From Winogradskyella aurantiaca (lineage in GTDB: Bacteria > Bacteroidota > Bacteroidia > Flavobacteriales > Flavobacteriaceae): a DNA stretch of 64,000 nucleotides. The notes beneath the pieces were generated by a model. The model saw nothing but the letters and a program-made list of their open reading frames with translations. It did not search any database and was not told where the DNA came from. A program made the translations under genes and the position numbers. The stretch spans positions 186,001-250,000 of the forward strand of contig NZ_QKTV01000002.1 in assembly GCF_003362725.1 (NCBI RefSeq), read 5' to 3'. This document shows positions 1 through 64,000 of the stretch, in pieces. The first letter of the stretch is position 1; every line of letters begins with the position of its first letter.

Positions 1-660
1 TTGTGAATTCTCAATCACTTTCGCCGCCTCCGCTACTTTAATGGAAGGGGCCAAATGAGTCCCTGCAGTTATTATAGAGCGGTATAAGTCGTCAATTCGT
101 TTGGCAATTTCAGGTGTGGAACCCGAAGTCACCTTTAATATTTTGGTGACCGTATGTTTTTTGTCTCCTGGATTAATACGTTCTGGAGAATAACCCACGT
201 AAAAATCAGTATTAAAAACAAGCCCCGATATTTCCTCCAATATAGGTACGCAGACTTCTTCCGTAGCCCCAGGATATACCGTGGATTCATAAATAACAAT
301 ATCTCCTTGTTTAAGCACCTGAGCAACAGTAGCACTGGCTTTCTCTAATGGGGTTAATACCGGATGGTTTAAATGATCGGTTGGCGTTGGTACTGTTACA
401 ATATAAATGTTGGCATGGGCAATATGCTGGGATTGATTTGAAATATACAAGCCTCTCTGATGCGCTTCAGTCACCAATACCTTTTTTAGATCGGAATCTT
501 CCACCTCCAGTGTGTGATCGGTTCCCCCTTGTAATTCCATAACCCGCTGAGCATTGATATCAAAACCAATCACTTCGTACTGTTTGGCTAATTCCACTGC
601 CAGGGGTAAGCCTACATAACCCAAGCCTATAATGGCAATCACATCCTTATTTGAAGGCAT
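1..660 (-). CDS. UDP-sugar 6-dehydrogenase (UDP-GlcNAc/GalNAc type), 3' part cut off by window edge
   Basis: NAD-dependent oxidation of a UDP-hexose(amine) to its uronic acid, supplying an acidic sugar for exopolysaccharide. The 220 visible N-terminal residues start MPSNKDVIAIIGLGYVGLP: a Rossmann GxGxxG-type loop directly after the start. Further family motifs are VPTP, YESTVYPG and YSPERINPGD, which resemble the WbpA/TviB group more than plain UDP-glucose dehydrogenase. The catalytic Cys and the C-terminal half lie beyond position 1. The ATG at 658-660 lies inside the end of the sugar transferase gene (14-nt overlap), so the two are translationally linked. The family is clear; the exact substrate is inferred from motif wording only. 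Confidence 0.88.
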   Translation of the reverse strand, partial: MPSNKDVIAIIGLGYVGLPLAVELAKQYEVIGFDINAQRVMELQGGTDHTLEVEDSDLKKVLVTEAHQRGLYISNQSQHIAHANIYIVTVPTPTDHLNHPVLTPLEKASATVAQVLKQGDIVIYESTVYPGATEEVCVPILEEISGLVFNTDFYVGYSPERINPGDKKHTVTKILKVTSGSTPEIAKRIDDLYRSIITAGTHLAPSIKVAEAAKVIENSQ

Positions 661-1243
661 AAACAAATGTTTTAAAAAGCAGCTGTAAATCTAATGAAAA
701 ACAGTAATTCTTCACATAGGTTTTATTGATTTGTACTTTGTCTGGCCATATGACCTTATGGTAGTAGACATGAGGATTACTCTGTTTTTTTAATATCCTT
801 GATTCACTTCTATATTTAAGACTAGCAGGACCTGTAATCCCAGGCTTTACATCAAGTATTAGTCGATCTTCTCCATGTAATGTATCGGCATAGCCAGGCA
901 AATCAGGGCGCGGCCCCACAAAACTCATGTCTCCTTTTAAAATATTTAATAATTGTGGCCACTCATCGATGTGGGTGTTTCGTACCCAACGTCCTAAACT
1001 ATTGGTATCCTCAGTCTCCAATCCAAACTCGTGCAATTCCCCTCTTAGCGTTCTCAACTTATACAAAGTAAAAGGACGACCATATTGACCTATGCGTAGC
1101 TGTTGGAACCAGGCCCAGCGATTTAGACTTATGGCCATCAAAAGAAAGATGAGCGTAAAGGGAATTACTAAAACTGGTAAAACCACCATGCATAATAGAA
1201 CATCAAAACCACGTTTTATAAGCCTTTGTTTTTGACTAAGCAT
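647..1243 (-). CDS. Initiating sugar transferase (polyprenyl-phosphate sugar phosphotransferase)
   Basis: Transfers a sugar phosphate to undecaprenyl phosphate, the first membrane step of polysaccharide repeat-unit assembly. 198 residues, beginning MLSQKQRLIKRGFDVLL: a short amphipathic start, one hydrophobic segment (about 13-37), then the bacterial sugar transferase domain (PF02397 type) with YKLRT, the conserved DEWPQLLNILKGDMSFVGPRP core and PGITG. It is the short form without the extra N-terminal membrane domain of WcaJ/WbaP. The frame remains open upstream to 1456, but that extension is antisense to nothing and lies inside the wzc-like gene in another frame. The start at 1243 sits 1 nt after the wzc-like stop, so this start is preferred. 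Confidence 0.9.
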   Translation of the reverse strand: MLSQKQRLIKRGFDVLLCMVVLPVLVIPFTLIFLLMAISLNRWAWFQQLRIGQYGRPFTLYKLRTLRGELHEFGLETEDTNSLGRWVRNTHIDEWPQLLNILKGDMSFVGPRPDLPGYADTLHGEDRLILDVKPGITGPASLKYRSESRILKKQSNPHVYYHKVIWPDKVQINKTYVKNYCFSLDLQLLFKTFVYAFK

Positions 1244-1244
1244 G

Positions 1245-3734
1245 TTACAGGTTATGTCGAATCCAACGCCAGATAAGTTTAAATCTGGATTTCGCGTCGT
1301 TTTCCAGATAGGCCCGGCCGTAGGTACCATAACCATAACCGTAACCGTAGCCATAGCCATATCCGTAGCCATATCCGTAATTGGAATTGGCCTTGTGACG
1401 GTAGAAGTTAAGTACAAAATGGACATTTTTAATCTGCCCCGTACGGTACTTGGCATTAATTAATTGCAGCATGCCCTTACGGGTGTAATCCAACCGTATC
1501 ATAAATAGGGTCGCATCAGCATAATGGGACAGTTCCATGGCATCGGCTACCAATCCAATTGGCGGGGTATCCAATATCACCATGTCATAATCCTTACGCA
1601 ATTGGTTGATTACTGCTGTTAAATTGACCGAAGCCAATAGTTCCGAAGGATTTGGGGGTACAGGACCGGAAGGAATGATAGTTAAATTCTCAATAGATGT
1701 TTGAAACTTCACCTCTTCCAGAGTATTATCGCCAATGAGATGATTAACAATGCCTAAATCATTAGTGACATCAAAATCTCCGAAGATTTTAGGCTTGCGA
1801 AGATCCAATCCTAATAAAATGGTTTTCTTACCCGATAAGGCATAGGCCGTAGATACGTTAATGGAGGTAAAGGTTTTGCCTTCTCCACTCACTGAGGAGG
1901 TCACCATAAGGGTCTTCCCACCGACCCGAGTTTGTTGATTCTGGTAAATGAATTGTAAACTGGATCGAACAGCCCTAAAAGACTCAGCTACAGCCGATTT
2001 AGGCTTTTCAAGAACCACCAAATTGTTTTTATAGGGATATTTCCCAATAAGACCGATTATGGGAATCGAGGACAATTGTGTGACCTGGTCGGACCCATGG
2101 ATCGTATTATCTAGTAAAAAGACAATAAAAATAAGGAACATGGGAGCAAAAAAACCAATCATGAGCGCCATCATATAATTGAGGGTCGTATTAGGCCCAA
2201 TCTGACCACCACCAATGTCCTTTGCCGAGTCAATCACCTTAATATCGGATACATTGGCTGCCTTGGAGATCGCGGCTTCCGATCGCCTTGCCAGAAAAAC
2301 ATCGTAAGCCTGCTGAGAAATATTAATCTTGCGCTGGATTTTTAAATATTCCTGCTCTTCTTCTGGTAAGTCTCTTAACTCAGCCTCCATCTGAGCAATT
2401 TTGGACTGAATGCTACTTAACTGAACATTAATGGTGTTTCGAGTCGCTTTTAGGGTTTCCAACAGGACATTTTTCTCAGCATCTATTTGCCGATCTACAT
2501 CCTTAAATAGGATATTTTCAGGCTGGGTAGTGTACTCCAGATTCTGGCGTTGAATCGCCAGATCCGTTATTTTTCTGACACTGTTCGTAACATTAGGTTC
2601 ATTAATTCCGACAGAAGTAGGTGCCGCAATTTTGGTGTAATCTGATTTATTCTTTAAATAGGTTTCTAAGGTATTTAGATATTCTAACTTTAGTTTTTCA
2701 CCCTCGTATTGCAAGTCCAAATCCTTCATACGAGAGAGCTTGAAATTTATTTCATCATCAACATTAAAAACCTGATTGTTACGCCGAAATTCATTCATTT
2801 GTTGAATTACATCTGATAAGTCAGCATTAACAGAATTCAAGCTCGAATCAATAAAACGAATGGTATTGGTAGCGAATTGGTTTTTTTGCCGTAATTCGGT
2901 TTCACTTAAAATAGCCGTGGTAGAATTTAAATAATCTACAATTTTGGCCTTATTTAGACCTATCATTGATAGTCTCAATACATTGGACGCCTGTTTGTTA
3001 AAAGAAGATACCTGAACGGCACCTTTATACCTATTCACCACCGCATCAAAGCTTCTGAATCTGAGGTAATACACCACAGAGGTATCTACCAATACTTTTT
3101 TCCTTCTCTCAAATCTACCATTTAAAATAGGTAATTCAACAGACTCTCCTATTTTAAACAACCATGGTCCAGATTGATCTACGGAAACATTGACTGTTGG
3201 GTATTCACCCGAATAGGTCTGAGCCAATACAGAACTACCTAAATCAGGAATTCGAACTTCAATAGAATGCTTATCTCTGAACTGTATTTCAATTAACTTA
3301 TTTAGTATTTGTGGGTACTCTCTACTAATTTGAAAATCAAACGGCGCTCTATTATAAATGTCCTCTAATTGGTACTTTCCCTGCCTTAAATATGACTTAA
3401 AAAACTGCAAAGAATCCACAACCAGTTCGTTATGGGTCCTTGTTGCAACTGCAGTCATCACCCTACTGACCTTTCCTGATACTCCACCCCAGTTAAATTG
3501 AATACTGGTTGTAGAACTGAAAAAGGGACTTTGTTCATTCTCCACACTCATAATCGTTTCTAAACGATACACGTTGGGCTTTCTAATATTGATAAAGTAG
3601 GCAACCGTTAACGCTAAGCCAATACACAAGACGACCACTTTCCACAAGTTTAGTGCCTTAAACAAAAACCCTCTGAAATCGAAACTAAGTCGTCCCGAAT
3701 CAATATCTTCTATATCGTCATCAAAATTCCGCAT
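1245..3734 (-). CDS. Wzc-like polysaccharide co-polymerase / BY-type tyrosine autokinase
   Basis: Controls chain length and export of exopolysaccharide with the outer-membrane lipoprotein encoded just upstream. 829 residues: Wzz-type N-terminal segment with a first membrane helix (about 33-50), long periplasmic coiled-coil region, second helix (about 520-545, followed by a cytoplasmic part), and a BY-kinase domain with Walker A (SVSGEGKT, about 606-613) and Walker B (MVILDTPP, about 724). The C-terminus holds nine consecutive Tyr-Gly dipeptides (residues 786-803) plus two further Tyr, the place where Wzc proteins carry their autophosphorylated Tyr cluster. The start codon abuts the stop of the wza-like gene with no gap, so they are one operon. 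The family assignment is firm; phosphorylation is inferred. Confidence 0.93.
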   Translation of the reverse strand: MRNFDDDIEDIDSGRLSFDFRGFLFKALNLWKVVVLCIGLALTVAYFINIRKPNVYRLETIMSVENEQSPFFSSTTSIQFNWGGVSGKVSRVMTAVATRTHNELVVDSLQFFKSYLRQGKYQLEDIYNRAPFDFQISREYPQILNKLIEIQFRDKHSIEVRIPDLGSSVLAQTYSGEYPTVNVSVDQSGPWLFKIGESVELPILNGRFERRKKVLVDTSVVYYLRFRSFDAVVNRYKGAVQVSSFNKQASNVLRLSMIGLNKAKIVDYLNSTTAILSETELRQKNQFATNTIRFIDSSLNSVNADLSDVIQQMNEFRRNNQVFNVDDEINFKLSRMKDLDLQYEGEKLKLEYLNTLETYLKNKSDYTKIAAPTSVGINEPNVTNSVRKITDLAIQRQNLEYTTQPENILFKDVDRQIDAEKNVLLETLKATRNTINVQLSSIQSKIAQMEAELRDLPEEEQEYLKIQRKINISQQAYDVFLARRSEAAISKAANVSDIKVIDSAKDIGGGQIGPNTTLNYMMALMIGFFAPMFLIFIVFLLDNTIHGSDQVTQLSSIPIIGLIGKYPYKNNLVVLEKPKSAVAESFRAVRSSLQFIYQNQQTRVGGKTLMVTSSVSGEGKTFTSINVSTAYALSGKKTILLGLDLRKPKIFGDFDVTNDLGIVNHLIGDNTLEEVKFQTSIENLTIIPSGPVPPNPSELLASVNLTAVINQLRKDYDMVILDTPPIGLVADAMELSHYADATLFMIRLDYTRKGMLQLINAKYRTGQIKNVHFVLNFYRHKANSNYGYGYGYGYGYGYGYGYGTYGRAYLENDAKSRFKLIWRWIRHNL
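1326..1379 (-). repeat. Hexanucleotide repeat encoding nine Tyr-Gly units
   Basis: Nine 6-nt units encode (Tyr-Gly)x9 near the C-terminus of the Wzc-like kinase. Tyr codons alternate between TAT and TAC and Gly codons among GGA, GGC and GGT, so the units are not identical at DNA level. That pattern fits selection on the protein more than recent slippage. Confidence 0.9.
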
Positions 3735-4532
3735 TTATAAATTGGAAATTAGCAAGTAAGTAGAAATAGCCACTGAAATGACGGCTGCAACATTAATAAT
3801 GGTCTGGAAACCAGTTGTTCCTGTTCCCAAAGATTTTTGAGGGAGGGGCTTCACATAGATCATATCATTGGGCTGAATAAAATAATAGGGCGACTCCATT
3901 AAGGCCAGATCTGTTAGATCAACTCTGTGTATTTCTTGACCTTGAGGGTATTGTCTAATGATCATTACTTCCTTGCGATTACCAACAAAGTTGACCTCCC
4001 CAGATTGAGCCACTGCCTCTAAAATATTGACACGATCTTTATAAATCACCTGCTGCCCAGGATTGCCCACTTCACCCAAGGCTGTAAATCTTAGACCCGC
4101 TAATTTAACAGTTACAAAGAGATTTGCCGCCTCTTTAAACTGGTCTTTCAACAATCGCTCTTCTATAATCTTTTCAATTTCAGCAACAGTATAGCCTAAA
4201 ACATTAATGTAGCCCAACACCGGAACCCGTATGTTACCATGTAAATCCACGTTAAAGCCTTCAAAATACAAGCGCTGCTCGTTTACAGCCCCATTATTAA
4301 CCGCATCCTCTAAGGGATTATAAATCTGCATTTCATCCTGATCCAGGGCCTTTACACGAATTTGCAGGATATCGTTGATCTGCACCCGGTAAGGTTTCTG
4401 GACTTCCTGAGCAAATTGCAAGCTGTCCGAGGCTTTATCCTTGTCTTGAAGATATACGAGATCCTTATTGGGTATACAGCTGCTGGCCATTACTAAAGCC
4501 AGTAAAGAAAGGATCCATAATGATTGACGCAT
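3735..4532 (-). CDS. Wza-like polysaccharide export lipoprotein
   Basis: Outer-membrane channel component for exopolysaccharide secretion. 265 residues from the ATG at 4530-4532: MRQSLWILSLLALVMASSC gives a type II signal peptide with lipobox ASSC. A poly-export domain (VQINDILQIRVKALDQ) and one SLBB-type domain (LGEVGNPGQQVIYKD) follow, then a C-terminal hydrophobic stretch (TIINVAAVISVAISTYLLI) that could be the membrane-spanning segment. A GTG at 4551-4553 also opens the frame, but it overlaps the last base of a strong -7 box (4553-4560), so it would lie upstream of the transcript start; the ATG is therefore chosen. First gene of the minus-strand EPS operon. Confidence 0.9.
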   Translation of the reverse strand: MRQSLWILSLLALVMASSCIPNKDLVYLQDKDKASDSLQFAQEVQKPYRVQINDILQIRVKALDQDEMQIYNPLEDAVNNGAVNEQRLYFEGFNVDLHGNIRVPVLGYINVLGYTVAEIEKIIEERLLKDQFKEAANLFVTVKLAGLRFTALGEVGNPGQQVIYKDRVNILEAVAQSGEVNFVGNRKEVMIIRQYPQGQEIHRVDLTDLALMESPYYFIQPNDMIYVKPLPQKSLGTGTTGFQTIINVAAVISVAISTYLLISNL

Positions 4533-4552
4533 AGCAGTAAAGTGGTTGCTCA

Positions 4553-4582
4553 CAAATATAATTGAACGTCTTCAATAACAAA
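4553..4582 (-). promoter_or_regulatory. Promoter of the wza-like EPS operon
   Basis: On the minus strand TTTG (4579-4582) is followed after 18 nt by TATATTTG (4553-4560), an exact match to the Bacteroidota -33/-7 pattern. The transcript would begin about 4546-4550, giving a leader of roughly 15 nt before the ATG at 4532. Confidence 0.75.
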
Positions 4583-4586
4583 ATAA

Positions 4587-4619
4587 TTGCCCGGCTTTTT
4601 AGCAATTTCCCCATCTTTG
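4587..4619 (+). promoter_or_regulatory. Probable promoter of the ABC-F gene, back to back with the EPS promoter
   Basis: TTG at 4587-4589 and CATCTTTG at 4612-4619 resemble -33 and -7 elements, with a 22-nt spacer and one mismatch in the TA of the -7 box. It would put the transcript start about 10 nt before the TTG start codon at 4635. The match is imperfect. Confidence 0.45.
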
Positions 4620-4634
4620 CAAAAATCCAGAGAA

Positions 4635-6494
4635 TTGAACTACCTCAACGCCGAAAATATAGCCAAGTCCTACGGGGAACGTAATCTATTTGAAAACCTG
4701 TCTTTTAGCATTCACAAGGACGATAAGATTGCCTTTGTAGCCAAAAATGGTGCTGGTAAAACCAATATTCTCAACATACTTTCCGGTCAAATGCAACCAG
4801 ATGCCGGTCAGGTGGTGATGCGTAAAGGCATTCGCCTGGCGTTCCTGGATCAGGAACCTAAATTGGGGGCGAACCTAAGCATAGAAGAGGCCATATTAGC
4901 TGCCGACTTACCCATATTAAAAGTGATTCAGACTTATGAAAAGGCTCTGGAATCCTCAGAAGACACCGAGGCGTATCAGGCCGCTTTTGAAGCTATGGAC
5001 AGCCAAAATGCCTGGGATTTCGACGCGCGCTATAAAGAGCTCTTATCCCGCTTAAAACTGCAGGATCTGGATCAAAAGGTTGCGTCACTTTCTGGAGGGC
5101 AGAAGAAACGATTGGCACTGGCCATTGCCTTACTTCAACAACCCGATTTGTTGATTCTGGATGAACCTACCAACCATTTGGACCTGGAAATGATTGAGTG
5201 GCTGGAAAACCATTTTAAGGAGACAGAACTGACTATTTTTATGGTTACCCACGATCGCTACTTTATAGATCGGGTTTGCAATCGCATTATTGAATTGGAC
5301 GAAGGTTCCATATACACCTACAATGGTAATTATGCCTATTTTGTAGAAAAGAAACAGGAACGTCTGGATATTGAGGCAGCTGAGTTAAGCAAGACCAAAC
5401 AGCTGTATAAAAAGGAATTGGAATGGATGCGCCGGCAGCCCAAAGCCCGCACCACCAAATCCAAGAGTCGCATCGATGATTTTCATGAAATCAAGTCCAA
5501 AGCGCACAAACGTCGGCAGGATCATGTAGTACAATTGGAGTTGCAAATGGAGCGTCTGGGTTCTAAGATCATTGAGTTTCATAACGTGTCCAAAGCCTTC
5601 GAGGCAAAAGAACTCTTTAAAGATTTTGATTATGTCTTTAAGAAAGGTGAACGGGTGGGTTTGATTGGCCAGAACGGAAGTGGTAAATCCACGTTTCTCA
5701 ACATATTAACCAAGTCTATACATCCAGATTCGGGAAAGGTGGTATTGGGAGATACCGTTAAGCTTGGTTACTATACCCAAAGCGGCATCACTATTAACCC
5801 TGGGCAAAAAGTCATTGAGGTGATTAAAGCCTATGGGGATTATATTCCGCTGACCAAGGGTAAGCAGATTTCAGCCCAACAACTTTTGGAACGCTTCTTA
5901 TTTGACCGAAAAAAGCAGTATGATTTTGTTGAAAAACTAAGCGGTGGCGAACAAAAACGGCTTTATCTCTGTACTGTACTCATCCAAAACCCCAATGTGT
6001 TAATCCTCGATGAGCCCACGAATGACCTGGACATAGTGACGCTTAACGTGCTGGAGAATTTTTTATTGGATTACCCAGGAGTATTGATTGTGGTTTCTCA
6101 TGATCGGTATTTTATGGATAAGATTGTTGACCATTTGTTTGTGTTTAAGGGTGATGGCAGCATACAGGATTTTCCGGGAAATTATTCGGATTATCGCGCC
6201 TATGAGAGTAGCCAACCTTCTAGTAATAAAACAACAACACCAAAAGTTAAGGTTAGCAACAGTTCTAATGCAGAGAAACTATCCTTTAACGAACAGAAAG
6301 AATTCAGAAATTTAGAATCTAAAATTCGATCTCTGGAATTGGATAAAAAAGCCTTGGAAACCAAATTTAATGATCCGGAATTAAGCCAAGAGGCCATTAA
6401 TGAACTGTCTTCCCAATTGGAACTGCTTATTGATGACTTAAACACAAAAGAACTACGCTGGTTTGAATTAGCAGAAAAGTACGAATCGCAATAG
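4635..6494 (+). CDS. ABC-F family ATPase, Uup-like
   Basis: Soluble tandem ATPase of the ABC-F group, acting on ribosomes or nucleic acid and not as a transporter. 619 residues from TTG 4635 (NYLNAENIAKSYGER). First domain: Walker A KNGAGKTN, signature LSGGQKKRLALA, Walker B LLILDEPTNHLD. Second domain: GQNGSGKST, LSGGEQKRLYLC, VLILDEPTNDLD. A linker rich in basic residues lies between, and a C-terminal coiled coil (about 550-619, LESKIRSLELDKKAL) is typical of Uup. The first Walker A has Asn after GKT in place of the common Ser/Thr-Thr/Leu. An in-frame TTG at 4587 would add 16 residues with no family resemblance and lies upstream of the likely transcript start. Confidence 0.9.
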   Translation: MNYLNAENIAKSYGERNLFENLSFSIHKDDKIAFVAKNGAGKTNILNILSGQMQPDAGQVVMRKGIRLAFLDQEPKLGANLSIEEAILAADLPILKVIQTYEKALESSEDTEAYQAAFEAMDSQNAWDFDARYKELLSRLKLQDLDQKVASLSGGQKKRLALAIALLQQPDLLILDEPTNHLDLEMIEWLENHFKETELTIFMVTHDRYFIDRVCNRIIELDEGSIYTYNGNYAYFVEKKQERLDIEAAELSKTKQLYKKELEWMRRQPKARTTKSKSRIDDFHEIKSKAHKRRQDHVVQLELQMERLGSKIIEFHNVSKAFEAKELFKDFDYVFKKGERVGLIGQNGSGKSTFLNILTKSIHPDSGKVVLGDTVKLGYYTQSGITINPGQKVIEVIKAYGDYIPLTKGKQISAQQLLERFLFDRKKQYDFVEKLSGGEQKRLYLCTVLIQNPNVLILDEPTNDLDIVTLNVLENFLLDYPGVLIVVSHDRYFMDKIVDHLFVFKGDGSIQDFPGNYSDYRAYESSQPSSNKTTTPKVKVSNSSNAEKLSFNEQKEFRNLESKIRSLELDKKALETKFNDPELSQEAINELSSQLELLIDDLNTKELRWFELAEKYESQ

Positions 6495-6497
6495 CAA

Positions 6498-7259
6498 ATG
6501 TCTAAGGTAAGTTCATATCTGAAGTTCTTATTAGATTCCTATCATTTACATGGTATCCACTCTCCTTTTGTCTACCAATTGGAACAGCAGTGTTTAAAAG
6601 ATCCTCAGAACTACAGCGACTATAAGACCCTTACCAAATACCGATCGGCCCTCTTAAAGGATAAACAAACCATTACGATGACCGATCTGGGTGCGGGATC
6701 CAGAGTAAATTCGAGCAATATTCGTAGGGTGGATCAGATCGTCAGGCAAAGTGCCAGCACCATGAAGCGCAGCAAGATGCTCTACAGACTCACCAACTAC
6801 TTAAATTCTAGGCAAGTGTTGGAGTTGGGTACCAATCTTGGCATAGGTACCCAGGCATTGGCACTTAATCCGAATACTCAGGTGACAAGCGTTGAAGGCT
6901 GCCCTAGTTTATATAACTACGCTGATCAAAAGTTGCAACCGTATACCAATATTAAGCTAATTAATGGTAGCTTTAATAAGGTCCTACCCGATTTACAAAA
7001 CCAATCCTGGGACTTGATTTTTATGGATGGACATCATGATAACGAGGCTACACTCAACTATTTTAATCAGCTATTACCTGCTACTCACGAGGATACACTT
7101 ATTATAATTGATGACATTAATTGGTCAAAAGGCATGCAGGAAGCCTGGAATCAAATTAAGGCCCATCCAAAAGTGACGGTGACGGTCGACACCTTTTTTT
7201 GGGGCTTGGTATTTTTCAGAAAAGGACAAGCCAAGGAGCATTTTTCAATAAGGTTGTAA
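6498..7259 (+). CDS. Class I SAM-dependent methyltransferase, substrate unknown
   Basis: 253 residues. The Rossmann-type SAM site is visible as VLELGTNLGIGTQALAL (motif I), then TSVEGCP (acidic end of strand 2), WDLIFMDGHHD and TLIIIDDINWSKGM. The pattern GHHD...IIIDD resembles the Methyltransf_24 / O-methyltransferase-like group. The 100 residues before motif I carry DSYHLHGIHSPFVY, a conserved-looking N-terminal element. It starts 3 nt after the ABC-F stop, so it is probably co-transcribed. No signal peptide. The target (small molecule, tRNA or protein) cannot be told from sequence. Confidence 0.8.
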   Translation: MSKVSSYLKFLLDSYHLHGIHSPFVYQLEQQCLKDPQNYSDYKTLTKYRSALLKDKQTITMTDLGAGSRVNSSNIRRVDQIVRQSASTMKRSKMLYRLTNYLNSRQVLELGTNLGIGTQALALNPNTQVTSVEGCPSLYNYADQKLQPYTNIKLINGSFNKVLPDLQNQSWDLIFMDGHHDNEATLNYFNQLLPATHEDTLIIIDDINWSKGMQEAWNQIKAHPKVTVTVDTFFWGLVFFRKGQAKEHFSIRL

Positions 7260-7337
7260 CAAAGACCTTAAATTAACGTCTTATTAACTGATAATTTTAT
7301 AAAGTTATGACACCTTGCAGGTGATCAACCCACAACT

Positions 7338-8045
7338 ATGAGTGATAATAACGTTATTGAAATCCGAGGTATCATTAGAGATTTCAAATTGGGCCAGGAA
7401 ACTGTACATGTACTTAAGGGTATAGATTTAGATATTATTCGTGGCGAATATGTCGCCATCATGGGACCTTCAGGTTCTGGTAAGTCGACCTTAATGAACT
7501 TATTGGGATGTTTGGATACTCCTACAGGTGGAAATTATATCCTCAATGGTCAGGATGTAAGTCAGATGAGCGATGATGAAATGGCTGATATTAGAAACAC
7601 CGAGATTGGCTTTGTATTTCAGACCTTTAACTTATTACCGCGAACTACCGCTCTAGACAATGTGGCCTTACCCATGATCTACGCCGGGGCCTCTAAAAAA
7701 GCTCGTGAAGAACGCGCTGCGGAGGTTTTAACGGATGTGGGATTAGCGGACCGTATGGACCATAAACCAAATCAGCTTTCAGGAGGTCAGCGTCAGCGTG
7801 TGGCTGTTGGCCGTGCACTCGTCAATAAACCTTCTATCATCTTGGCTGATGAGCCAACCGGAAACCTGGATTCCAAAACCTCTAACGAGATCATGGTACT
7901 CTTTGACGAAATACACAAAGCTGGTAATACGGTAATCATGGTAACGCACGAAGAGGATATTGCTGCTCATGCTCAACGTGTGATTAGATTACGCGATGGG
8001 ATGATTGAAAGTGACACTTATCAAGAGCAGCTTACTACAGCATAG
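7338..8045 (+). CDS. ABC transporter ATP-binding protein, MacB/LolD type
   Basis: ATPase subunit of a MacB/FtsE/LolD-type ABC system, a family that drives mechanotransmission or lipoprotein release at the inner membrane. 235 residues: Walker [11 protein letters not shown]-loop [11 protein letters not shown], signature [15 protein letters not shown], Walker [13 protein letters not shown], and the switch His in MVTHEED. No permease gene is adjacent on either side, so the partner must be encoded elsewhere. The 78-nt gap from the methyltransferase gene contains a small CACCT-TGC-AGGTG inverted repeat (7311-7323) of unknown value. Confidence 0.9.
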
Positions 8046-8100
8046 CACAACATCATAGTTTTCTAGTTCTCAACAACTCCTTTTTAAAAGTTTGGATACG

Positions 8101-8108
8101 TATCTTTG
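8101..8108 (+). promoter_or_regulatory. -7 box of the cobalamin adenosyltransferase gene
   Basis: TATCTTTG is an exact TAnnTTTG match 15 nt before the ATG at 8124. No convincing -33 TTTG is found at the usual distance. Confidence 0.55.
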
Positions 8109-8123
8109 CCTTAAAAGCAAACC

Positions 8124-8696
8124 ATGAAGATCTACACTAAAACCGGGGATAAAGGCACAACCGCTCTATTTGGCGGTACCAGAGTTCCTAAACATCATAT
8201 AAGAATTGAAAGTTACGGTACTGTTGATGAACTAAATTCGCATTTAGGACTTATTCGTGACCAAGACATTAACCCTGTCTACAAACATACTATCGCTATA
8301 ATCCAGGACCGCCTGTTTACAGTAGGAGCCATTTTAGCAACAGATCCTGAAAAAGCAACCCTAAAAAGCGGAAAGGAACGTTTGAATATTCCTAAAATTT
8401 CTGAATCCGACATCGAAAAGCTGGAACAGGAAATGGACCTCATGAACGAGAGTTTACCTCCTATGACGCACTTCATTCTTCCTGGAGGCCATCAAACGGT
8501 GTCATTCTGTCATATTGCGCGCTGTGTCTGCCGACGCGCCGAGCGTCTGGCCAGTCATCTTCATAGTATAGAGCCCTTTCAACCAGAATCACTTACTTAT
8601 TTAAACCGCCTATCTGACTACCTCTTTGTGTTGGCACGGAAGTTGTCTCATGACTTAAACGCTGAGGAAATTAAATGGGTGCCTGAAAAATTATAA
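8124..8696 (+). CDS. Cob(I)alamin adenosyltransferase, PduO/MMAB type
   Basis: Transfers the 5'-deoxyadenosyl group of ATP to cob(I)alamin, making coenzyme B12. 190 residues. Family signatures are the N-terminal ATP loop KIYTKTGDKGTTALFGG, the ESYGTVDELNSHLG helix, and RCVCRRAERLA, where the two Arg bind ATP and corrinoid. The length fits single-domain PduO-type enzymes. It has its own -7 box. Together with meaB at 16848 it points to use of B12-dependent methylmalonyl-CoA mutase, whose subunits are not in this window. Confidence 0.93.
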   Translation: MKIYTKTGDKGTTALFGGTRVPKHHIRIESYGTVDELNSHLGLIRDQDINPVYKHTIAIIQDRLFTVGAILATDPEKATLKSGKERLNIPKISESDIEKLEQEMDLMNESLPPMTHFILPGGHQTVSFCHIARCVCRRAERLASHLHSIEPFQPESLTYLNRLSDYLFVLARKLSHDLNAEEIKWVPEKL

Positions 8697-8769
8697 TGTA
8701 TCAGATTCCCAAAAAATTCCCTCAAAAATTGACGTTCTTTGAGTGATTTTGAAATAATTTATTTTTTTC

Positions 8770-8799
8770 TTGACTTTTTAATCGAAAAATATATTTTTG
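8770..8799 (+). promoter_or_regulatory. Promoter of the DUF2795 gene
   Basis: TTG at 8770-8772 and TATTTTTG at 8792-8799, separated by 19 nt, match the Bacteroidota promoter pattern. The predicted leader is about 18 nt. Confidence 0.65.
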
Positions 8800-8822
8800 C
8801 AAAAAAATAAACCGCTAAGCGA

Positions 8823-9044
8823 ATGTATTGGACACTAGAATTAGCATCGTATTTAAGTGATGCGCCCTGGCCAGCTACCAAAGATGAATTAATTGATTAT
8901 GCCATCAGAACTGGTGCTCCGTTAGAAGTAGTTGAAAATTTGCAAGCCATTGAGGATGAAGGTGATTCTTACGATTCTATCGAAGAAATCTGGCCGGATT
9001 ATCCTACTGATGAAGATTACCTCTGGAACGAGGACGAATATTAA
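8823..9044 (+). CDS. Small acidic DUF2795 protein
   Basis: 73 residues, beginning MYWTLELASYLSDAPWPATK. The first 45 residues form a small helical domain (YLSDAPWPATKDELIDYA... GAPLEVVENLQ) that I recognise as DUF2795. The rest is strongly acidic (EDEGDSYDSIEEIW, ending NEDEY). Cytosolic, no signal peptide, no cysteine. It has its own promoter and a strong terminator and lies directly upstream of secA. Function is unknown; the position next to secA is seen, a role in secretion is not shown. Confidence 0.85.
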   Translation: MYWTLELASYLSDAPWPATKDELIDYAIRTGAPLEVVENLQAIEDEGDSYDSIEEIWPDYPTDEDYLWNEDEY

Positions 9045-9067
9045 AACATTAGGTTTTACAGCATATT

Positions 9068-9110
9068 AAAGAGTCTCGACTGTGCATAACAGGTTTGAGA
9101 CTTTTTTTTT
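9068..9110 (+). terminator. Intrinsic terminator after the DUF2795 gene
   Basis: Hairpin with arms AGTCTCGA (9072-9079) and TTTGAGACT (9094-9102), then a run of nine T. It separates this gene from secA. Confidence 0.85.
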
Positions 9111-9141
9111 GCTGAACCTTTATTAAACATATAACTAGCAC

Positions 9142-9149
9142 TATATTTG
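9142..9149 (+). promoter_or_regulatory. -7 box upstream of secA
   Basis: TATATTTG is an exact -7 match. The -33 region (near 9118) has only CTTT. The leader would be about 60 nt. Confidence 0.5.
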
Positions 9150-9215
9150 AAGTTCTTATAATGCTTCAAATTGAACTGCAGACGGGCCTTGCCCTAAAAC
9201 CAAAAATACTGTAAC

Positions 9216-12200
9216 ATGAGTTTACTAAATTCTGTCTTAAAGATGTTTGTTGGAGACAAATCCAAACAAGACGTCAAGGCCATTATGCCTTTGGTAGATA
9301 AGATCAAATCTTTTGAGAAAGAACTGGAAGGACTTTCTCATGATGCCTTAAGACAAAAAACCACTGCCTTTAAAGATAAAATTGCAGATGCTAAGAAAAG
9401 CCTGCAAGACGAAATTGATGCTTTAAATCAACAAGCTGAAACCACTGAAGATATTGACGAGCGTGAAGACATGTACCAACAGATCGATAAACTCAATGAT
9501 CAGATCTACGAGGTTGTTGAAGGCGTTTTAAATGATATTCTACCCGAGGCCTTTGCTGTTGTTAAAGAAACGGCTAAGCGCTTTAAAGACAATACCAGCA
9601 TTTCTGTAGAAGCTAGTGCATTTGATCGTGAATTATCAGGTGAGAAAGCTTACATTACTTTAAATGGTGATAATGCCGTTTGGGCTAATTCCTGGGATGC
9701 TGCCGGAAAACCAGTGACCTGGGACATGGTTCATTACGATGTTCAATTAATTGGTGGTATCGCCATGCACCAGGGCAAGATTGCTGAGATGCAAACTGGT
9801 GAGGGTAAAACCCTGGTGGCTACCCTACCTGTTTATTTAAATGCATTAGCCGGAAAAGGGGTGCACCTGGTAACGGTAAATGATTATCTAGCGAAACGTG
9901 ATAGTGCCTGGATGGCTCCTATTTTTGAATTCCATGGCTTAAGCGTGGATTGTATCGATTACCATCAGCCTAATTCTGCTGCAAGAATAAAAGCATATAA
10001 CGCTGATATCACCTATGGAACTAATAATGAATTTGGTTTCGACTATCTGCGTGATAATATGGCACACTCGCCTGACGACCTGGTTCAAAGACCACACCAC
10101 TACGCCATTGTGGATGAGGTAGACTCTGTATTGGTGGATGACGCTCGAACTCCCTTAATTATTTCTGGTCCAGTACCAAAAGGAGATGAGCATGAATTTA
10201 CAGAATTGAAACCAAAAGTGAGCCAACTGGTTGAAGAGCAACGCAAATATCTGGTTGGTGTATTAGCTGAGGCTAAAAAACTCATCGCTGCAGGAGACAC
10301 TAAAGAAGGTGGTTTCAAACTGTTACGTGTATATCGTGGTATTCCTAAGAATAAAGCACTCATCAAATATTTAAGTGAAGAGGGTATTAAGCAGCTGCTT
10401 CAGAAAACAGAGAATTTCTATATGCAGGACAACAATCGGGAAATGCCAAAGATTGATGCCGAGTTGTATTTTGTAATTGATGAAAAAAATAATCAGGTAG
10501 AACTATCTGATAAAGGTGTTGAGTACCTTTCTGGTCAGGACGATCCTAACTTCTTCGTCATGCCTGAAATGGGAATGGAAATTGCCAAAATTGAGAGTCA
10601 GGGACTTTCTGCAGAAGAGGAAGCTGATTTAAAGGAAGAACTATTCCGTGATTTTTCAGTAAAATCGGAACGCATCCACACACTTAATCAGCTCTTGAAG
10701 GCCTATGCTTTGTTTGAAAAGGACACCCAATATGTTGTCATTGAAAACAAAGTAATGATTGTTGACGAACAAACCGGTCGTATTATGGACGGTCGTCGTT
10801 ATTCAGACGGATTACACCAAGCTATCGAGGCAAAGGAAAATGTAAAGATTGAAGATGCTACCCAAACCTTCGCTACCATAACACTACAGAATTACTTTAG
10901 AATGTACCGCAAGCTATCCGGTATGACGGGTACTGCGGTAACAGAGGCTGGTGAATTCTGGGAGATCTACAAACTGGATGTGGTAGAGATTCCAACAAAT
11001 AAGCCTATTGCTCGTGATGACAAGGACGATTTGGTCTACAAGACTAAACGCGAAAAATACAACGCCGTTATTGATGAGGTTACGGCACTTTCTCAAGCTG
11101 GAAGACCGGTACTTATTGGTACTACCTCTGTTGAAATATCTGAGCTTTTAGGAAAAATGCTCAATATTAGAAAAATTCCTCATAACGTTCTTAATGCGAA
11201 ACTGCACAAGAAAGAAGCGGATATCGTTGCTGAAGCCGGTAGTCCTGGTCAGGTAACCATTGCAACTAACATGGCAGGTCGTGGAACGGATATTAAAATT
11301 TCCGATCAGGTAAAAACTGCTGGTGGATTGGCCATTATTGGCACAGAACGACACGATTCTAGACGTGTTGACCGTCAGTTACGTGGTAGATCTGGTCGTC
11401 AAGGGGATACGGGAAGTTCGCAATTCTATGTATCCTTAGAAGACAATCTGATGCGTCTTTTTGGTAGCGAACGTATTGCTAAGATGATGGACCGTATGGG
11501 CCTTAAGGAAGGTGAGGTAATTCAGCATGGTATGATTTCTAAGTCCATTGAGCGTGCCCAGAAAAAAGTTGAAGAAAACCAGTTTGGTATTCGTAAAAGA
11601 CTTTTAGAATACGATGACGTCATGAACGCGCAGCGTGAAGTAGTCTACAAGCGACGTCGTCATGCACTAGAGGGAGAACGCTTACGTGTTGACCTTGCCA
11701 ATATGATTTTTGATACCTCTGAAGGCATTGCTGAGACCAACAAGGCGGCGAATGATTACAAGAATTTTGAGTTCGAATTAATCCGATTTTTCTCAATGCC
11801 ATCACCATTGACTGAAAAGGAATTTGCCTCAAAGAGTCCACAGGAAATCTCAAGTATTATCTATAAGGCAGCATTTGAGCATTACAAAGACAAAATGCAG
11901 CGTGCAGCGGACTTAGCTTATCCTGTTATTGAGAATGTGTACAAAAATCAAAGTGATCGGTTTAAGCGTATCGTAGTACCATTTACAGACGGTGTTAAAA
12001 ACCTGAATGTGGTCACCGACTTAGAGAAGTCCTATGAAACCAAGGGTAAACAACTAATTAATGATTTTGAAAAGAATATAACGCTTGCCATTGTAGATGA
12101 CGCCTGGAAAACGCATTTGCGTAAGATGGACGAGTTAAAGCAGTCTGTTCAATTAGCTGTTCATGAACAAAAGGATCCACTTTTAATATATAAATTCGAA

Positions 12201-12575
12201 GCCTTTGAATTGTTTAAGGCCATGATCGACCAAGTGAATAAGGATGTGATCTCTTTCTTATTTAAAGGTGAGATTCCACAGGAAACGGCCAACACCATTC
12301 AGGAAGCCAGAACCAGGCGACAGGAAAAAGTGCAGACTAGCAAAGAAGAGATTCCAAATCTTGACGAAAGAGAAGCACAGAACAGAGCGGCCTCTGGTAA
12401 TACTAATAGACCCTCTCGAGAAGTGGTTGAGACCATCGTAAGAGAGCGTCCTAAGATCGGTAGAAACGATCGTGTTACCATCAAGCATGTGATGAGTGGT
12501 GAAAACAAAACCGTAAAGTACAAGCAAGCCATCCCACTTCTTGATAAGGGGGATTGGGTTCTGATTGACGAATAA
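9216..12575 (+). CDS. secA: Preprotein translocase ATPase SecA
   Basis: Motor ATPase that pushes unfolded preproteins through SecYEG. 1119 residues, the long form usual in Bacteroidota (E. coli has about 900). Walker A MQTGEGKT at 192-199, about 90 residues later than in E. coli because of N-terminal insertions including a coiled coil (about 50-105). DEVDSVLVDDARTPLIISG (Walker B region and start of the preprotein cross-linking domain), TNMAGRGTDIKIS and the arginine-finger motif GTERHDSRRVDRQLRGRSGRQGD follow. The C-terminus ends in basic and acidic residues and lacks the Cys-rich zinc/SecB-binding tail. Confidence 0.97.
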   Translation: MSLLNSVLKMFVGDKSKQDVKAIMPLVDKIKSFEKELEGLSHDALRQKTTAFKDKIADAKKSLQDEIDALNQQAETTEDIDEREDMYQQIDKLNDQIYEVVEGVLNDILPEAFAVVKETAKRFKDNTSISVEASAFDRELSGEKAYITLNGDNAVWANSWDAAGKPVTWDMVHYDVQLIGGIAMHQGKIAEMQTGEGKTLVATLPVYLNALAGKGVHLVTVNDYLAKRDSAWMAPIFEFHGLSVDCIDYHQPNSAARIKAYNADITYGTNNEFGFDYLRDNMAHSPDDLVQRPHHYAIVDEVDSVLVDDARTPLIISGPVPKGDEHEFTELKPKVSQLVEEQRKYLVGVLAEAKKLIAAGDTKEGGFKLLRVYRGIPKNKALIKYLSEEGIKQLLQKTENFYMQDNNREMPKIDAELYFVIDEKNNQVELSDKGVEYLSGQDDPNFFVMPEMGMEIAKIESQGLSAEEEADLKEELFRDFSVKSERIHTLNQLLKAYALFEKDTQYVVIENKVMIVDEQTGRIMDGRRYSDGLHQAIEAKENVKIEDATQTFATITLQNYFRMYRKLSGMTGTAVTEAGEFWEIYKLDVVEIPTNKPIARDDKDDLVYKTKREKYNAVIDEVTALSQAGRPVLIGTTSVEISELLGKMLNIRKIPHNVLNAKLHKKEADIVAEAGSPGQVTIATNMAGRGTDIKISDQVKTAGGLAIIGTERHDSRRVDRQLRGRSGRQGDTGSSQFYVSLEDNLMRLFGSERIAKMMDRMGLKEGEVIQHGMISKSIERAQKKVEENQFGIRKRLLEYDDVMNAQREVVYKRRRHALEGERLRVDLANMIFDTSEGIAETNKAANDYKNFEFELIRFFSMPSPLTEKEFASKSPQEISSIIYKAAFEHYKDKMQRAADLAYPVIENVYKNQSDRFKRIVVPFTDGVKNLNVVTDLEKSYETKGKQLINDFEKNITLAIVDDAWKTHLRKMDELKQSVQLAVHEQKDPLLIYKFEAFELFKAMIDQVNKDVISFLFKGEIPQETANTIQEARTRRQEKVQTSKEEIPNLDEREAQNRAASGNTNRPSREVVETIVRERPKIGRNDRVTIKHVMSGENKTVKYKQAIPLLDKGDWVLIDE

Positions 12576-12597
12576 AATCTAGATAGATTAAGCTAAA

Positions 12598-12626
12598 AGG
12601 CCTAACTTACTGTTAGGTCTTTTTTT
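12598..12626 (+). terminator. Intrinsic terminator of secA
   Basis: Arms AGGCCTAAC (12598-12606) and GTTAGGTCT (12612-12620), five-base loop, then six T. It also covers the stop codon of the convergent M23 gene. Confidence 0.85.
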
Positions 12627-13317
12627 ATGCTATACCCAAAAGTAAATTAGGATCTGGACAATTTTGCTTATAAAACTCAAGATCGCGTAAATTGGTCACA
12701 CCCGGGTAGTCCCCGCTATTTCCCTGTAAGTTTCGCATGATCTGAAAATGCAAATGTGGTGGGTAACTACCATTAACCGCCGCTTCCCCCAAAGTAGCAA
12801 TGACCTCTCCTTTTTTAATCGATTGCCCTTCCTTTTTACCTTCTAAGGATTCTAAGCTCAAATGCCCATACAAGGTGTAGAAACTCATATCGTCTATCCT
12901 ATGCTCAATAATTAAGGTAGGTCCATAATCGCCAAAATTGGTATTGTTTTTAAAACTGTGAAGTATTCCATCCAAGGGTGCATACACTAGTGTACCTGCC
13001 TCAATCCAAAGGTCCAGTCCCAAATGGATATTCCGTTCGGTCTCAGGGTTGGATTGGTTAAAATAGGTGCTGCGTTGGTAAATACCACGTTGCTCCAGGT
13101 ATCCGCCAAAAGCAATCTTAGCACCTTGTCGTTTTATTTCACTATTTACGAAGGATTCTAACTTAGAGGTATTGGAAACATCCACTCCATCTAATTCTGG
13201 ATTGGAAACAGAAAGATTTAAAGGGCAATAATCTTGTTTTTGAAAACTGGCTCCCAGGACAGGGAAAACATTCTTAGAAAGTAATTGTAAAAAGGCTCGG
13301 AATTGAGCTGTATCCAT
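12625..13317 (-). CDS. M23-family metallopeptidase-like protein without signal peptide
   Basis: 230 residues. The LytM/M23 fold is shown by HLGLDLW (zinc His and Asp), LYGHLSL and PPHLHFQ (the HxH zinc motif). In M23 enzymes these cut peptidoglycan cross-bridges, but this protein has no signal peptide or membrane segment. Its N-terminal 80 residues (with GGYLEQRGIYQRSTYF) resemble the M23 module found in large aminotransferase/kinase fusion proteins, so a cytosolic role is possible. Convergent with secA; its start is preceded by an inverted repeat around the -7 box. Fold confidence is high, role uncertain. Confidence 0.82.
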   Translation of the reverse strand: MDTAQFRAFLQLLSKNVFPVLGASFQKQDYCPLNLSVSNPELDGVDVSNTSKLESFVNSEIKRQGAKIAFGGYLEQRGIYQRSTYFNQSNPETERNIHLGLDLWIEAGTLVYAPLDGILHSFKNNTNFGDYGPTLIIEHRIDDMSFYTLYGHLSLESLEGKKEGQSIKKGEVIATLGEAAVNGSYPPHLHFQIMRNLQGNSGDYPGVTNLRDLEFYKQNCPDPNLLLGIA

Positions 13318-13322
13318 AACAA

Positions 13323-13349
13323 AAGATTTGAATCAAAAATACAAATCTT
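13323..13349 (-). promoter_or_regulatory. Promoter with inverted repeat (candidate operator) for the M23 gene
   Basis: Perfect 8-bp arms AAGATTTG (13323-13330) and CAAATCTT (13342-13349) enclose a minus-strand -7 box TATTTTTG (13334-13341). The arms overlap the likely transcript start, a typical place for a repressor site. No -33 TTTG is obvious. Confidence 0.45.
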
Positions 13350-13391
13350 AGAGGAAGAAATTAAGCCAGGTGTGTTGGGGAAAACTTAGTT

Positions 13392-14966
13392 TTATTGCAT
13401 AAACACCTGGCTGAATTTTGCATTTAAGACGATGGATTTACCGCTACTTAAATCGCCAAGATTATAGGAAGACCCGCTTCCACCCTGCTGATCTGGATGT
13501 GAGAATTTAGATCTGTTTCCTTTATACTGAAGACTGTATGCTGCTTTTGGCAATGCGATACGCGCTTGTGAGTTCTCAACAATAAGTGTCAGATTACTAA
13601 ACGAATCGGCAATATTTAAAATATCCAAATCGCCAAAGCTACCATCGATCATGGCACTACCCAAGAGATTTGCCAATTCTACATTGGATGAATTAGATGT
13701 CAATATTAATCGCTCTGCTGAATCCAGGATTGCCTCATCAACATACTTTAAAATCAACTCTCCTTGCTTCCAGTTTTCAACTAAGACTGGCGCGTAAGAG
13801 ATATTGATGGAGGTAGATCCTCCATCAATTTCTGTTGCTGTAAAAGGTGCGTAGGCGACATCAGCTTTTAAATCGTGAATGACGGAGGCAAACGTTAATT
13901 CACCATGTCTTACATTCACTTTTAGCTTGGCCTTTTTAGGGATCTTTATTTTAATCACCTTCTTCACCTTATCAGATTTTGGGGCATAATACCCTCTAAC
14001 AGTCCTCGCTTCTCTTTGAGCCGCTCTTGCCGCTTCTCTAGCTTCCATGGCTTGAGCACGAACTTCTTCTCTTCTTTGATAACCTTCGGCTCTTTGTGCT
14101 TCACGCTCTATTTCTCTGGCCTGACGCTCAATATCTCTTGCGGTACGCTCCATTTCGCGCTCGTAGCGTCTTGCCCAGCCTTCCATTTCACGTTCAAACT
14201 GCTCACCAAATCGTTCTCCCCAGGCTTCCATTTTTTCAGCCCATTCTTCGCCAAATTGCTCACCAAATTCTTCTCCCCATTTTTCCATATCCTTAGCCCA
14301 TTCGCCTTCAAATCGCTTGGCATACTCTTTTCCCCAGGCTTCCATCTTCTCTTGATATTCAGAATCGGCAAACTTCTTTGCCCAGATTTCCATCTCGCGT
14401 CTAAAGTCCTTACCATACTTCTCTTCATACTCTTTACTCCACTTCTCCATATAAGCTTCGCCGTCTCTCTTATAGGCATCCACGTCAAATTCAATACTAT
14501 GAACACCTTCTGGGAATTCAGGTAGCTCAGGTAATTCTGGCATTTCGGGCATTTCTGGCATCTTTGGCATTTTGGCCATCTTTGGCATCTTTGGCATTTT
14601 GGCCAATTCCATTTCAAGATCTTGTAAATACACTGCATAATCAGCGTCTCTATGTACATATCCAGTGACAACTCGGTTGGATCTAATTGTTACCTTATCC
14701 ATTGAGCCGTTGACATCAAGGTCCCAGTTCTTAGCAACCTTTTCAAGTTCTTCCTGGCTCAATTCCGAGCTTTCCAGATAGGCTTCTACCTGAACTGTAT
14801 TCTTATTCCAGGTATCCACTTCAATTTCTACATAATTGGTGTTAAGATCGATGGTCACATCTTTATTAACCTCCAATGTTTGTTTTGTTTTGTTCACTTT
14901 CTGCTGGGCATTGAGGCTCATGGCAAAAAGGCACAAAAGGATCATTTTTAAATTTAGCGTTCTCAT
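13392..14966 (-). CDS. Secreted protein with MP-triplet and MExW repeats and a C-terminal beta domain
   Basis: 524 residues, not recognised as a named protein. Signal peptide 1-20 (MRTLNLKMILLCLFAMSLNA). Residues 30-115 look like beta strands. Ten triplets of the type KMP/EMP/ELP run from 123 to 152. A long charged helical stretch (155-325) contains six MExW repeats at 173, 192, 208, 227, 246 and 261, then an Arg/Glu/Ala-rich part. Residues 340-524 are strand-rich (VNVRHGELTFASV, SNSSNVELANL) and resemble the DUF4097-type beta-strand repeat. It is the third gene after an ECF sigma factor and a membrane protein, 40 nt from the latter, so it is probably an output or sensor of that pathway. Confidence 0.8.
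   Translation of the reverse strand: MRTLNLKMILLCLFAMSLNAQQKVNKTKQTLEVNKDVTIDLNTNYVEIEVDTWNKNTVQVEAYLESSELSQEELEKVAKNWDLDVNGSMDKVTIRSNRVVTGYVHRDADYAVYLQDLEMELAKMPKMPKMAKMPKMPEMPEMPELPELPEFPEGVHSIEFDVDAYKRDGEAYMEKWSKEYEEKYGKDFRREMEIWAKKFADSEYQEKMEAWGKEYAKRFEGEWAKDMEKWGEEFGEQFGEEWAEKMEAWGERFGEQFEREMEGWARRYEREMERTARDIERQAREIEREAQRAEGYQRREEVRAQAMEAREAARAAQREARTVRGYYAPKSDKVKKVIKIKIPKKAKLKVNVRHGELTFASVIHDLKADVAYAPFTATEIDGGSTSINISYAPVLVENWKQGELILKYVDEAILDSAERLILTSNSSNVELANLLGSAMIDGSFGDLDILNIADSFSNLTLIVENSQARIALPKAAYSLQYKGNRSKFSHPDQQGGSGSSYNLGDLSSGKSIVLNAKFSQVFMQ
14154..14450 (-). repeat. Six MExW helical repeats
   Basis: Codes for residues 173-271 of the secreted protein: six imperfect units starting MEKW, MEIW, MEAW, MEKW, MEAW and MEGW, spaced 15-19 residues, rich in Glu, Lys, Arg, Gly and Phe. 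Confidence 0.85.
14511..14600 (-). repeat. Ten proline triplets (KMP/EMP/ELP)
   Basis: Codes for residues 123-152. The charge switches from Lys to Glu halfway, KMP units first and EMP/ELP/EFP units last, giving an extended proline-rich spacer with a charge gradient. Confidence 0.85.
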
Positions 14967-15006
14967 GTTCGTTTTTTGATTTTAATTTATAATATGGTTG
15001 ATTTAT

Positions 15007-15570
15007 TTATAAAGTTGCATTGTTATCGGACTCTGTTTCAAGTGCTCTTATTTGGTCTTGTAAGCGCTCTAACAAATTGAGTCTCAATTTTAGATTGTTG
15101 ATTAATGCATCTACCGTTAAGGCATTAGGGCCATTCTCAGTCAACTCTTCAGTGAGTTTCTGATATTCTTTATTTAACTCTTCCAGTTTATTTAGATAGC
15201 CATCAAATAACTCTTTGTTTTCAGGAGTCAATTTGATTTTTGATAATTCAAGGTTGATGCTGGCTAAATAAAAATCTTCAACCTTCTTCAACTCTGGGGA
15301 CACATCACCTAAGGTGGTAAGGCTAGCTGTTTCCTGTTCTTTAGGTACTACAGGTTGTTCCGTACTACCAAATTGCAGCGCTCCATAGGACAGCCCTAAT
15401 AATATTACCACACTAGCAGCCACTCGCCACATCTTAAAGGAATTGGATCTTTTGGCAACCGGAAGTTCTTTATCCAGTTTTTCTAAAAATCGATCCTTGT
15501 GTCCTTCAGACATTTTTACATTACTAGCAAGGGTTTCGTTCTTGAATAATTCTCTAAGATCTTGTGCCAT
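15007..15570 (-). CDS. Single-pass membrane protein, probable anti-sigma factor
   Basis: 187 residues. N-terminal cytosolic part 1-46 (MAQDLRELFKNETLASNVKM), one membrane helix about 47-67 (MWRVAASVVILLGLSYGAL), then a periplasmic part predicted as long helices (about 88-180, KKVEDFYLASINLELSKI... LRLNLLERLQDQIRALE). No zinc-binding HxxxCxxC motif is seen. It overlaps the sigma factor gene by 17 nt, the arrangement expected of a sigma/anti-sigma pair. The role is inferred from topology and gene order; the periplasmic helices could sense an envelope signal. Confidence 0.72.
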   Translation of the reverse strand: MAQDLRELFKNETLASNVKMSEGHKDRFLEKLDKELPVAKRSNSFKMWRVAASVVILLGLSYGALQFGSTEQPVVPKEQETASLTTLGDVSPELKKVEDFYLASINLELSKIKLTPENKELFDGYLNKLEELNKEYQKLTEELTENGPNALTVDALINNLKLRLNLLERLQDQIRALETESDNNATL

Positions 15571-16105
15571 AACGTTGTTCTTTTAACTGGTCCTTTAATT
15601 TTGCTTTTCCTCTTGAGAGTTGTGTTCTTGACGCCACCTCAGAAATATTTAGTATTTCTGATATTTCCTGATGATCATACCCTTCAATGAGGTACAACAT
15701 GACCACGTAGCGGTATTTATCAGGTAAACTGGCTATGGCCTCTTTTACTGTTACTACAGTGACGTGGTCTTCCACCATCCATGCAGATTCCATAGGCTCA
15801 TCGACAACACTCATATGAACATCTTCCAAATCTATCAAGCGTTGCTTTTTAGATTTGAGAACATCAATACTTTTATTGATGACAATTCGTTTTAACCAAG
15901 CCCCAAACGTCACCTCTGCCTTATACTGGTCGAGTTTCATAAACGCTTTTATGAACGCTTCCTGAACAATATCCTCAGCTTCCATCACATCCTTTACAAA
16001 TCGCTTGGCCACTATTAACATAGCATCACAATACTGCTCGTAAAGTTTGAGTTGCGACGGTCGGTGATTTTGTTTGCACTTTTCAATTAGCTCTATTTGA
16101 AACAT
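15554..16105 (-). CDS. ECF-type RNA polymerase sigma-70 factor
   Basis: 183 residues. Region 2 is visible as AEDIVQEAFIKAFMKLDQY and AWLKRIVINKSIDVLKSKK; region 4 as ASLPDKYRYVVMLYLIEGYDHQEISEIL followed by the helix-turn-helix part SEVASRTQLSRGKAKL. No region 3 or extra C-terminal domain. First gene of a three-gene minus-strand operon with an overlapping membrane partner. ECF factors of this layout often activate their own operon, but I see no clear conserved promoter in 16106-16280 and cannot name its target motif. Confidence 0.92.
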   Translation of the reverse strand: MFQIELIEKCKQNHRPSQLKLYEQYCDAMLIVAKRFVKDVMEAEDIVQEAFIKAFMKLDQYKAEVTFGAWLKRIVINKSIDVLKSKKQRLIDLEDVHMSVVDEPMESAWMVEDHVTVVTVKEAIASLPDKYRYVVMLYLIEGYDHQEISEILNISEVASRTQLSRGKAKLKDQLKEQRYGTRS

Positions 16106-16280
16106 GCAGTGTTTGGTTTTTTTGATTAGTTACTCTAAAGACGAGACCTTTTTTCCTGTGTGACAAAAAATTTAATTTTTTTTTGAAATGGAACCTTAAT
16201 ATAATTTACAGCTTTGATCTCCGTTGATTTAGGGAATTGAATTATCTTTAGTTTGTTTTTTTCAACATGTGAATTTAACT

Positions 16281-16841
16281 ATGAATTTATTCCTCAAGCG
16301 TATTTTAATTATTCTAAGCCTGGTAGCTCTGGCCTTATTGTGTTATTCGGTTTTTGTTGAAAATATATTTGCTCCACGCCTGAGTCCTAAAGATACTGCC
16401 AAAATTGAATTGAACGATTTAAAGTTGGAAGTCAAATACAACAGACCTTCCAAACGCGATCGGGAAATTTTTGGAGCCCTGGTACCTTTCAACAAGGTTT
16501 GGAGAACGGGTGCCAATGAAGCCACTACATTTGAGTGTAATCAAGATTTAAAAATAGAAGGTCTGTTTTTACCAAAAGGCAAATATACCTTATGGACGGT
16601 ACCCAGAGATTCCAGCTGGACTGTGATGTTTAATACCCAGCAGTACGATTGGGGAGTTAATGAAAAGATGGAACCCATGTGGGACCCCAATTATGACTAC
16701 ATTAATCTAGAAGTACCTGTTCAGGACCTTGACAAGACTGTAGAAAAATTTACCATTGCCTTTGATAATACTACCGGGGAATTAGAATTAACAATGGCTT
16801 GGGATCAAACTAAAATTGCCATTCCTATTACGTCTTATTAG
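16281..16841 (+). CDS. DUF2911 membrane-anchored protein
   Basis: 186 residues from the ATG at 16281; a GTG 12 nt upstream is the only other start in frame and adds nothing conserved. N-terminal hydrophobic helix about 4-26 (LKRILIILSLVALALLCYSV) anchors or exports it. The rest matches DUF2911: VKYNRPSKRDREIFG, VWRTGANEATTFE, LPKGKYTLWTVP and WDWGVN-like DWGVNEK. Function of the family is unknown. A TATCTTTA sequence about 30 nt upstream could be its -7 box. It lies 6 nt ahead of meaB on the same strand. Confidence 0.85.
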   Translation: MNLFLKRILIILSLVALALLCYSVFVENIFAPRLSPKDTAKIELNDLKLEVKYNRPSKRDREIFGALVPFNKVWRTGANEATTFECNQDLKIEGLFLPKGKYTLWTVPRDSSWTVMFNTQQYDWGVNEKMEPMWDPNYDYINLEVPVQDLDKTVEKFTIAFDNTTGELELTMAWDQTKIAIPITSY

Positions 16842-16847
16842 AATAAC

Positions 16848-17924
16848 GTGTCCAAATCCAATAAAAAATCTGCTTTAAACGAACAGCCTGGGGTTGAAGA
16901 ACCTGCTATGATTAGTTCTAAATCTGCTGCCGCGATAAAGGCCAGACGTCAGAAGAAGATTGAAATCAACGAGTTACTTCATGGTTTAAAACAACAGGAC
17001 CGCAGTAGTTTAAGTCGAGCCATTACCCTTATTGAAAGTACCAATCCTAGCGATTCTGAAAAGGCAAATGCTTTGGTAAAATCAGCGCTTCCTTTTGCCA
17101 ACAAATCCATAAGAATTGGAATAACTGGTGTCCCCGGAGTTGGAAAAAGTACATTTATTGAAGCCCTGGGTTTAGAACTAGTAGCAAGAGGTAAGAAGGT
17201 GGCCGTATTGGCCGTAGACCCAAGTAGTACGTTAAGTAAAGGGAGTATTCTTGGTGATAAAACCCGAATGGAAGATTTGGTAAAAACCAATAATGCGTTT
17301 ATCAGACCATCCGCATCGGGCAATTCCCTTGGTGGGGTTGCCAGAAAAACACGTGAAGCCATAATACTATGCGAGGCCGCTGGGTTTGATGTCATCTTAA
17401 TTGAAACGGTTGGTGTAGGCCAATCGGAAACGGCAGTACATAGCATGGTTGATTTCTTTTTACTACTGAAACTCGCTGGTGCTGGCGACGAACTTCAAGG
17501 CATTAAACGTGGTATTATTGAAATGGCCGATGCGATTGTGATTAACAAAGCCGATAAGGACAACTTAAAAGCAGCGAAACTGGCTAAAGTGGAGTTTAAT
17601 CGTGCTTTACATTTATATCCGCAAAAGTCTTCTGGATGGACCCCAAAGGTTTTGTTGAGCAGTGCTTTGCATGCAGTGGGCATCATTGAGATTTGGGAAA
17701 TGATTGAAACCTATAAATCCACGGTAGTTGAAAGTGGTTATTTTGAATCCAATCGTCGTGACCAGAATGCCTATTGGCTCATGCAAACCATAGAAGAACG
17801 CCTGAAATCAGACTTTTTTAATAAACCTACTATGAAAGCAGCCCTTCAGGAGCAAATAGCTCTGATCGAGACTGGAAAGACGACACCCTTTGCAGCGGCA
17901 GAACACCTCCTTTCTCTTGAATAG
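16848..17924 (+). CDS. meaB: Methylmalonyl-CoA mutase-associated GTPase MeaB
   Basis: G-protein chaperone that guards loading of adenosylcobalamin into methylmalonyl-CoA mutase. 358 residues, GTG start. Walker A GVPGVGKST at 94-102, switch region DPSSTLSKGSILGDKTRM, ETVGVGQSE (switch III/Walker B area) and the guanine-binding NKAD. The first 45 residues are an extra basic N-terminal tail. No mutase genes are adjacent, unlike the usual arrangement; the PduO-type adenosyltransferase at 8124 is the only other B12 gene here. The TAG stop is followed at once by the GTG of the next gene. Confidence 0.95.
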   Translation: MSKSNKKSALNEQPGVEEPAMISSKSAAAIKARRQKKIEINELLHGLKQQDRSSLSRAITLIESTNPSDSEKANALVKSALPFANKSIRIGITGVPGVGKSTFIEALGLELVARGKKVAVLAVDPSSTLSKGSILGDKTRMEDLVKTNNAFIRPSASGNSLGGVARKTREAIILCEAAGFDVILIETVGVGQSETAVHSMVDFFLLLKLAGAGDELQGIKRGIIEMADAIVINKADKDNLKAAKLAKVEFNRALHLYPQKSSGWTPKVLLSSALHAVGIIEIWEMIETYKSTVVESGYFESNRRDQNAYWLMQTIEERLKSDFFNKPTMKAALQEQIALIETGKTTPFAAAEHLLSLE

Positions 17925-18644
17925 GTGGCAACAAATCAACATCCATATAGCATATCCATAATTGTGCCTTTCTTTAATGAAGAAGCGGTTATAGCCAATT
18001 GTTTTCAACGGTTAAAGGACTACAGTTTAACATGTGAGCATGACATTCATTTAATTTTTGTGAATGATGGTTCATTAGATTCCAGTGAGGCAAATCTCTT
18101 AGCCTCAATCAAAGAATATCCTAATTCGACTCTGGTATCTTTGGACAACAACTATGGTCTGAGCACTGCCTTAAAAGCTGGAATAGACCATGCAACCTCT
18201 GATTGGATTGGCTATATAGATGCCGATCTTCAAACCGTTCCTGAAGATTTCGACTTGTTTTTTCCATTCATGGAGGACTTTGATTTGGTTTTAGGAATAC
18301 GGACTAGTAGGAATGATGGTTTCATAAAACGTCTATCCTCCAGATTTGCCAATTGGTTCAGACAGTTATTTACTAAAGATGGTGTTAAGGATACTGGCTG
18401 TCCTTTAAAACTTATGAGGCGATCTTACGCCGAAAATCTCATGCTCTTTAAGGGTATGCACCGATTTATCCCGGCTCTCATTCAATTGCATGGAGGGTCT
18501 GTAAAACAAATAGAGGTGCAACATTTTCCCCGTACTGCTGGTAAATCAAAATTTAATCTCCTGAATAGAAGTGTAGGACCCTTAGTGGATTGCTTAGTAT
18601 TTATATGGATGCGACGCCGTTATATCAAGTATCAGCTACGATAA
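17925..18644 (+). CDS. Family 2 glycosyltransferase (dolichyl/undecaprenyl-phosphate type)
   Basis: 239 residues, GTG start immediately after the meaB stop. GT-A fold: SIIVPFFNEEAVI at the N-terminus, IFVNDGSLD, and the DxD-type YIDADLQTVPEDF. The downstream GCPLKLMRR and HRFIPALIQLHG resemble the DPM1/ArnC group, which charges a polyprenyl phosphate with a sugar. It lacks the C-terminal membrane helices of ArnC/GtrB. The stop is 2 nt from the convergent PAP2 gene. Acceptor and donor are not known. Confidence 0.87.
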   Translation: MATNQHPYSISIIVPFFNEEAVIANCFQRLKDYSLTCEHDIHLIFVNDGSLDSSEANLLASIKEYPNSTLVSLDNNYGLSTALKAGIDHATSDWIGYIDADLQTVPEDFDLFFPFMEDFDLVLGIRTSRNDGFIKRLSSRFANWFRQLFTKDGVKDTGCPLKLMRRSYAENLMLFKGMHRFIPALIQLHGGSVKQIEVQHFPRTAGKSKFNLLNRSVGPLVDCLVFIWMRRRYIKYQLR

Positions 18645-18646
18645 CT

Positions 18647-19216
18647 TTAGGAATACCATTGGTATTTAACTGATAGAAACTGCCAGAGCTTGTAAAATCC
18701 AAAACCTGATATCCCTCCAAATGCCATCCCACAAATGATGTCAAGTGGATAGTGTACACCAACATAAATGCGACTGTAGGCCACAATAAAGGACCAGAAA
18801 ATAAGAATGAAAATCAGATTTTTATAATACGGTCTTAAAAGTAAACCTCCTAAAACTGCTGCAGCCATAGAATTTGACGCGTGTCCTGAGAAAAACCCAT
18901 ACAATCCACAGCGTGGAGCTATAAACCGTACCTGATCCATAATGTCCTCTGCTCCACAGGGCCTTGGACGCATAAAGCCCCGCTTGAAGACATTAGTAAT
19001 CTGGTCTGTAAAGGTGATCATTAAAGCAATTAAAAAAATAAGATAGAGCATGGGTTTTAATCCCAGATGCTTATAAATAAAAAACAATAGTAGGGCATAT
19101 AACGGAATAAAGGTTAGCTTATTGGTAATTACCAACCACAAACCATCCCAGGTTTCAGTTCCCAGACCATTTAAAAACAGAAATAATTCTGTATCCAGAT
19201 TTAAGAGTTCCTGCAT
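18647..19216 (-). CDS. PAP2-family membrane phosphatase
   Basis: 189 residues, five or six membrane helices. The three PAP2 catalytic motifs are present: KRGFMRPRP, FFSGHASN and SRIYVGVHYPLDI. Enzymes of this kind remove phosphate from lipid phosphates, such as phosphatidate or undecaprenyl pyrophosphate, on the outer face of the inner membrane. Start abuts the stop of the 76-residue gene upstream. The specific substrate cannot be assigned. Confidence 0.92.
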   Translation of the reverse strand: MQELLNLDTELFLFLNGLGTETWDGLWLVITNKLTFIPLYALLLFFIYKHLGLKPMLYLIFLIALMITFTDQITNVFKRGFMRPRPCGAEDIMDQVRFIAPRCGLYGFFSGHASNSMAAAVLGGLLLRPYYKNLIFILIFWSFIVAYSRIYVGVHYPLDIICGMAFGGISGFGFYKLWQFLSVKYQWYS

Positions 19217-19447
19217 TTATTCGTCTTCGTAACGTGCTACTTCCCTATCATAAAAATCGTTAGCAGCTTTAATGTAGTTTTCAGCTTCTGCCTCTAACTC
19301 TTTTTGATCTTCCTTATCAAACTCCTCCAACCATTCAACTTCATCATTTTCAAGGTTGATGATAAAACGTGGAAATTCTGTATGGACAATAAATGTAGCA
19401 TTTGGAAAATCAGTATTGTCCCCTAAAATAAACTTTGGTAAGGCCAT
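19217..19447 (-). CDS. Small acidic protein of unknown function
   Basis: 76 residues, MALPKFILGDNTDFPNATF at the start, then a strongly acidic helix (WLEEFDKEDQKELEAEAENY). No signal peptide, cysteine or known domain that I recognise. It abuts the PAP2 gene without a gap, so the two are probably cotranslated. Codon use and acidic composition look like a real cytosolic protein. Confidence 0.78.
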   Translation of the reverse strand: MALPKFILGDNTDFPNATFIVHTEFPRFIINLENDEVEWLEEFDKEDQKELEAEAENYIKAANDFYDREVARYEDE

Positions 19448-19493
19448 GGTCTTAACTAATTACTCGGCGCAAATTACTAAAAACATCCTTAAC

Positions 19494-20867
19494 CTAAGTG
19501 TTGCTAATTAAACGACGTGTCAGGTATCGGAACCTAAAAAAGAGCATGATTCCGGCTGATGTTAGCCCAGCAATAAGACCTATCCAAATTCCCATACTTC
19601 CTAACTGGTCTTCCGTACCTAAAAAGTAGCTTATGGGAAATCCAATAACCCAATAAGCTATGAAGGTCATAAGCGTTGGTATCTTAACATCCTGAAGTCC
19701 TCTTAAGGCACCTAAAGCAATTACCTGTAGACTATCACTAATCTGAAAAACTGCGGCGGTTAAAAGTAAAATAGAAGCAACTTCAACGACCTCCTGTAAA
19801 TCCGCAGATACTAAAAGATCTTCAGAGTTAACATATAACTTAGGTAACCACTGATGGCCAAGCACAAATAATAAGGCAAAAACAACGGCCAAAATGGTAC
19901 CTAAGAAAAATATTGACTCCGCTATTCGTTTTAGTGCTTTATAGTCTTTCAAGCCTTTTTGATTTCCCACCCGGATCATGGCCGCTACACTTAGCCCTGT
20001 AGCTACCATAAAGGTCATACTCGATAAGTTTAGAGCAATTTGATTGGCAGCCTGAGCATTTTTTCCAAGAAGTCCACTCAACCAAATGGCAGCGGTAAAG
20101 ATCGCTACCTCAAAGAACATTTGCATGGCACTTGGAAATCCTAAATTGGTGAGTTTTCTAAGTGGCTGCCGGTATAAGTCCAGAAACTTAATATTGGTGA
20201 CGTAGGCTTTACTTTTTTTCTTTTTGGCAAGCAACCACCATAGAAAGCCAAGCATAATAAATCTGCTTACCAAGGTACCAATGGCTGCTCCTACGATGCC
20301 TAATTCGGGGAATCCCCATTTACCAAAAATGAGGACATAGTTGACAGCTACATTGACTATGTTAGCCAACAAGGTGGCATACATGGGATATTTGGTAATT
20401 GACAAGCCGTCACTAAACTGCTTAAAGCCTTGAAAAATGATCAAGGGCACCAGTGAAAATGCCACGAGATCCAAGTAGGGTTTGGCCAATACCACGACCT
20501 CTTCAGGCTGATCCATGACTTCCATTAAAGGTTTTGCTAAAAGCAGGGAACCAAATAACAAGAGCCCTACCACGGTGCATAAAAACACTCCATGTTTAAA
20601 TACCGATTTGCCCTTAGAGAAGTTGCCCTCAGAATCAGCCTCAGCAACCAAGGGGGTTATGGCCGTTGAAAAGCCAATTCCTAAAGACATGGCAATAAAA
20701 ATAAAACTGTTACCAAGAGATACCGCGGCTAATTCGGCAGCACCTAATTGGCCAACCATAATATTGTCTACAAAACTCACAAAGGTATGCCCTAACATAC
20801 CCAGCATCACAGGAGATGCCAGTTTTAGGTTGTATTTAAATTCTTTGGTATATTCAGAGAGGGCCAT
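19494..20867 (-). CDS. MATE-family multidrug/cation exporter
   Basis: 457 residues and about 12 membrane helices. MATE hallmarks are LASPVMLGMLGHTFVSFVDNIMVGQLG at the N-terminus (PxxxxxxxxxxxxxxD-type), ISLGNSFIF-like SLGNSFIFIAMSLGIG, and the repeated second half (FPSAMQMFFEVAIFTAAIWL). Such proteins expel cationic compounds against Na+ or H+. NorM-like by length. The start is 5 nt from the nitronate monooxygenase stop, which suggests cotranscription. Confidence 0.92.
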   Translation of the reverse strand: MALSEYTKEFKYNLKLASPVMLGMLGHTFVSFVDNIMVGQLGAAELAAVSLGNSFIFIAMSLGIGFSTAITPLVAEADSEGNFSKGKSVFKHGVFLCTVVGLLLFGSLLLAKPLMEVMDQPEEVVVLAKPYLDLVAFSLVPLIIFQGFKQFSDGLSITKYPMYATLLANIVNVAVNYVLIFGKWGFPELGIVGAAIGTLVSRFIMLGFLWWLLAKKKKSKAYVTNIKFLDLYRQPLRKLTNLGFPSAMQMFFEVAIFTAAIWLSGLLGKNAQAANQIALNLSSMTFMVATGLSVAAMIRVGNQKGLKDYKALKRIAESIFFLGTILAVVFALLFVLGHQWLPKLYVNSEDLLVSADLQEVVEVASILLLTAAVFQISDSLQVIALGALRGLQDVKIPTLMTFIAYWVIGFPISYFLGTEDQLGSMGIWIGLIAGLTSAGIMLFFRFRYLTRRLISNT

Positions 20868-20872
20868 GAATC

Positions 20873-21817
20873 TTAGGCGATATCTGCTATTTCCACTTGG
20901 GCCTCTTTAAACTCTGAAAGTATGTCCTCAACTATTGAGCGCACAGGAAGAATGTCATCAATTAATCCAGAAATCTGTCCGATTTCCAGTTCTCCTTCTT
21001 CAAGATCGCCTTCAAACATACCGCGCTTGGCACGGGCGCGTCCAAGTAGTTCTTTTAGTTGTTCAACAGATGGACCCGTTTTATACAAATCCTGAACATC
21101 ATTATAGAATTTGTTCTTAATAAGTCTTACCGGTGCCAATTCTTTTAGGGTTAATTGGGTATCACCTTCCTTAGCTTGCACAATAGCCTCTTTAAAGGTC
21201 TGATGAGCAGAGGATTCTTCACTAGCTGCAAATCGACTTCCAATTTGAACTCCATCGGCTCCCAAAATCATACAGGCCAACATGGCCCTCCCAGTGGCAA
21301 TACCACCAGCAGCTATCAATGGAATATGAAGCTGTTCCTTAACCATTGGAATCAAGGTTAAAGTGGTAGTTTCATCGCGTCCATTATGCCCACCTGCTTC
21401 AAAACCTTCGGCAACCACAGCATTGACACCCGCCTCCTGAGCTTTTAAGGCAAACTTTAAACTACTCACCACATGTACCACGGTGATACCCCGTTCTTGT
21501 AACCAACTGGTCCATGTTTTAGGATTACCAGCCGATGTAAAGACGATGGTCACACCCTCCTCTACGATAATGTTCATGATCTCCTCAATGTTTGGATAGA
21601 GCATGGGCACATTAACCCCAAAAGGTTTGTTGGTTGCGGCTTTACATTTCTTAATATGTTCACGTAGCACTTCCGGATACATTGATCCTGCACCAAGCAA
21701 ACCCAGAATACCCGCATTACTGGCTGCTGAGGCCAGGCGCCACCCGCTATTCCAGATCATTCCTGCCTGGATTATAGGATATTCAATATGAAAAAGGTCT
21801 GTTATTTTATTTGGCAT
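20873..21817 (-). CDS. Nitronate monooxygenase / FabK-like FMN flavoprotein
   Basis: 314 residues, TIM barrel binding FMN. Visible motifs: YPIIQAGMIWNSGWRLASAASNAGILGLLG at the N-terminus, FTSAGNPK, AEGFEAGGHNG (phosphate-binding neighbourhood with the conserved His) and LIAAGGIATGRAMLACMILGADGVQIGSRF. The family oxidises alkyl nitronates, or, in FabK, reduces enoyl-ACP. The two cannot be told apart here with certainty; nitronate monooxygenase is the usual assignment. It lies between mnmA (73 nt upstream) and the MATE gene. Confidence 0.85.
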   Translation of the reverse strand: MPNKITDLFHIEYPIIQAGMIWNSGWRLASAASNAGILGLLGAGSMYPEVLREHIKKCKAATNKPFGVNVPMLYPNIEEIMNIIVEEGVTIVFTSAGNPKTWTSWLQERGITVVHVVSSLKFALKAQEAGVNAVVAEGFEAGGHNGRDETTTLTLIPMVKEQLHIPLIAAGGIATGRAMLACMILGADGVQIGSRFAASEESSAHQTFKEAIVQAKEGDTQLTLKELAPVRLIKNKFYNDVQDLYKTGPSVEQLKELLGRARAKRGMFEGDLEEGELEIGQISGLIDDILPVRSIVEDILSEFKEAQVEIADIA

Positions 21818-21890
21818 GATATAGGCTAATTAAGAATTATAAGGCTCTACTTGAGCCTATGCAATGTACCAAAAAAATAACTTGAATAAA

Positions 21891-23078
21891 CTACGAAATC
21901 ACACCTGAACCCAGAAGTTCATCTTCCTGATACCAGGCCACAAATTGCCCTTCAGTTATGGCCGATTGTGGATCCTCAAATTCCACGTATAAACCGCCAT
22001 CCACTTTGTGTAAGGTTGCTTTTTGTAGGGCCTGTCTGTAACGAATTCGTGCCATGACATTCATGGTCTCATCAACCTCAAGGGCCAAATCTTCACGAAC
22101 CCAATGCAATTCCTGATCGGTTACAAATAATACAGAACGGTATAATCCAGGGTGCGCTTTACCCTGACCTGTATAAATGGTATTGGTATCGACATCAGTA
22201 TCAATAACAAATAAGGGTTCAACGGTACCTCCTACTCCAAGTCCTTTGCGCTGGCCTTTTGTAAAATAATGAGCTCCCTGATGCTGCCCAACTACCTTGC
22301 CAAAGGTGGGGTCTAAAATTGGTTTCTGAGCTGAAAATTTGAGCGCTTCCAATTTGCTCTTAAATTCTGGCTGTTCCTCCTTGAATACTTCATGGCTTTC
22401 ATGCACCTCAACAATATCTCCAATTTTTGGCTTTAACTGTTGCTGTAAAAACTCGGGCAATCTCACTTTCCCGATAAAGCATAAGCCTTGCGAGTCCTTT
22501 TTCTCAGCAGTAATGAGATCCTGCTCCTTAGCGATAGCTCGCACTTCAGCTTTCTGTAAATGACCAATTGGAAAAAGCGCCTTGGACAATTGTGCCTGCG
22601 TCAACTGACAAAGAAAATAAGATTGATCTTTATTTTTATCAGCCCCAGCTTTTAATTGGTAAATGGTTTTTCCATCCTCCTCAAAACTATCCTTTTGACA
22701 ATAATGCCCAGTAGCCACAAAATCGGCCCCTAGTTGCAAGGCCATATCTAAAAAGATATCAAACTTGATCTCGCGATTGCATAGCACATCGGGATTTGGG
22801 GTTCTACCCATTTCGTACTCCTTAAACATATAATCAACAATACGCTCTTTATATTGCACCGAGAGATCTACCGTTTGAAAAGGAATCCCCAATTTATCAG
22901 CAACTAGCATGGCGTCGTTGCTATCTTCCAACCAAGGACATTCATCAGAAATAGTGACTGAATCATCATGCCAGTTCTTCATAAAAAGACCAATGACCTC
23001 ATAGCCCTGTTCTTTTAATAGATAGGCCGTGACACTGGAATCTACCCCTCCTGAAAGTCCAACAACAACGCGTTTCAT
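21891..23078 (-). CDS. mnmA: tRNA-specific 2-thiouridylase MnmA
   Basis: Puts sulfur on U34 of tRNA-Lys, -Glu and -Gln. 395 residues. N-type PP-loop GLSGGVDSS at 7-15, the catalytic pair Cys100 ([10 protein letters not shown]) and Cys200 (SQGLCFIGK), which match E. coli positions 102 and 199, and tRNA-binding GHYCQ. The C-terminal beta barrel carries [11 protein letters not shown]. All key residues are present and length is normal. It is the first gene of a probable mnmA-NMO-MATE run. Confidence 0.96.
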
Positions 23079-23163
23079 AACTAACTGAATTAATCGAACT
23101 ATTAGGTTCGAAAAAGTGGGGCAAAATTACAAAAAATCAAGGTAAATAATGGTAGTCAGGTAC

Positions 23164-23871
23164 CTAGTCTATTTTTGTAACTGTATTGGTATCGTGGTTA
23201 ATTTTCTTGTAGAGCTTTCCCCCTTTATAATACAACCACTCACCAATCTTCTTATTTGCAGAATAGGAGCCTTTGGAACCCAAATTACCATTGGGATCGT
23301 AGTACTCACCAGGTCCTTCCAGCAGGTCCTGGTTATAGGTTAAAAACTTAAATAAATTACCGCTCTCACTATACCATGACACCCGACCCTGAAGCTTTCC
23401 ATTTTTATAAGTACTTTCCTCCGCAATTTTACCATTTTTATAATACACCACTTTAGGCCCATCGAGTTCACCAGAATCATTATAATTCTCGGTAATCATT
23501 TTAACATCTAAATTTTTATGGTAATAAGTCCATTCACCAATGTAGATCTTACCATTCATACGTCCCTCACTTATAAGACCACCAGTACTGGTATAAAATG
23601 AGACCTTCGCAATTGGACTGTCTGAACTGAATACTCTCACCGCACTGAGGACACTTTTGCCTTCAGATAGCGTATAAAATTTAAAAGTATCTACCTCTTT
23701 ACCATGATTAAATTCACCTGAGTATCTTATCTGATCAGTCCCTTCAAAGTTCTTTGTCCATAGACCGTGACGTTTCCCATTAGTATCAAATTGATTTACC
23801 TGCCCTTCAGCAAACCCGACTGTTAAACATATGGTAAAAAACAAAATGACAATTCTATTTTGTTTAATCAT
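23164..23871 (-). CDS. Secreted MORN-repeat protein (YwqK-like)
   Basis: 235 residues with a signal peptide (1-23, IVILFFTICLTVGFAEG). The mature part is made of MORN_2-type repeats: NGKRHGLW, GEFNHGKEV, KIYIGEWTYYH, SGELDGPKVVYYKNGK, YKNGKLQGRVSWY, GPGEYYDPNG and NKKIGEWLYYKGGK. Proteins with this layout are annotated as YwqK antitoxins, but no toxin gene is adjacent and the protein is secreted, so an antitoxin role is unlikely. It diverges from the first FAS1 gene and shares its 60-nt intergenic region. Confidence 0.83.
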   Translation of the reverse strand: MIKQNRIVILFFTICLTVGFAEGQVNQFDTNGKRHGLWTKNFEGTDQIRYSGEFNHGKEVDTFKFYTLSEGKSVLSAVRVFSSDSPIAKVSFYTSTGGLISEGRMNGKIYIGEWTYYHKNLDVKMITENYNDSGELDGPKVVYYKNGKIAEESTYKNGKLQGRVSWYSESGNLFKFLTYNQDLLEGPGEYYDPNGNLGSKGSYSANKKIGEWLYYKGGKLYKKINHDTNTVTKID

Positions 23872-23879
23872 TTAATATT

Positions 23880-23892
23880 TTTGTTAAACAAA
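23880..23892. promoter_or_regulatory. Palindrome TTTGTTAAACAAA between YwqK-like and FAS1 genes
   Basis: A 13-base inverted repeat (6-bp arms about a central A) in the divergent intergenic region. The same 13 bases recur at 26011-26023 before the second FAS1 gene, in both cases followed 7-8 nt later by TTTGTAA. A regulator binding site is the simplest reading; the regulator is unknown. Upstream of it, TATTTTTG (23876-23883) could also be read as a -7 box on the plus strand. Confidence 0.5.
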
Positions 23893-23931
23893 CTAACCGT
23901 TTGTAATGTTGAACAATTAAAACTCAAAAGA

Positions 23932-25845
23932 ATGAAAATTATTTCAAAAATGTTAAAACTGCTACCGGTTTTTCTGTTGGTTTTAGGACTAACTGGATGT
24001 GGTGATGACGATGAACTTAACATGGGCCCAGGGGTGCAAACCACCACTGTTGTGGATGTGGCTCTTGACAATGACCTAAACATTTTAGCAGCAGCACTTA
24101 TAAGTGCTGATTTAGTAACCACCCTTGAGGGTACAGGACCTTTCACCGTATTTGGTCCAACGGATACGGCGTTTCAGAATTTGTTAGACTCAAATCCTGC
24201 ATGGAATGGATTAGAAGATATCGATCCCAGCTTATTACGCAATGTGTTATTAAATCATGTGATTATAGGATCTAATATTAGCTCATCAGACCTAGTAACT
24301 GCGGGAGAAGGCTATGCGATCACAGCAGGTGTTGGACCCAACGAGTCTAATTTAAGTTTGTATTACAATACTTCAAATGGTGTTATTATTAATGGATCGA
24401 CTGAAGTAACTAATGCTGACAACGAAGCTACCAATGGTGTCGTTCATATTGTCAATGAAGTTATTTTACCGCCTACCATTGCCACCTTTGCCACAGCCAA
24501 TCCAGCGCTTGAGAATCTAGTTAGTGCCTTAGCATTGGCTGATACTGGTGACAGCCCAACGGTACCATGGATAAGTACAGTTTCCAGTTCAGAAGCTGGT
24601 CCTCTAACGGTATTTGCTCCAACCAATGATGCCTTTGCCGATTTATTGATGGAACTTGACCCTAGTGGGATGACAGGACTTGGTGATTTAGATCCAGGAT
24701 TAGTTGACACCGTACTAACATTACATGTACTAACATCAAATACGCGCTCTACAGGCCTATCAAGTGGCACTTTAACCACTCTCGGGGGCAACGTAACTCT
24801 TGATGCCAACAATTTAACGATTACCGATGCTAATGGTCGCGTGAGCAATATTATTGTATCTCTAGTGGACATTCAAGGCGCCAATGGTGTTGTGCACGTT
24901 ATTGACAAAGTAGTGCTTCCAGAATTGGAAATGAGTAACAATATTATCGACGTCGCTATTGCCAATGACTTCATTATTCTTGCACAAGCATTAACCTTGG
25001 TAGAAGATCAGACAGAAAACGACTTAGTGTCCTTATTACAAAGCGATGGTCCTTTCACTGTATTCGCACCAAGCGACCAAGCCTTCCAGGACTTATTAGA
25101 TAGTAATGATGAGTGGAGTGCTTTGACTGATATCCCAATCGATGTTCTGACTAATGTGTTACTGAACCATGTGATTGTTGGAGCTGAGGTTATGGCTGAG
25201 GACCTAATCCAAGCCGGATCTGGATACACCAATACAACCGCTATAGGCCCAGATGAAGCCAATTTGAGTTTGTATTACAATGTTGTTAATGATGTGGTAC
25301 AACTTAATGGCGGTTCTTCATCTGCCGTAGGAGCCAACGTTACCACCCCTAATGTTGGGGCTGACAATGGTGTTATTCATGTAATTGATAAAATTTTATT
25401 ACCACCTACAGTTGTCGATTTTGCTCTAGCAAATCCTGCATTAACAAACTTAGTTGCGGCTTTAGGTGCAGCCGATGGACAAGACCCATCACCAGAATTA
25501 ACACCGACGCTTTCTGGCACAGGGCCATTTACAGTATTTGCACCAACCGATGGGGCTTTTGCAGATCTTTTGCAGGAATTGGAAGTTGATGGTTTAGGAG
25601 ACTTAGATGCCGCCTTAGTGGAAGATGTATTATTAATGCATGTGGTTGCTGATAACGTACGTTCATCAGAATTAAGTACCGGCGCAGTGCCTGTACTAGG
25701 GGGATCCGTACAGTTAGATGCTAATGCACTAACCATTGAAGACCCTAATGGTAGAGAGAGTAATATTGTTATTGAGCTTGTTGATATTCAAGGAGCTAAC
25801 GGTGTTGTTCATGTTATCGACAGAGTGATTCTACCGGAACTATAA
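23932..25845 (+). CDS. Lipoprotein with four FAS1 (fasciclin) domains
   Basis: 637 residues from ATG 23932. An in-frame ATG at 23860 would add 24 residues in front of the signal peptide and lies within the neighbouring gene, so it is rejected. Lipobox LTGC with Cys23, then GDDDE. Four FAS1 domains, starting near residues 37, 181, 330 and 490, each with TGPFTVFGPTD/FAPT(N/S/D)-type H1 and NGVVHVIDKV-type H2 motifs. Domains 1-2 and 3-4 form a duplicated pair (both second domains carry SNP/ANPAL and a GANGVVHVID end). FAS1 proteins mediate adhesion at cell surfaces. Cell-surface location by lipoprotein anchor is inferred. Confidence 0.93.
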   Translation: MKIISKMLKLLPVFLLVLGLTGCGDDDELNMGPGVQTTTVVDVALDNDLNILAAALISADLVTTLEGTGPFTVFGPTDTAFQNLLDSNPAWNGLEDIDPSLLRNVLLNHVIIGSNISSSDLVTAGEGYAITAGVGPNESNLSLYYNTSNGVIINGSTEVTNADNEATNGVVHIVNEVILPPTIATFATANPALENLVSALALADTGDSPTVPWISTVSSSEAGPLTVFAPTNDAFADLLMELDPSGMTGLGDLDPGLVDTVLTLHVLTSNTRSTGLSSGTLTTLGGNVTLDANNLTITDANGRVSNIIVSLVDIQGANGVVHVIDKVVLPELEMSNNIIDVAIANDFIILAQALTLVEDQTENDLVSLLQSDGPFTVFAPSDQAFQDLLDSNDEWSALTDIPIDVLTNVLLNHVIVGAEVMAEDLIQAGSGYTNTTAIGPDEANLSLYYNVVNDVVQLNGGSSSAVGANVTTPNVGADNGVIHVIDKILLPPTVVDFALANPALTNLVAALGAADGQDPSPELTPTLSGTGPFTVFAPTDGAFADLLQELEVDGLGDLDAALVEDVLLMHVVADNVRSSELSTGAVPVLGGSVQLDANALTIEDPNGRESNIVIELVDIQGANGVVHVIDRVILPEL

Positions 25846-25848
25846 TTG

Positions 25849-25926
25849 GAAAATCGAGGCTGATTACCTCATTTTTATATTGATTGATTTAGTTAGTAAG
25901 AAACCCCTCGGATGAGGGGTTTTTTT
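25849..25926 (+). repeat. 78-nt 3' unit, copy A
   Basis: Begins 3 nt after the stop of the first FAS1 gene and ends with the terminator T-run. It matches 27468-27545 at 77 of 78 positions (G for A at 25911). It contains a weak hairpin GAGG/CCTC (25856-25870) followed by ATTTTT, and then the strong terminator. Confidence 0.92.
25901..25926 (+). terminator. Intrinsic terminator of the first FAS1 gene
   Basis: Arms AAACCCCTC (25901-25909) and GAGGGGTTT (25914-25922), loop GGAT, then T to 25926. Confidence 0.92.
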
Positions 25927-26010
25927 AAACCTAGCCAAATCAAAGAGGAACTGTTAAAGTTGTTTTAAAATAAAAGCAATGAATAATTTTTGTTTAATGT
26001 TTTAGTTAGA

Positions 26011-26023
26011 TTTGTTAAACAAA
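26011..26023. promoter_or_regulatory. Palindrome TTTGTTAAACAAA upstream of second FAS1 gene
   Basis: Identical to 23880-23892 and at a similar distance from the start (34 nt here, 39 nt there). The following leader, with AAACTCAAAGAATGA near the start, also resembles that of the first FAS1 gene. Confidence 0.5.
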
Positions 26024-26057
26024 ACGAATCTTTTGTAAAACAATTTAAACTCAAAGA

Positions 26058-27458
26058 ATGATGAAACTTATTTCAAAAACACTAACATTACTATCTATTT
26101 TTGTTTTGGTTTTAGGCTTAAATAGCTGTAGTAATGACGACGATGGTGGTGAGACACCAGCTGATCCACAAAATATCGTGGAGATTGCCTTAGACGATCC
26201 ACAATTAACATCTTTAGTTCAAGCTCTTCAAATTACTGGATTAACCAGTGTGCTGGAAGGACCTGGACCATTTACGGTATTGGCACCGACCAACGCTGCA
26301 TTCGCAGGCTTTTTAGGCGGTACTCCAATTGAAGATGTGGATCCTGACGATCTAGCAGCAATTTTATTAAACCATGTTATTTCAGGAAATTTTAGAGCCT
26401 CTGATTTAGTTGGTTTAGGAGAAGGTTATGTACCTGGATCCTCACCTAACGCGCAAGGCCTATTTGTTTCTATTTATTTTAATACCTCAAGTGGGGTACG
26501 GTTTAACGATGCAGGAAACGTTACTTCAGACGGAGCCGATATTACTGCATCTAATGGAACTATTCACAAAATTGACGCGGTTTTAGATCTTCCAGATATT
26601 GCAGATCATGTCATTGCCAATAGAAATTATACAACCTTACTTGCAGCTCTTGGAGAGGCAGGTTTGGTAGGAGCTGTCCAGGGTGAAGGACCATTAACGG
26701 TTTTGGCTCCTGATAACGATGCCTTTACAGCATTCTTAGGTGACGGTGTAGATCCTGAAGATGTTGACGATGCAACATTAGAAAATATATTATTGAATCA
26801 CGTATTAGGTGCGTCAATTACTTCTACAGACTTAGTTGACTTAGGGGCTGGCTATGCCACTACCCTTGCGCAAAATGCAGACGAAGACGTGCTAAGTTTA
26901 TATTTTAATACTTCTGAGGGGGTAAGCTTCAATGGAGTATCAACTGTTGAGGCTGCTGATATCGTTGCAACTAATGGAGTAATTCATGGTGTTAACGCAG
27001 TAATTGGGTTACCAACTATTGCAACTTTTGCAACTTCTAATCCAGCATTAAGTGGTTTAGTTGCTGCTATTACAAGAGCAGACGAAGGAACAAATAATAT
27101 TAATCTAGGGAATGTTATTTCGGACCCAACCATCGATCCTCTTACGGTATTCGCACCAGCGGATCCAGCTTTTGATGTATTGTTGAGTGATCTTGGTGTA
27201 AGCGGTTTAGATGAGGTTGACCCTGCCGCTGTTTACGATCTAATTTTATTACACATTACTGGTGGAAACGTAAGATCTACAGATTTACCAAGTAGTGGTA
27301 CCATACCAACACTAGGAGGAGATATTACTATTAACGGACTTGTACTAACTGATGGAGATGGCAATGATATTAATATCATAGCTGAGTTAGTAGACATACA
27401 GGCAGTTAATGGTGTTGTTCATGCGGTTGACTATGTTATTAGAGCAGCTGTAGAATAA
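26058..27458 (+). CDS. Lipoprotein with three FAS1 (fasciclin) domains
   Basis: 466 residues. Signal peptide with lipobox LNSC (Cys24), then SNDDDGG. Three FAS1 domains from about residues 40, 176 and 314, with PGPFTVLAPTNAAF and NGTIHKIDAV, then GPLTVLAPDNDAF and NGVIHGVNAV, then LTVFAPADPAF and NGVVHAVDYV. Domain 3 is closest to domains 2 and 4 of the neighbour (PTIATFATSNPAL). Paralogue of the upstream gene, with similar 5' DNA and a nearly identical 3' unit, but clearly diverged protein. Likely adhesion role by family. Confidence 0.93.
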   Translation: MMKLISKTLTLLSIFVLVLGLNSCSNDDDGGETPADPQNIVEIALDDPQLTSLVQALQITGLTSVLEGPGPFTVLAPTNAAFAGFLGGTPIEDVDPDDLAAILLNHVISGNFRASDLVGLGEGYVPGSSPNAQGLFVSIYFNTSSGVRFNDAGNVTSDGADITASNGTIHKIDAVLDLPDIADHVIANRNYTTLLAALGEAGLVGAVQGEGPLTVLAPDNDAFTAFLGDGVDPEDVDDATLENILLNHVLGASITSTDLVDLGAGYATTLAQNADEDVLSLYFNTSEGVSFNGVSTVEAADIVATNGVIHGVNAVIGLPTIATFATSNPALSGLVAAITRADEGTNNINLGNVISDPTIDPLTVFAPADPAFDVLLSDLGVSGLDEVDPAAVYDLILLHITGGNVRSTDLPSSGTIPTLGGDITINGLVLTDGDGNDINIIAELVDIQAVNGVVHAVDYVIRAAVE

Positions 27459-27467
27459 TTAAAGTTT

Positions 27468-27545
27468 GAAAATCGAGGCTGATTACCTCATTTTTATATT
27501 GATTGATTTAGTTAGTAAGAAACCCCTCGAATGAGGGGTTTTTTT
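27468..27545 (+). repeat. 78-nt 3' unit, copy B
   Basis: Matches 25849-25926 at 77 of 78 positions and starts 9 nt after the second FAS1 stop. The flanking DNA on both sides differs between copies, so the matching block has sharp edges. Confidence 0.92.
27520..27545 (+). terminator. Intrinsic terminator of the second FAS1 gene
   Basis: Arms AAACCCCTC (27520-27528) and GAGGGGTTT (27533-27541), loop GAAT, then T to 27545. Confidence 0.92.
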
Positions 27546-27604
27546 ATTACCTGTATTTCTGAGTAGCTTTGTATAGTGTACCAAATTAATCACGGTATTG
27601 ACTT

Positions 27605-28417
27605 ATGACACGTAAAGCACTTTTTGAATTTGAAGACTTTTCATGGTTACCTCAAACCGTCCGTAATGGCATTACCAAACTCTTACAAGTATTGCACGGC
27701 ATGCTGGGAACCAATGAGGTGCTAGCTAACCTAATTGAAGCGTGCAGAGTTAAGGTGCCTTTCAATCAAATTGTGGATCTGGGTTCTGGGTCTGGTGGGG
27801 CCATGCCCCAAGTATTGAAGCAACTCAACGGTCAATTATCTGAAAACAACCAGCTCACTTTAGTCCTAACAGATAAATTCCCCAACCAGACGGTGGTGGA
27901 TGACATTAACTCCTTAAATGATCCACAGCTCTCCTATTTCAACCAATCCATAGACGCTAAAGAAATTGACCATACTCCAAAAGGCTTAAAAACCATGATT
28001 GCCAGTTTTCATCATATGGATCCTGATACGGCCCGGAATATTTTAAAATCGGCCGAAACCAGCAAGGAGCCTCTCCTTATCTATGAGATTGCTGAAAACA
28101 ATGTACCTTTTCTACTTTGGTGTTTGCTCCTACCCTTATCCTTGGTCATACTCATCATCATGGCATTGGTGATGACACTTAAGGTAAGACCTCTTAGTCT
28201 TAAGCAGGTAATATTCACCTACCTCATACCTGTCATCCCTATCATATACGCCTGGGATGGTCAGGCCTCTTTAATGCGCACCTATACACTTAAGGACATA
28301 GAAGAGCTACTTGGTAACCAAAGACCTTCAGATTATATCTGGGACATACAACAAGCCAAAAAAGCCAACGGTAAAAAGGCAGGCTACTATGTATTTGGCT
28401 ACCCAAGTAACCCTTAA
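27605..28417 (+). CDS. Membrane-attached SAM-dependent methyltransferase-like protein
   Basis: 270 residues. Motif I IVDLGSGSGGAMPQVL, then LTLVLTDKFPN for the acidic loop, and MIASFHHMDPDTARNIL, a methyltransferase post-motif region. After the fold, two hydrophobic helices (about 171-193 FLLWCLLLPLSLVILIIMAL and 203-218 VIFTYLIPVIPIIYAW) and a C-terminal cytosolic tail (TYTLKDIEELLG). This membrane insertion after the Rossmann core is unusual. No partner gene is obvious; the substrate may be a lipid or quinone-like molecule, which is only a guess. Confidence 0.75.
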   Translation: MTRKALFEFEDFSWLPQTVRNGITKLLQVLHGMLGTNEVLANLIEACRVKVPFNQIVDLGSGSGGAMPQVLKQLNGQLSENNQLTLVLTDKFPNQTVVDDINSLNDPQLSYFNQSIDAKEIDHTPKGLKTMIASFHHMDPDTARNILKSAETSKEPLLIYEIAENNVPFLLWCLLLPLSLVILIIMALVMTLKVRPLSLKQVIFTYLIPVIPIIYAWDGQASLMRTYTLKDIEELLGNQRPSDYIWDIQQAKKANGKKAGYYVFGYPSNP

Positions 28418-28455
28418 AGACCTTTTAACAAGACGTTAAACTCTGTTATCTAGTG

Positions 28456-28491
28456 TTAAGGCATGCTGCTACTATGGACACGATGCCTTAA
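28456..28491. repeat. Perfect 9-bp inverted repeat
   Basis: TTAAGGCAT (28456-28464) and ATGCCTTAA (28483-28491) with an 18-nt loop. It lies in the 286-nt gap between the methyltransferase and the PKD gene. No T-run follows, so it is not a plain terminator; the 28555 hairpin is. It could be part of a small RNA or an operator. Confidence 0.5.
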
Positions 28492-28554
28492 GTTTGACTT
28501 GTCAATCAAAAAACAGTCATTAGGTTAGTCACTGATGCACAATCAAATCCAAAC

Positions 28555-28580
28555 AAGCCACCTCTGAGAGGTGGTTTTTT
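28555..28580 (+). terminator. Intrinsic terminator
   Basis: Arms CCACCTC (28558-28564) and GAGGTGG (28568-28574), three-base loop, then six T. It lies 138 nt past the methyltransferase stop, so the transcript may carry a long 3' region or an RNA. Confidence 0.85.
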
Positions 28581-28703
28581 GATGCTCTAATGAAAAAAAT
28601 TAGAAAAACACAACAAAACTTATAAAGCAGCCTTCTCCCCTTGGCTAGGTAAGGTGGGTTGATACTTGTCTATTTCATTTGAAAATTTTTCCTACATTTA
28701 CTT

Positions 28704-29723
28704 ATGATGAAAAATCTTACCTTGCTTTTAGTATTACTTACAGCCTCAATATGTAGAGCTCAAAATCACGACGAAACCGAACTGTCTTGTTTTACAATTA
28801 AAGGCCAAGATTCCATTAGGTCAGGTCAAACCATTAAATTCAATAATTGCTCAAAAGAATCCTACTTTTTCTATTGGGATTTTGACGATGGTAATTACTC
28901 ATTTGAACAACATCCGTCTCATAGATTCAGGGAGGCTAAAATCCATAGTGTAACACTTTCAGTGCAAAAAGAGGAATTCAGGGATTTAAATGAAGACGGA
29001 GAAATTAATTTTAAAGATTTTCACAATGCCGTTACTTCATCAAAATTAATTCAAGTTACCCCTAAAGATAATATGGATTATGACCTGTGGTTGTTTGAGG
29101 GAAATGGTTTTAATGAAAATTCTTATCACAATGACTGGAATACTTCTCGAATAGAGTTTAGTGATTCGACTTTAATATCTGACGGGATTTACGAAAACTC
29201 AGGAGATTTTGAAGCAGAAAGGGCCATTGTTAGAACTCAAGGTTTATCTTTTGAAACACATAGTTTAGCAATCAAATTCAAACCAAATTTTGACTGGCAT
29301 GCCAATTCACCTCGATCCCAACCAATACTTGTTGGCGGTCGATCTTACAGATGGCTTCGTATAAATTTGAATAAATCGAACAAAATCCAGCTCTCCTTCA
29401 ATGGTAATGTACGTTTTTCTATCCCAAATAAAGGGCTTGAGATCAATAATCTTACTATCAAACCAGACTCGTTCAATCTACTATATCTTTCATGGGATAT
29501 TCCTAATCATAAGGTATCAATTGCGGTTAATGATGAAGAACCAACTATTATTGATATACCTAGTGATTTTTACTTTCCAAGAGAATGGCGATCTGCTAAA
29601 AACTTGACAATTCAAGACTATTCATCAGGTCAGGCATTTAAAGGCGAGGTTGATTTTGTTTTTAGTGCCAATAAATGCATGAACCCTAGTGAAATCAACA
29701 AAATTCTGAATTCATATAAATGA
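28704..29723 (+). CDS. Secreted protein with PKD-like domain, EF-hand-like loop and LamG-like region
   Basis: 339 residues, signal peptide 1-20 (LTLLLVLLTASICRAQ). Residues 28-120 look like a PKD domain (FYWDFDDGNYSFEQHPSHRF), into which a complete calcium-loop pattern is set: Asp94, Asn96, Asp98, Gly99, Glu100, Asp105 (DLNEDGEINFKD). Residues 150-335 have the strand pattern of a LamG/concanavalin-like jelly roll (LYLSWDIPNHKVSIAVND). Two Cys (29, 50) could form a disulfide. Not recognised as a named protein; it resembles surface carbohydrate-binding or adhesion proteins. It overlaps the next gene by 4 nt. Confidence 0.72.
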   Translation: MMKNLTLLLVLLTASICRAQNHDETELSCFTIKGQDSIRSGQTIKFNNCSKESYFFYWDFDDGNYSFEQHPSHRFREAKIHSVTLSVQKEEFRDLNEDGEINFKDFHNAVTSSKLIQVTPKDNMDYDLWLFEGNGFNENSYHNDWNTSRIEFSDSTLISDGIYENSGDFEAERAIVRTQGLSFETHSLAIKFKPNFDWHANSPRSQPILVGGRSYRWLRINLNKSNKIQLSFNGNVRFSIPNKGLEINNLTIKPDSFNLLYLSWDIPNHKVSIAVNDEEPTIIDIPSDFYFPREWRSAKNLTIQDYSSGQAFKGEVDFVFSANKCMNPSEINKILNSYK

Positions 29724-30145
29724 AGTATTTAGTCTTCTGGGGGTTGGCCAGCATTAGTACCCTTTTAGTTCAAGGGCAAAATGACATTGAAATAAACAGC
29801 CTAAATGATAAACGCCTTATCCATGTTTTAAACAGTTCAGAGTTACTAGATGAAAACCGGGATTTCTATTTAGGTGTTAGAATTTATGCCATCGATAATG
29901 GCACAGCTAGTGCTGGATTTGCAAGTTCTGAGGTATCACACAGTCTATTATTTGCCATTACAGAATTTGACGAACAGCCCAAGCAAAGCCTATTTGAAGT
30001 AGGCCCCTTTCTTAATCCTAAATTCCTAGCTTGGGGTCATCAAGATGAACAGACCAAAGAATTTAGTATCGAACATGGTTTGGCTAAGAATCGGCAGGTA
30101 CTATACTTTAAGGCCAGTATTGATGCGATTGTTGAAATTAAATAG
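29720..30145 (+). CDS. Small secreted protein of unknown function
   Basis: 141 residues, signal peptide 1-19 (MKYLVFWGLASISTLLVQG). The rest looks strand-rich (DFYLGVRIYAIDNGTASAGF, LLFAITEFDE, VLYFKASIDAIVEIK). No cysteine, no recognised domain. The ATG overlaps the TGA of the PKD gene (ATGA), so the two are co-translated and probably act together. Novel pair as far as I can tell by eye. Confidence 0.7.
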   Translation: MKYLVFWGLASISTLLVQGQNDIEINSLNDKRLIHVLNSSELLDENRDFYLGVRIYAIDNGTASAGFASSEVSHSLLFAITEFDEQPKQSLFEVGPFLNPKFLAWGHQDEQTKEFSIEHGLAKNRQVLYFKASIDAIVEIK

Positions 30146-30171
30146 CATCAAATTATAACATATTAAAAACG

Positions 30172-30196
30172 AAAAAGCCACCGCAAGAGTGGCTTT
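30172..30196 (-). terminator. Terminator of yidC (minus strand)
   Basis: Arms AAAGCCAC and GTGGCTTT (30174-30181 and 30189-30196), seven-base loop; on the minus strand it is followed by a T-run. It also stands between the convergent small secreted gene and yidC. Confidence 0.75.
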
Positions 30197-30213
30197 GTAA
30201 TTCTATATAGCGT

Positions 30214-32133
30214 TTAGCGCTTCTTTTTACCTTTTTGATTCTGTTGCAGTTTTTGCTGCTGCTCCGCTTGTTCCATCATCTCCTTCATTTTTCGCTGGAA
30301 GCGATTTTCTTTCTTAGGCTTGGCCTTACTCACCTCAATCTTAGCAAGCACCTTATCTTCATCGATAATGTAGTTTTTGATGACTAGCATGATACCAATG
30401 GAAATCAAGTTGGAAATAAAGTAGTACAAACTCAATCCAGAGGCATAGTTATTAAAGAAAACCAACATTAATAAAGGTGAGAAATAAATCATGTATTTCA
30501 TCATCTTGGTCATGTCTGGCATCCCTTCCTGAGTTGGTTGTGCCTGTACCTGCTGTCCAGTGGTCATTTTCATATAGAAGAAAATAGCAACGGCTGCTAA
30601 TATTGGGAACAAACTTACGTGGTCCCCATAGAATGGGATATGGAAGGGCAGCTCCAATACGGTATCGTAGGAACTTAAATCGTCCGCCCATAAGAAACTC
30701 TTTTGTCGTAAATCAAAAGCCGATGGGAAGAACATAAACAAGGCATAGAACACTGGGATCTGCATTAAGCCTGGTAAACAACCACTCAAGGGGCTAGCAC
30801 CCGCCTTACTTTGCAAAGCCATAGTTTCCTGCTGTGCCTTTAGCTTGTTGTCTTTGTACTTTTCTCTAATAGCATCCAGCTCTGGCTTTAAAATACGCAT
30901 CTTGGCCTGAGACAAGAATTGTTTGTACTGCACAAAAGACAGTAAGAGCTTCACCAGAATGGTCATAACAATAATGGCAATACCATAAGGCAGGAAGCCA
31001 CTTAACCATGAGAATAATGGGATGAAGACGGCTTTATTAATCCACCCAAAAATGCCCCAACCAAATGGTATACTTTTCTCCAAACCACGGTCGTATTGCT
31101 TTAAAACCTTAGCGTCCGTTGGCCCGTAGTACAGCCCTAACTTGGTATCCAAACCACCATTTCTAAACTCTAATGGTAATTTGGCAGTGTACATTTTTGT
31201 GTAAACCGTGTCCACTTCCTCATCCTCAACCAAATCCTGAGAGGTCATGGCCACCTCCTTAAAGGTATTTTCAGCGACTAGAATGGAACTAAAAAAGTGC
31301 TGTCTAAAAGAGAACCAGGACACATCTGTTTCAATCTCATCGTCATCCCCCATCTGCCCCAACTTATCCACCTTATCGCTATCGTGCAAATAGGTTAAAC
31401 GGGTATAGCGGTTTTCATAGGTGATACTTTTATCATTGCGAAAGCCCTTTTGCGCCCATTCCAGATTAATTGCTTGAGAGGTATTAAACACTCCATCAAG
31501 CCCTTGAGATCTGATAGAGAAATCGATCATGTAATCCCCTGGCTTTAACTCGTATCGGTATTCTAAATAGGCAGATTCGGACACCTTAAGTTTCATAGAA
31601 ACCACCGTACTACCTGATTGCTCGGTTACAGTTGGCTGAAAGAAAAGGTCCTGTGTGTTGAGTGTACGGTTATCGGAAGTCCCAAAATTGATATTGAAAT
31701 TGGAATTTCCATCCTTTACCAAATAAATAGGCGCCGCATCATAATCTACAAATTCCTTGAGGCGCACTTCAGCTAAATGACCTCCCTTATTATTAAATTT
31801 TAATTCAAAAACATCGGTCTCCACTGTGGTTTGCACATCTTTGGCGCTTGATAGCGTAGATGAATATCCAAAGGCCCCCAATTTATTTTGTATGGCTGCT
31901 CGCTGAACCGAGTCCATGGCACCGTTATTTGAGAAATCGGCGGCTGTTGTCTGCTTGACCTCCTGTGATGCCTCTTTAGCTTTTTGCTCAACAGCCAGTT
32001 GCTCTTGTTCGGCTTGCTTTTGGGCTTCTATCTCTTCAGGACTTGGTGCCTGTTGGTACATAATCCAGATAAGGATTCCAAAAATCAATATGAATCCTAT
32101 TACTGAATTTAAGTCTAGTTTCTTTTCTTCCAT
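30214..32133 (-). CDS. yidC: Membrane protein insertase YidC
   Basis: Inserts and folds inner-membrane proteins, alone or with SecYEG. 639 residues from ATG 32133 (MEEKKLDLNSVIGFILIF); an in-frame TTG 6 nt upstream is not needed. N-terminal helix, large periplasmic beta domain (about 90-370), then the conserved five-helix core with FGWGIFGWINKAVFIPLF, QIPVFYALFMFF and ASGLSLYYFISNL. C-terminal basic tail rich in Lys/Gln (QQKLQQNQKGKKKR), which likely contacts ribosomes. It follows pyrG by 84 nt on the same strand. Confidence 0.96.
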   Translation of the reverse strand: MEEKKLDLNSVIGFILIFGILIWIMYQQAPSPEEIEAQKQAEQEQLAVEQKAKEASQEVKQTTAADFSNNGAMDSVQRAAIQNKLGAFGYSSTLSSAKDVQTTVETDVFELKFNNKGGHLAEVRLKEFVDYDAAPIYLVKDGNSNFNINFGTSDNRTLNTQDLFFQPTVTEQSGSTVVSMKLKVSESAYLEYRYELKPGDYMIDFSIRSQGLDGVFNTSQAINLEWAQKGFRNDKSITYENRYTRLTYLHDSDKVDKLGQMGDDDEIETDVSWFSFRQHFFSSILVAENTFKEVAMTSQDLVEDEEVDTVYTKMYTAKLPLEFRNGGLDTKLGLYYGPTDAKVLKQYDRGLEKSIPFGWGIFGWINKAVFIPLFSWLSGFLPYGIAIIVMTILVKLLLSFVQYKQFLSQAKMRILKPELDAIREKYKDNKLKAQQETMALQSKAGASPLSGCLPGLMQIPVFYALFMFFPSAFDLRQKSFLWADDLSSYDTVLELPFHIPFYGDHVSLFPILAAVAIFFYMKMTTGQQVQAQPTQEGMPDMTKMMKYMIYFSPLLMLVFFNNYASGLSLYYFISNLISIGIMLVIKNYIIDEDKVLAKIEVSKAKPKKENRFQRKMKEMMEQAEQQQKLQQNQKGKKKR

Positions 32134-32217
32134 GTTCAAAAATTAACGCTGCAATAACTTACAGCCAAGCTATCTCGCTTTGGTCTTCTGTACTCAAGAA
32201 GCCTACCAAGATATAAA

Positions 32218-33858
<1,641 letters not shown>

Positions 33859-33872
33859 TTATTAAACGCAGG

Positions 33873-33880
33873 CAAATTTA
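33873..33880 (-). promoter_or_regulatory. -7 box of pyrG
   Basis: TAAATTTG on the minus strand, 20 nt before the ATG at 33852. No -33 TTTG at the usual distance. Confidence 0.55.
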
Positions 33881-33949
33881 CAAAATTAAACGAGTAATAG
33901 CGCTTTTTTCAAGCTTAGTTACCCACGAAAAATAAAGGATTAATTGCAA

Positions 33950-34516
33950 TTAGGAAGTACCCACGGATATATAAGGGCTGGTATAGGCTTCCAGAGCTTT
34001 GAGTGCTTCTGTTACATCCTTTTCCCAGCGGCGTTGTGCCTCTACATTAATGGAATGGTTGGTTTCACGATCATATAGATTTTGCATTTTATCCATATCC
34101 ATATTGATGCGATTGTGAATTTGTTGCACCCGGCGTTTCAGGTTATTGGTGATGCGCAACTCACTGAGCTCTTTTCTGAGCATCCGCGCAAACAACTCGG
34201 TGATATCAAAATGCAGCTGTTCGTGCCCTAAAATATAATTGGTCTCACGATCTTGTTTTACCCAGGACTTATCTGGATAGAAATGGGCATAGACCTCCGC
34301 ACTAAAACTAACAATAAGGTTGTTGGTTTGTTTAACTGAATAGCCAAATGTTAATCCAGAGGCAGTTAAAGCCACCGCTTGCATCTTTTCATTGGGAGTG
34401 GCCTTAAAATTGGCCCAAACCAGTGAATCTGTTGCACTCCAGGCAATCATTTCCTGGGCCGGCAGGGGTGTCCACAACAACAGTAGGATCAAACTTGTTT
34501 GAAGAAAGCCTTTCAT
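33950..34516 (-). CDS. DUF922-type secreted zinc-metalloprotease-like protein
   Basis: 188 residues with a signal peptide (GFLQTSLILLLLWTPLPAQ). The HEQLHFDITE motif near residue 98 gives an HExxH zinc site, as in DUF922. Around it are KATPNEKM, WVKQDRETNYILG and two long basic helices. Whether it is an active protease is not shown. Start overlaps the OsmC stop by 4 nt (ATGA), so it is the last gene of the guaA-side run. Confidence 0.82.
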   Translation of the reverse strand: MKGFLQTSLILLLLWTPLPAQEMIAWSATDSLVWANFKATPNEKMQAVALTASGLTFGYSVKQTNNLIVSFSAEVYAHFYPDKSWVKQDRETNYILGHEQLHFDITELFARMLRKELSELRITNNLKRRVQQIHNRINMDMDKMQNLYDRETNHSINVEAQRRWEKDVTEALKALEAYTSPYISVGTS

Positions 34517-34914
34517 TTCCAGTTGAACTGAATGTCTTTTTTAATGTCTGGGTGCAAACTGTAATGAACAGGACAAGTATGTCCTGTGCGTTCCAAAATA
34601 GTACGTTGCTTTTCATCCACCGCAAGATTCATATGCAGTACCACCTTAATTTCCGAAATCCGTCTTGGATTACTTGCCATGACCTTAGTCACCTCCGCCG
34701 TACTACCATCTAACTTAAGATCCATATCCCGGGCTTTAATCCCCATAACTGTTAACATACAACTTGCCAGGGCTGTGGCCACAGTATCTGTTGGTGAAAA
34801 GGCTTCTCCTTTTCCATTATTATCCGTAGGAGCATCTGTAATAAAGGTATTAGACGATTTAAGATGTTCGCATTCTGTTCTTAGATCTGATAAGTATGTT
34901 ACTCTAGATGTCAT
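34513..34914 (-). CDS. OsmC-family peroxiredoxin-like protein
   Basis: 133 residues. Both redox Cys of the family are present, in LASCMLTVMGIKA and HTCPVHYSL. OsmC proteins reduce organic peroxides using bacillithiol-like or lipoyl cofactors. It overlaps genes on both sides by 4 nt (34513-34516 and 34911-34914), so the DUF922, OsmC and LysM genes are tightly coupled. No signal peptide: cytosolic. The nearby bshC supplies a thiol that may serve it, an inference from the window only. Confidence 0.9.
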   Translation of the reverse strand: MTSRVTYLSDLRTECEHLKSSNTFITDAPTDNNGKGEAFSPTDTVATALASCMLTVMGIKARDMDLKLDGSTAEVTKVMASNPRRISEIKVVLHMNLAVDEKQRTILERTGHTCPVHYSLHPDIKKDIQFNWK

Positions 34915-36842
34915 TGTCCTACTTCAATTATTTCAAGGTCCTGGTATTGTATAATGTAACCGGATTGATTTACAAATCCTCCAAAGGCATCCTGCATATA
35001 ACTAAACTTATTCTCATTATACTCAGTTGCAATTGAAGCATCTAGATTTTTGATCAACTTACCCTCTGAACTTGCAAGTCGCAGTAGAACGTCCAACATC
35101 AAATCAAAGCCTCTTATGGCATACTTACTTGGATTGACACCATAGCGTTTTTTATAGGCCATTACAAAACTATTAGGCTCTTGAGAAGGTAAATATTTAT
35201 TAATGCTGGCGTAAACAAATTTTAGCTTAGACAAATGATTGTTATCCACATCTTCCGTTTCAAATGCTCTGTTATGATTGGTGGTAGTGAGTTCGATGCT
35301 TATGTCCAGTGCTTCTTCAGTTTCTTCATCAATAAATACAATCCCATTTAGCATACTTATCACATTAGATGCAAAGGCTGGATTTTTTGTTTCTAAAAAC
35401 ACCATGTTTCGACCTTCAACAAAGACCTCTTCCAAGTCCTGAGGTACTATGAAGTAAGCATCCTGCTTGTCCTTATTTAAGTTTGAAAATACCTGCTTAG
35501 CCGCCGGAAATTGTTTTTTTAAATTATCACTCACCTCCTTATGACTGCGATCTGCAATAATCACAATTTTGTCAATAAGCGAATCTTTTTTAATATGACT
35601 CACCACTTGTTTCGCCAAAAACTCATCCTTAGGTCGCGTTTGAACAGTATTTTTATACAGCTTACCAGGTTTTGAAAATGGGCTTATAACGGCCACAGAA
35701 TCGTACTGACACATAGAAGCCAATCGATCGAAGTTTCTTGTACTCAAGGGTCCAATAACAGCATCATAGGACGAAAAATCCGTTTGGTTGGCCAAAGTGG
35801 TAACCTCCGAAATCTGGTACTTGGTATCAAAAACATCAAGTTTGGTTGATATTCCCAATCGGCTGGAAGAATCCAAGGCCATCAAAATCCCCGCATGAAA
35901 ATCCAGAGTAAGACCTAAAACACGGTCCGATTTCATCATATCTTTGGTCTCACCAATAGAATCCGTATCTATTTTATGAAGTTGGAACGGCAATAAAACT
36001 GCAATTCGTTTTTCTGAGGTGTTGATCAATTCATTAGTTAAATCAACCTTAGGGGAGTCACTTTCAGACAAGGAGGTTTCGGTTTCTAAAGGCACCTTTA
36101 ATATCATCCCTGCTTTTAGGCCATCACCCAGTAATTCAGGATTTAACTCTTCTAATTGCTGCTGTGTAAGCCCTAATTTTATCTCCAATCTGTAGAAGCC
36201 TTCTTTAGGTTGTACTTCATAGTAATTGTAAGCGGCATCAAACAGCTTTTCTTCGTTGGTAGCAATGTTAGGAACGTTTAACAAATCTCCAGGTTGCAAA
36301 ACCTCATTCATTCCTGGATTTAAGGCCTCCAACTCTGGAACTGAAATCCCGAACTTGTAGGCTACGCGCCATTTACCCTCTTTAGGTCTTACGGCATATT
36401 TTTTGATGGTATTGTCATAAGTAACCTCACTCACAATGGTCTTAAAACGTGGGATTCTAATACGATCTCCTTTTTTAAGTTGCTCTGAATACAGACGCTC
36501 ATTGTATTTCTTGATATCATCAATTGAAACATCATAATCCTTAGAAATGCTGTATAAGGTTTCCTTACGCTTTACGCGATGGTTACGATATCCTATAACT
36601 TGCTTAGTTTCCTCTGGCTGTGGTTCGTTTTTAACCCGGGAATTTGGTATGACCAGTACCATATTGGGTTTAAAATCCTGAAGGGCATCCGGATTTAAGG
36701 CATAGATATCATAAGGACTCACCAAATATAACTTGGCAATTTCTTCAATTGTTTCACCTTGTTGAACCTTATGGGTCTTGGGAGACTGGGCCGTTATTGT
36801 CCAGCTCGCCAACAAAAAAAATAGTACTAGAACGTATCTCAT
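34911..36842 (-). CDS. Secreted LysM protein with C-terminal periplasmic-binding-protein-like domain
   Basis: 643 residues. Signal peptide 1-18 (VLVLFFLLASWTITAQ). Four LysM domains at about 24-66, 88-131, 148-191 and 207-251, each with the ALNP/ELNP type of turn (YALNPDAL, ALNPGMNEVL, ELNPELLG). Residues 280-640 form a domain of the type I periplasmic-binding family (IAVLLPFQLHKID, YDAVIGPLSTRNFD, IVIIADRSHKEV). It probably binds peptidoglycan and a small ligand or acts as a lipoprotein-like envelope factor. It lies 44 nt after guaA and overlaps osmC by 4 nt. Confidence 0.85.
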   Translation of the reverse strand: MRYVLVLFFLLASWTITAQSPKTHKVQQGETIEEIAKLYLVSPYDIYALNPDALQDFKPNMVLVIPNSRVKNEPQPEETKQVIGYRNHRVKRKETLYSISKDYDVSIDDIKKYNERLYSEQLKKGDRIRIPRFKTIVSEVTYDNTIKKYAVRPKEGKWRVAYKFGISVPELEALNPGMNEVLQPGDLLNVPNIATNEEKLFDAAYNYYEVQPKEGFYRLEIKLGLTQQQLEELNPELLGDGLKAGMILKVPLETETSLSESDSPKVDLTNELINTSEKRIAVLLPFQLHKIDTDSIGETKDMMKSDRVLGLTLDFHAGILMALDSSSRLGISTKLDVFDTKYQISEVTTLANQTDFSSYDAVIGPLSTRNFDRLASMCQYDSVAVISPFSKPGKLYKNTVQTRPKDEFLAKQVVSHIKKDSLIDKIVIIADRSHKEVSDNLKKQFPAAKQVFSNLNKDKQDAYFIVPQDLEEVFVEGRNMVFLETKNPAFASNVISMLNGIVFIDEETEEALDISIELTTTNHNRAFETEDVDNNHLSKLKFVYASINKYLPSQEPNSFVMAYKKRYGVNPSKYAIRGFDLMLDVLLRLASSEGKLIKNLDASIATEYNENKFSYMQDAFGGFVNQSGYIIQYQDLEIIEVGQ

Positions 36843-36886
36843 ATATTGATTTCGGTAGATTTAAGGTTCAATTCTTGTGCCAAACC

Positions 36887-38422
36887 TTATTCCCACTCAA
36901 TGGTGGCAGGTGGTTTAGAACTAATATCGTATACTACTCTATTAACGCCTTTAACCTTATTTATTATTTCATTCGATGTTTTTTGCAAAAACTCATAGGG
37001 TAAATTTACCCAATCTGCCGTCATACCATCGGTGCTTTCTACAGCTCTTAAAGCCACACATTTTTCATAAGTACGCTCATCACCCATCACTCCAACACTA
37101 TTTACGGGTAACAACATGGCTCCTGCCTGCCAAACTTTATCGTAAAGATTCCATGACTTCAAGTTATTAATAAATACGGCGTCAACCTCTTGAAGGATTT
37201 TTACTTTATCTTCTGTAATATCTCCAAGTATTCGAATTGCAAGCCCTGGACCTGGGAATGGATGCCTACCCAGCAAATGAGAATCCATGTTCATCGAGGC
37301 GCCAACGCGTCTTACCTCATCTTTAAACAAAGTCTTTAAAGGTTCTACGACTTGTAATTTCATAAAATCAGGTAGCCCTCCAACATTATGATGACTCTTA
37401 ATCGTGGCACTCGGGCCACCTGTGGCAGAAACACTTTCAATCACATCTGGATAAATAGTCCCTTGTGCCAACCATTTCACATCCTGAATCTGATGAGCTT
37501 CATCATCAAACACTTCAATAAATACGCGACCAATGGTTTTACGTTTTTCCTCGGGATCACTTTTTCCTGCCAAGGCACCAAGAAAACGTGAAGAGGCATC
37601 CACTCCTTTTACGTTAAGACCCATACCTTCATACTGATGCAGGACATCTTCAAATTCGTTCTTGCGGAGTAAACCGTTATTAACGAAAATACAATAGAGG
37701 TTCTTCCCAATAGCCTTGTGCAAGAGCATGGCTGCCACAGAAGAATCAACCCCACCTGACAATCCTAGTACTACTTTATCATTCCCCAATTTAGCCTTGA
37801 GTTCGTCAACTGTTTCTTCCACAAAAGATTGTGGGGTCCAATCTTGATTGATCCCCGCAATTTTAATGAGGAAGTTGTGTAGTAACTGATGCCCATCAGT
37901 TGTATGATATACCTCTGGATGAAACTGGATGGCATAAGTTACCTCTCCATTTATTTTATAGGCAGCATTTTCAACATCGGCCGTACTGGCAAGTAACTCA
38001 GCCCCATCTGGTAATTCTTTAATAGTGTCGCTATGGCTCATCCAAACCTGCGACCCTTCATGTATGTTTTCTAGAAAATCTTCCCCGTCTTTAATGTAGG
38101 CCAAGTTAGCACGCCCGTATTCTCGGGTACTGGATTCAGCTACTTTTCCACCAGAGAAATGTGCCAGATACTGAGCGCCATAACAGACACCTAAAAGTGG
38201 TTTTTTTCCACGTATTCCGTTAAGATCTGGGTGCAGTACGTCTTCCCCTCTCACCGAGTTGGGACTGCCAGATAAAACTACGGCTTCATACGAATCTAAA
38301 TCCTTTGGAATTTTATTGAATGGATGGATCTCACAATAAATATTGAGCTCTCTCACACGGCGCGCAATAAGCTGTGTATACTGCGATCCGAAATCTAAAA
38401 TAAGTACCTTCTGATGTTGCAT
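36887..38422 (-). CDS. guaA: GMP synthase (glutamine-hydrolysing)
   Basis: Converts XMP to GMP. 511 residues from ATG 38422. Class I glutaminase domain with Cys80 ([14 protein letters not shown]) and the His in FHPEVYHT, then the ATP-pyrophosphatase P-loop GLSGGVDSS and the C-terminal dimerisation domain ending in [10 protein letters not shown]. Full length and motifs. An in-frame TTG at 38428 overlaps the -7 box (38426-38433) and is rejected; transcription would begin at or beside the ATG, a leaderless or near-leaderless message. Confidence 0.97.
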
Positions 38423-38425
38423 GCG

Positions 38426-38433
38426 CAAAAATA
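38426..38433 (-). promoter_or_regulatory. -7 box directly ahead of the guaA start codon
   Basis: TATTTTTG on the minus strand, only 3 nt before the ATG. With normal spacing the first transcribed base would be in or next to the start codon. The -33 region has no clear TTTG. Confidence 0.5.
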
Positions 38434-38477
38434 CTAATTGATTTGAGACACGCGTTTTAGAGACCTTAATTTTTATT

Positions 38478-40073
38478 TTAAATTGTCAACAGTAGAAAAC
38501 GCATATCCAGAGGATCTAAATGATCTGATAAATGACTTAGCAGTTCCTGTCCATGCTCTAAGAATAATTCAGAAAAATTTAGGTTGCGTTCTTGTAAATT
38601 CCCATTTGGAAACAAAGCATCTTTAAGTGAAGTACTGCGTTCAATTTTATCGGCCAACACTTTTTTCTGAGCCTTGAGCAAACGCTTTTCTAAATGTTTT
38701 AAGCCTTTTAATTGTTTTACCTCCTGTGCCTTAACCGCTCCAATGAATGATTTATCGGTTTGTTCGGCCAGTTGATAGAGATCGGCAAACTGCTGTTTCA
38801 GAAAATCTTCTTGTGGTTGGAAATCGATATTAATATTTGAAATGCGTCGAACATATTTATTAATAAAGGCATTCTTTTCTAGGAATAAATCGCGGTTAGA
38901 AATTTCTAAGGCCTTTTGTTTCTCTTTTTGCTTTTCTGTGCGCACCAACACTGAATCCCGTAGTAGCAGTATAGGAAACGTAACGTCTTGTACCTTAAAA
39001 CTTTCCTTCAACTGAAACCAATAAGCCATCTCACCGCCACCACCAATATAACAGAGGTTAGGAAGAATGACCTCCTGGTACAATGGGCGCATAAGTACAT
39101 TAGGCGAAAAGCATTCTGGGTGTGCTTGTAAGTCCTCTAAAAGTGCTTCTTCTGTCCATTGGATGCTTGTATTATTAACCTTGAAGCGGTCTCCTTCTTG
39201 GATAATGCGCTCTCGCAATCCCTTATTAAGATAGAACAGATTGATCTCTCTTGGATTTACCTGAACCTTATAACCTAAAGATTCCAATTCTTGATTGGTT
39301 TCATTTACAGCCTTAAACGTTGACTTCTTTAACAGCTCGTTCTTAATCTGCGGTAAGAACAGGCGTTTTAAGTTGGAGTCATCCGCATCAATAATAACCA
39401 GTCCATAATCTTTAAATAATTCATTGGCAAGATATCGGGTAGCAGTCGCTAAATTATCGTGTTGCAAATAAGCCTTCTGAAATAAGTCTTTTACCTTTTT
39501 GGCTTTAAAGCTACCACCTAATTGAGCCGCAAACACACTATATACCTCGTCTAAACCTTGGGTATTCAATCGCCCAACACCACCTGAAGCTTCTTTGTTC
39601 CAGTGCACCTTTTGACCGCGAAAATTGAAAAAACTAATCTCTTCAAAATCATGATCTTCTGATGCCATCCAAAATACAGGAATGAAGTTTTGTTTTGGAT
39701 AGGTTTCTTTAAGTTTTTTACTCAGGTTGACCACAGACATAATCTTGTAAAGAAAATACAAGGGCCCGGTAAAAAGGTTCAACTGATGACCTGTTGTAAT
39801 AGTATAGGTTTCCTCAGACCTAAGCAATTCTATATGATTAGAAGTAGTCTCAGAAATTTCCAAACCAGCATACTGTTTTTCTAAAACTGAGGCCAACACA
39901 TCTCTATGTTCCAAGGGGTAGGATTTCGACTTTTCTAGTATCTGATCCTTAAAATTTTCAAGTTTTGGAAAACGGTTGTAGAAAGAATTCAATTCTTCCT
40001 TTTGATCTAAATAGTCACAAATTAAACTTGAAAAATAACCAGTTTCTCTAAAAGTCAGGGTTTCGGTTGGCAT
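38478..40073 (-). CDS. bshC: Bacillithiol biosynthesis cysteine-adding enzyme BshC
   Basis: Adds cysteine to GlcN-malate in the last step of bacillithiol synthesis. 531 residues from ATG 40073 ([17 protein letters not shown]); an upstream in-frame ATG at 40109 precedes the -7 box TATCTTTA and is rejected. Recognised by [35 protein letters not shown], and [25 protein letters not shown] long coiled coil (about 390-480) follows the Rossmann-like core. bshA and bshB are not in the window. Adjacent to guaA but with its own promoter. Confidence 0.95.
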
Positions 40074-40095
40074 AAAGGTTGTTCGGTTTGAGGCG

Positions 40096-40103
40096 TAAAG
40101 ATA
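40096..40103 (-). promoter_or_regulatory. Probable -7 box of bshC
   Basis: TATCTTTA, one base off TAnnTTTG, 22 nt before the ATG. It decides against the upstream ATG at 40109. Confidence 0.45.
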
Positions 40104-40193
40104 CATCACTTCCTTATTTTAAGTCCTAATAATTCGTTAATGGCGCAATGCGTGCTTTTCTCATTAGCTATAGGTAATTTAAGGTCTAGCTAC

Positions 40194-40201
40194 TATCTTT
40201 A
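40194..40201 (+). promoter_or_regulatory. Probable -7 box of the M14 peptidase gene
   Basis: TATCTTTA, 27 nt before the ATG at 40229, one mismatch. No -33 element at the usual distance. Confidence 0.4.
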
Positions 40202-40228
40202 CCAACCTTTCAAATAAAGTACATTTTC

Positions 40229-42712
40229 ATGAACAAATTGTTTCTAAGTGTTTTCACTTTTTTTCTAGCCATTCAACTTTCTAATTCCCAACAAGTTTCA
40301 AGTCCAGAGACCACATTAGGCTATCCTATTGGAACGCAGTTTAGTCGGCACCATCAAGTTGTTGATTATTTTAAAACAGTGGCTGATGAGGTCCCGGATT
40401 GGGTGCAACTGGAACAATATGGTTTGACTAACGAAAGACGTGGTTTGTATGTGGCTTATGTTTCCAGCCCTTCAAATATGAATCGACTAGAAGAGATTCG
40501 TAACAATCATTTGCGCCGGACGGGAATGGCAGAAGGAGATGCTACAGATTCTAATCTTGCTGTTGTTTGGCTTAGTTTTAATGTTCATGGTAATGAAGCC
40601 TCCAGTTCAGAAGCAGCAATGCTTACACTCTATAGATTACTTACAGAAAAACAAGCATGGCTAGAAAATACGGTGGTTATTATTGATCCCTCCATAAACC
40701 CTGATGGACGTGATCGCTATGTCAACTGGTATAATCAGACTAAAAGTACACCTTACAATACTGATGCTGAATCTAGTGAGCATAATGAGCCCTGGCCGGG
40801 TGGGCGCCCTAACCATTATTTGTTTGATCTCAATCGTGATTGGGCTTGGGCCACACAGGTAGAAACACAGCAACGTCTCAAGGTCTACAATAAATGGATG
40901 CCTCATATCCATGTAGATTTTCATGAGCAAGGTTATAACGAACCTTACTATTTTGCTCCTGCAGCAGAACCTTTCCATGAGATTATTACAGACTGGCAAC
41001 GGGAATTCCAGACGGCAATTGGTAAAAATCACGCAAAGTATTTTGACAAAGAAGGCTGGTTGTTTTTTACTAGAGAGCGCTTTGATTTATTGTACCCTAG
41101 CTATGGTGACACCTACCCAACCTATATGGGTGCCATTGGTATGACATACGAACAAGGAGGTCATGGACGAGCAGGCCTGGGTGTAAAAACAGATGAAGGT
41201 GAGATCTTAACTCTTGATGACCGTTTAACACATCACACAACCACGGCCCTCTCAACAGTTGAAATTGCATCGCAAAATGCAGAACGCCTGAATGAAGAGT
41301 TTGAGAAGTTTTTTGACAATTCTGGACTAAAATACAAGAGCTACGCACTTTCGGGTGATTCGGATAAAATCGAACGCCTTAAAAGCTTACTAGACAAACA
41401 CGATATACAATATGAGAGTGCAACAGGATCTAAGGCTTCTGGTTACAAATACAGCATCAAGTCTCAAGGTAGTATTGATCTTAACGATCAGAGCATGGTG
41501 GTTCATACCAATCAACCCAAAGGAAAAATGGTTAAGGTATTATTTGAACCTGACGCCAAATTATCTGATTCACTCACCTATGACATAACAGCCTGGAGTT
41601 TACCGTATGCTTACGGTTTGGATGCAGTTGCCAGCACCTCTAGAATAGGCAGTGAAATTAAGTTTAAAGAAACCTCAACAATTCCAGCTCTTACAAACGC
41701 TTATGGTTATGTAAGCAAATGGACATCGATGAAAGATGCTCAGTTTTTGTCGGCTTTGCTAAAAGCTGATTTTCGTGTACGTTTTACTGAAAAACCTTTT
41801 CAATCCAATGGGCAAACATTTGATCGTGGTTCTTTAATAATTACACGTGGAGATAACCAACGGAAGTCTGATTTTGTTTCAGAATTGAACGTCCTTGCTC
41901 AAAAGCATAAGCAAATCCTTAGTACCATTGCTTCAGGATTTTCTCAAACAACACCAGACATTGGATCACCTGATATTAAGTTATTGAATAAGCTTAATGT
42001 AGCTATACTTTCTGGCGAAGGAACCTCCTCATTAAGCTATGGATCTATTTGGCATTTCTTTGAAAATGAACTACACTACCCTTTGACCTCTATTAATACA
42101 GATGACCTCAATGGTACCAATCTCAATAAATATCAGGTACTCATCATGCCGGATGGGTATTACAGTCGGGTTGTCAACGACAACGTTCAAAAGAAATTGA
42201 ATGACTGGGTATCTAATGGTGGCAAAATAATTGCAATTAGCTCTGCGCTTCGCAGTTTTGCTGGAAAAGACGGTTTTGCGCTCAAATACAAAGATGGGCA
42301 AGGTAATGGAGACGATAATGTACTGACCCCCTACGCGGATCGTGAACGTGCTTACGCCAACAACCTCATTACAGGAGCTATTTTCGAGACCACTTTAGAT
42401 AATACACATCCTTTGGCCTTTGGTTACCCAAATAACTACTTTTCATTAAAGTTGGGTAGTTCGGCCTACGACCTCATGGACAGTGGATTTAACGTCGGGT
42501 ATCTCGAGTCCAATGAGGTTTATTCTGGTTTTGCAGGGCAAAATGCTGTTGCTAACCTAAATGGCACCTTAGTTTTTGGGGAAGAACGCAAGGGATCAGG
42601 GAGCCTGGTTTATATGGTGGACAATCCACTGTTTAGAAGTTTTTGGGACAATGGCAAGCTCTTTTTAGTCAATGCTATTTTCTTTGTGAATCACAACGCA
42701 TTCGAATTATAA
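40229..42712 (+). CDS. Secreted M14-family zinc carboxypeptidase
   Basis: 827 residues. Signal peptide 1-20 (LFLSVFTFFLAIQLSNS). Zinc ligands His120 and Glu123 (FNVHGNEASSSE), the substrate Arg region NPDGRDRY (158-164), and HVDFHEQGYNEP (228-239) with the third ligand. The catalytic Glu is likely in GMTYEQGGHGRAG. After the peptidase fold come about 450 residues including a glutamine-amidotransferase-like or Rossmann-like part (VLIMPDGYYSRVVND, SNGGKIIAISSALRSFA). A protein-degrading role in the periplasm or outside the cell is inferred. Followed by an M16 lipoprotein gene 22 nt later. Confidence 0.92.
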   Translation: MNKLFLSVFTFFLAIQLSNSQQVSSPETTLGYPIGTQFSRHHQVVDYFKTVADEVPDWVQLEQYGLTNERRGLYVAYVSSPSNMNRLEEIRNNHLRRTGMAEGDATDSNLAVVWLSFNVHGNEASSSEAAMLTLYRLLTEKQAWLENTVVIIDPSINPDGRDRYVNWYNQTKSTPYNTDAESSEHNEPWPGGRPNHYLFDLNRDWAWATQVETQQRLKVYNKWMPHIHVDFHEQGYNEPYYFAPAAEPFHEIITDWQREFQTAIGKNHAKYFDKEGWLFFTRERFDLLYPSYGDTYPTYMGAIGMTYEQGGHGRAGLGVKTDEGEILTLDDRLTHHTTTALSTVEIASQNAERLNEEFEKFFDNSGLKYKSYALSGDSDKIERLKSLLDKHDIQYESATGSKASGYKYSIKSQGSIDLNDQSMVVHTNQPKGKMVKVLFEPDAKLSDSLTYDITAWSLPYAYGLDAVASTSRIGSEIKFKETSTIPALTNAYGYVSKWTSMKDAQFLSALLKADFRVRFTEKPFQSNGQTFDRGSLIITRGDNQRKSDFVSELNVLAQKHKQILSTIASGFSQTTPDIGSPDIKLLNKLNVAILSGEGTSSLSYGSIWHFFENELHYPLTSINTDDLNGTNLNKYQVLIMPDGYYSRVVNDNVQKKLNDWVSNGGKIIAISSALRSFAGKDGFALKYKDGQGNGDDNVLTPYADRERAYANNLITGAIFETTLDNTHPLAFGYPNNYFSLKLGSSAYDLMDSGFNVGYLESNEVYSGFAGQNAVANLNGTLVFGEERKGSGSLVYMVDNPLFRSFWDNGKLFLVNAIFFVNHNAFEL

Positions 42713-42734
42713 TATCATCATTTACAATACAATT

Positions 42735-45575
42735 ATGACAGTAAAATTGCGACTATTGTTGTTGCTAGTTATCGGTCTTACCACCCTTGGCTGCCAACAA
42801 GAAACCAAGTCTGAAGAAAAGGAAAACTCCTTTAATGTGGACTTTGAATCTTATGAATTAGAGAATGGCCTAAAGGTAATCCTACATATAGACCGATCCG
42901 ACCCTGTTGTTGCCGTGGCACTTACAGCACATGTTGGATCTGCAAGAGAGATTGAAGGGCGCACAGGATTTGCCCATTTATTTGAGCACCTGTTATTCCT
43001 AGAATCTGAAAACCTTGGTAAGGGAGGTCTTGACAAAATGAGTGCTCGTATCGGAGGTTCTGGTGCTAATGGCTCAACAAGTAGGGACCGCACCAATTAT
43101 TTTCAAACAGTACCTAAAGATGCCCTTGAGAAAATGATCTGGGCCGAAGCTGACAAACTTGGCTACTTTATTAATACCGTTTCCGAACCCGTTTTAGCCA
43201 AAGAAAAACAAGTGGTTAAAAATGAAAAGCGGCAATCTGTTGACAACCGACCTTACGGACACACTCAGGCCGTTATTAGTGAAGAATTGTATCCACAGGG
43301 ACACCCTTACAGTTGGACTGTGATTGGATCTCTTGAAGATTTACAAAATGCCACATTACAAGATGTCAAGGACTTTTATAACCGCTGGTATGTACCTAAT
43401 AATGTAACCCTAACCATTGCGGGAGATTTAGACATTGAACAGACCAAGGTCTGGGTTAAAAAATACTTTGAAGAAATACCAAGAGGCCAGGATATACCAA
43501 CTATGGAAAAACAACCTGTGACACTGGATATCAGTAAAAAGTTGTTTTATGAAGATAATTTTGCCAGACTGCCACAATTAACCATGGTTTGGCCGGGAGT
43601 ATATCAGTACCATCCGGATTCGTATCCTCTGAGTGTATTGAGTGAGTATTTAAGTCAAGGTAAAAAGGCTCCTTTAAATAAGGTACTCGTTGATGAAGAT
43701 AAATTGACTGATCGTGTTCGAATGGGGCAATACAATTCTGAAGTTGCAGGTCAGTTAAGCATTACAGTCACCGGATACGATCAGGTAGCTTTAGATTCTG
43801 TAGCAGCCGGTATTAATAAAGCTTTTGAACAATTTGAAGAAAATGGCATTTCCCAAGCTGACCTTGACCGGATAAAGGCCGGGCAAGAAACTGCATTTTA
43901 TAACAGTTTATCAAGCGTTTTAGGTAAAGGATTTCAATTAGCTCAGTACCAGATCTTTGCAGACGACCCTGCTTATGTGAATGAAGATGTCCAACGTATC
44001 TTATCTGTGACGCCAGAAGACGTCATGCGTGTTTACAACACCTATATAAAGGATAAGAATTTTATAGCTACGAGTTTTGTTCCTAAGGGTCAAACTAATT
44101 TGATCTTAGCAGGTTCAACAGAAGCCATTATTAAAGAAGAAAAGATCATTGATGGAGTAGAAGAAACGTTTGACGCTAGTATAGCGGCTGAATATGACAG
44201 AAGCCCTTCTTCCTTCGACAGAACGGTTGAACCGCCTTATGGTGAAAGTCCCTCCCTAAAAGTGCCCGAAGTTTGGCAAGACCAGTTAAATTCTGGCATT
44301 AAAGTGTTCGGCATACAAAATGATGAGGTGCCTTTAGTACAGTTTGAAATGGAAATTCAGGGAGGTCAGATGTTTGAAACTCCTGAAACACTTGGAAGCT
44401 CAAATCTTATGGCCAATTTGATGACCAGAGGAACAAAAACTAAAAGTCCAGAAGAATTGGAAGCGGCTATTGAAAGTCTTGGAGCCTCCATTTTTATGTA
44501 TGCCACTCAAACGGGAGTCGTCATTAGCGGTAATACCCTTTCAAGAAACTACCCTGCAACAATGGAGCTGGTAAGTGAAATTTTGCTAGAACCTAGATGG
44601 GATGCCGAGGAGTTTGAATTATTAAAGACAAGTACGGTCAATTCTCTTAAAGCCCAACTGGCCAGTCCAAACAGCATAGCATCCAATGAGTTTGCTAAAC
44701 TAATTTATGCCGAAGATGAGATATTGGCTAACAACAGACAAGGAACCACCGAATCTGTAAGCAATTTGACCATTGAAGATCTTCAGAATTATTACAATAC
44801 GAATCTCTCCGCTAAATTGAGTAGTTATTATGTGGTTGGTGATATTTCTAAAGAGGCCGTTTTAAAAGGCCTAGTAACGATTGATGCTAACTGGCAAACA
44901 CCAGATCTAACCTTACCAGAAGTAACGATGGCAGACATGCCAGAATCGGCTGCCGTTTATTTTTATGATGTACCCAATGCCAAACAATCGGTGTTGTCTT
45001 TTGGCTATCCAGCCCTTAAAGCAAAAGATGAGGACTATTATTTGGCTGGTGTTATGAATTACCGTCTTGGAGGTGGTGGATTTGCTTCTCAGCTGACTCA
45101 ACAACTGCGTGAAGGTAAAGGCTACACTTACGGTATTCGTTCGCGATTTAGTGGCGACGAATTTGCAGGTCGCTTTAGCATAAGCAGTGGTGTACGTACC
45201 AATGTCACCTATGAAGCTACTGCTTTGGTAAAAGATATTCTAGAAAATTATGGTAAAAACTTTAATTCAAATGACCTTGACGTAACCAAAAGTTTCAACA
45301 TTAAAAGCAATGCAAGAGCCTTTGAAACGCTTGGAGCAAAATTAAATATGCTATCTAATATGAGCCACTATGATCTGCCTGCTGATTATGCCTTGCAACG
45401 TGAGCAACAGGTTAAGGATTTGACAGTAGACCAGGTAAAAGAGCTAGCAAAAACCTACCTCAAACCCAATCAAATGATCTATCTTGTTGTAGGAGATGCA
45501 GCCACACAAGTTGATAAACTAGAGCAATTGGGGTTGCCAATTATCATGCTCAATCCCGAGCCTCTTAAGCAATAA
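42735..45575 (+). CDS. Lipoprotein M16-family zinc peptidase (pitrilysin/insulinase type)
   Basis: 946 residues, lipobox LTTLGC with Cys20. N-terminal M16 half has the inverted zinc motif HLFEH (His81, Glu84, His85) and the third ligand Glu near 164 (VVKNEKRQ). The second, inactive M16 half (about 510-940) lacks HxxEH but keeps LREGKGYTYGIRSRF, the R/Y pair used for substrate binding. The whole is a one-chain clamshell, unlike two-gene M16 pairs. Anchored in the outer or inner membrane facing the periplasm, it likely clears peptides together with the M14 enzyme upstream. Confidence 0.94.
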   Translation: MTVKLRLLLLLVIGLTTLGCQQETKSEEKENSFNVDFESYELENGLKVILHIDRSDPVVAVALTAHVGSAREIEGRTGFAHLFEHLLFLESENLGKGGLDKMSARIGGSGANGSTSRDRTNYFQTVPKDALEKMIWAEADKLGYFINTVSEPVLAKEKQVVKNEKRQSVDNRPYGHTQAVISEELYPQGHPYSWTVIGSLEDLQNATLQDVKDFYNRWYVPNNVTLTIAGDLDIEQTKVWVKKYFEEIPRGQDIPTMEKQPVTLDISKKLFYEDNFARLPQLTMVWPGVYQYHPDSYPLSVLSEYLSQGKKAPLNKVLVDEDKLTDRVRMGQYNSEVAGQLSITVTGYDQVALDSVAAGINKAFEQFEENGISQADLDRIKAGQETAFYNSLSSVLGKGFQLAQYQIFADDPAYVNEDVQRILSVTPEDVMRVYNTYIKDKNFIATSFVPKGQTNLILAGSTEAIIKEEKIIDGVEETFDASIAAEYDRSPSSFDRTVEPPYGESPSLKVPEVWQDQLNSGIKVFGIQNDEVPLVQFEMEIQGGQMFETPETLGSSNLMANLMTRGTKTKSPEELEAAIESLGASIFMYATQTGVVISGNTLSRNYPATMELVSEILLEPRWDAEEFELLKTSTVNSLKAQLASPNSIASNEFAKLIYAEDEILANNRQGTTESVSNLTIEDLQNYYNTNLSAKLSSYYVVGDISKEAVLKGLVTIDANWQTPDLTLPEVTMADMPESAAVYFYDVPNAKQSVLSFGYPALKAKDEDYYLAGVMNYRLGGGGFASQLTQQLREGKGYTYGIRSRFSGDEFAGRFSISSGVRTNVTYEATALVKDILENYGKNFNSNDLDVTKSFNIKSNARAFETLGAKLNMLSNMSHYDLPADYALQREQQVKDLTVDQVKELAKTYLKPNQMIYLVVGDAATQVDKLEQLGLPIIMLNPEPLKQ

Positions 45576-45580
45576 CAATT

Positions 45581-45611
45581 AAAAAAGCACTGCTGGGCAG
45601 TGCTTTTTTTT
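45581..45611 (+). terminator. Intrinsic terminator of the M14-M16 operon
   Basis: Arms AGCACTGC (45586-45593) and GCAGTGCT (45597-45604), three-base loop, eight T after it. Confidence 0.92.
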
Positions 45612-45654
45612 GACCTTTAATTATCTGTACCTTGGTGGTATTAATTATTACCGT

Positions 45655-46134
45655 ATGGATTATAATCCTTCTTCATTTTATACCATCGCCCAAATTGCTA
45701 TTACCTTAACAGGCTTCATTGCTGTATTAGTGGCTCTACAAGAAGGTGACAAACGTTTTTCAAGACTTGCCGTAGTTACCATTTTTGGCACTACTGGAGG
45801 GGCCTTGATTTTCCCTTTTATCCCTGAGTTATTGTACAACTGGACCTCTATGGAAACCAGTTGGCGAATTTCATGTGGTATTTTTGGATTTTATCATTTG
45901 TTTTTAATCTTCAATCATCAGGTAAGGCAATTACAATTCAAAAAGAACAGTGCGCTTCAACTATTAATTGTCATCTTATCAATATTTCCCGTTGTCTTCT
46001 TAAAAATAGCCGTCGGATTTGGCTTCTTCCTTGAATACGCCTATGAGATATTTTTATTAGGCCTATTATGGTGCGTCTTTATTCCATTGTACCTCTTTTC
46101 TATGATCATTTTAAATTATACAAAGGCTACATAA
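45655..46134 (+). CDS. Four-helix membrane protein, unknown function
   Basis: 159 residues from ATG 45655 (MDYNPSSFYTIAQIAITLTGFIAVLVAL). An in-frame TTG at 45610 lies inside the terminator T-run and is rejected. Four or five hydrophobic segments, near 10-28, 44-62, 73-90, 99-120 and 124-150. It resembles small uncharacterised flavobacterial membrane proteins. No neighbour suggests a role; it sits alone between the M16 terminator and the AraC gene. Confidence 0.75.
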   Translation: MDYNPSSFYTIAQIAITLTGFIAVLVALQEGDKRFSRLAVVTIFGTTGGALIFPFIPELLYNWTSMETSWRISCGIFGFYHLFLIFNHQVRQLQFKKNSALQLLIVILSIFPVVFLKIAVGFGFFLEYAYEIFLLGLLWCVFIPLYLFSMIILNYTKAT

Positions 46135-46204
46135 ACCCATTAAAAATATATTGCTTCAGATTTAAAAGAATTAGAACTTTCAGACATCAATTAAATAGAC
46201 CTTA

Positions 46205-47101
46205 TTGGAAATAGAATACCGTAAACGCCTTTCGAAGGTGTTCCAGTTTATAGATGAGAACTTACAAAATGACCTCAACCTTGAGCAAATAGCTGAGGTT
46301 GCCCATTTTTCGCCCTTTCATTTTCATCGCATCTTTAAGTTCATTACTCAGGAAACACTTAACACCTATATTAGGCGAAAACGTCTTGAAAAATCGGCAG
46401 ACAGCTTACTACATAAAAATTTAAGCATTTCAGAGACTGGGCATCAATGGGGCTTTAAGGACCCTTCTACATTTAGCAGAAGTTTCAAAAAATTCTACGG
46501 CATAAGTCCCAAAGCCTTCATTGCTTCAAACACCCAAAAACATAGCAAGATTCGTCAACTTGTGAGCAAGAATGGTCAAGAATATCTCAATAATGACCAA
46601 TACTTTAGCAAAATAGACGAATTAAAAAAATGGACACACATGAACGCAAACATTGACATTACAACTTTCGACAGTATGAATTTGGCTTATATAGATACCA
46701 TGGGCCCACAAAATCTCAGCGCTACATTTCATAGATTATTGCAATGGGCCATCCCAAAAGGTCTCCATCTTGAACCCAATAAAGTAATGACGGTATATCA
46801 TGACAGTTTCAAGTTTACCTCCCCCGAAAAAGTGCGTATGAGCGCATCAATTTGGACACCAGAACCTGCAACTCCTGATGGTGAAGTTGCTGTAAAATCA
46901 ATGACACCAGGTAAATGCATAAGGGCACGATTAGAAATTAAGGTTCAAGACTTTGAAAAATCTTGGACTAGCTTGTTTGTATGGATGAATGACAATGGCT
47001 ATAAAAAATCAGCTCAAGATCCATTTGAAATCTACCATAACAACTTTAATGAACACCCCGATGGTATCGCCATCGTAGATTTTTGCATCCCGGTTTTATA
47101 A
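46205..47101 (+). CDS. AraC-family regulator with GyrI-like effector-binding domain
   Basis: 298 residues, TTG start (an in-frame stop at 46196-46198 leaves no earlier start and no ATG exists near). The N-terminal 100 residues are two AraC helix-turn-helix units: NLEQIAEVAHFSPFHFHRIFK and the ISETGHQWGFKDPSTFSRSFKKFYGISP part. Residues 140-298 form a GyrI/SoxS-type ligand pocket (NIDITTFDSMNLAYIDTMGP, ...GIAIVDFCIPVL). Such one-component regulators sense small molecules. Its targets may include the VOC and CrtA-like genes downstream, but gaps of 38 and 41 nt do not prove that. Confidence 0.92.
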   Translation: MEIEYRKRLSKVFQFIDENLQNDLNLEQIAEVAHFSPFHFHRIFKFITQETLNTYIRRKRLEKSADSLLHKNLSISETGHQWGFKDPSTFSRSFKKFYGISPKAFIASNTQKHSKIRQLVSKNGQEYLNNDQYFSKIDELKKWTHMNANIDITTFDSMNLAYIDTMGPQNLSATFHRLLQWAIPKGLHLEPNKVMTVYHDSFKFTSPEKVRMSASIWTPEPATPDGEVAVKSMTPGKCIRARLEIKVQDFEKSWTSLFVWMNDNGYKKSAQDPFEIYHNNFNEHPDGIAIVDFCIPVL

Positions 47102-47139
47102 CAAATACGTATTTTTAACTGTAACTAAATCAGATCATT

Positions 47140-47511
47140 ATGAAATTAGGCGCCTTTTCAGTGAGTTTAGCAGTTAAAAACTTAGAAGCATCAAAAACGT
47201 TTTATGAGCACCTGGGATTTCAGCAGTTTGCAGGATATATGGAACAGAACTATCTCATTATGAAGAATGGAGATAGCATCATTGGCTTGTTTCAGGGTAT
47301 GTTTGAAAACAACATTCTCACATTTAATCCAGGATGGGATCAAAATGCACAGACCCTTGATTGTTATGAGGATATCAGGGCCATTCAGGAGCACTTAAAG
47401 TCTAATGGGGTATCGCTTATTCAAGAAGCAGACCCTGATTCTGAGGGCCCGGCGAGTGCCATTTTAACGGATCCGGATGGCAATACCATTTTATTAGATC
47501 AGCACGTTTAA
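47140..47511 (+). CDS. VOC/glyoxalase-fold protein
   Basis: 123 residues. The betaalphabetabetabeta fold is seen in VSLAVKNLEASKTFYEHLGF and the end ILTDPDGNTILLDQH, typical of glyoxalase/bleomycin-resistance/dioxygenase proteins. Metal ligands would include Glu, His or Gln near the two ends; I cannot confirm the full set. Substrate unknown. Close to the AraC-GyrI gene. Confidence 0.88.
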   Translation: MKLGAFSVSLAVKNLEASKTFYEHLGFQQFAGYMEQNYLIMKNGDSIIGLFQGMFENNILTFNPGWDQNAQTLDCYEDIRAIQEHLKSNGVSLIQEADPDSEGPASAILTDPDGNTILLDQHV

Positions 47512-47552
47512 CCATATTTAGGTCGTATCTTAGCCTACTCAATTGTTAGTGA

Positions 47553-48254
47553 GTGGCACAAACCACAATAATAAGCTTTTTTAAGTACCACGGACGAAAA
47601 AACAAATGGCGAGCATTGGGCCGTATGGGTAGACCACCCATAGCCGATAAGACCATTGAAGGCCTTAGTTTTTGGAAACCATTAGGTATTGGCAGTGGGA
47701 ATGGATTTTCCATTTGGCCCGACTTTTCAATGTTCGCCTTATTAAGTGTATTTGATTCGGAAAATAGAGCTAAGGCTTTTCTTAAATCGGAATATCTTAA
47801 GCCTTACACAGAAAAGGCTTCGGGGTTTGGGCATGTATTAATGCATACTATTAAAGCACATGGCCAATGGAGCCAACAAGAACCTTTTTTAGCTGGTGCC
47901 TCTTTTGATCCCACCCGACCAGTTGCAGTTATTACCAGAGCAACCATAAAACCAAAACTTGCTCATAAATTCTGGCGTCATGTGCCCAGCGTTTCAAAGT
48001 CTATGGATGCATACGAGGATCTTTTATTTACAAAAGGTATAGGCGAATATCCCATTTTTATGCAAGCAACCTACTCGTTATGGAAAGACGGCAAGGCTAT
48101 GATGGATTACGCTTATAAGAATGATAAACATGCTGCCATGGTAAAAAAAACTAGAGAATTAGGCTGGTATTCCGAAGAATTGTTCTCTCGATTTCATCCT
48201 TTCGAATGCATGGGTAACCTTCCTGAATTTGAAAAGATTAAGGCATCACTTTAA
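47553..48254 (+). CDS. CrtA-family (spheroidene monooxygenase-like) protein
   Basis: 233 residues with a GTG start (MAQTTIISFFKYHG). The conserved parts are GRMGRPPIADKTIEGLSFWKPLGIGSG, RPVAVITRATIKP, AFWRHVPSV-like FWRHVPSVSKS, and the end DYAYKNDKHAAMVKKTRELGWYSEELFSRFHPF. That pattern is known from CrtA, a heme-containing carotenoid oxygenase, and from carotenoid-free homologues. No carotenoid genes are in the window, so the role may differ. The stop overlaps the stop of rimO on the opposite strand by 4 nt. Confidence 0.85.
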   Translation: MAQTTIISFFKYHGRKNKWRALGRMGRPPIADKTIEGLSFWKPLGIGSGNGFSIWPDFSMFALLSVFDSENRAKAFLKSEYLKPYTEKASGFGHVLMHTIKAHGQWSQQEPFLAGASFDPTRPVAVITRATIKPKLAHKFWRHVPSVSKSMDAYEDLLFTKGIGEYPIFMQATYSLWKDGKAMMDYAYKNDKHAAMVKKTRELGWYSEELFSRFHPFECMGNLPEFEKIKASL

Positions 48255-49555
48255 GATAGTACTTCAGCATAGAGGTCGAAGTCTTCAGCCTCCTTTATTT
48301 TAACCTGATAGTATTCACCGGTTTTTAAATAGGTTTGTTCAGCTGGTATTAGGACTTCATTATCCACATCGGGGGAATCAAATTCAGTTCGCCCAACAAA
48401 ATAATTACCTTCTTTTCTATCGATTACTACTTTAAATTCTTTACCAATCTTCTCTTGATTTAACTCCCAAGATATTTGCGATTGAAGTTCCATGATCTCA
48501 TTGGCACGTTGGATTTTCACCGCTTCAGGCACATCATCCTCAAGATTATAAGCATGGGTATTCTCTTCGTGAGAATAGGTGAAACAACCTAAGCGTTCAA
48601 AACGCATTTCTCGAACCCATTCTTTAAGAGTTTGAAAATCGTCTTCAGTTTCACCAGGATATCCAACAATTAAAGTAGTTCTTATGGTCATGTCAGGAAC
48701 TGTTATCCTGAATTTCTTTAAAAGTTTTGTGGTTTTCTCTTTGGTAGTACCACGACGCATACTTTTCAGAATGCTATCCGAAATATGCTGTAAAGGAATA
48801 TCCAGATAATTGCAAATTTTGGGTTCTCGATTCATAACTTCCAATACATCCATCGGGAACCCTGTTGGAAATGCATAATGCAAACGGATCCATTCTATAC
48901 CCTCAACTTTTACAAGTTGCTCCAGTAATTCTGCAAGATTTCGTTTTTTGTATAAGTCCAGACCGTAATAAGTCAGGTCCTGAGCAATTAAGATTAGCTC
49001 CTTAACCCCATTGGCTGCTAACTTCTCTGCCTCAATCACCAATTTCTCTATTGGGGTACTCTTGTGCTTTCCACGCATTAATGGAATAGCACAGAAACTA
49101 CAGGGGCGATCACAACCTTCGGCTATTTTTAAATAGGCATAATTTTTAGGTGTGGTAGTTAAGCGTTCACCTATAAGTTCATGTTTGTAATCAGCTCCTA
49201 AAGCTTTTAAGAGTGATGGTAATTCAGTGGTTCCAAAATATTGATCCACATTAGGAATTTCTTTTTCTAGGTCCGGCTTGTAGCGCTCGCTTAAACATCC
49301 AGTAACAAATACTTTGTCAACAACCCCTTCTTCCTTCTTCTGCATGTATTCCAATATGGTATTGACACTCTCTTCTTTGGCGTTATTAATAAAACCACAA
49401 GTATTGATAACAACTACATTACCCTCCTGTTCATGAACAACCTCTTTTCCATTAGCCTTTAGTTGACCCATCAACACCTCCGAGTCGTAAACATTTTTAC
49501 TACAACCTAAGGTAACAACATTAATCTTATTCTTTTTTAAAGTTTTGGTTCTCAT
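48251..49555 (-). CDS. rimO: Ribosomal protein S12 methylthiotransferase RimO
   Basis: Radical-SAM enzyme that adds a methylthio group to Asp of ribosomal protein S12. 434 residues. N-terminal MTTase domain with three cluster Cys (VTLGCSKN, NTCGF, VTGCLSE), radical-SAM core CDRPCSFCAIP (CxxxCxxC), and a C-terminal TRAM domain (FKVVIDRKEGNYFVGRTEFDSPD, DVDNEVLIP). Specific to RimO over MiaB by the wording YDSEVLMGQL. In Bacteroidota it often sits next to ftsY; here 4.5 kb separate them. Confidence 0.96.
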   Translation of the reverse strand: MRTKTLKKNKINVVTLGCSKNVYDSEVLMGQLKANGKEVVHEQEGNVVVINTCGFINNAKEESVNTILEYMQKKEEGVVDKVFVTGCLSERYKPDLEKEIPNVDQYFGTTELPSLLKALGADYKHELIGERLTTTPKNYAYLKIAEGCDRPCSFCAIPLMRGKHKSTPIEKLVIEAEKLAANGVKELILIAQDLTYYGLDLYKKRNLAELLEQLVKVEGIEWIRLHYAFPTGFPMDVLEVMNREPKICNYLDIPLQHISDSILKSMRRGTTKEKTTKLLKKFRITVPDMTIRTTLIVGYPGETEDDFQTLKEWVREMRFERLGCFTYSHEENTHAYNLEDDVPEAVKIQRANEIMELQSQISWELNQEKIGKEFKVVIDRKEGNYFVGRTEFDSPDVDNEVLIPAEQTYLKTGEYYQVKIKEAEDFDLYAEVLS

Positions 49556-49604
49556 ATAGTTATATTATACCTGCTAGCAATTGCATTAATCGTCTAGAAG
49601 AGCG

Positions 49605-49612
49605 CAAAGATA
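49605..49612 (-). promoter_or_regulatory. -7 box of rimO
   Basis: TATCTTTG on the minus strand, exact match, about 50 nt before the ATG. A CAA at 49637-49639 could be a distant TTG -33 (24-nt spacer). Confidence 0.5.
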
Positions 49613-49919
49613 CATAACGTAAACTTGAACGTTGTACAATAAACGGGGATCCTTCAGAAAATTATTTATAAATACATAAGTCTATAAGACTATTAAAGGA
49701 AGTAAATCCTCTAATAATACTGGTCAATATAAACGGTACATTGATACAGAGTATATAGTATTGCTAAATCAAGCCTCTTAAAATCACTTTAACACCCTCA
49801 ATTCGCGAAATCATTTCAAAAGTACTATTCATCGACAGATACATGGGGTTTCATCGATAATTTCTCATTGTTTAATCTTATGAAATTAACTTAAAACATA
49901 GATAATTAAAAGTCGTCCT
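49613..49919. other. Divergent noncoding gap between rimO and the sulfatase gene
   Basis: About 300 nt, A+T-rich, without an open frame of note. No strong TTTG/TAnnTTTG promoter for the sulfatase and no terminator is visible. It holds a short repeat AGTCT-ATA-AGACT (near 49678-49690) and a few CATCGA words near 49829 and 49853; I would not assign either. Sulfatase regulation may use a sugar-sensing site that cannot be identified by eye. Confidence 0.6.
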
Positions 49920-52277
49920 ATGAAATATATTATAGCTTTTTCGATTTTATGCCTATCATTATCAATGGGTTATGCGCAAAATAACTCGGTTGAGAAAACC
50001 GAATGGAAATTGGACCGAACAAAATTACCTATTGTTCCGCCCCCGGCGCCAAAATTCACAGAACTTGATGCCCGGAATACCACACAGCCTGAAGCATTTG
50101 ATGTTTCAGCACCAGAAGGTGCACCAAATGTCTTGGTAGTAATGCTTGATGATGTTGGTTATGCCCACTCAAGCACATTTGGCGGACCAGTAAACATGCC
50201 TGCCGCTGAGATGGTAGCACGAAACGGTTTAAAATACACGCACTTTTCAGTAAATCCCATGTGTTCCCCTTCAAGGGCGGCATTAATGACTGGAAGAAAC
50301 GCTCATACTGCACATCAGGGCGCTGTCTCTGAAGTAGCTACGTCCTATCCCGGCTATGATGGCAAACGTCCAAAAAGCGTTGCTCTATTGGCCGAAATGC
50401 TGCAAATGAACGGGTATGCAACGGCGTATATAGGAAAAAATCATGAAACCCCTGCTTGGACAGTAAGTGCTTCTGGCCCCTTTGACTATTGGCCAACTCA
50501 AAATGGATTTGATAAATTCTACGGCTTTATAGGGGACGAGCAAAACCAATGGTATCCGGCTATTTTTGATGGCACCACAGCTGTGGATATCGACTATGAA
50601 GATCCTAATTTTCATTTACAAGAAGATTTTGCACGAGAGGCTGCAGAATGGATTCAAAGTCAAAAATCATTGAATCCGGCAAAACCATTTTTCATGTACT
50701 TTTCAACAGGTACAGCACACGCACCACACCAGGTACCTCAGGAATATATTGATAAATACAAGGGTAAATTTAAAAATGGGTGGGATGAATTAAGAAAGAC
50801 CACCTTGAAGAATCAAAAAGAATTAGGTATTGTTGATCGAAATACAGTGCTGGCTAAAAAAGAGCCTTACATCGTAGATTGGAAAACCCTAAGTACTCAA
50901 GAAAAAAGGGTTCATGAAAAAGAAATGGAAGTAGGTTCTGCCTTTATAGAACACGCTGATGCCCAAGTTATGAAAGTTGTGCAAACTATTGATAAACTGG
51001 GTGAACTAGATAATACAGTGATTATCTACATCATGGGTGATAATGGCGCAAGTGCCGAGGGTACCATAAGCGGTTTAGTGAATATTAACTACTACTACAA
51101 CAATGTATTAGATGATACAGCTTCAAGAGCTGGGGAAATAGATGGTTTCGGTGGAAAAGATTATAATGGAATTTATTCATCAGGATGGGCAGTAGCTGCT
51201 AACACCCCATTTAAATGGACGAAACAGGTAGCCTCTGGTGGTGGAACGTTTGTTGGTGCAATTATTAGCTATTCTGATAAAATTAAGGCTAAAGGTGAAG
51301 TGCGACACCAATTTCATCATTTAATTGATGTAGCACCAACCATACTTGAGTTAGCCGGGCTCCCGGAGCCAACCCATGTTAATGGGGCTAAGCAAATTCC
51401 CATGCAAGGAAAAAGTATGGCTTATTCATTTGAAAATCCCAACCTAACAAGTAACCACAAGACTCAGTATTTTGAAGGTTTTGGAAACAGATCAATATAC
51501 CATGATGGCTGGTATGCTCAAGTGATACACAAGGCTGCATGGGAACAAAAGCCAAGACGATCATTTCAAGACGACATATGGGAGTTGTACGACTTTAAAA
51601 ATGATTTTTCAATGAGTAAAGACCTCGCGAAAAAGATGCCTGAGAAGCTTAACGAAATGAAAAAATTATTCGACCAAGAAGCTATTGCTAACAACGTATA
51701 TCCTTTAGATGACAGAGTGGTGGAACGTATTAACCCCAAAATAGCTGGACGACCAGATTTAATGTTCGGCCGAAAAGAACTAACAGTCTATTCAGGTATG
51801 GATCATTTATTTGAAAATGTTTTTATTAATACTAAGAATACAAGTTTCAAAATCACATCTGAAGTCACTGTAACGGATAGAGCAGAAGGCGTGATATTAG
51901 CCATGGGTGGACGTTTTGGCGGATACGTCTTTTACGCAAAAGATGGTAAACTCTGCTACAACTACAACTATCTCGGTGATGAAAAATATGAAACGTTAGC
52001 GACCTCAGAATTAAAAGAAGGACGGCAATTAGTTGAAATGGAATTTGAATATGAAGGAGATGGAGTTGGGAAGGGAGGACAAGTTACTTTAAGAGTGAAT
52101 AACGAAGTGGTTGGACGAGGATCGGTAGGAAAAACAATGCCGTTTGTTTATTCCACCTCTGAAGGTGCCTCTGTGGGATGGGATGATTCAAGTCCTGTGA
52201 GTGAAGATTATGCCGTAGGTCCAAAAAACCAATTTAATGGCACGATCGAATACGTGAAAATCGCCATAAATGATTAA
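49920..52277 (+). CDS. Secreted type I arylsulfatase (AtsA-like)
   Basis: 785 residues; signal peptide 1-19 (IIAFSILCLSLSMGYAQ). Sulfatase active site CSPSR at 115-119 (NPMCSPSRAALMTGR): the Cys is converted to formylglycine. Metal Asp77/Asp78 (VMLDDVGYAHSSTFGG) and DNG in IMGDNGASAEG are present. Long AtsA-type insertions and a C-terminal beta domain (about 640-785, FNGTIEYVKIAIND) are seen. It removes sulfate from arylsulfates or sulfated polysaccharides, inferred for a marine alga-degrading life. No anSME or formylglycine enzyme gene is in the window. Confidence 0.93.
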   Translation: MKYIIAFSILCLSLSMGYAQNNSVEKTEWKLDRTKLPIVPPPAPKFTELDARNTTQPEAFDVSAPEGAPNVLVVMLDDVGYAHSSTFGGPVNMPAAEMVARNGLKYTHFSVNPMCSPSRAALMTGRNAHTAHQGAVSEVATSYPGYDGKRPKSVALLAEMLQMNGYATAYIGKNHETPAWTVSASGPFDYWPTQNGFDKFYGFIGDEQNQWYPAIFDGTTAVDIDYEDPNFHLQEDFAREAAEWIQSQKSLNPAKPFFMYFSTGTAHAPHQVPQEYIDKYKGKFKNGWDELRKTTLKNQKELGIVDRNTVLAKKEPYIVDWKTLSTQEKRVHEKEMEVGSAFIEHADAQVMKVVQTIDKLGELDNTVIIYIMGDNGASAEGTISGLVNINYYYNNVLDDTASRAGEIDGFGGKDYNGIYSSGWAVAANTPFKWTKQVASGGGTFVGAIISYSDKIKAKGEVRHQFHHLIDVAPTILELAGLPEPTHVNGAKQIPMQGKSMAYSFENPNLTSNHKTQYFEGFGNRSIYHDGWYAQVIHKAAWEQKPRRSFQDDIWELYDFKNDFSMSKDLAKKMPEKLNEMKKLFDQEAIANNVYPLDDRVVERINPKIAGRPDLMFGRKELTVYSGMDHLFENVFINTKNTSFKITSEVTVTDRAEGVILAMGGRFGGYVFYAKDGKLCYNYNYLGDEKYETLATSELKEGRQLVEMEFEYEGDGVGKGGQVTLRVNNEVVGRGSVGKTMPFVYSTSEGASVGWDDSSPVSEDYAVGPKNQFNGTIEYVKIAIND

Positions 52278-52306
52278 TACACCTTTTATTTATAATTAGA
52301 ATTCAG

Positions 52307-52338
52307 AAAGCGGAGCCAGTAAATTGAGACTCCGCTTT
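52307..52338. terminator. Bidirectional terminator between convergent sulfatase and amidase genes
   Basis: Arms AAAGCGGAG (52307-52315) and CTCCGCTTT (52330-52338), loop of 14 nt. T-poor on the 3' side for either strand, so moderate strength. Confidence 0.65.
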
Positions 52339-52374
52339 AACTTAAATAGTAAAGAATGTTAGATCCGGATTGAA

Positions 52375-54048
52375 CTAGTTAAAATCCAAGGGAGTCTTAC
52401 GATGCTTCGTAGCTTGTTCGTAAACATAAGCCCATTCTAACAACATTTTTTCTTTTAGACGTCCAGAAATGATGGTTAGGCCTTTTGGTTTTCCATCCTG
52501 TTCATAGCCCATTGGCACTGTGATGGCTGGATACTCAGCAACAGCAGCATAGCCGGCATGATAATTATTTATTGACAAGAATCCATGAAGTTGCTGCGCT
52601 TGCATTGGTGTGTCAAAGAATGTCTTACCGTTAAGTTTTAGGGTATCCCTTATCTGTTGCAGCTCTTCATCTGTTCCCATATCAGCTACAATTCCTCTAA
52701 ACAAACGTTGGCCATAGGGCATTGTAGCAACACTATCGGCTGCATTAAAAGCTACCATGTCGCTTACTGTTCTCAGGCTGATACTGTCATTGGCGTATTT
52801 TTCCATGTATACTGGTAAATCTCGTTTCATATCTAAATTCAGCAAATTGATAAACTTAGGTAAACCAATTTCCAATTCGTCGAGCTCCACAATTTCGGCA
52901 CCGAGCTGTTTGAGGTCATTAATAGCAACCACAAATAAGCTATCTTCCATTAATCGTTTTGGAGCACCAAATCGTTTGCCAGCTAGACTGGCTTGTGGAA
53001 GATCTGGATAATAAAAACCTGAATCCCATAAAATCATGAAGGACTTCCTATCGGATTCATCTTCACCAAAGGCCGCGTCAAGTACAATGGCATTATCGAC
53101 TACATTTTTGGTTATTGGTCCGGCTGTATCTAAGGTAGATGAAATGGGCACAATCCCTGATCGACTAATCAAACCAACCGTTGGTTTTAATCCAACTGCT
53201 GAATTTTGTGAACTTGGTGATAAAATAGAACCTGAGGTTTCACTTCCTATGGCAGCCGCACAGAAATTAGCAGCTACAGACACTGCACTTCCTGAACTAG
53301 ATCCACCTGTATCAAAAATTCTTCGTCCATAAGGGTTTAAGGTTTGCCCACCAACGGCACTGTACCCACTTGGACAATCCCCGCAGAAAAAATAAGCCCA
53401 CTCACTAAGATTTGCCTTTCCTAAAATAAGTGCCCCTTTAGATTTTAAGTTGGTAACCATAAAAGCGTCATCCGTTACGTTATCTTTAAGTACAACTGCA
53501 CCAGCAGTAGTTACCATTCCAGCGGCATTAATGTTATCCTTTAACAGAAGGGGCATGCCATAAATGGGGTGGTTTTTATCGGATGGTACTGCGGCATCCA
53601 TTTCTTTCGCCTTTTCTATAACCTCTGGATTAATTGAAATAACCGAGTTTAGAGAAATGTTATTTTCTCTATCAAAAGCTCTAATTCTAAACAAGTAAAA
53701 CTTAGTCAGTTCTTCATAAGAGAAATCACCGTTAGAAACTGCGGCTTGTAATGTTGGGATGTCCTGCTCTAAAATCATTGACTTAAGTCGGTCATGATCG
53801 GCCTGGGTAAAATCTGCCATCTGAGGATTGACAGTCTCCCAAATCCCCTCTTTTGATAAATGTTCTGAATCCAGAACTTTAAATTCTCTAAAGTCTTTTG
53901 TAGAAATATCCTTAAGATCATCCGTTTGGGATGAGTCTTTCTCTACTGTTTCTGGTTCCTCAGGGGACTCTGATGCAGTGGGGTTAGAATTTGTTTGTTT
54001 ACAAGAACATACAATTAAAACAAACAATAGGAAAGTAAATCGTTTCAT
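52375..54048 (-). CDS. Lipoprotein amidase (amidase signature family)
   Basis: 557 residues from ATG 54048 (MKRFTFLLFVLIVCSC, lipobox with Cys16). An upstream in-frame ATG at 54087 gives a poorer signal peptide. Amidase signature: the Lys in PLLLKDNINAAG, then GGSSSGSAVSV and SETSGSILSPS with the Ser-cisSer pair of the Ser-Ser-Lys triad, and GLKPTVGLISRSG. The family cuts carboxamides of peptides, amino acids or acylated sugars. The periplasmic substrate is unknown. It lies 60 nt before ftsY's stop on the same strand and converges with the sulfatase. Confidence 0.93.
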   Translation of the reverse strand: MKRFTFLLFVLIVCSCKQTNSNPTASESPEEPETVEKDSSQTDDLKDISTKDFREFKVLDSEHLSKEGIWETVNPQMADFTQADHDRLKSMILEQDIPTLQAAVSNGDFSYEELTKFYLFRIRAFDRENNISLNSVISINPEVIEKAKEMDAAVPSDKNHPIYGMPLLLKDNINAAGMVTTAGAVVLKDNVTDDAFMVTNLKSKGALILGKANLSEWAYFFCGDCPSGYSAVGGQTLNPYGRRIFDTGGSSSGSAVSVAANFCAAAIGSETSGSILSPSSQNSAVGLKPTVGLISRSGIVPISSTLDTAGPITKNVVDNAIVLDAAFGEDESDRKSFMILWDSGFYYPDLPQASLAGKRFGAPKRLMEDSLFVVAINDLKQLGAEIVELDELEIGLPKFINLLNLDMKRDLPVYMEKYANDSISLRTVSDMVAFNAADSVATMPYGQRLFRGIVADMGTDEELQQIRDTLKLNGKTFFDTPMQAQQLHGFLSINNYHAGYAAVAEYPAITVPMGYEQDGKPKGLTIISGRLKEKMLLEWAYVYEQATKHRKTPLDFN

Positions 54049-54107
54049 AGTTGGTATTTTTTCTAAAAATACGAAACCATGACGCAAGAATGAAATTGGA
54101 AACGAAG

Positions 54108-55064
54108 CTAGGCTTTGAAAAATGAATCTACAAACTCGTATTTATTGAACACTTGCAGATCTTCAATTCCTTCTCCTACTCCAATATACTTTACTGGTAT
54201 TTGGAACTGATCACTAATACCTATAACGACTCCCCCTTTGGCAGTACCATCTAATTTTGTTACAGCCAAGGCATTGACCTCAGTTGCGGCAGTGAATTGC
54301 TTAGCTTGCTCAAAAGCATTCTGTCCAGTAGAACCATCTAATACCAGAAGTACTTCATGGGGAGCGTCTGGAACCACCTTCTGCATCACTCGTTTCACCT
54401 TGGTTAACTCATTCATTAAGTTAACCTTGTTATGCAGTCGCCCGGCAGTATCAATTATAACCACATCCGCATTCTGTGTCACTGCACTTTGAAGCGTATC
54501 GAAGGCGACCGAAGCGGGATCACTTCCCATCTTTTGCTTTACAATAGGTACGCTTACCCGATCTGCCCATACTTGCAACTGATCGATGGCCGCTGCTCTA
54601 AAGGTATCTGCAGCTCCAAGCACTACATTAAGACCTCTATTTTTAAACTGATTGGCTAATTTACCAATGGTAGTTGTTTTACCTACGCCATTAACACCTA
54701 CTACCATGATGACGTATGGCTTCACATCTATGGGAATGGATATTTCCCGTTCCTCCCCGCTATTGGTCTCTGACAATAAGCCCGCAATCTCCTCACGAAG
54801 AATCTGATTGAGTTCAGAAGTTCCTAAATATTTATCTCTTGCTACACGCTCTTCAATACGTTCAATAATTTTAAGCGTCGTATCTACTCCTACATCACTC
54901 GTTACTAAAACTTCCTCAAGGTTGTCAAGAACATCATCATCAACTTTAGATTTTCCGGCAACTGCTTTATTTAATTTGGTAAAAAATGAGGTTTTGGATT
55001 TTTCTAATCCCTTATCAAGTGTTTCCTTTTTTTCTGAGGAGAATATTTTTTTGAAAAAGCTCAT
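54108..55064 (-). CDS. ftsY: Signal recognition particle receptor FtsY
   Basis: GTPase receptor that docks SRP-ribosome complexes at the membrane. 318 residues, short N-terminal A region then NG domain. G motifs: GVNGVGKTTTIGKLA (G1), DTFRAAAIDQL (G2-like), DTAGRLHNKVNLMNEL (G3) and TKLDGTAKGG (G4). Its own promoter overlaps the preceding terminator (55140-55182). Without the acidic A domain of E. coli, as in many Bacteroidota. Motif set complete. Confidence 0.97.
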   Translation of the reverse strand: MSFFKKIFSSEKKETLDKGLEKSKTSFFTKLNKAVAGKSKVDDDVLDNLEEVLVTSDVGVDTTLKIIERIEERVARDKYLGTSELNQILREEIAGLLSETNSGEEREISIPIDVKPYVIMVVGVNGVGKTTTIGKLANQFKNRGLNVVLGAADTFRAAAIDQLQVWADRVSVPIVKQKMGSDPASVAFDTLQSAVTQNADVVIIDTAGRLHNKVNLMNELTKVKRVMQKVVPDAPHEVLLVLDGSTGQNAFEQAKQFTAATEVNALAVTKLDGTAKGGVVIGISDQFQIPVKYIGVGEGIEDLQVFNKYEFVDSFFKA

Positions 55065-55139
55065 GCTCTAATCGGTTTTCTTTACGACAGCAAAACACTT
55101 GCCGAAGGGTTCAGACTGAAACATTGTCAGCAAAGACGT

Positions 55140-55170
55140 CAAAGATAGCCATAAAAAAACTGCTTTCAAA
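55140..55170 (-). promoter_or_regulatory. ftsY promoter overlapping a terminator loop
   Basis: On the minus strand TTTG (55167-55170) then TATCTTTG (55140-55147), 19-nt spacer, both exact. The -33 TTTG is formed by the last arm base and the loop of the DUF4295 terminator. Confidence 0.75.
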
Positions 55171-55182
55171 TGAAAGCAGTTT
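55151..55182 (-). terminator. Intrinsic terminator after the DUF4295 gene
   Basis: 11-bp perfect stem (arms 55157-55167 and 55172-55182, AAACTGCTTTC / GAAAGCAGTTT) with loop AAAT, followed on the minus strand by a T-run. It ends the rpmB-rpmG-DUF4295 transcript. Confidence 0.9.
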
Positions 55183-55207
55183 CAGGACATTTATAATGTT
55201 CCTTAAA

Positions 55208-55360
55208 TTATTTCTTTGCTAAAAAGTCTTTTACAAACTCTGGAGCCATAACAGACTCAACAAAAACGTAAGCACCTGTTTTAGGAGACTTTACCATTTT
55301 TATAGCTTTTGTCAAACGCTTAGATCCTGTTTGTAATGATGCTACTGATTTCTTTGCCAT
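55208..55360 (-). CDS. DUF4295 protein, probable Bacteroidota ribosomal protein
   Basis: 50 residues, MAKKSVASLQTGSKRLTKAI, basic N-terminus, ending VKDFLAKK. It lies 20 nt after rpmG and two genes after rpmB, the usual Bacteroidota arrangement. I recall a Bacteroidota-specific large-subunit protein named bL38 that fits this gene by size, charge and place; that link is from memory and not checked. No other domain is seen. The reading frame is too short for many gene finders. Confidence 0.85.
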   Translation of the reverse strand: MAKKSVASLQTGSKRLTKAIKMVKSPKTGAYVFVESVMAPEFVKDFLAKK

Positions 55361-55379
55361 GATTTCCTAATTTACAGTC

Positions 55380-55562
55380 TTACTTAATCTCTTTATGAAC
55401 CGTCATCTTCTTAAGGATAGGATTAAATTTCTTAATCTCTAAACGGTCTGGTGTATTCTTCTTATTCTTAGTAGTAATATATCTTGAAGTTCCTGGCATA
55501 CCAGAAGACTTATGCTCTGTGCACTCTAATATTACTTGAACTCTGTTACCTTTCTTTGCCAT
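55380..55562 (-). CDS. rpmG: 50S ribosomal protein L33
   Basis: 60 residues, [21 protein letters not shown]. Bacteroidota L33 type with one Cys (LECTEH) where zinc-binding forms have four, so the zinc-independent form. The [14 protein letters not shown] end matches the family. Located in rpmB-rpmG-DUF4295 order, 27 nt after rpmB. Confidence 0.95.
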
Positions 55563-55589
55563 TACTGTGCTCTTTAGCCGTTGTTATTC

Positions 55590-55826
55590 TTATTTGTAGA
55601 AGCCTTTAGCTCTTGCTTCTTTTAACGCTGCAGAAATACCAATTTTGTTGATAGTCTTTAATGCAGATGTCGAAACCTTTAAAGTGATCCATTTATCCTC
55701 TTCTGGAATATAGAAACGCTTTTTTATAAGGTTAGCATCAAACTTGCGCTTAGTCTTATTCATGGCGTGAGAAACATTGTTCCCTACCATTGCTTTTTTT
55801 CCAGTTAATTCACAAACTCTTGACAT
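55590..55826 (-). CDS. rpmB: 50S ribosomal protein L28
   Basis: 78 residues, MSRVCELTGKKAMVGNNVSH, with NKTKRKFDANL and ISTSALKTINK-like VSTSALKTINKIG. One Cys (Cys5). First gene of the ribosomal run, with the best-matched promoter in the window. Length and pattern are normal. Confidence 0.96.
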   Translation of the reverse strand: MSRVCELTGKKAMVGNNVSHAMNKTKRKFDANLIKKRFYIPEEDKWITLKVSTSALKTINKIGISAALKEARAKGFYK

Positions 55827-55865
55827 CGTTACTAAACTTTAAGTATCTTCTTTTAAAACAGGGTG

Positions 55866-55896
55866 CAAATTTAGTAAATCTTTAGTTCTCAGCAAA
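55866..55896 (-). promoter_or_regulatory. Promoter of rpmB-rpmG-DUF4295
   Basis: TTTG (55893-55896), 19-nt spacer, TAAATTTG (55866-55873) on the minus strand, both exact matches. The -33 lies just after the cinA stop. Confidence 0.78.
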
Positions 55897-55904
55897 CTTA
55901 AAAC

Positions 55905-57152
55905 CTACTTTTTTAAAATTTCTTTCTGAAGCATTTCAAAGGCCTTATTTGTAGCCTTTTGAATGGTTTTTTCGCGATGATTACTAAACTTAAAATATTC
56001 CGAATACACCCCGTCATTTGAGGCAATTGCAATATAAACAGTTCCTACTTCAGCATCGGAATCTCCTTTAGAAGGCCCGGCATTGCCAGTAGTGGCTACA
56101 GCATAATCCGTTTTAAACTTTTCTAAGGCTCCAAGTGCCATTGCCTCGGCAACCTCTTTACTTACTACAGAATGTCCTTCAATCAAATCTTGATTAACCC
56201 CTAACAATTCTGTTTTAGTTTCTGTAGCATAGGTTACTATACCCCCCTTAAAATAGTGTGATGCACCAGGAATACTTGTTAACATTTGGGCTATTCTTCC
56301 TCCCGTACAACTTTCAGCTGTACTAAGCGTCCATTCCTTTTTAACTAGCATTTTTCCAATTTGAGCTTCAATTGGTCCATCCGATTCAAAACCCGTAAAT
56401 ATATCTTCTACCAGAGGTATTAGGTTTTTGACCTGCTTCTCTATTTCCTTGGTGACAACATCTTTATTATCGTGCTTAGCTGACAATCTTAGCCGCACTC
56501 TGCCAAGGTTTGGTAAATATGCCAATTTGATAAATGAGGGTAAACGCTCTTCAAACTCGTGCAATCGTTCCGCAATAGCACTTTCACCTAAACCATAGGT
56601 TAATAAGGTTCTGTGCTTAATAAAGGGGAAATTGTAAGCTTCTCTTAATCCTGGTAGCACATGATTTTTCATTAGAGCCTTCATTTCATAAGGCACTCCT
56701 GGTAAGGAAATAAAGATTTTGCCATTTTGTTCCATCCACATACCTGGCGCCGTACCAAAGTCATTCATCATCACCTTTGCCTTAGATGGCACCATGGCCT
56801 GATGACGATTCATATCAGAAATAGGAGTGGAAATGTACTTTTTAAAAAGGTACTCTATATGTTTGAGAACATCGGGATTCTCAATCATTTCATCATCAAA
56901 ATACTCGCAAAAGGTCTTTTTGGTAATATCATCTTTTGTAGGTCCCAACCCACCAGTAACAATGATGATATCAGCATTCTCTTCAGCTTCTTTTAAGGAC
57001 TTGATAATATGCTCTCTATCGTCCTGAACAGAGGTTATTTGAAAAACCGATACGCCAATCTTATTAAGTTCTTTGGATATAAATGCAGAATTGGTATCGA
57101 TGATTTGGCCAATGAGAATCTCATCGCCTATGGTAATGATCTCAGCAAACAT
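55905..57152 (-). CDS. cinA: CinA-like competence/damage-inducible protein
   Basis: 415 residues. N-terminal MoaB/MogA-like COG1058 domain ([36 protein letters not shown]) and a C-terminal PncC domain, nicotinamide-nucleotide amidase ([35 protein letters not shown]). The CinA fusion salvages NMN or acts on ADP-ribose. Normal length for the two-domain form. It abuts the Hpt gene (stop to start without gap). Confidence 0.95.
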
Positions 57153-57494
57153 CTACAGTCCGAATTCGCTTCTCAAATCATTGGATGCATTTTCAACAGC
57201 TTCGAGTACAGTGGTTAATTGAGCATCTACATTTTTATCTGTCTGTTCAAATTTACCCCAATCCTGTACCTCAATAAGGGTCTCTAAAACACCTAATTCG
57301 AAGAGATCAACTGTTGGTTTCATTTTATGCGCTGCCTGATAGGCTTCGTGATAATCCTTTTCGGCTACAGCATTCTTTAGTCGTTCTGCATCTTCCGGAA
57401 CTTCTTCCAAAAATGCTCCAACAAGAGCCACTACAAAATCCTCATCATTATCGGCCATTTCTCGAACGCGATCTAGTTTATAAAAATCACTCAT
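57153..57494 (-). CDS. Histidine phosphotransfer (Hpt) domain protein
   Basis: 113 residues, one Hpt four-helix bundle. The phospho-accepting His is in AYQAAHKMKPTVDLFELG (HKxK motif). It carries a phosphoryl group between response regulators or kinases, and none of those is adjacent, so it is an orphan Hpt. It starts with a 1-nt overlap of the FAH stop (TAATG) and abuts cinA. Confidence 0.9.
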   Translation of the reverse strand: MSDFYKLDRVREMADNDEDFVVALVGAFLEEVPEDAERLKNAVAEKDYHEAYQAAHKMKPTVDLFELGVLETLIEVQDWGKFEQTDKNVDAQLTTVLEAVENASNDLRSEFGL

Positions 57495-58105
57495 TACTTT
57501 ACTTTTATTTTGAACATTTCCTGATCTCCAATCAATCCAATCATTTGATCATTTGGTTTTACTGGTCCAACCCCAGCAGGAGTGCCAGTAAATATAATAT
57601 CTCCTATTTTCAATGTGAAATATTTTGAAACATATTCTATTATCTCATCAATCTTCCACAACATATGACTCGTATTCCCTTCCTGAACGGTTTGCCCATT
57701 AATTTGAAGCGAAAAACCAATGTTGTCGACATTCTTAAATTGAGTTTTGGGCAACCATTGTCCTATGACTGCAGCACCATCAAATGCTTTAGCTTTCTCC
57801 CATGGCAAGCCCTTAGCCTTTAATTTAGACTGTAAATCTCTTGCTGTAAAATCGATACCTAAACCCACCTCATCATAATACTTATGCGCAAACTGCTTTT
57901 CAATGTACTTACCAATCTTCTTAATCTTAATCAAAATTTCTACTTCATGGTGAACATCATTAGAAAACTCAGGTATAAAAAACGGCTGTTTTTTTAAAAG
58001 AATAGCAGAATCTGGTTTCATAAAAACCACCGGGTTTTCAGGCCGCTCATTATCCAGTTCCTCGATATGCTTAGCATAATTTCTGCCAATACAGATCAAT
58101 TTCAT
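57494..58105 (-). CDS. Fumarylacetoacetate hydrolase-family protein
   Basis: 203 residues from ATG 58105 (MKLICIGRNYAKHIEEL); an in-frame upstream start at 58192 lies inside the exonuclease gene and has no family match. Motifs: IGRNYAKH, KPDSAIL, FHHEVE-like VHHEVEILI (metal-binding Glu/Asp region), GIDFTARDLQ, FTGTPAGVGPV. The family includes oxaloacetate decarboxylase and acylpyruvate hydrolases. Exact substrate not known. Confidence 0.93.
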   Translation of the reverse strand: MKLICIGRNYAKHIEELDNERPENPVVFMKPDSAILLKKQPFFIPEFSNDVHHEVEILIKIKKIGKYIEKQFAHKYYDEVGLGIDFTARDLQSKLKAKGLPWEKAKAFDGAAVIGQWLPKTQFKNVDNIGFSLQINGQTVQEGNTSHMLWKIDEIIEYVSKYFTLKIGDIIFTGTPAGVGPVKPNDQMIGLIGDQEMFKIKVK

Positions 58106-58107
58106 AG

Positions 58108-58881
58108 CTAGAATTTGTTGTTCAAAGCTTTTAGCTTTATTCCTGTCAATACTTTTTTGGTGTACAGCGGAAAGTCGGCATTTAAGAGCCAACCAAAATA
58201 GCCAGGTTCTTGATTAAGAACATCCAACACGCGCTTACCCTTGTGTTTGCCAAAGGAGAAGCATTCCTCATCTTTATCATTGTAAGTAATAAAACCAGCA
58301 AAGTCAGCAAACTTACGCCTCGAACTGAATTCGGCTAAGAATTTGGTACTGTTATCAAGCGTATCGTACTTATCTAATTGTGCCTTTAAAACTTCATAAG
58401 TAGCAACTGTATCTGCCTCTGCGCTATGAGCGTCATCAAGATTTTTGTCGCAATAGAATTTATAGGCGGCGGAAAGCGTTCGTTGCTCCATCTTATGATA
58501 TATGGTTTGCACATCTACCGCCAATCTGTTTTTCATATCAAAATCCAACTCTGCGCGAAGCATTTCCTCAGCCAATAGCGGAATATCAAATCGATTGGAA
58601 TTAAACCCTCCCAGATCTGCATTCTTAATTAACTGGTGTACTTCTTTTGCAATTTGCTTGAAGGTAGGAGCATCGGCCACATCCTCATTTGAAATCCCGT
58701 GAACAGCTGTTACTTCTGGAGGAATGGGTATGGTTGGATTAACACGTTTGGTATAGCGCTCTTCCTTTCCGTCTGGATGTACTTTTAAAATAGAAATTTC
58801 AACGATCCTATCGTTTGAAATATTGATTCCAGTCGTTTCCAAATCAAAAAAGCAGATGGGTTTATTCAGTTTGAGTTGCAT
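58108..58881 (-). CDS. DEDDh 3'-5' exonuclease (DnaQ/RNase T type)
   Basis: 257 residues. ExoI motif FFDLETTG, ExoII region GGFNSNRFDIPLL and ExoIII HSAEADT give the DEDDh set. A C-terminal 75-residue part (CFSFGKHKGKRVLDVLNQEPGYFGWLL) is a small nucleic-acid-binding module of the FGKHKG type. Substrate (DNA or RNA repair/proofreading) not assigned. Its end is 2 nt from the FAH start. Confidence 0.9.
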   Translation of the reverse strand: MQLKLNKPICFFDLETTGINISNDRIVEISILKVHPDGKEERYTKRVNPTIPIPPEVTAVHGISNEDVADAPTFKQIAKEVHQLIKNADLGGFNSNRFDIPLLAEEMLRAELDFDMKNRLAVDVQTIYHKMEQRTLSAAYKFYCDKNLDDAHSAEADTVATYEVLKAQLDKYDTLDNSTKFLAEFSSRRKFADFAGFITYNDKDEECFSFGKHKGKRVLDVLNQEPGYFGWLLNADFPLYTKKVLTGIKLKALNNKF

Positions 58882-58928
58882 GCAAATTAAATTTTGGCAA
58901 AGGTACTATGTTTAAACGGTTTCAGCCA

Positions 58929-58962
58929 TAAAAAAAGCGCCGTGCAATTAACGACGCCTTTA
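58929..58962 (-). terminator. Terminator of the E2 acyltransferase gene
   Basis: On the minus strand GCGTCGT (58951-58957) pairs with ACGGCGC (58937-58943), one G-U pair, seven-base loop, followed by a T-run. Confidence 0.8.
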
Positions 58963-58982
58963 ACTTTACTTTTTATGTCACC

Positions 58983-60362
58983 CTAAATCTCCCTGTTTAT
59001 ATCCCAGGCTTCCAGATAATCTTTAACCGCCTTTACAAACTGTCCTCCTAAAGCTCCATTGACTACACGATGGTCATAAGAATGTGATAAGAACATACGA
59101 TATCTGATACCCACATAGTCTCCTTCAGCACCTTCTATAACCGCTGGTACTTTTCTTATAGCCCCTAAAGCTAAAATACCTACCTGAGGCTGGTTGATAA
59201 TTGGTGTCCCCATAATGCTTCCAAAGGTCCCCACATTAGTAACTGTGTAAGTTCCGCCTTGAATATCATCAGGATTCAATTTATTCTCTCTGGCGCGACT
59301 AGCTAAATCATTGACGCGCTTAGCCATACCATAAAGGTTCAGTTGATCTGCATATTTAATGACTGGAACAATTAAATTTCCATCTGGTAAAGCAGCTGCC
59401 ATACCTAGATTAATATCGCGTTTCTTTATGATCTTATCCCCTTCTACAGAAATATTCATTAAAGGAAAGTCTTTTAACGCCTTGGCTACCGCCTCCATAA
59501 ATATTGGAGTGAAAGTCAGGTTCTCACCTTCGCGCTCTTTAAAATTATCCTTATTGTTCTTCCTCCAATTCCAAATATTGGTAACATCAGCTTCAATAAA
59601 AGATTGCACATGCGCTGAAGTTTGAACCGAATCAACCATATGCTTGGCAATTAACTTGCCCATCCGAGTCATTTCGATAATTTCATCACCAGGTGCAGTA
59701 ACAACCGGGGTTGCGGATTTGGCAACTTCCTGTTTTGGAATCTCAGCCTTTGATACAGAAGTTTTAACTGCTTTAGATTCAACCTTAGGAGCAGGAATAT
59801 TAACTTCCTCCACTGGCATTTGTGTTGCACGAGATTTCAAATAGGCCTTTATATCGTTCTTTGTAACGCGTCCATCTTTTCCTGTTCCTGGAACAGTATC
59901 CAATTCTGTTTGAGAAATACCCTCTTTACTGGCAATATTGCGAACTAAAGGAGAATAAAACCGATCTCCATTCGATACAATTGGTGTAGCTACCGTTGCT
60001 TGGGCAGCCACTACCCTCTCTGCTGCTTCTTTTACAGCAGCTGGCTCAACCGGTTTTGGAGCAATTGGCTCGGGGGTTGGGGTATTAATTTCAACATTTG
60101 GAGCACTAACTTCAGCTGATGCCTCCGTTTCAATTACTGCAATGGTTTGACCAACCTGCACCACATCATCTACATCAAATAACTTTTCAACAAGTACACC
60201 ATCCACCTCACTTGGAACCTCACTATCTACTTTATCTGTTGCTATTTCTAAAACGGCTTCATCCGCCTCAATGGTATCGCCTACCTCTTTTAACCAGGAC
60301 GTGATGGTTGCTTCTGCAACACTTTCACCCATTTTCGGTAATTTCAGCTCAAACTTTGCCAT
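58983..60362 (-). CDS. 2-oxo acid dehydrogenase E2 acyltransferase (lipoyl)
   Basis: 459 residues. Lipoyl domain 1-80 with the modified Lys in IATDKVDSEVPS, a long Pro/Ala/Glu linker, peripheral subunit-binding domain about 137-172 (SPLVRNIASKEGISQTELD...GRVTKNDI), and the CoA-acyltransferase domain with SHSYDHRVVNGALGG (His and Asp of the active site). By one lipoyl domain and length it fits the branched-chain or general E2; the complex type is not certain. E1 and E3 are not adjacent. Confidence 0.93.
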   Translation of the reverse strand: MAKFELKLPKMGESVAEATITSWLKEVGDTIEADEAVLEIATDKVDSEVPSEVDGVLVEKLFDVDDVVQVGQTIAVIETEASAEVSAPNVEINTPTPEPIAPKPVEPAAVKEAAERVVAAQATVATPIVSNGDRFYSPLVRNIASKEGISQTELDTVPGTGKDGRVTKNDIKAYLKSRATQMPVEEVNIPAPKVESKAVKTSVSKAEIPKQEVAKSATPVVTAPGDEIIEMTRMGKLIAKHMVDSVQTSAHVQSFIEADVTNIWNWRKNNKDNFKEREGENLTFTPIFMEAVAKALKDFPLMNISVEGDKIIKKRDINLGMAAALPDGNLIVPVIKYADQLNLYGMAKRVNDLASRARENKLNPDDIQGGTYTVTNVGTFGSIMGTPIINQPQVGILALGAIRKVPAVIEGAEGDYVGIRYRMFLSHSYDHRVVNGALGGQFVKAVKDYLEAWDINREI

Positions 60363-60399
60363 ATCTGTAATTTGAAGGTGCTTATTTTTATTTCGATTG

Positions 60400-60407
60400 C
60401 AAAATTA
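60400..60407 (-). promoter_or_regulatory. -7 box of the E2 gene
   Basis: TAATTTTG on the minus strand, exact TAnnTTTG, 37 nt before the ATG. No -33 TTTG at the usual distance. Confidence 0.5.
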
Positions 60408-60444
60408 ATAAAATATAATCTATTTTGTTAGATTTAATTCAATA

Positions 60445-61551
60445 TTAAGACTTGATTGGAGTGACGGTTCCACGCTTAGAACTATGGTCGCTCCCTAAGA
60501 TAAATTTACAGTTTTTGGGTTTAATCCTAAAAAACAATCCTTTCTGTAGACCATGCGATTTCATAAAATGGATTATTGATCCAAACGTTAGTGTCTCAGA
60601 ATCCAAAACAATCATGGCAGCAGGACTAATATTCAAGCTATCAATATTAGCAACTGAAGTTACCTCCTTGTCAAAAATTTGTTCAGATATAATAGGTTTC
60701 TCAGAAACCACTGTTACAGTGTCCACCACAATACCAGAGTCCTCTTCCCTGGATCGGAGTAGGTATGCTAATTTGATTCCAAATGAGACAACAGCATCGC
60801 GAAATATATTCGAATTAAAGTGCTTGTTATAGAACACTTGCATGGCCCCATAAAAGCGCTGGGTATAATTCTTATCTTTTAAAGTGCTCTCCCCTTTAAA
60901 ATGTATAACACAGGTACCTCCAACATAATAGTTCTTATAACCTGCTTTGAGTAAACGATAGGATAAATCAATATCCTCCCCATACATGAAAAAATCTTCA
61001 TCAAATCCGCCGAGTTTATTATACACACCTCTTTTCATCAACATAAATGCCCCCACAAGTATTTCACACTCAGAAGTGTTATCCGGCAAGACATCAAGAT
61101 GATAGTACAATTGATTCAGCCCCATCAACTTATTAAAAGAAACCCATGGTGTTGGTATATTACGCTTACTTTCAGGTAAAAAATGACCTCGACCATCTAA
61201 AAGCTGACAACCAACAGCACCTAATTCATGCTTACTTTCAGCAAATTTGAGCAAGTCTGTAAAACAGTTTTCAGGCACTACCGTATCGGGATTTAAAATG
61301 CAAACAAACTCCCCTTTAGCGTTACGAACACCAATATTATTTCCTTTGGAGAAACCATAATTTTCGGTGTTCTTTATTAGTACCACTTGTGGAAAATGGG
61401 TTTCCACCATGAGGCAGCTGTCATCCGTAGAATTATTATCGATTACAATAATCTCACCGTCGATAGGATCGAGTGCCTTAGCCACACTTTGCAAGCAGAG
61501 TTGCAAAAAAGCAGATACGTTATAATTGAGAATTATTACAGAAAGCTTCAA
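60445..61551 (-). CDS. Family 2 glycosyltransferase, rhamnosyl-type
   Basis: 368 residues. GT-A motifs SVIILNYNVSAFLQLCL, IVIDNNSTDDS, CILNPDTVVP (DxD) and the acceptor region GGFDEDFFMYGEDIDLSYRL, as in the WcaA/RfbF type. After residue 280 comes an 88-residue tail without a known domain (VDTVTVVSEKPIISEQIF). It follows recR by 8 nt and is probably in its transcript. It adds a sugar to lipopolysaccharide or surface glycan, by family. Confidence 0.9.
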   Translation of the reverse strand: MKLSVIILNYNVSAFLQLCLQSVAKALDPIDGEIIVIDNNSTDDSCLMVETHFPQVVLIKNTENYGFSKGNNIGVRNAKGEFVCILNPDTVVPENCFTDLLKFAESKHELGAVGCQLLDGRGHFLPESKRNIPTPWVSFNKLMGLNQLYYHLDVLPDNTSECEILVGAFMLMKRGVYNKLGGFDEDFFMYGEDIDLSYRLLKAGYKNYYVGGTCVIHFKGESTLKDKNYTQRFYGAMQVFYNKHFNSNIFRDAVVSFGIKLAYLLRSREEDSGIVVDTVTVVSEKPIISEQIFDKEVTSVANIDSLNISPAAMIVLDSETLTFGSIIHFMKSHGLQKGLFFRIKPKNCKFILGSDHSSKRGTVTPIKS

Positions 61552-61559
61552 TAATCTGT

Positions 61560-62177
61560 TTAACTTTTTAAAGAGGTTTCAAATGGTACACGATCTATGA
61601 TACTGCGACCAAGTGTTATTTCATCTGTATACTCCAAATCACTTCCAGCCGCAACCCCACGAGCTATTGTCGACATTTTAACCTCTGTATCCTGCAATTG
61701 TCTGTAAATATAAAAATTGGTCGTATCACCCTCAATAGTTGGGCTCATAGCAAAAATTAACTCTTTGACATCCCCTCGTTTAACTTTATCCACTAAAGGG
61801 GTAATGGTTAAATCATGAGGACCAATACCATCCATAGGCGAAATTTTCCCCCCAAGAACATGATAAAGGCCATTAAAACTGCTTGTCGCTTCAACCGCCA
61901 TCACATCACGGATGTCTTCTACCACGCAGACTAACTCAGAATTCCTACTCTTATTAGCACAAATAGTACAAATGTCTTCATCACTAATATTATAACAGGA
62001 TTTACAATATTTTATATGCAATCGAAGTTCTTTAATAGCCTCAGACAAATCAACTGATTGATTTTTAGGCTGTCTTAATAAATGTAACACCAAACGAAGT
62101 GCTGTTCGCTTTCCAATTCCTGGAAGTAAAGCTATTTCATTGACAGCATTGTCGAGAAGTTTTGAGGGTAATTCCAT
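61560..62177 (-). CDS. recR: Recombination protein RecR
   Basis: Helps RecO/RecF load RecA at gaps. 205 residues. N-terminal helix-hairpin-helix [17 protein letters not shown], zinc finger [16 protein letters not shown], Toprim domain ([32 protein letters not shown]) and C-terminal end. Full length and motifs. No dnaX or YbaB gene is next to it here. Confidence 0.96.
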
Positions 62178-62265
62178 GTCAGCGAAGTTACTTATTTTTT
62201 GAAGGACAATCTTAGTTCAGATGTTTTATAAATAGTTTATTTTGGTCTTAATTTAATTCCATTTT

Positions 62266-63714
62266 ATGTCTCCTACTACCATTATTGGTATTGTTAGCCT
62301 TTACTTTCTCGTTCTAATCATTATTTCATATTTAACGGGTAAGGAAGACTCAAATTCGGCATTTTTTAGAGCCAATAAATCAGCCCCCTGGTATTTGGTA
62401 GCATTTGGTATGATTGGAGCCTCCTTGTCGGGGGTGACTTTTATTTCTGTACCGGGTGCTGTTGAAACCAATCAATTTGGCTATTTACAAGTGGTTTTTG
62501 GGTATTTCTTTGGTTATTTAGTCATAGCCTACATTTTATTGCCACTGTATTACCGTATGAATCTCACTTCTATCTACACCTACTTGGAGGAGAGATTTGG
62601 TAGGGTGAGTTATAAAACCGGTGCTAGTGCTTTCTTAATTTCCAGAACAATTGGAGCAGCTTTCAGACTTTTCCTGGTAGCACAAGTATTACAGCTACTA
62701 GTTTTTGACAGTTTCGGCATCCCCTTCCCGATTACGGTTATTATAACAATTGCCTTAATTTGGCTATACACTCATAAGGGTGGTATTAAAACTATCATTT
62801 TTACCGACACGCTTCAGACATTATTCATGCTAATCTCTGTAATAGTCACTGTCATCTTTTTAGCGTCTTCACTTGGACTAAATGGCCTATCAGAAATGGT
62901 GAACTATGTTAAGTCTGATGCCATGAGTAAAGTCTTCTTTTTTGATGATACCAACGATCCGCAATATTTCTGGAAAAGTTTTTTATCTGGTATTTTTATT
63001 ACGATTACCATGACAGGCCTGGACCAGGATATGATGCAAAAAAATCTGACTTGCAAAAACTTAAAGGATGCTCAAAAAAATATGATCTCCTTTAGTGTGG
63101 TGCTCATTTTCGTGAACATTTTGTTTTTAGCCTTGGGTTTATTATTGACACAATATGCCCTACAAAATGGAATAGAGGCCAAAAAAGACAGTTTGTTCCC
63201 CACCATTGCCATGCTCCCAGAAATTGGTCAAGTCACCTCAGCGTTCTTCATTCTTGGGTTGATAGCTGCTGCTTACTCAAGTGCAGACTCAGCCTTAACC
63301 TCACTAACTACTTCTTATTGCATCGATATCATTGGAATCAATGAAAGGCCCGATGTTGAGCAAAAGAATATTCGTAAAAAGGTCCATATTGGTTTTAGTA
63401 TTGTGCTGGTAATTGTCATCATAATTTTTGATCTTTTATTTAAAGACGTCTCTGTGATATGGGAATTATTCAAGGCTGCTGGATATACCTACGGACCACT
63501 ATTAGGCTTATTTGCATTTGGTTTATTCACTAGAACACAGATTAAAGATAAGTGGGTGTGGGTAATTGCAATTCTGTCTCCTATTATTGCCTATTTGATT
63601 AATAGTTATTCTGCTGAATTATTCAATGGTTATAAAATTGGCTTCGAAATTTTAATCATCAACGGGATCCTTATGTTTCTGGGACTTCAGCTATTACGAC
63701 TTAGAAAATCTTAA
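62266..63714 (+). CDS. Sodium:solute symporter (SSS family)
   Basis: 482 residues, about 13 membrane helices. SSS motifs include GASLSGVTFISVPGAVET near the start, and SAFFILGLIAAAYSSADSALTS, the sodium-site region. The substrate (sugar, proline, pantothenate or other) cannot be told. Divergent from recR, 88 nt apart. Downstream is a VCBS lipoprotein gene. Confidence 0.92.
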   Translation: MSPTTIIGIVSLYFLVLIIISYLTGKEDSNSAFFRANKSAPWYLVAFGMIGASLSGVTFISVPGAVETNQFGYLQVVFGYFFGYLVIAYILLPLYYRMNLTSIYTYLEERFGRVSYKTGASAFLISRTIGAAFRLFLVAQVLQLLVFDSFGIPFPITVIITIALIWLYTHKGGIKTIIFTDTLQTLFMLISVIVTVIFLASSLGLNGLSEMVNYVKSDAMSKVFFFDDTNDPQYFWKSFLSGIFITITMTGLDQDMMQKNLTCKNLKDAQKNMISFSVVLIFVNILFLALGLLLTQYALQNGIEAKKDSLFPTIAMLPEIGQVTSAFFILGLIAAAYSSADSALTSLTTSYCIDIIGINERPDVEQKNIRKKVHIGFSIVLVIVIIIFDLLFKDVSVIWELFKAAGYTYGPLLGLFAFGLFTRTQIKDKWVWVIAILSPIIAYLINSYSAELFNGYKIGFEILIINGILMFLGLQLLRLRKS

Positions 63715-63803
63715 AATTGACAGGAGCCAAGGTAACCAGTATTTTTCTGGTCTATCAAGGATTAATTTTTATATTTACGAATTGATTCCTTTAAGAAAAT
63801 TTT

Positions 63804-64000
63804 ATGAAATATTTAGGCGGTTTATTGATGCTGGCCTTTCTTGTTATTTCCTGTAATAAAGAGGAGAAACAAGAACAATCGTATCTGTTTAATGAACTTG
63901 ATTCAGCTGTTACAGGGGTAGACTTTATGAACATGGTTGAAGATACTCCTGAACACAGTATTATTAACTATATCTACTTTTATAATGGAGCAGGTGTTGC
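63804..64000 (+). CDS. VCBS/FG-GAP-type lipoprotein, 5' end only
   Basis: 65 residues visible. MKYLGGLLMLAFLVISC is a type II signal peptide with lipobox VISC (Cys17), then NKEEKQEQ. Residues 27-65 (LFNELDSAVTGVDFMNMVED, YFYNGAGVA) match the first blade of VCBS/CRTAC1-type repeat proteins of Bacteroidota. The rest lies past 64000. A TATATTTA about 33 nt upstream may be its -7 box. Confidence 0.78.
   Translation, partial: MKYLGGLLMLAFLVISCNKEEKQEQSYLFNELDSAVTGVDFMNMVEDTPEHSIINYIYFYNGAGV

Follow-up and report, generated by a model that had tools for sequence, protein, structure and literature searches.

A conserved flavobacterial ECF sigma/anti-sigma operon with an exported Toastrack-like protein, probably autoregulated and responsive to the cell envelope

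The window, a 64,000-nt stretch of the Winogradskyella aurantiaca genome, carries three consecutive minus-strand genes, which encode an ECF sigma factor, a membrane protein and a secreted protein. A check of the open reading frames bears out the layout described in an earlier note on this DNA: the first two genes overlap by 17 nt and the third follows after a gap of 40 nt. The features discussed below are, in window coordinates:

16136..16168, minus strand: predicted ECF promoter, TTTTGTCACA-N14-TCGTCTTTA; the last base of TCGTC lies 34 nt upstream of the sigma ATG
15554..16105, minus strand: ECF sigma factor, 183 aa; over the Pfam cut-off, with sigma2 at residues 21-87 and sigma4 at 120-170
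15554..15570, minus strand: 17-nt sigma/anti-sigma overlap; translational coupling is probable
15007..15570, minus strand: membrane anti-sigma-like protein, 187 aa (orthologue family A2); no family over cut-off
15433..15570, minus strand: its cytoplasmic arm, aa 1-46 (alignment; AlphaFold2, low confidence)
15373..15432, minus strand: its transmembrane helix, aa 47-66 (sequence, AlphaFold2)
15010..15372, minus strand: its periplasmic part, aa 67-187 (AlphaFold2)
13392..14966, minus strand: secreted Toastrack-like protein, 524 aa (Foldseek; hhalign with the sister protein, sec2)
14676..14903, minus strand: its N-terminal beta part, aa 22-97 (predicted structure; 42% mean family identity)
14499..14675, minus strand: its proline-rich P-[EK]-[ML] linker region, aa 98-156 (sequence, alignment)
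13977..14498, minus strand: its amphipathic charged helical insert, aa 157-330 (MExW repeats, about 3.8 residues per turn)
13392..13976, minus strand: its C-terminal beta-helix part, aa 331-524 plus stop (pLDDT mostly above 90; 46% mean identity)
12625..13317, minus strand: optional fourth gene, M23 family (Pfam Peptidase_M23, 5.3e-17)

ECF sigma factors consist of sigma2 and sigma4 only, joined by a linker of fewer than 50 residues, and their own promoters carry AAC at -35 and CGT at -10 (PMC8103513). The window's sigma factor has just these two regions (Pfam Sigma70_r2, 4.4e-14, and Sigma70_r4_2, 7.8e-15, each over cut-off), with a linker of about 32 residues between them; the two Pfam matches uphold the ECF assignment made earlier. 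It also matches TIGR02937 of NCBIfam (3.6e-27) and is 56-75% identical to its orthologues.

The membrane protein is, as had been proposed, a single-pass protein with a helical periplasmic part: a single hydrophobic helix (residues 47-66) separates a short arm from three predicted helices. The arm contains two short helices, predicted by AlphaFold2 at low confidence, and a GHExRF motif that is conserved in the alignment; past the membrane, a flexible stretch leads into helices 92-111, 119-146 and 150-186, modeled by AlphaFold2 with a pLDDT of about 90. Searches against Pfam and NCBIfam returned no curated family and no anti-sigma model over cut-off, and none of the 299 Foldseek matches of the three-helix fold reached E ≤0.001. 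Two known classes were considered and rejected: a class I zinc anti-sigma (ZAS), because the protein has no Cys at all and hence no HxxxCxxC, as the earlier note had seen; and FecI/FecR, because the membrane protein has no FecR match. The proposed sigma/anti-sigma-like pair nonetheless gains support, the sigma factor from Pfam and its putative partner from position, topology and co-conservation; binding of one to the other would follow from family and topology.

With CnrY of the class II pair CnrY/CnrH, the protein shares a cytoplasmic arm of fewer than 50 residues with two predicted helices (PMC7406223). Unlike the CnrY/CnrH system, the window operon has no CnrX-like third component, and its membrane protein has no sequence match in the PDB. 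Could the operon be a metal sensor like CnrYXH, with copper bound by a Met-rich linker and the anti-sigma as the CnrY analog? The MxxM spacing in the linker and the CnrY-like arm (PMC7406223) speak for this idea; however, orthologues carry Leu, Phe or Val in place of the linker Met, and CnrX is reached only at a Foldseek E of 2.8. A metal sensor of this kind is scarcely credible.

The three genes form a unit, as computation supports. Sigma, anti-sigma and secreted protein follow one another in this order, on the same strand, in 19/19 other genera, all in the same family, and in 80/80 further contigs; the sigma/anti-sigma overlap measures exactly 17 nt at 89 of the 92 loci that allowed a measurement. 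The gene-order counts describe 99 loci outside the window's genome, and such constancy in order and overlap exceeds chance. The 80 named contigs were retrieved with the anti-sigma profile; many belong to Winogradskyella and Psychroserpens, and some come from the same genomes as loci within the 19. Gene order is therefore kept outside close relatives, a point on which the earlier note had made its proposal depend, and the linkage does not just reflect recent common ancestry, since orthologues of the third gene are as little as 28% identical. Loci L026, L028 and L030 share this arrangement in order and strand. Of 60 related genomes, 37 carry a relative of the membrane protein when the window system and its sister (see below) are counted together. 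The link of the secreted protein to the pair, which had been offered as inference, is likewise strengthened: the gene order is fixed and one conserved ECF promoter precedes the whole operon. The three-gene switch is present in many marine flavobacteria. At one locus (L032:591-1508) the third gene encodes 305 aa, with a stop right after the helical part, the long beta part being missing or frameshifted.

The sigma upstream regions have diverged save for one island, TTTTTTGCAACACT followed by TCGTCTTTAA, in which 14 bases separate GCAACA from TCGTC. The family promoter consensus is GCAACA-N14-TCGTCTTTA, with the AAC and CGT expected of an ECF promoter at -35 (GCAACA) and -10 (TCGTC). The strict motif occurs at 94 of 100 loci, in 0 reverse complements and in 0% of shuffles; a looser motif with the same fixed spacing is present at 99/100 loci, against 1/100 reverse complements and 0.3% of shuffles. 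The window's own -35 element, GTCACA, departs from the consensus.

How far would the sigma factor reach beyond its own operon? In the window's genome, the one site without mismatch is the operon promoter; allowing up to one mismatch yields 6 matches, against 6 for the reversed-pattern control. With a longer motif and up to three mismatches, 4 matches were obtained against 1 in the control, the operon site being the best. Scanning that genome revealed no second site as good as the operon promoter, which appears to be the sigma factor's only clear one there. Among the 60 relatives, the strict motif usually has a single occurrence per genome, the one at the operon, and several of the remaining matches lie within genes. 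From these scans we infer autoregulation with a narrow regulon, and, as the operon is its own predicted output, the secreted protein would be the main product. Another reading is that the operon promoter is merely the strongest in a wider envelope regulon that acts through weaker promoters outside the strict motif. Degenerate sites could broaden the regulon: the departure of the window's site from the consensus implies that degeneracy is tolerated, and the relaxed scan covered the window's genome only. Yet the strict matches away from the operon in the 60 relatives are singletons, each in a single genome, and the other three sites from the relaxed scan either lie within genes or face none, which makes a wider regulon unlikely.

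Two further copies of the motif were observed. One (L193, G001:C6:794017-794047) is a full copy beside a galM-like gene in a place where the three operon genes are absent; a galM-like gene flanks the operon in other genomes, and L193 gives the impression that the unit was lost cleanly, with its promoter left behind. The other (L247, G000:C17:366043-366072) is a mixed motif, TGTAACACTTCGGGTTTTTTTTCGTCTATA, 40-odd nt upstream of a small rhodanese-like gene. A rhodanese-related protein, YceA, is on the list for the ECF-type motif SM6 of Flavobacterium psychrophilum (PMC9723704); as far as seen, it differs from the L247 protein. SM6 targets have CGT in the -10 box and include one ECF/anti-sigma operon, THC0290_1774-1773 (PMC9723704). 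Both features recall the window operon; unlike the regulon predicted here, SM6 extends to genes for type IX secretion and to several other, unrelated loci.

The third protein starts with a typical signal peptide, read off the sequence, whose end falls between SLNA and QQ. The absence of a recognizable enzyme domain is confirmed, in that nothing exceeds the Pfam cut-off, and no curated NCBIfam family does either. Its description as a “repeat protein” holds in part: there is a P-[EK]-[ML] run, and MExW recurs at intervals of 15-19 residues, but a large part of the chain is beta-structure. Its predicted model is beta-rich, and the best Foldseek matches are 4qrk (prob 0.99, E 3.6e-3), then 3lyc, 3pet and 4opw, with low TM-scores; 4qrk and 4opw have been called Toastrack (PMC11237479). 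Since the 4qrk and 3pet alignments cover nearly the whole query and their targets have only about 215 residues, the helical insert probably interrupts a single beta-helix. In its model, the protein thus resembles the Toastrack (DUF4097/DUF2807) beta-helix fold, split by a linker and a helix; it is named only “Toastrack-like” because the E-values are modest and the Pfam cut-offs are not reached. Sequence searches took the same comparison less far: the window protein has no match over cut-off to the DUF4097/DUF2807 models (3/20 family members match DUF4097 at E ≤0.1), its profile (A1) aligns with the DUF2807 set (A4) over only 45 columns around the signal peptide, and no convincing match led to Toastrack through the PDB. 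DUF2884 identity was set aside: the match is weak in 10/20 members, and the window stretch lies in the helical insert and is taken as composition.

That two of the matched PDB entries, 3pet and 4opw, belong to a fold family named “putative adhesin” raises the idea of a surface adhesin controlled by the ECF pair. To our knowledge this old label rests on no test; it is the sole basis for an adhesion role, and the Pfam matches include no type IX sorting tail. The adhesion role suggested earlier is not supported, an adhesin being highly improbable. The helical insert is seen only in the window protein's family, the sister protein having no counterpart in hhalign; in 15/20 orthologues it is strongly amphipathic, repeating about every 3.8 residues, and in the other five it does not exceed shuffles. 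It is conceivable that the insert (13977-14498 and its orthologues) is a lipid- or LPS-binding amphipathic helix. Two of the 20 family members match apolipoprotein models weakly, probably through this insert.

A sister operon lies elsewhere in the window's genome (L039:3388-6317, G000:C24), divergent from the adjoining lon gene and kept in nearly all of the 20 relatives retrieved. It encodes a sigma factor, an anti-sigma, a 363-aa secreted homolog that has no helical insert, and a DUF2807 protein. The window and sister anti-sigmas are homologous (hhalign 99.9%), as are the two secreted proteins (hhalign 99.3%, E 1.8e-20), whereas the sister promoter is its own and different, TGTAACA-N16-ATCTWTA. 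Farther out in Bacteroidota, a single gene stands between a sigma gene and a Toastrack-like gene in 15/20 short-form loci; the anti-sigma models match this intervening gene in 12 of the 15, the exceptions being L149, L150 and L164. Similar modules recur across Bacteroidota. In the window's genome, a one-mismatch copy of the sister motif (L249, G000:C19:287749-287778) stands after a clpB-like gene and before a gene for an exported protein that looks TraB/GumN-like by eye.

What, then, might this operon do? We think it probable that it is an autoregulated ECF sigma/anti-sigma/Toastrack-like operon that answers to the state of the cell envelope, as the earlier note suspected; computation supports the promoter, the narrow predicted regulon and the fold resemblance. 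The 187-aa membrane protein would anchor the sigma factor at the inner membrane through its 46-residue arm, and its periplasmic three-helix domain would read an envelope signal that frees the sigma factor. The latter would then switch on its own GCAACA-N14-TCGTCTTTA promoter and raise sigma, anti-sigma and exported protein jointly, a positive autoregulation suggested by family and topology. The exported protein, a beta-helix scaffold bearing a long amphipathic helix, would most likely bind and stabilize envelope components and may additionally feed back on the anti-sigma; the nature of the signal and the action of this protein are guesses.

Feedback could also be the chief role. The secreted protein would then act mainly as an RseB-like ligand of the three-helix domain, with protective genes elsewhere or none, as might be expected from the strict linkage of the anti-sigma and secreted-protein genes and from an operon that is its own only clear target. 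Moreover, the evolutionary distances of these two proteins are correlated in excess of controls (partial r 0.55 with the two neighbors controlled, against 0.24-0.37, values that carry no significance test), which mildly favors contact between them. As mirror-tree signals go, however, this one is weak, and it leaves the sister operon's DUF2807 protein unexplained; a mainly ligand role is possible, if on the doubtful side.

The envelope-responsive operon favored here most resembles the Bacteroides ECF21/Dma system (Das-Dma): in both, a Bacteroidota ECF sigma gene, here typed to the ECF family level only, is followed by the gene for a membrane anti-sigma and by others. When Dma2 is lost, the strongest induction is that of its own operon, and Das2 also alters polysaccharide-utilization genes (PMC13088901); for the BcpT-responsive pair, envelope signals have been suggested (PMC9308784). 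Dma combines a tether with a C-terminal outer-membrane beta-barrel, whereas the window anti-sigma is short and has a three-helix periplasmic domain, the beta-structure residing in a separate exported protein. The 187-aa protein is not a Dma: in the AlphaFold2 model, it is all-helical past the membrane helix and has no beta-barrel. It is very unlikely that the two polypeptides together are a counterpart of Dma, in which the exported protein, by means of its linker and long helix, bridges the outer envelope to the three-helix domain, reports integrity through its position or occupancy, and has the control of its own level as its sole job. To the Toastrack proteins (DUF2154/DUF4097/DUF2807) of the PSP/Lia envelope-stress systems, the window protein is linked by fold resemblance and by an association with stress regulators (PMC11237479), and an operonically linked sigma factor is mentioned for another Toastrack gene context (PMC11237479). 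Toastrack has been argued to be intracellular (PMC11237479), whereas the window protein has a signal peptide for export and is interrupted by a linker plus a helical insert; membership in PSP/Lia is rejected, as the operon has no PspA, PspC or LiaF.

ECF/anti-sigma switches are a known kind; the present version and its exported protein are apparently unstudied. The literature searched contains no study of this operon, and papers on TamL depletion and on Zobellia polysaccharide responses held nothing usable on the induction of such an operon. Flavobacterial ECF systems are largely uncharacterized. In the window system, conservation goes together with a sharp promoter prediction, a predicted regulon that is nearly self-contained and, elsewhere in the genome, a paralogous sister under a different promoter. 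These traits make it tractable for asking what role an exported Toastrack-like protein plays and how two envelope switches that run in parallel are kept insulated from each other. New relative to the earlier note are the resemblance to the Toastrack fold, the probable autoregulatory promoter and the paralogous sister.

The optional fourth gene encodes an M23-family protein with no obvious signal peptide, whose best NCBIfam match, PRK06148.1, lies in the middle of a 1015-position model and is below cut-off. It is the next gene after the operon in 49/80 loci and stands apart from it in others.
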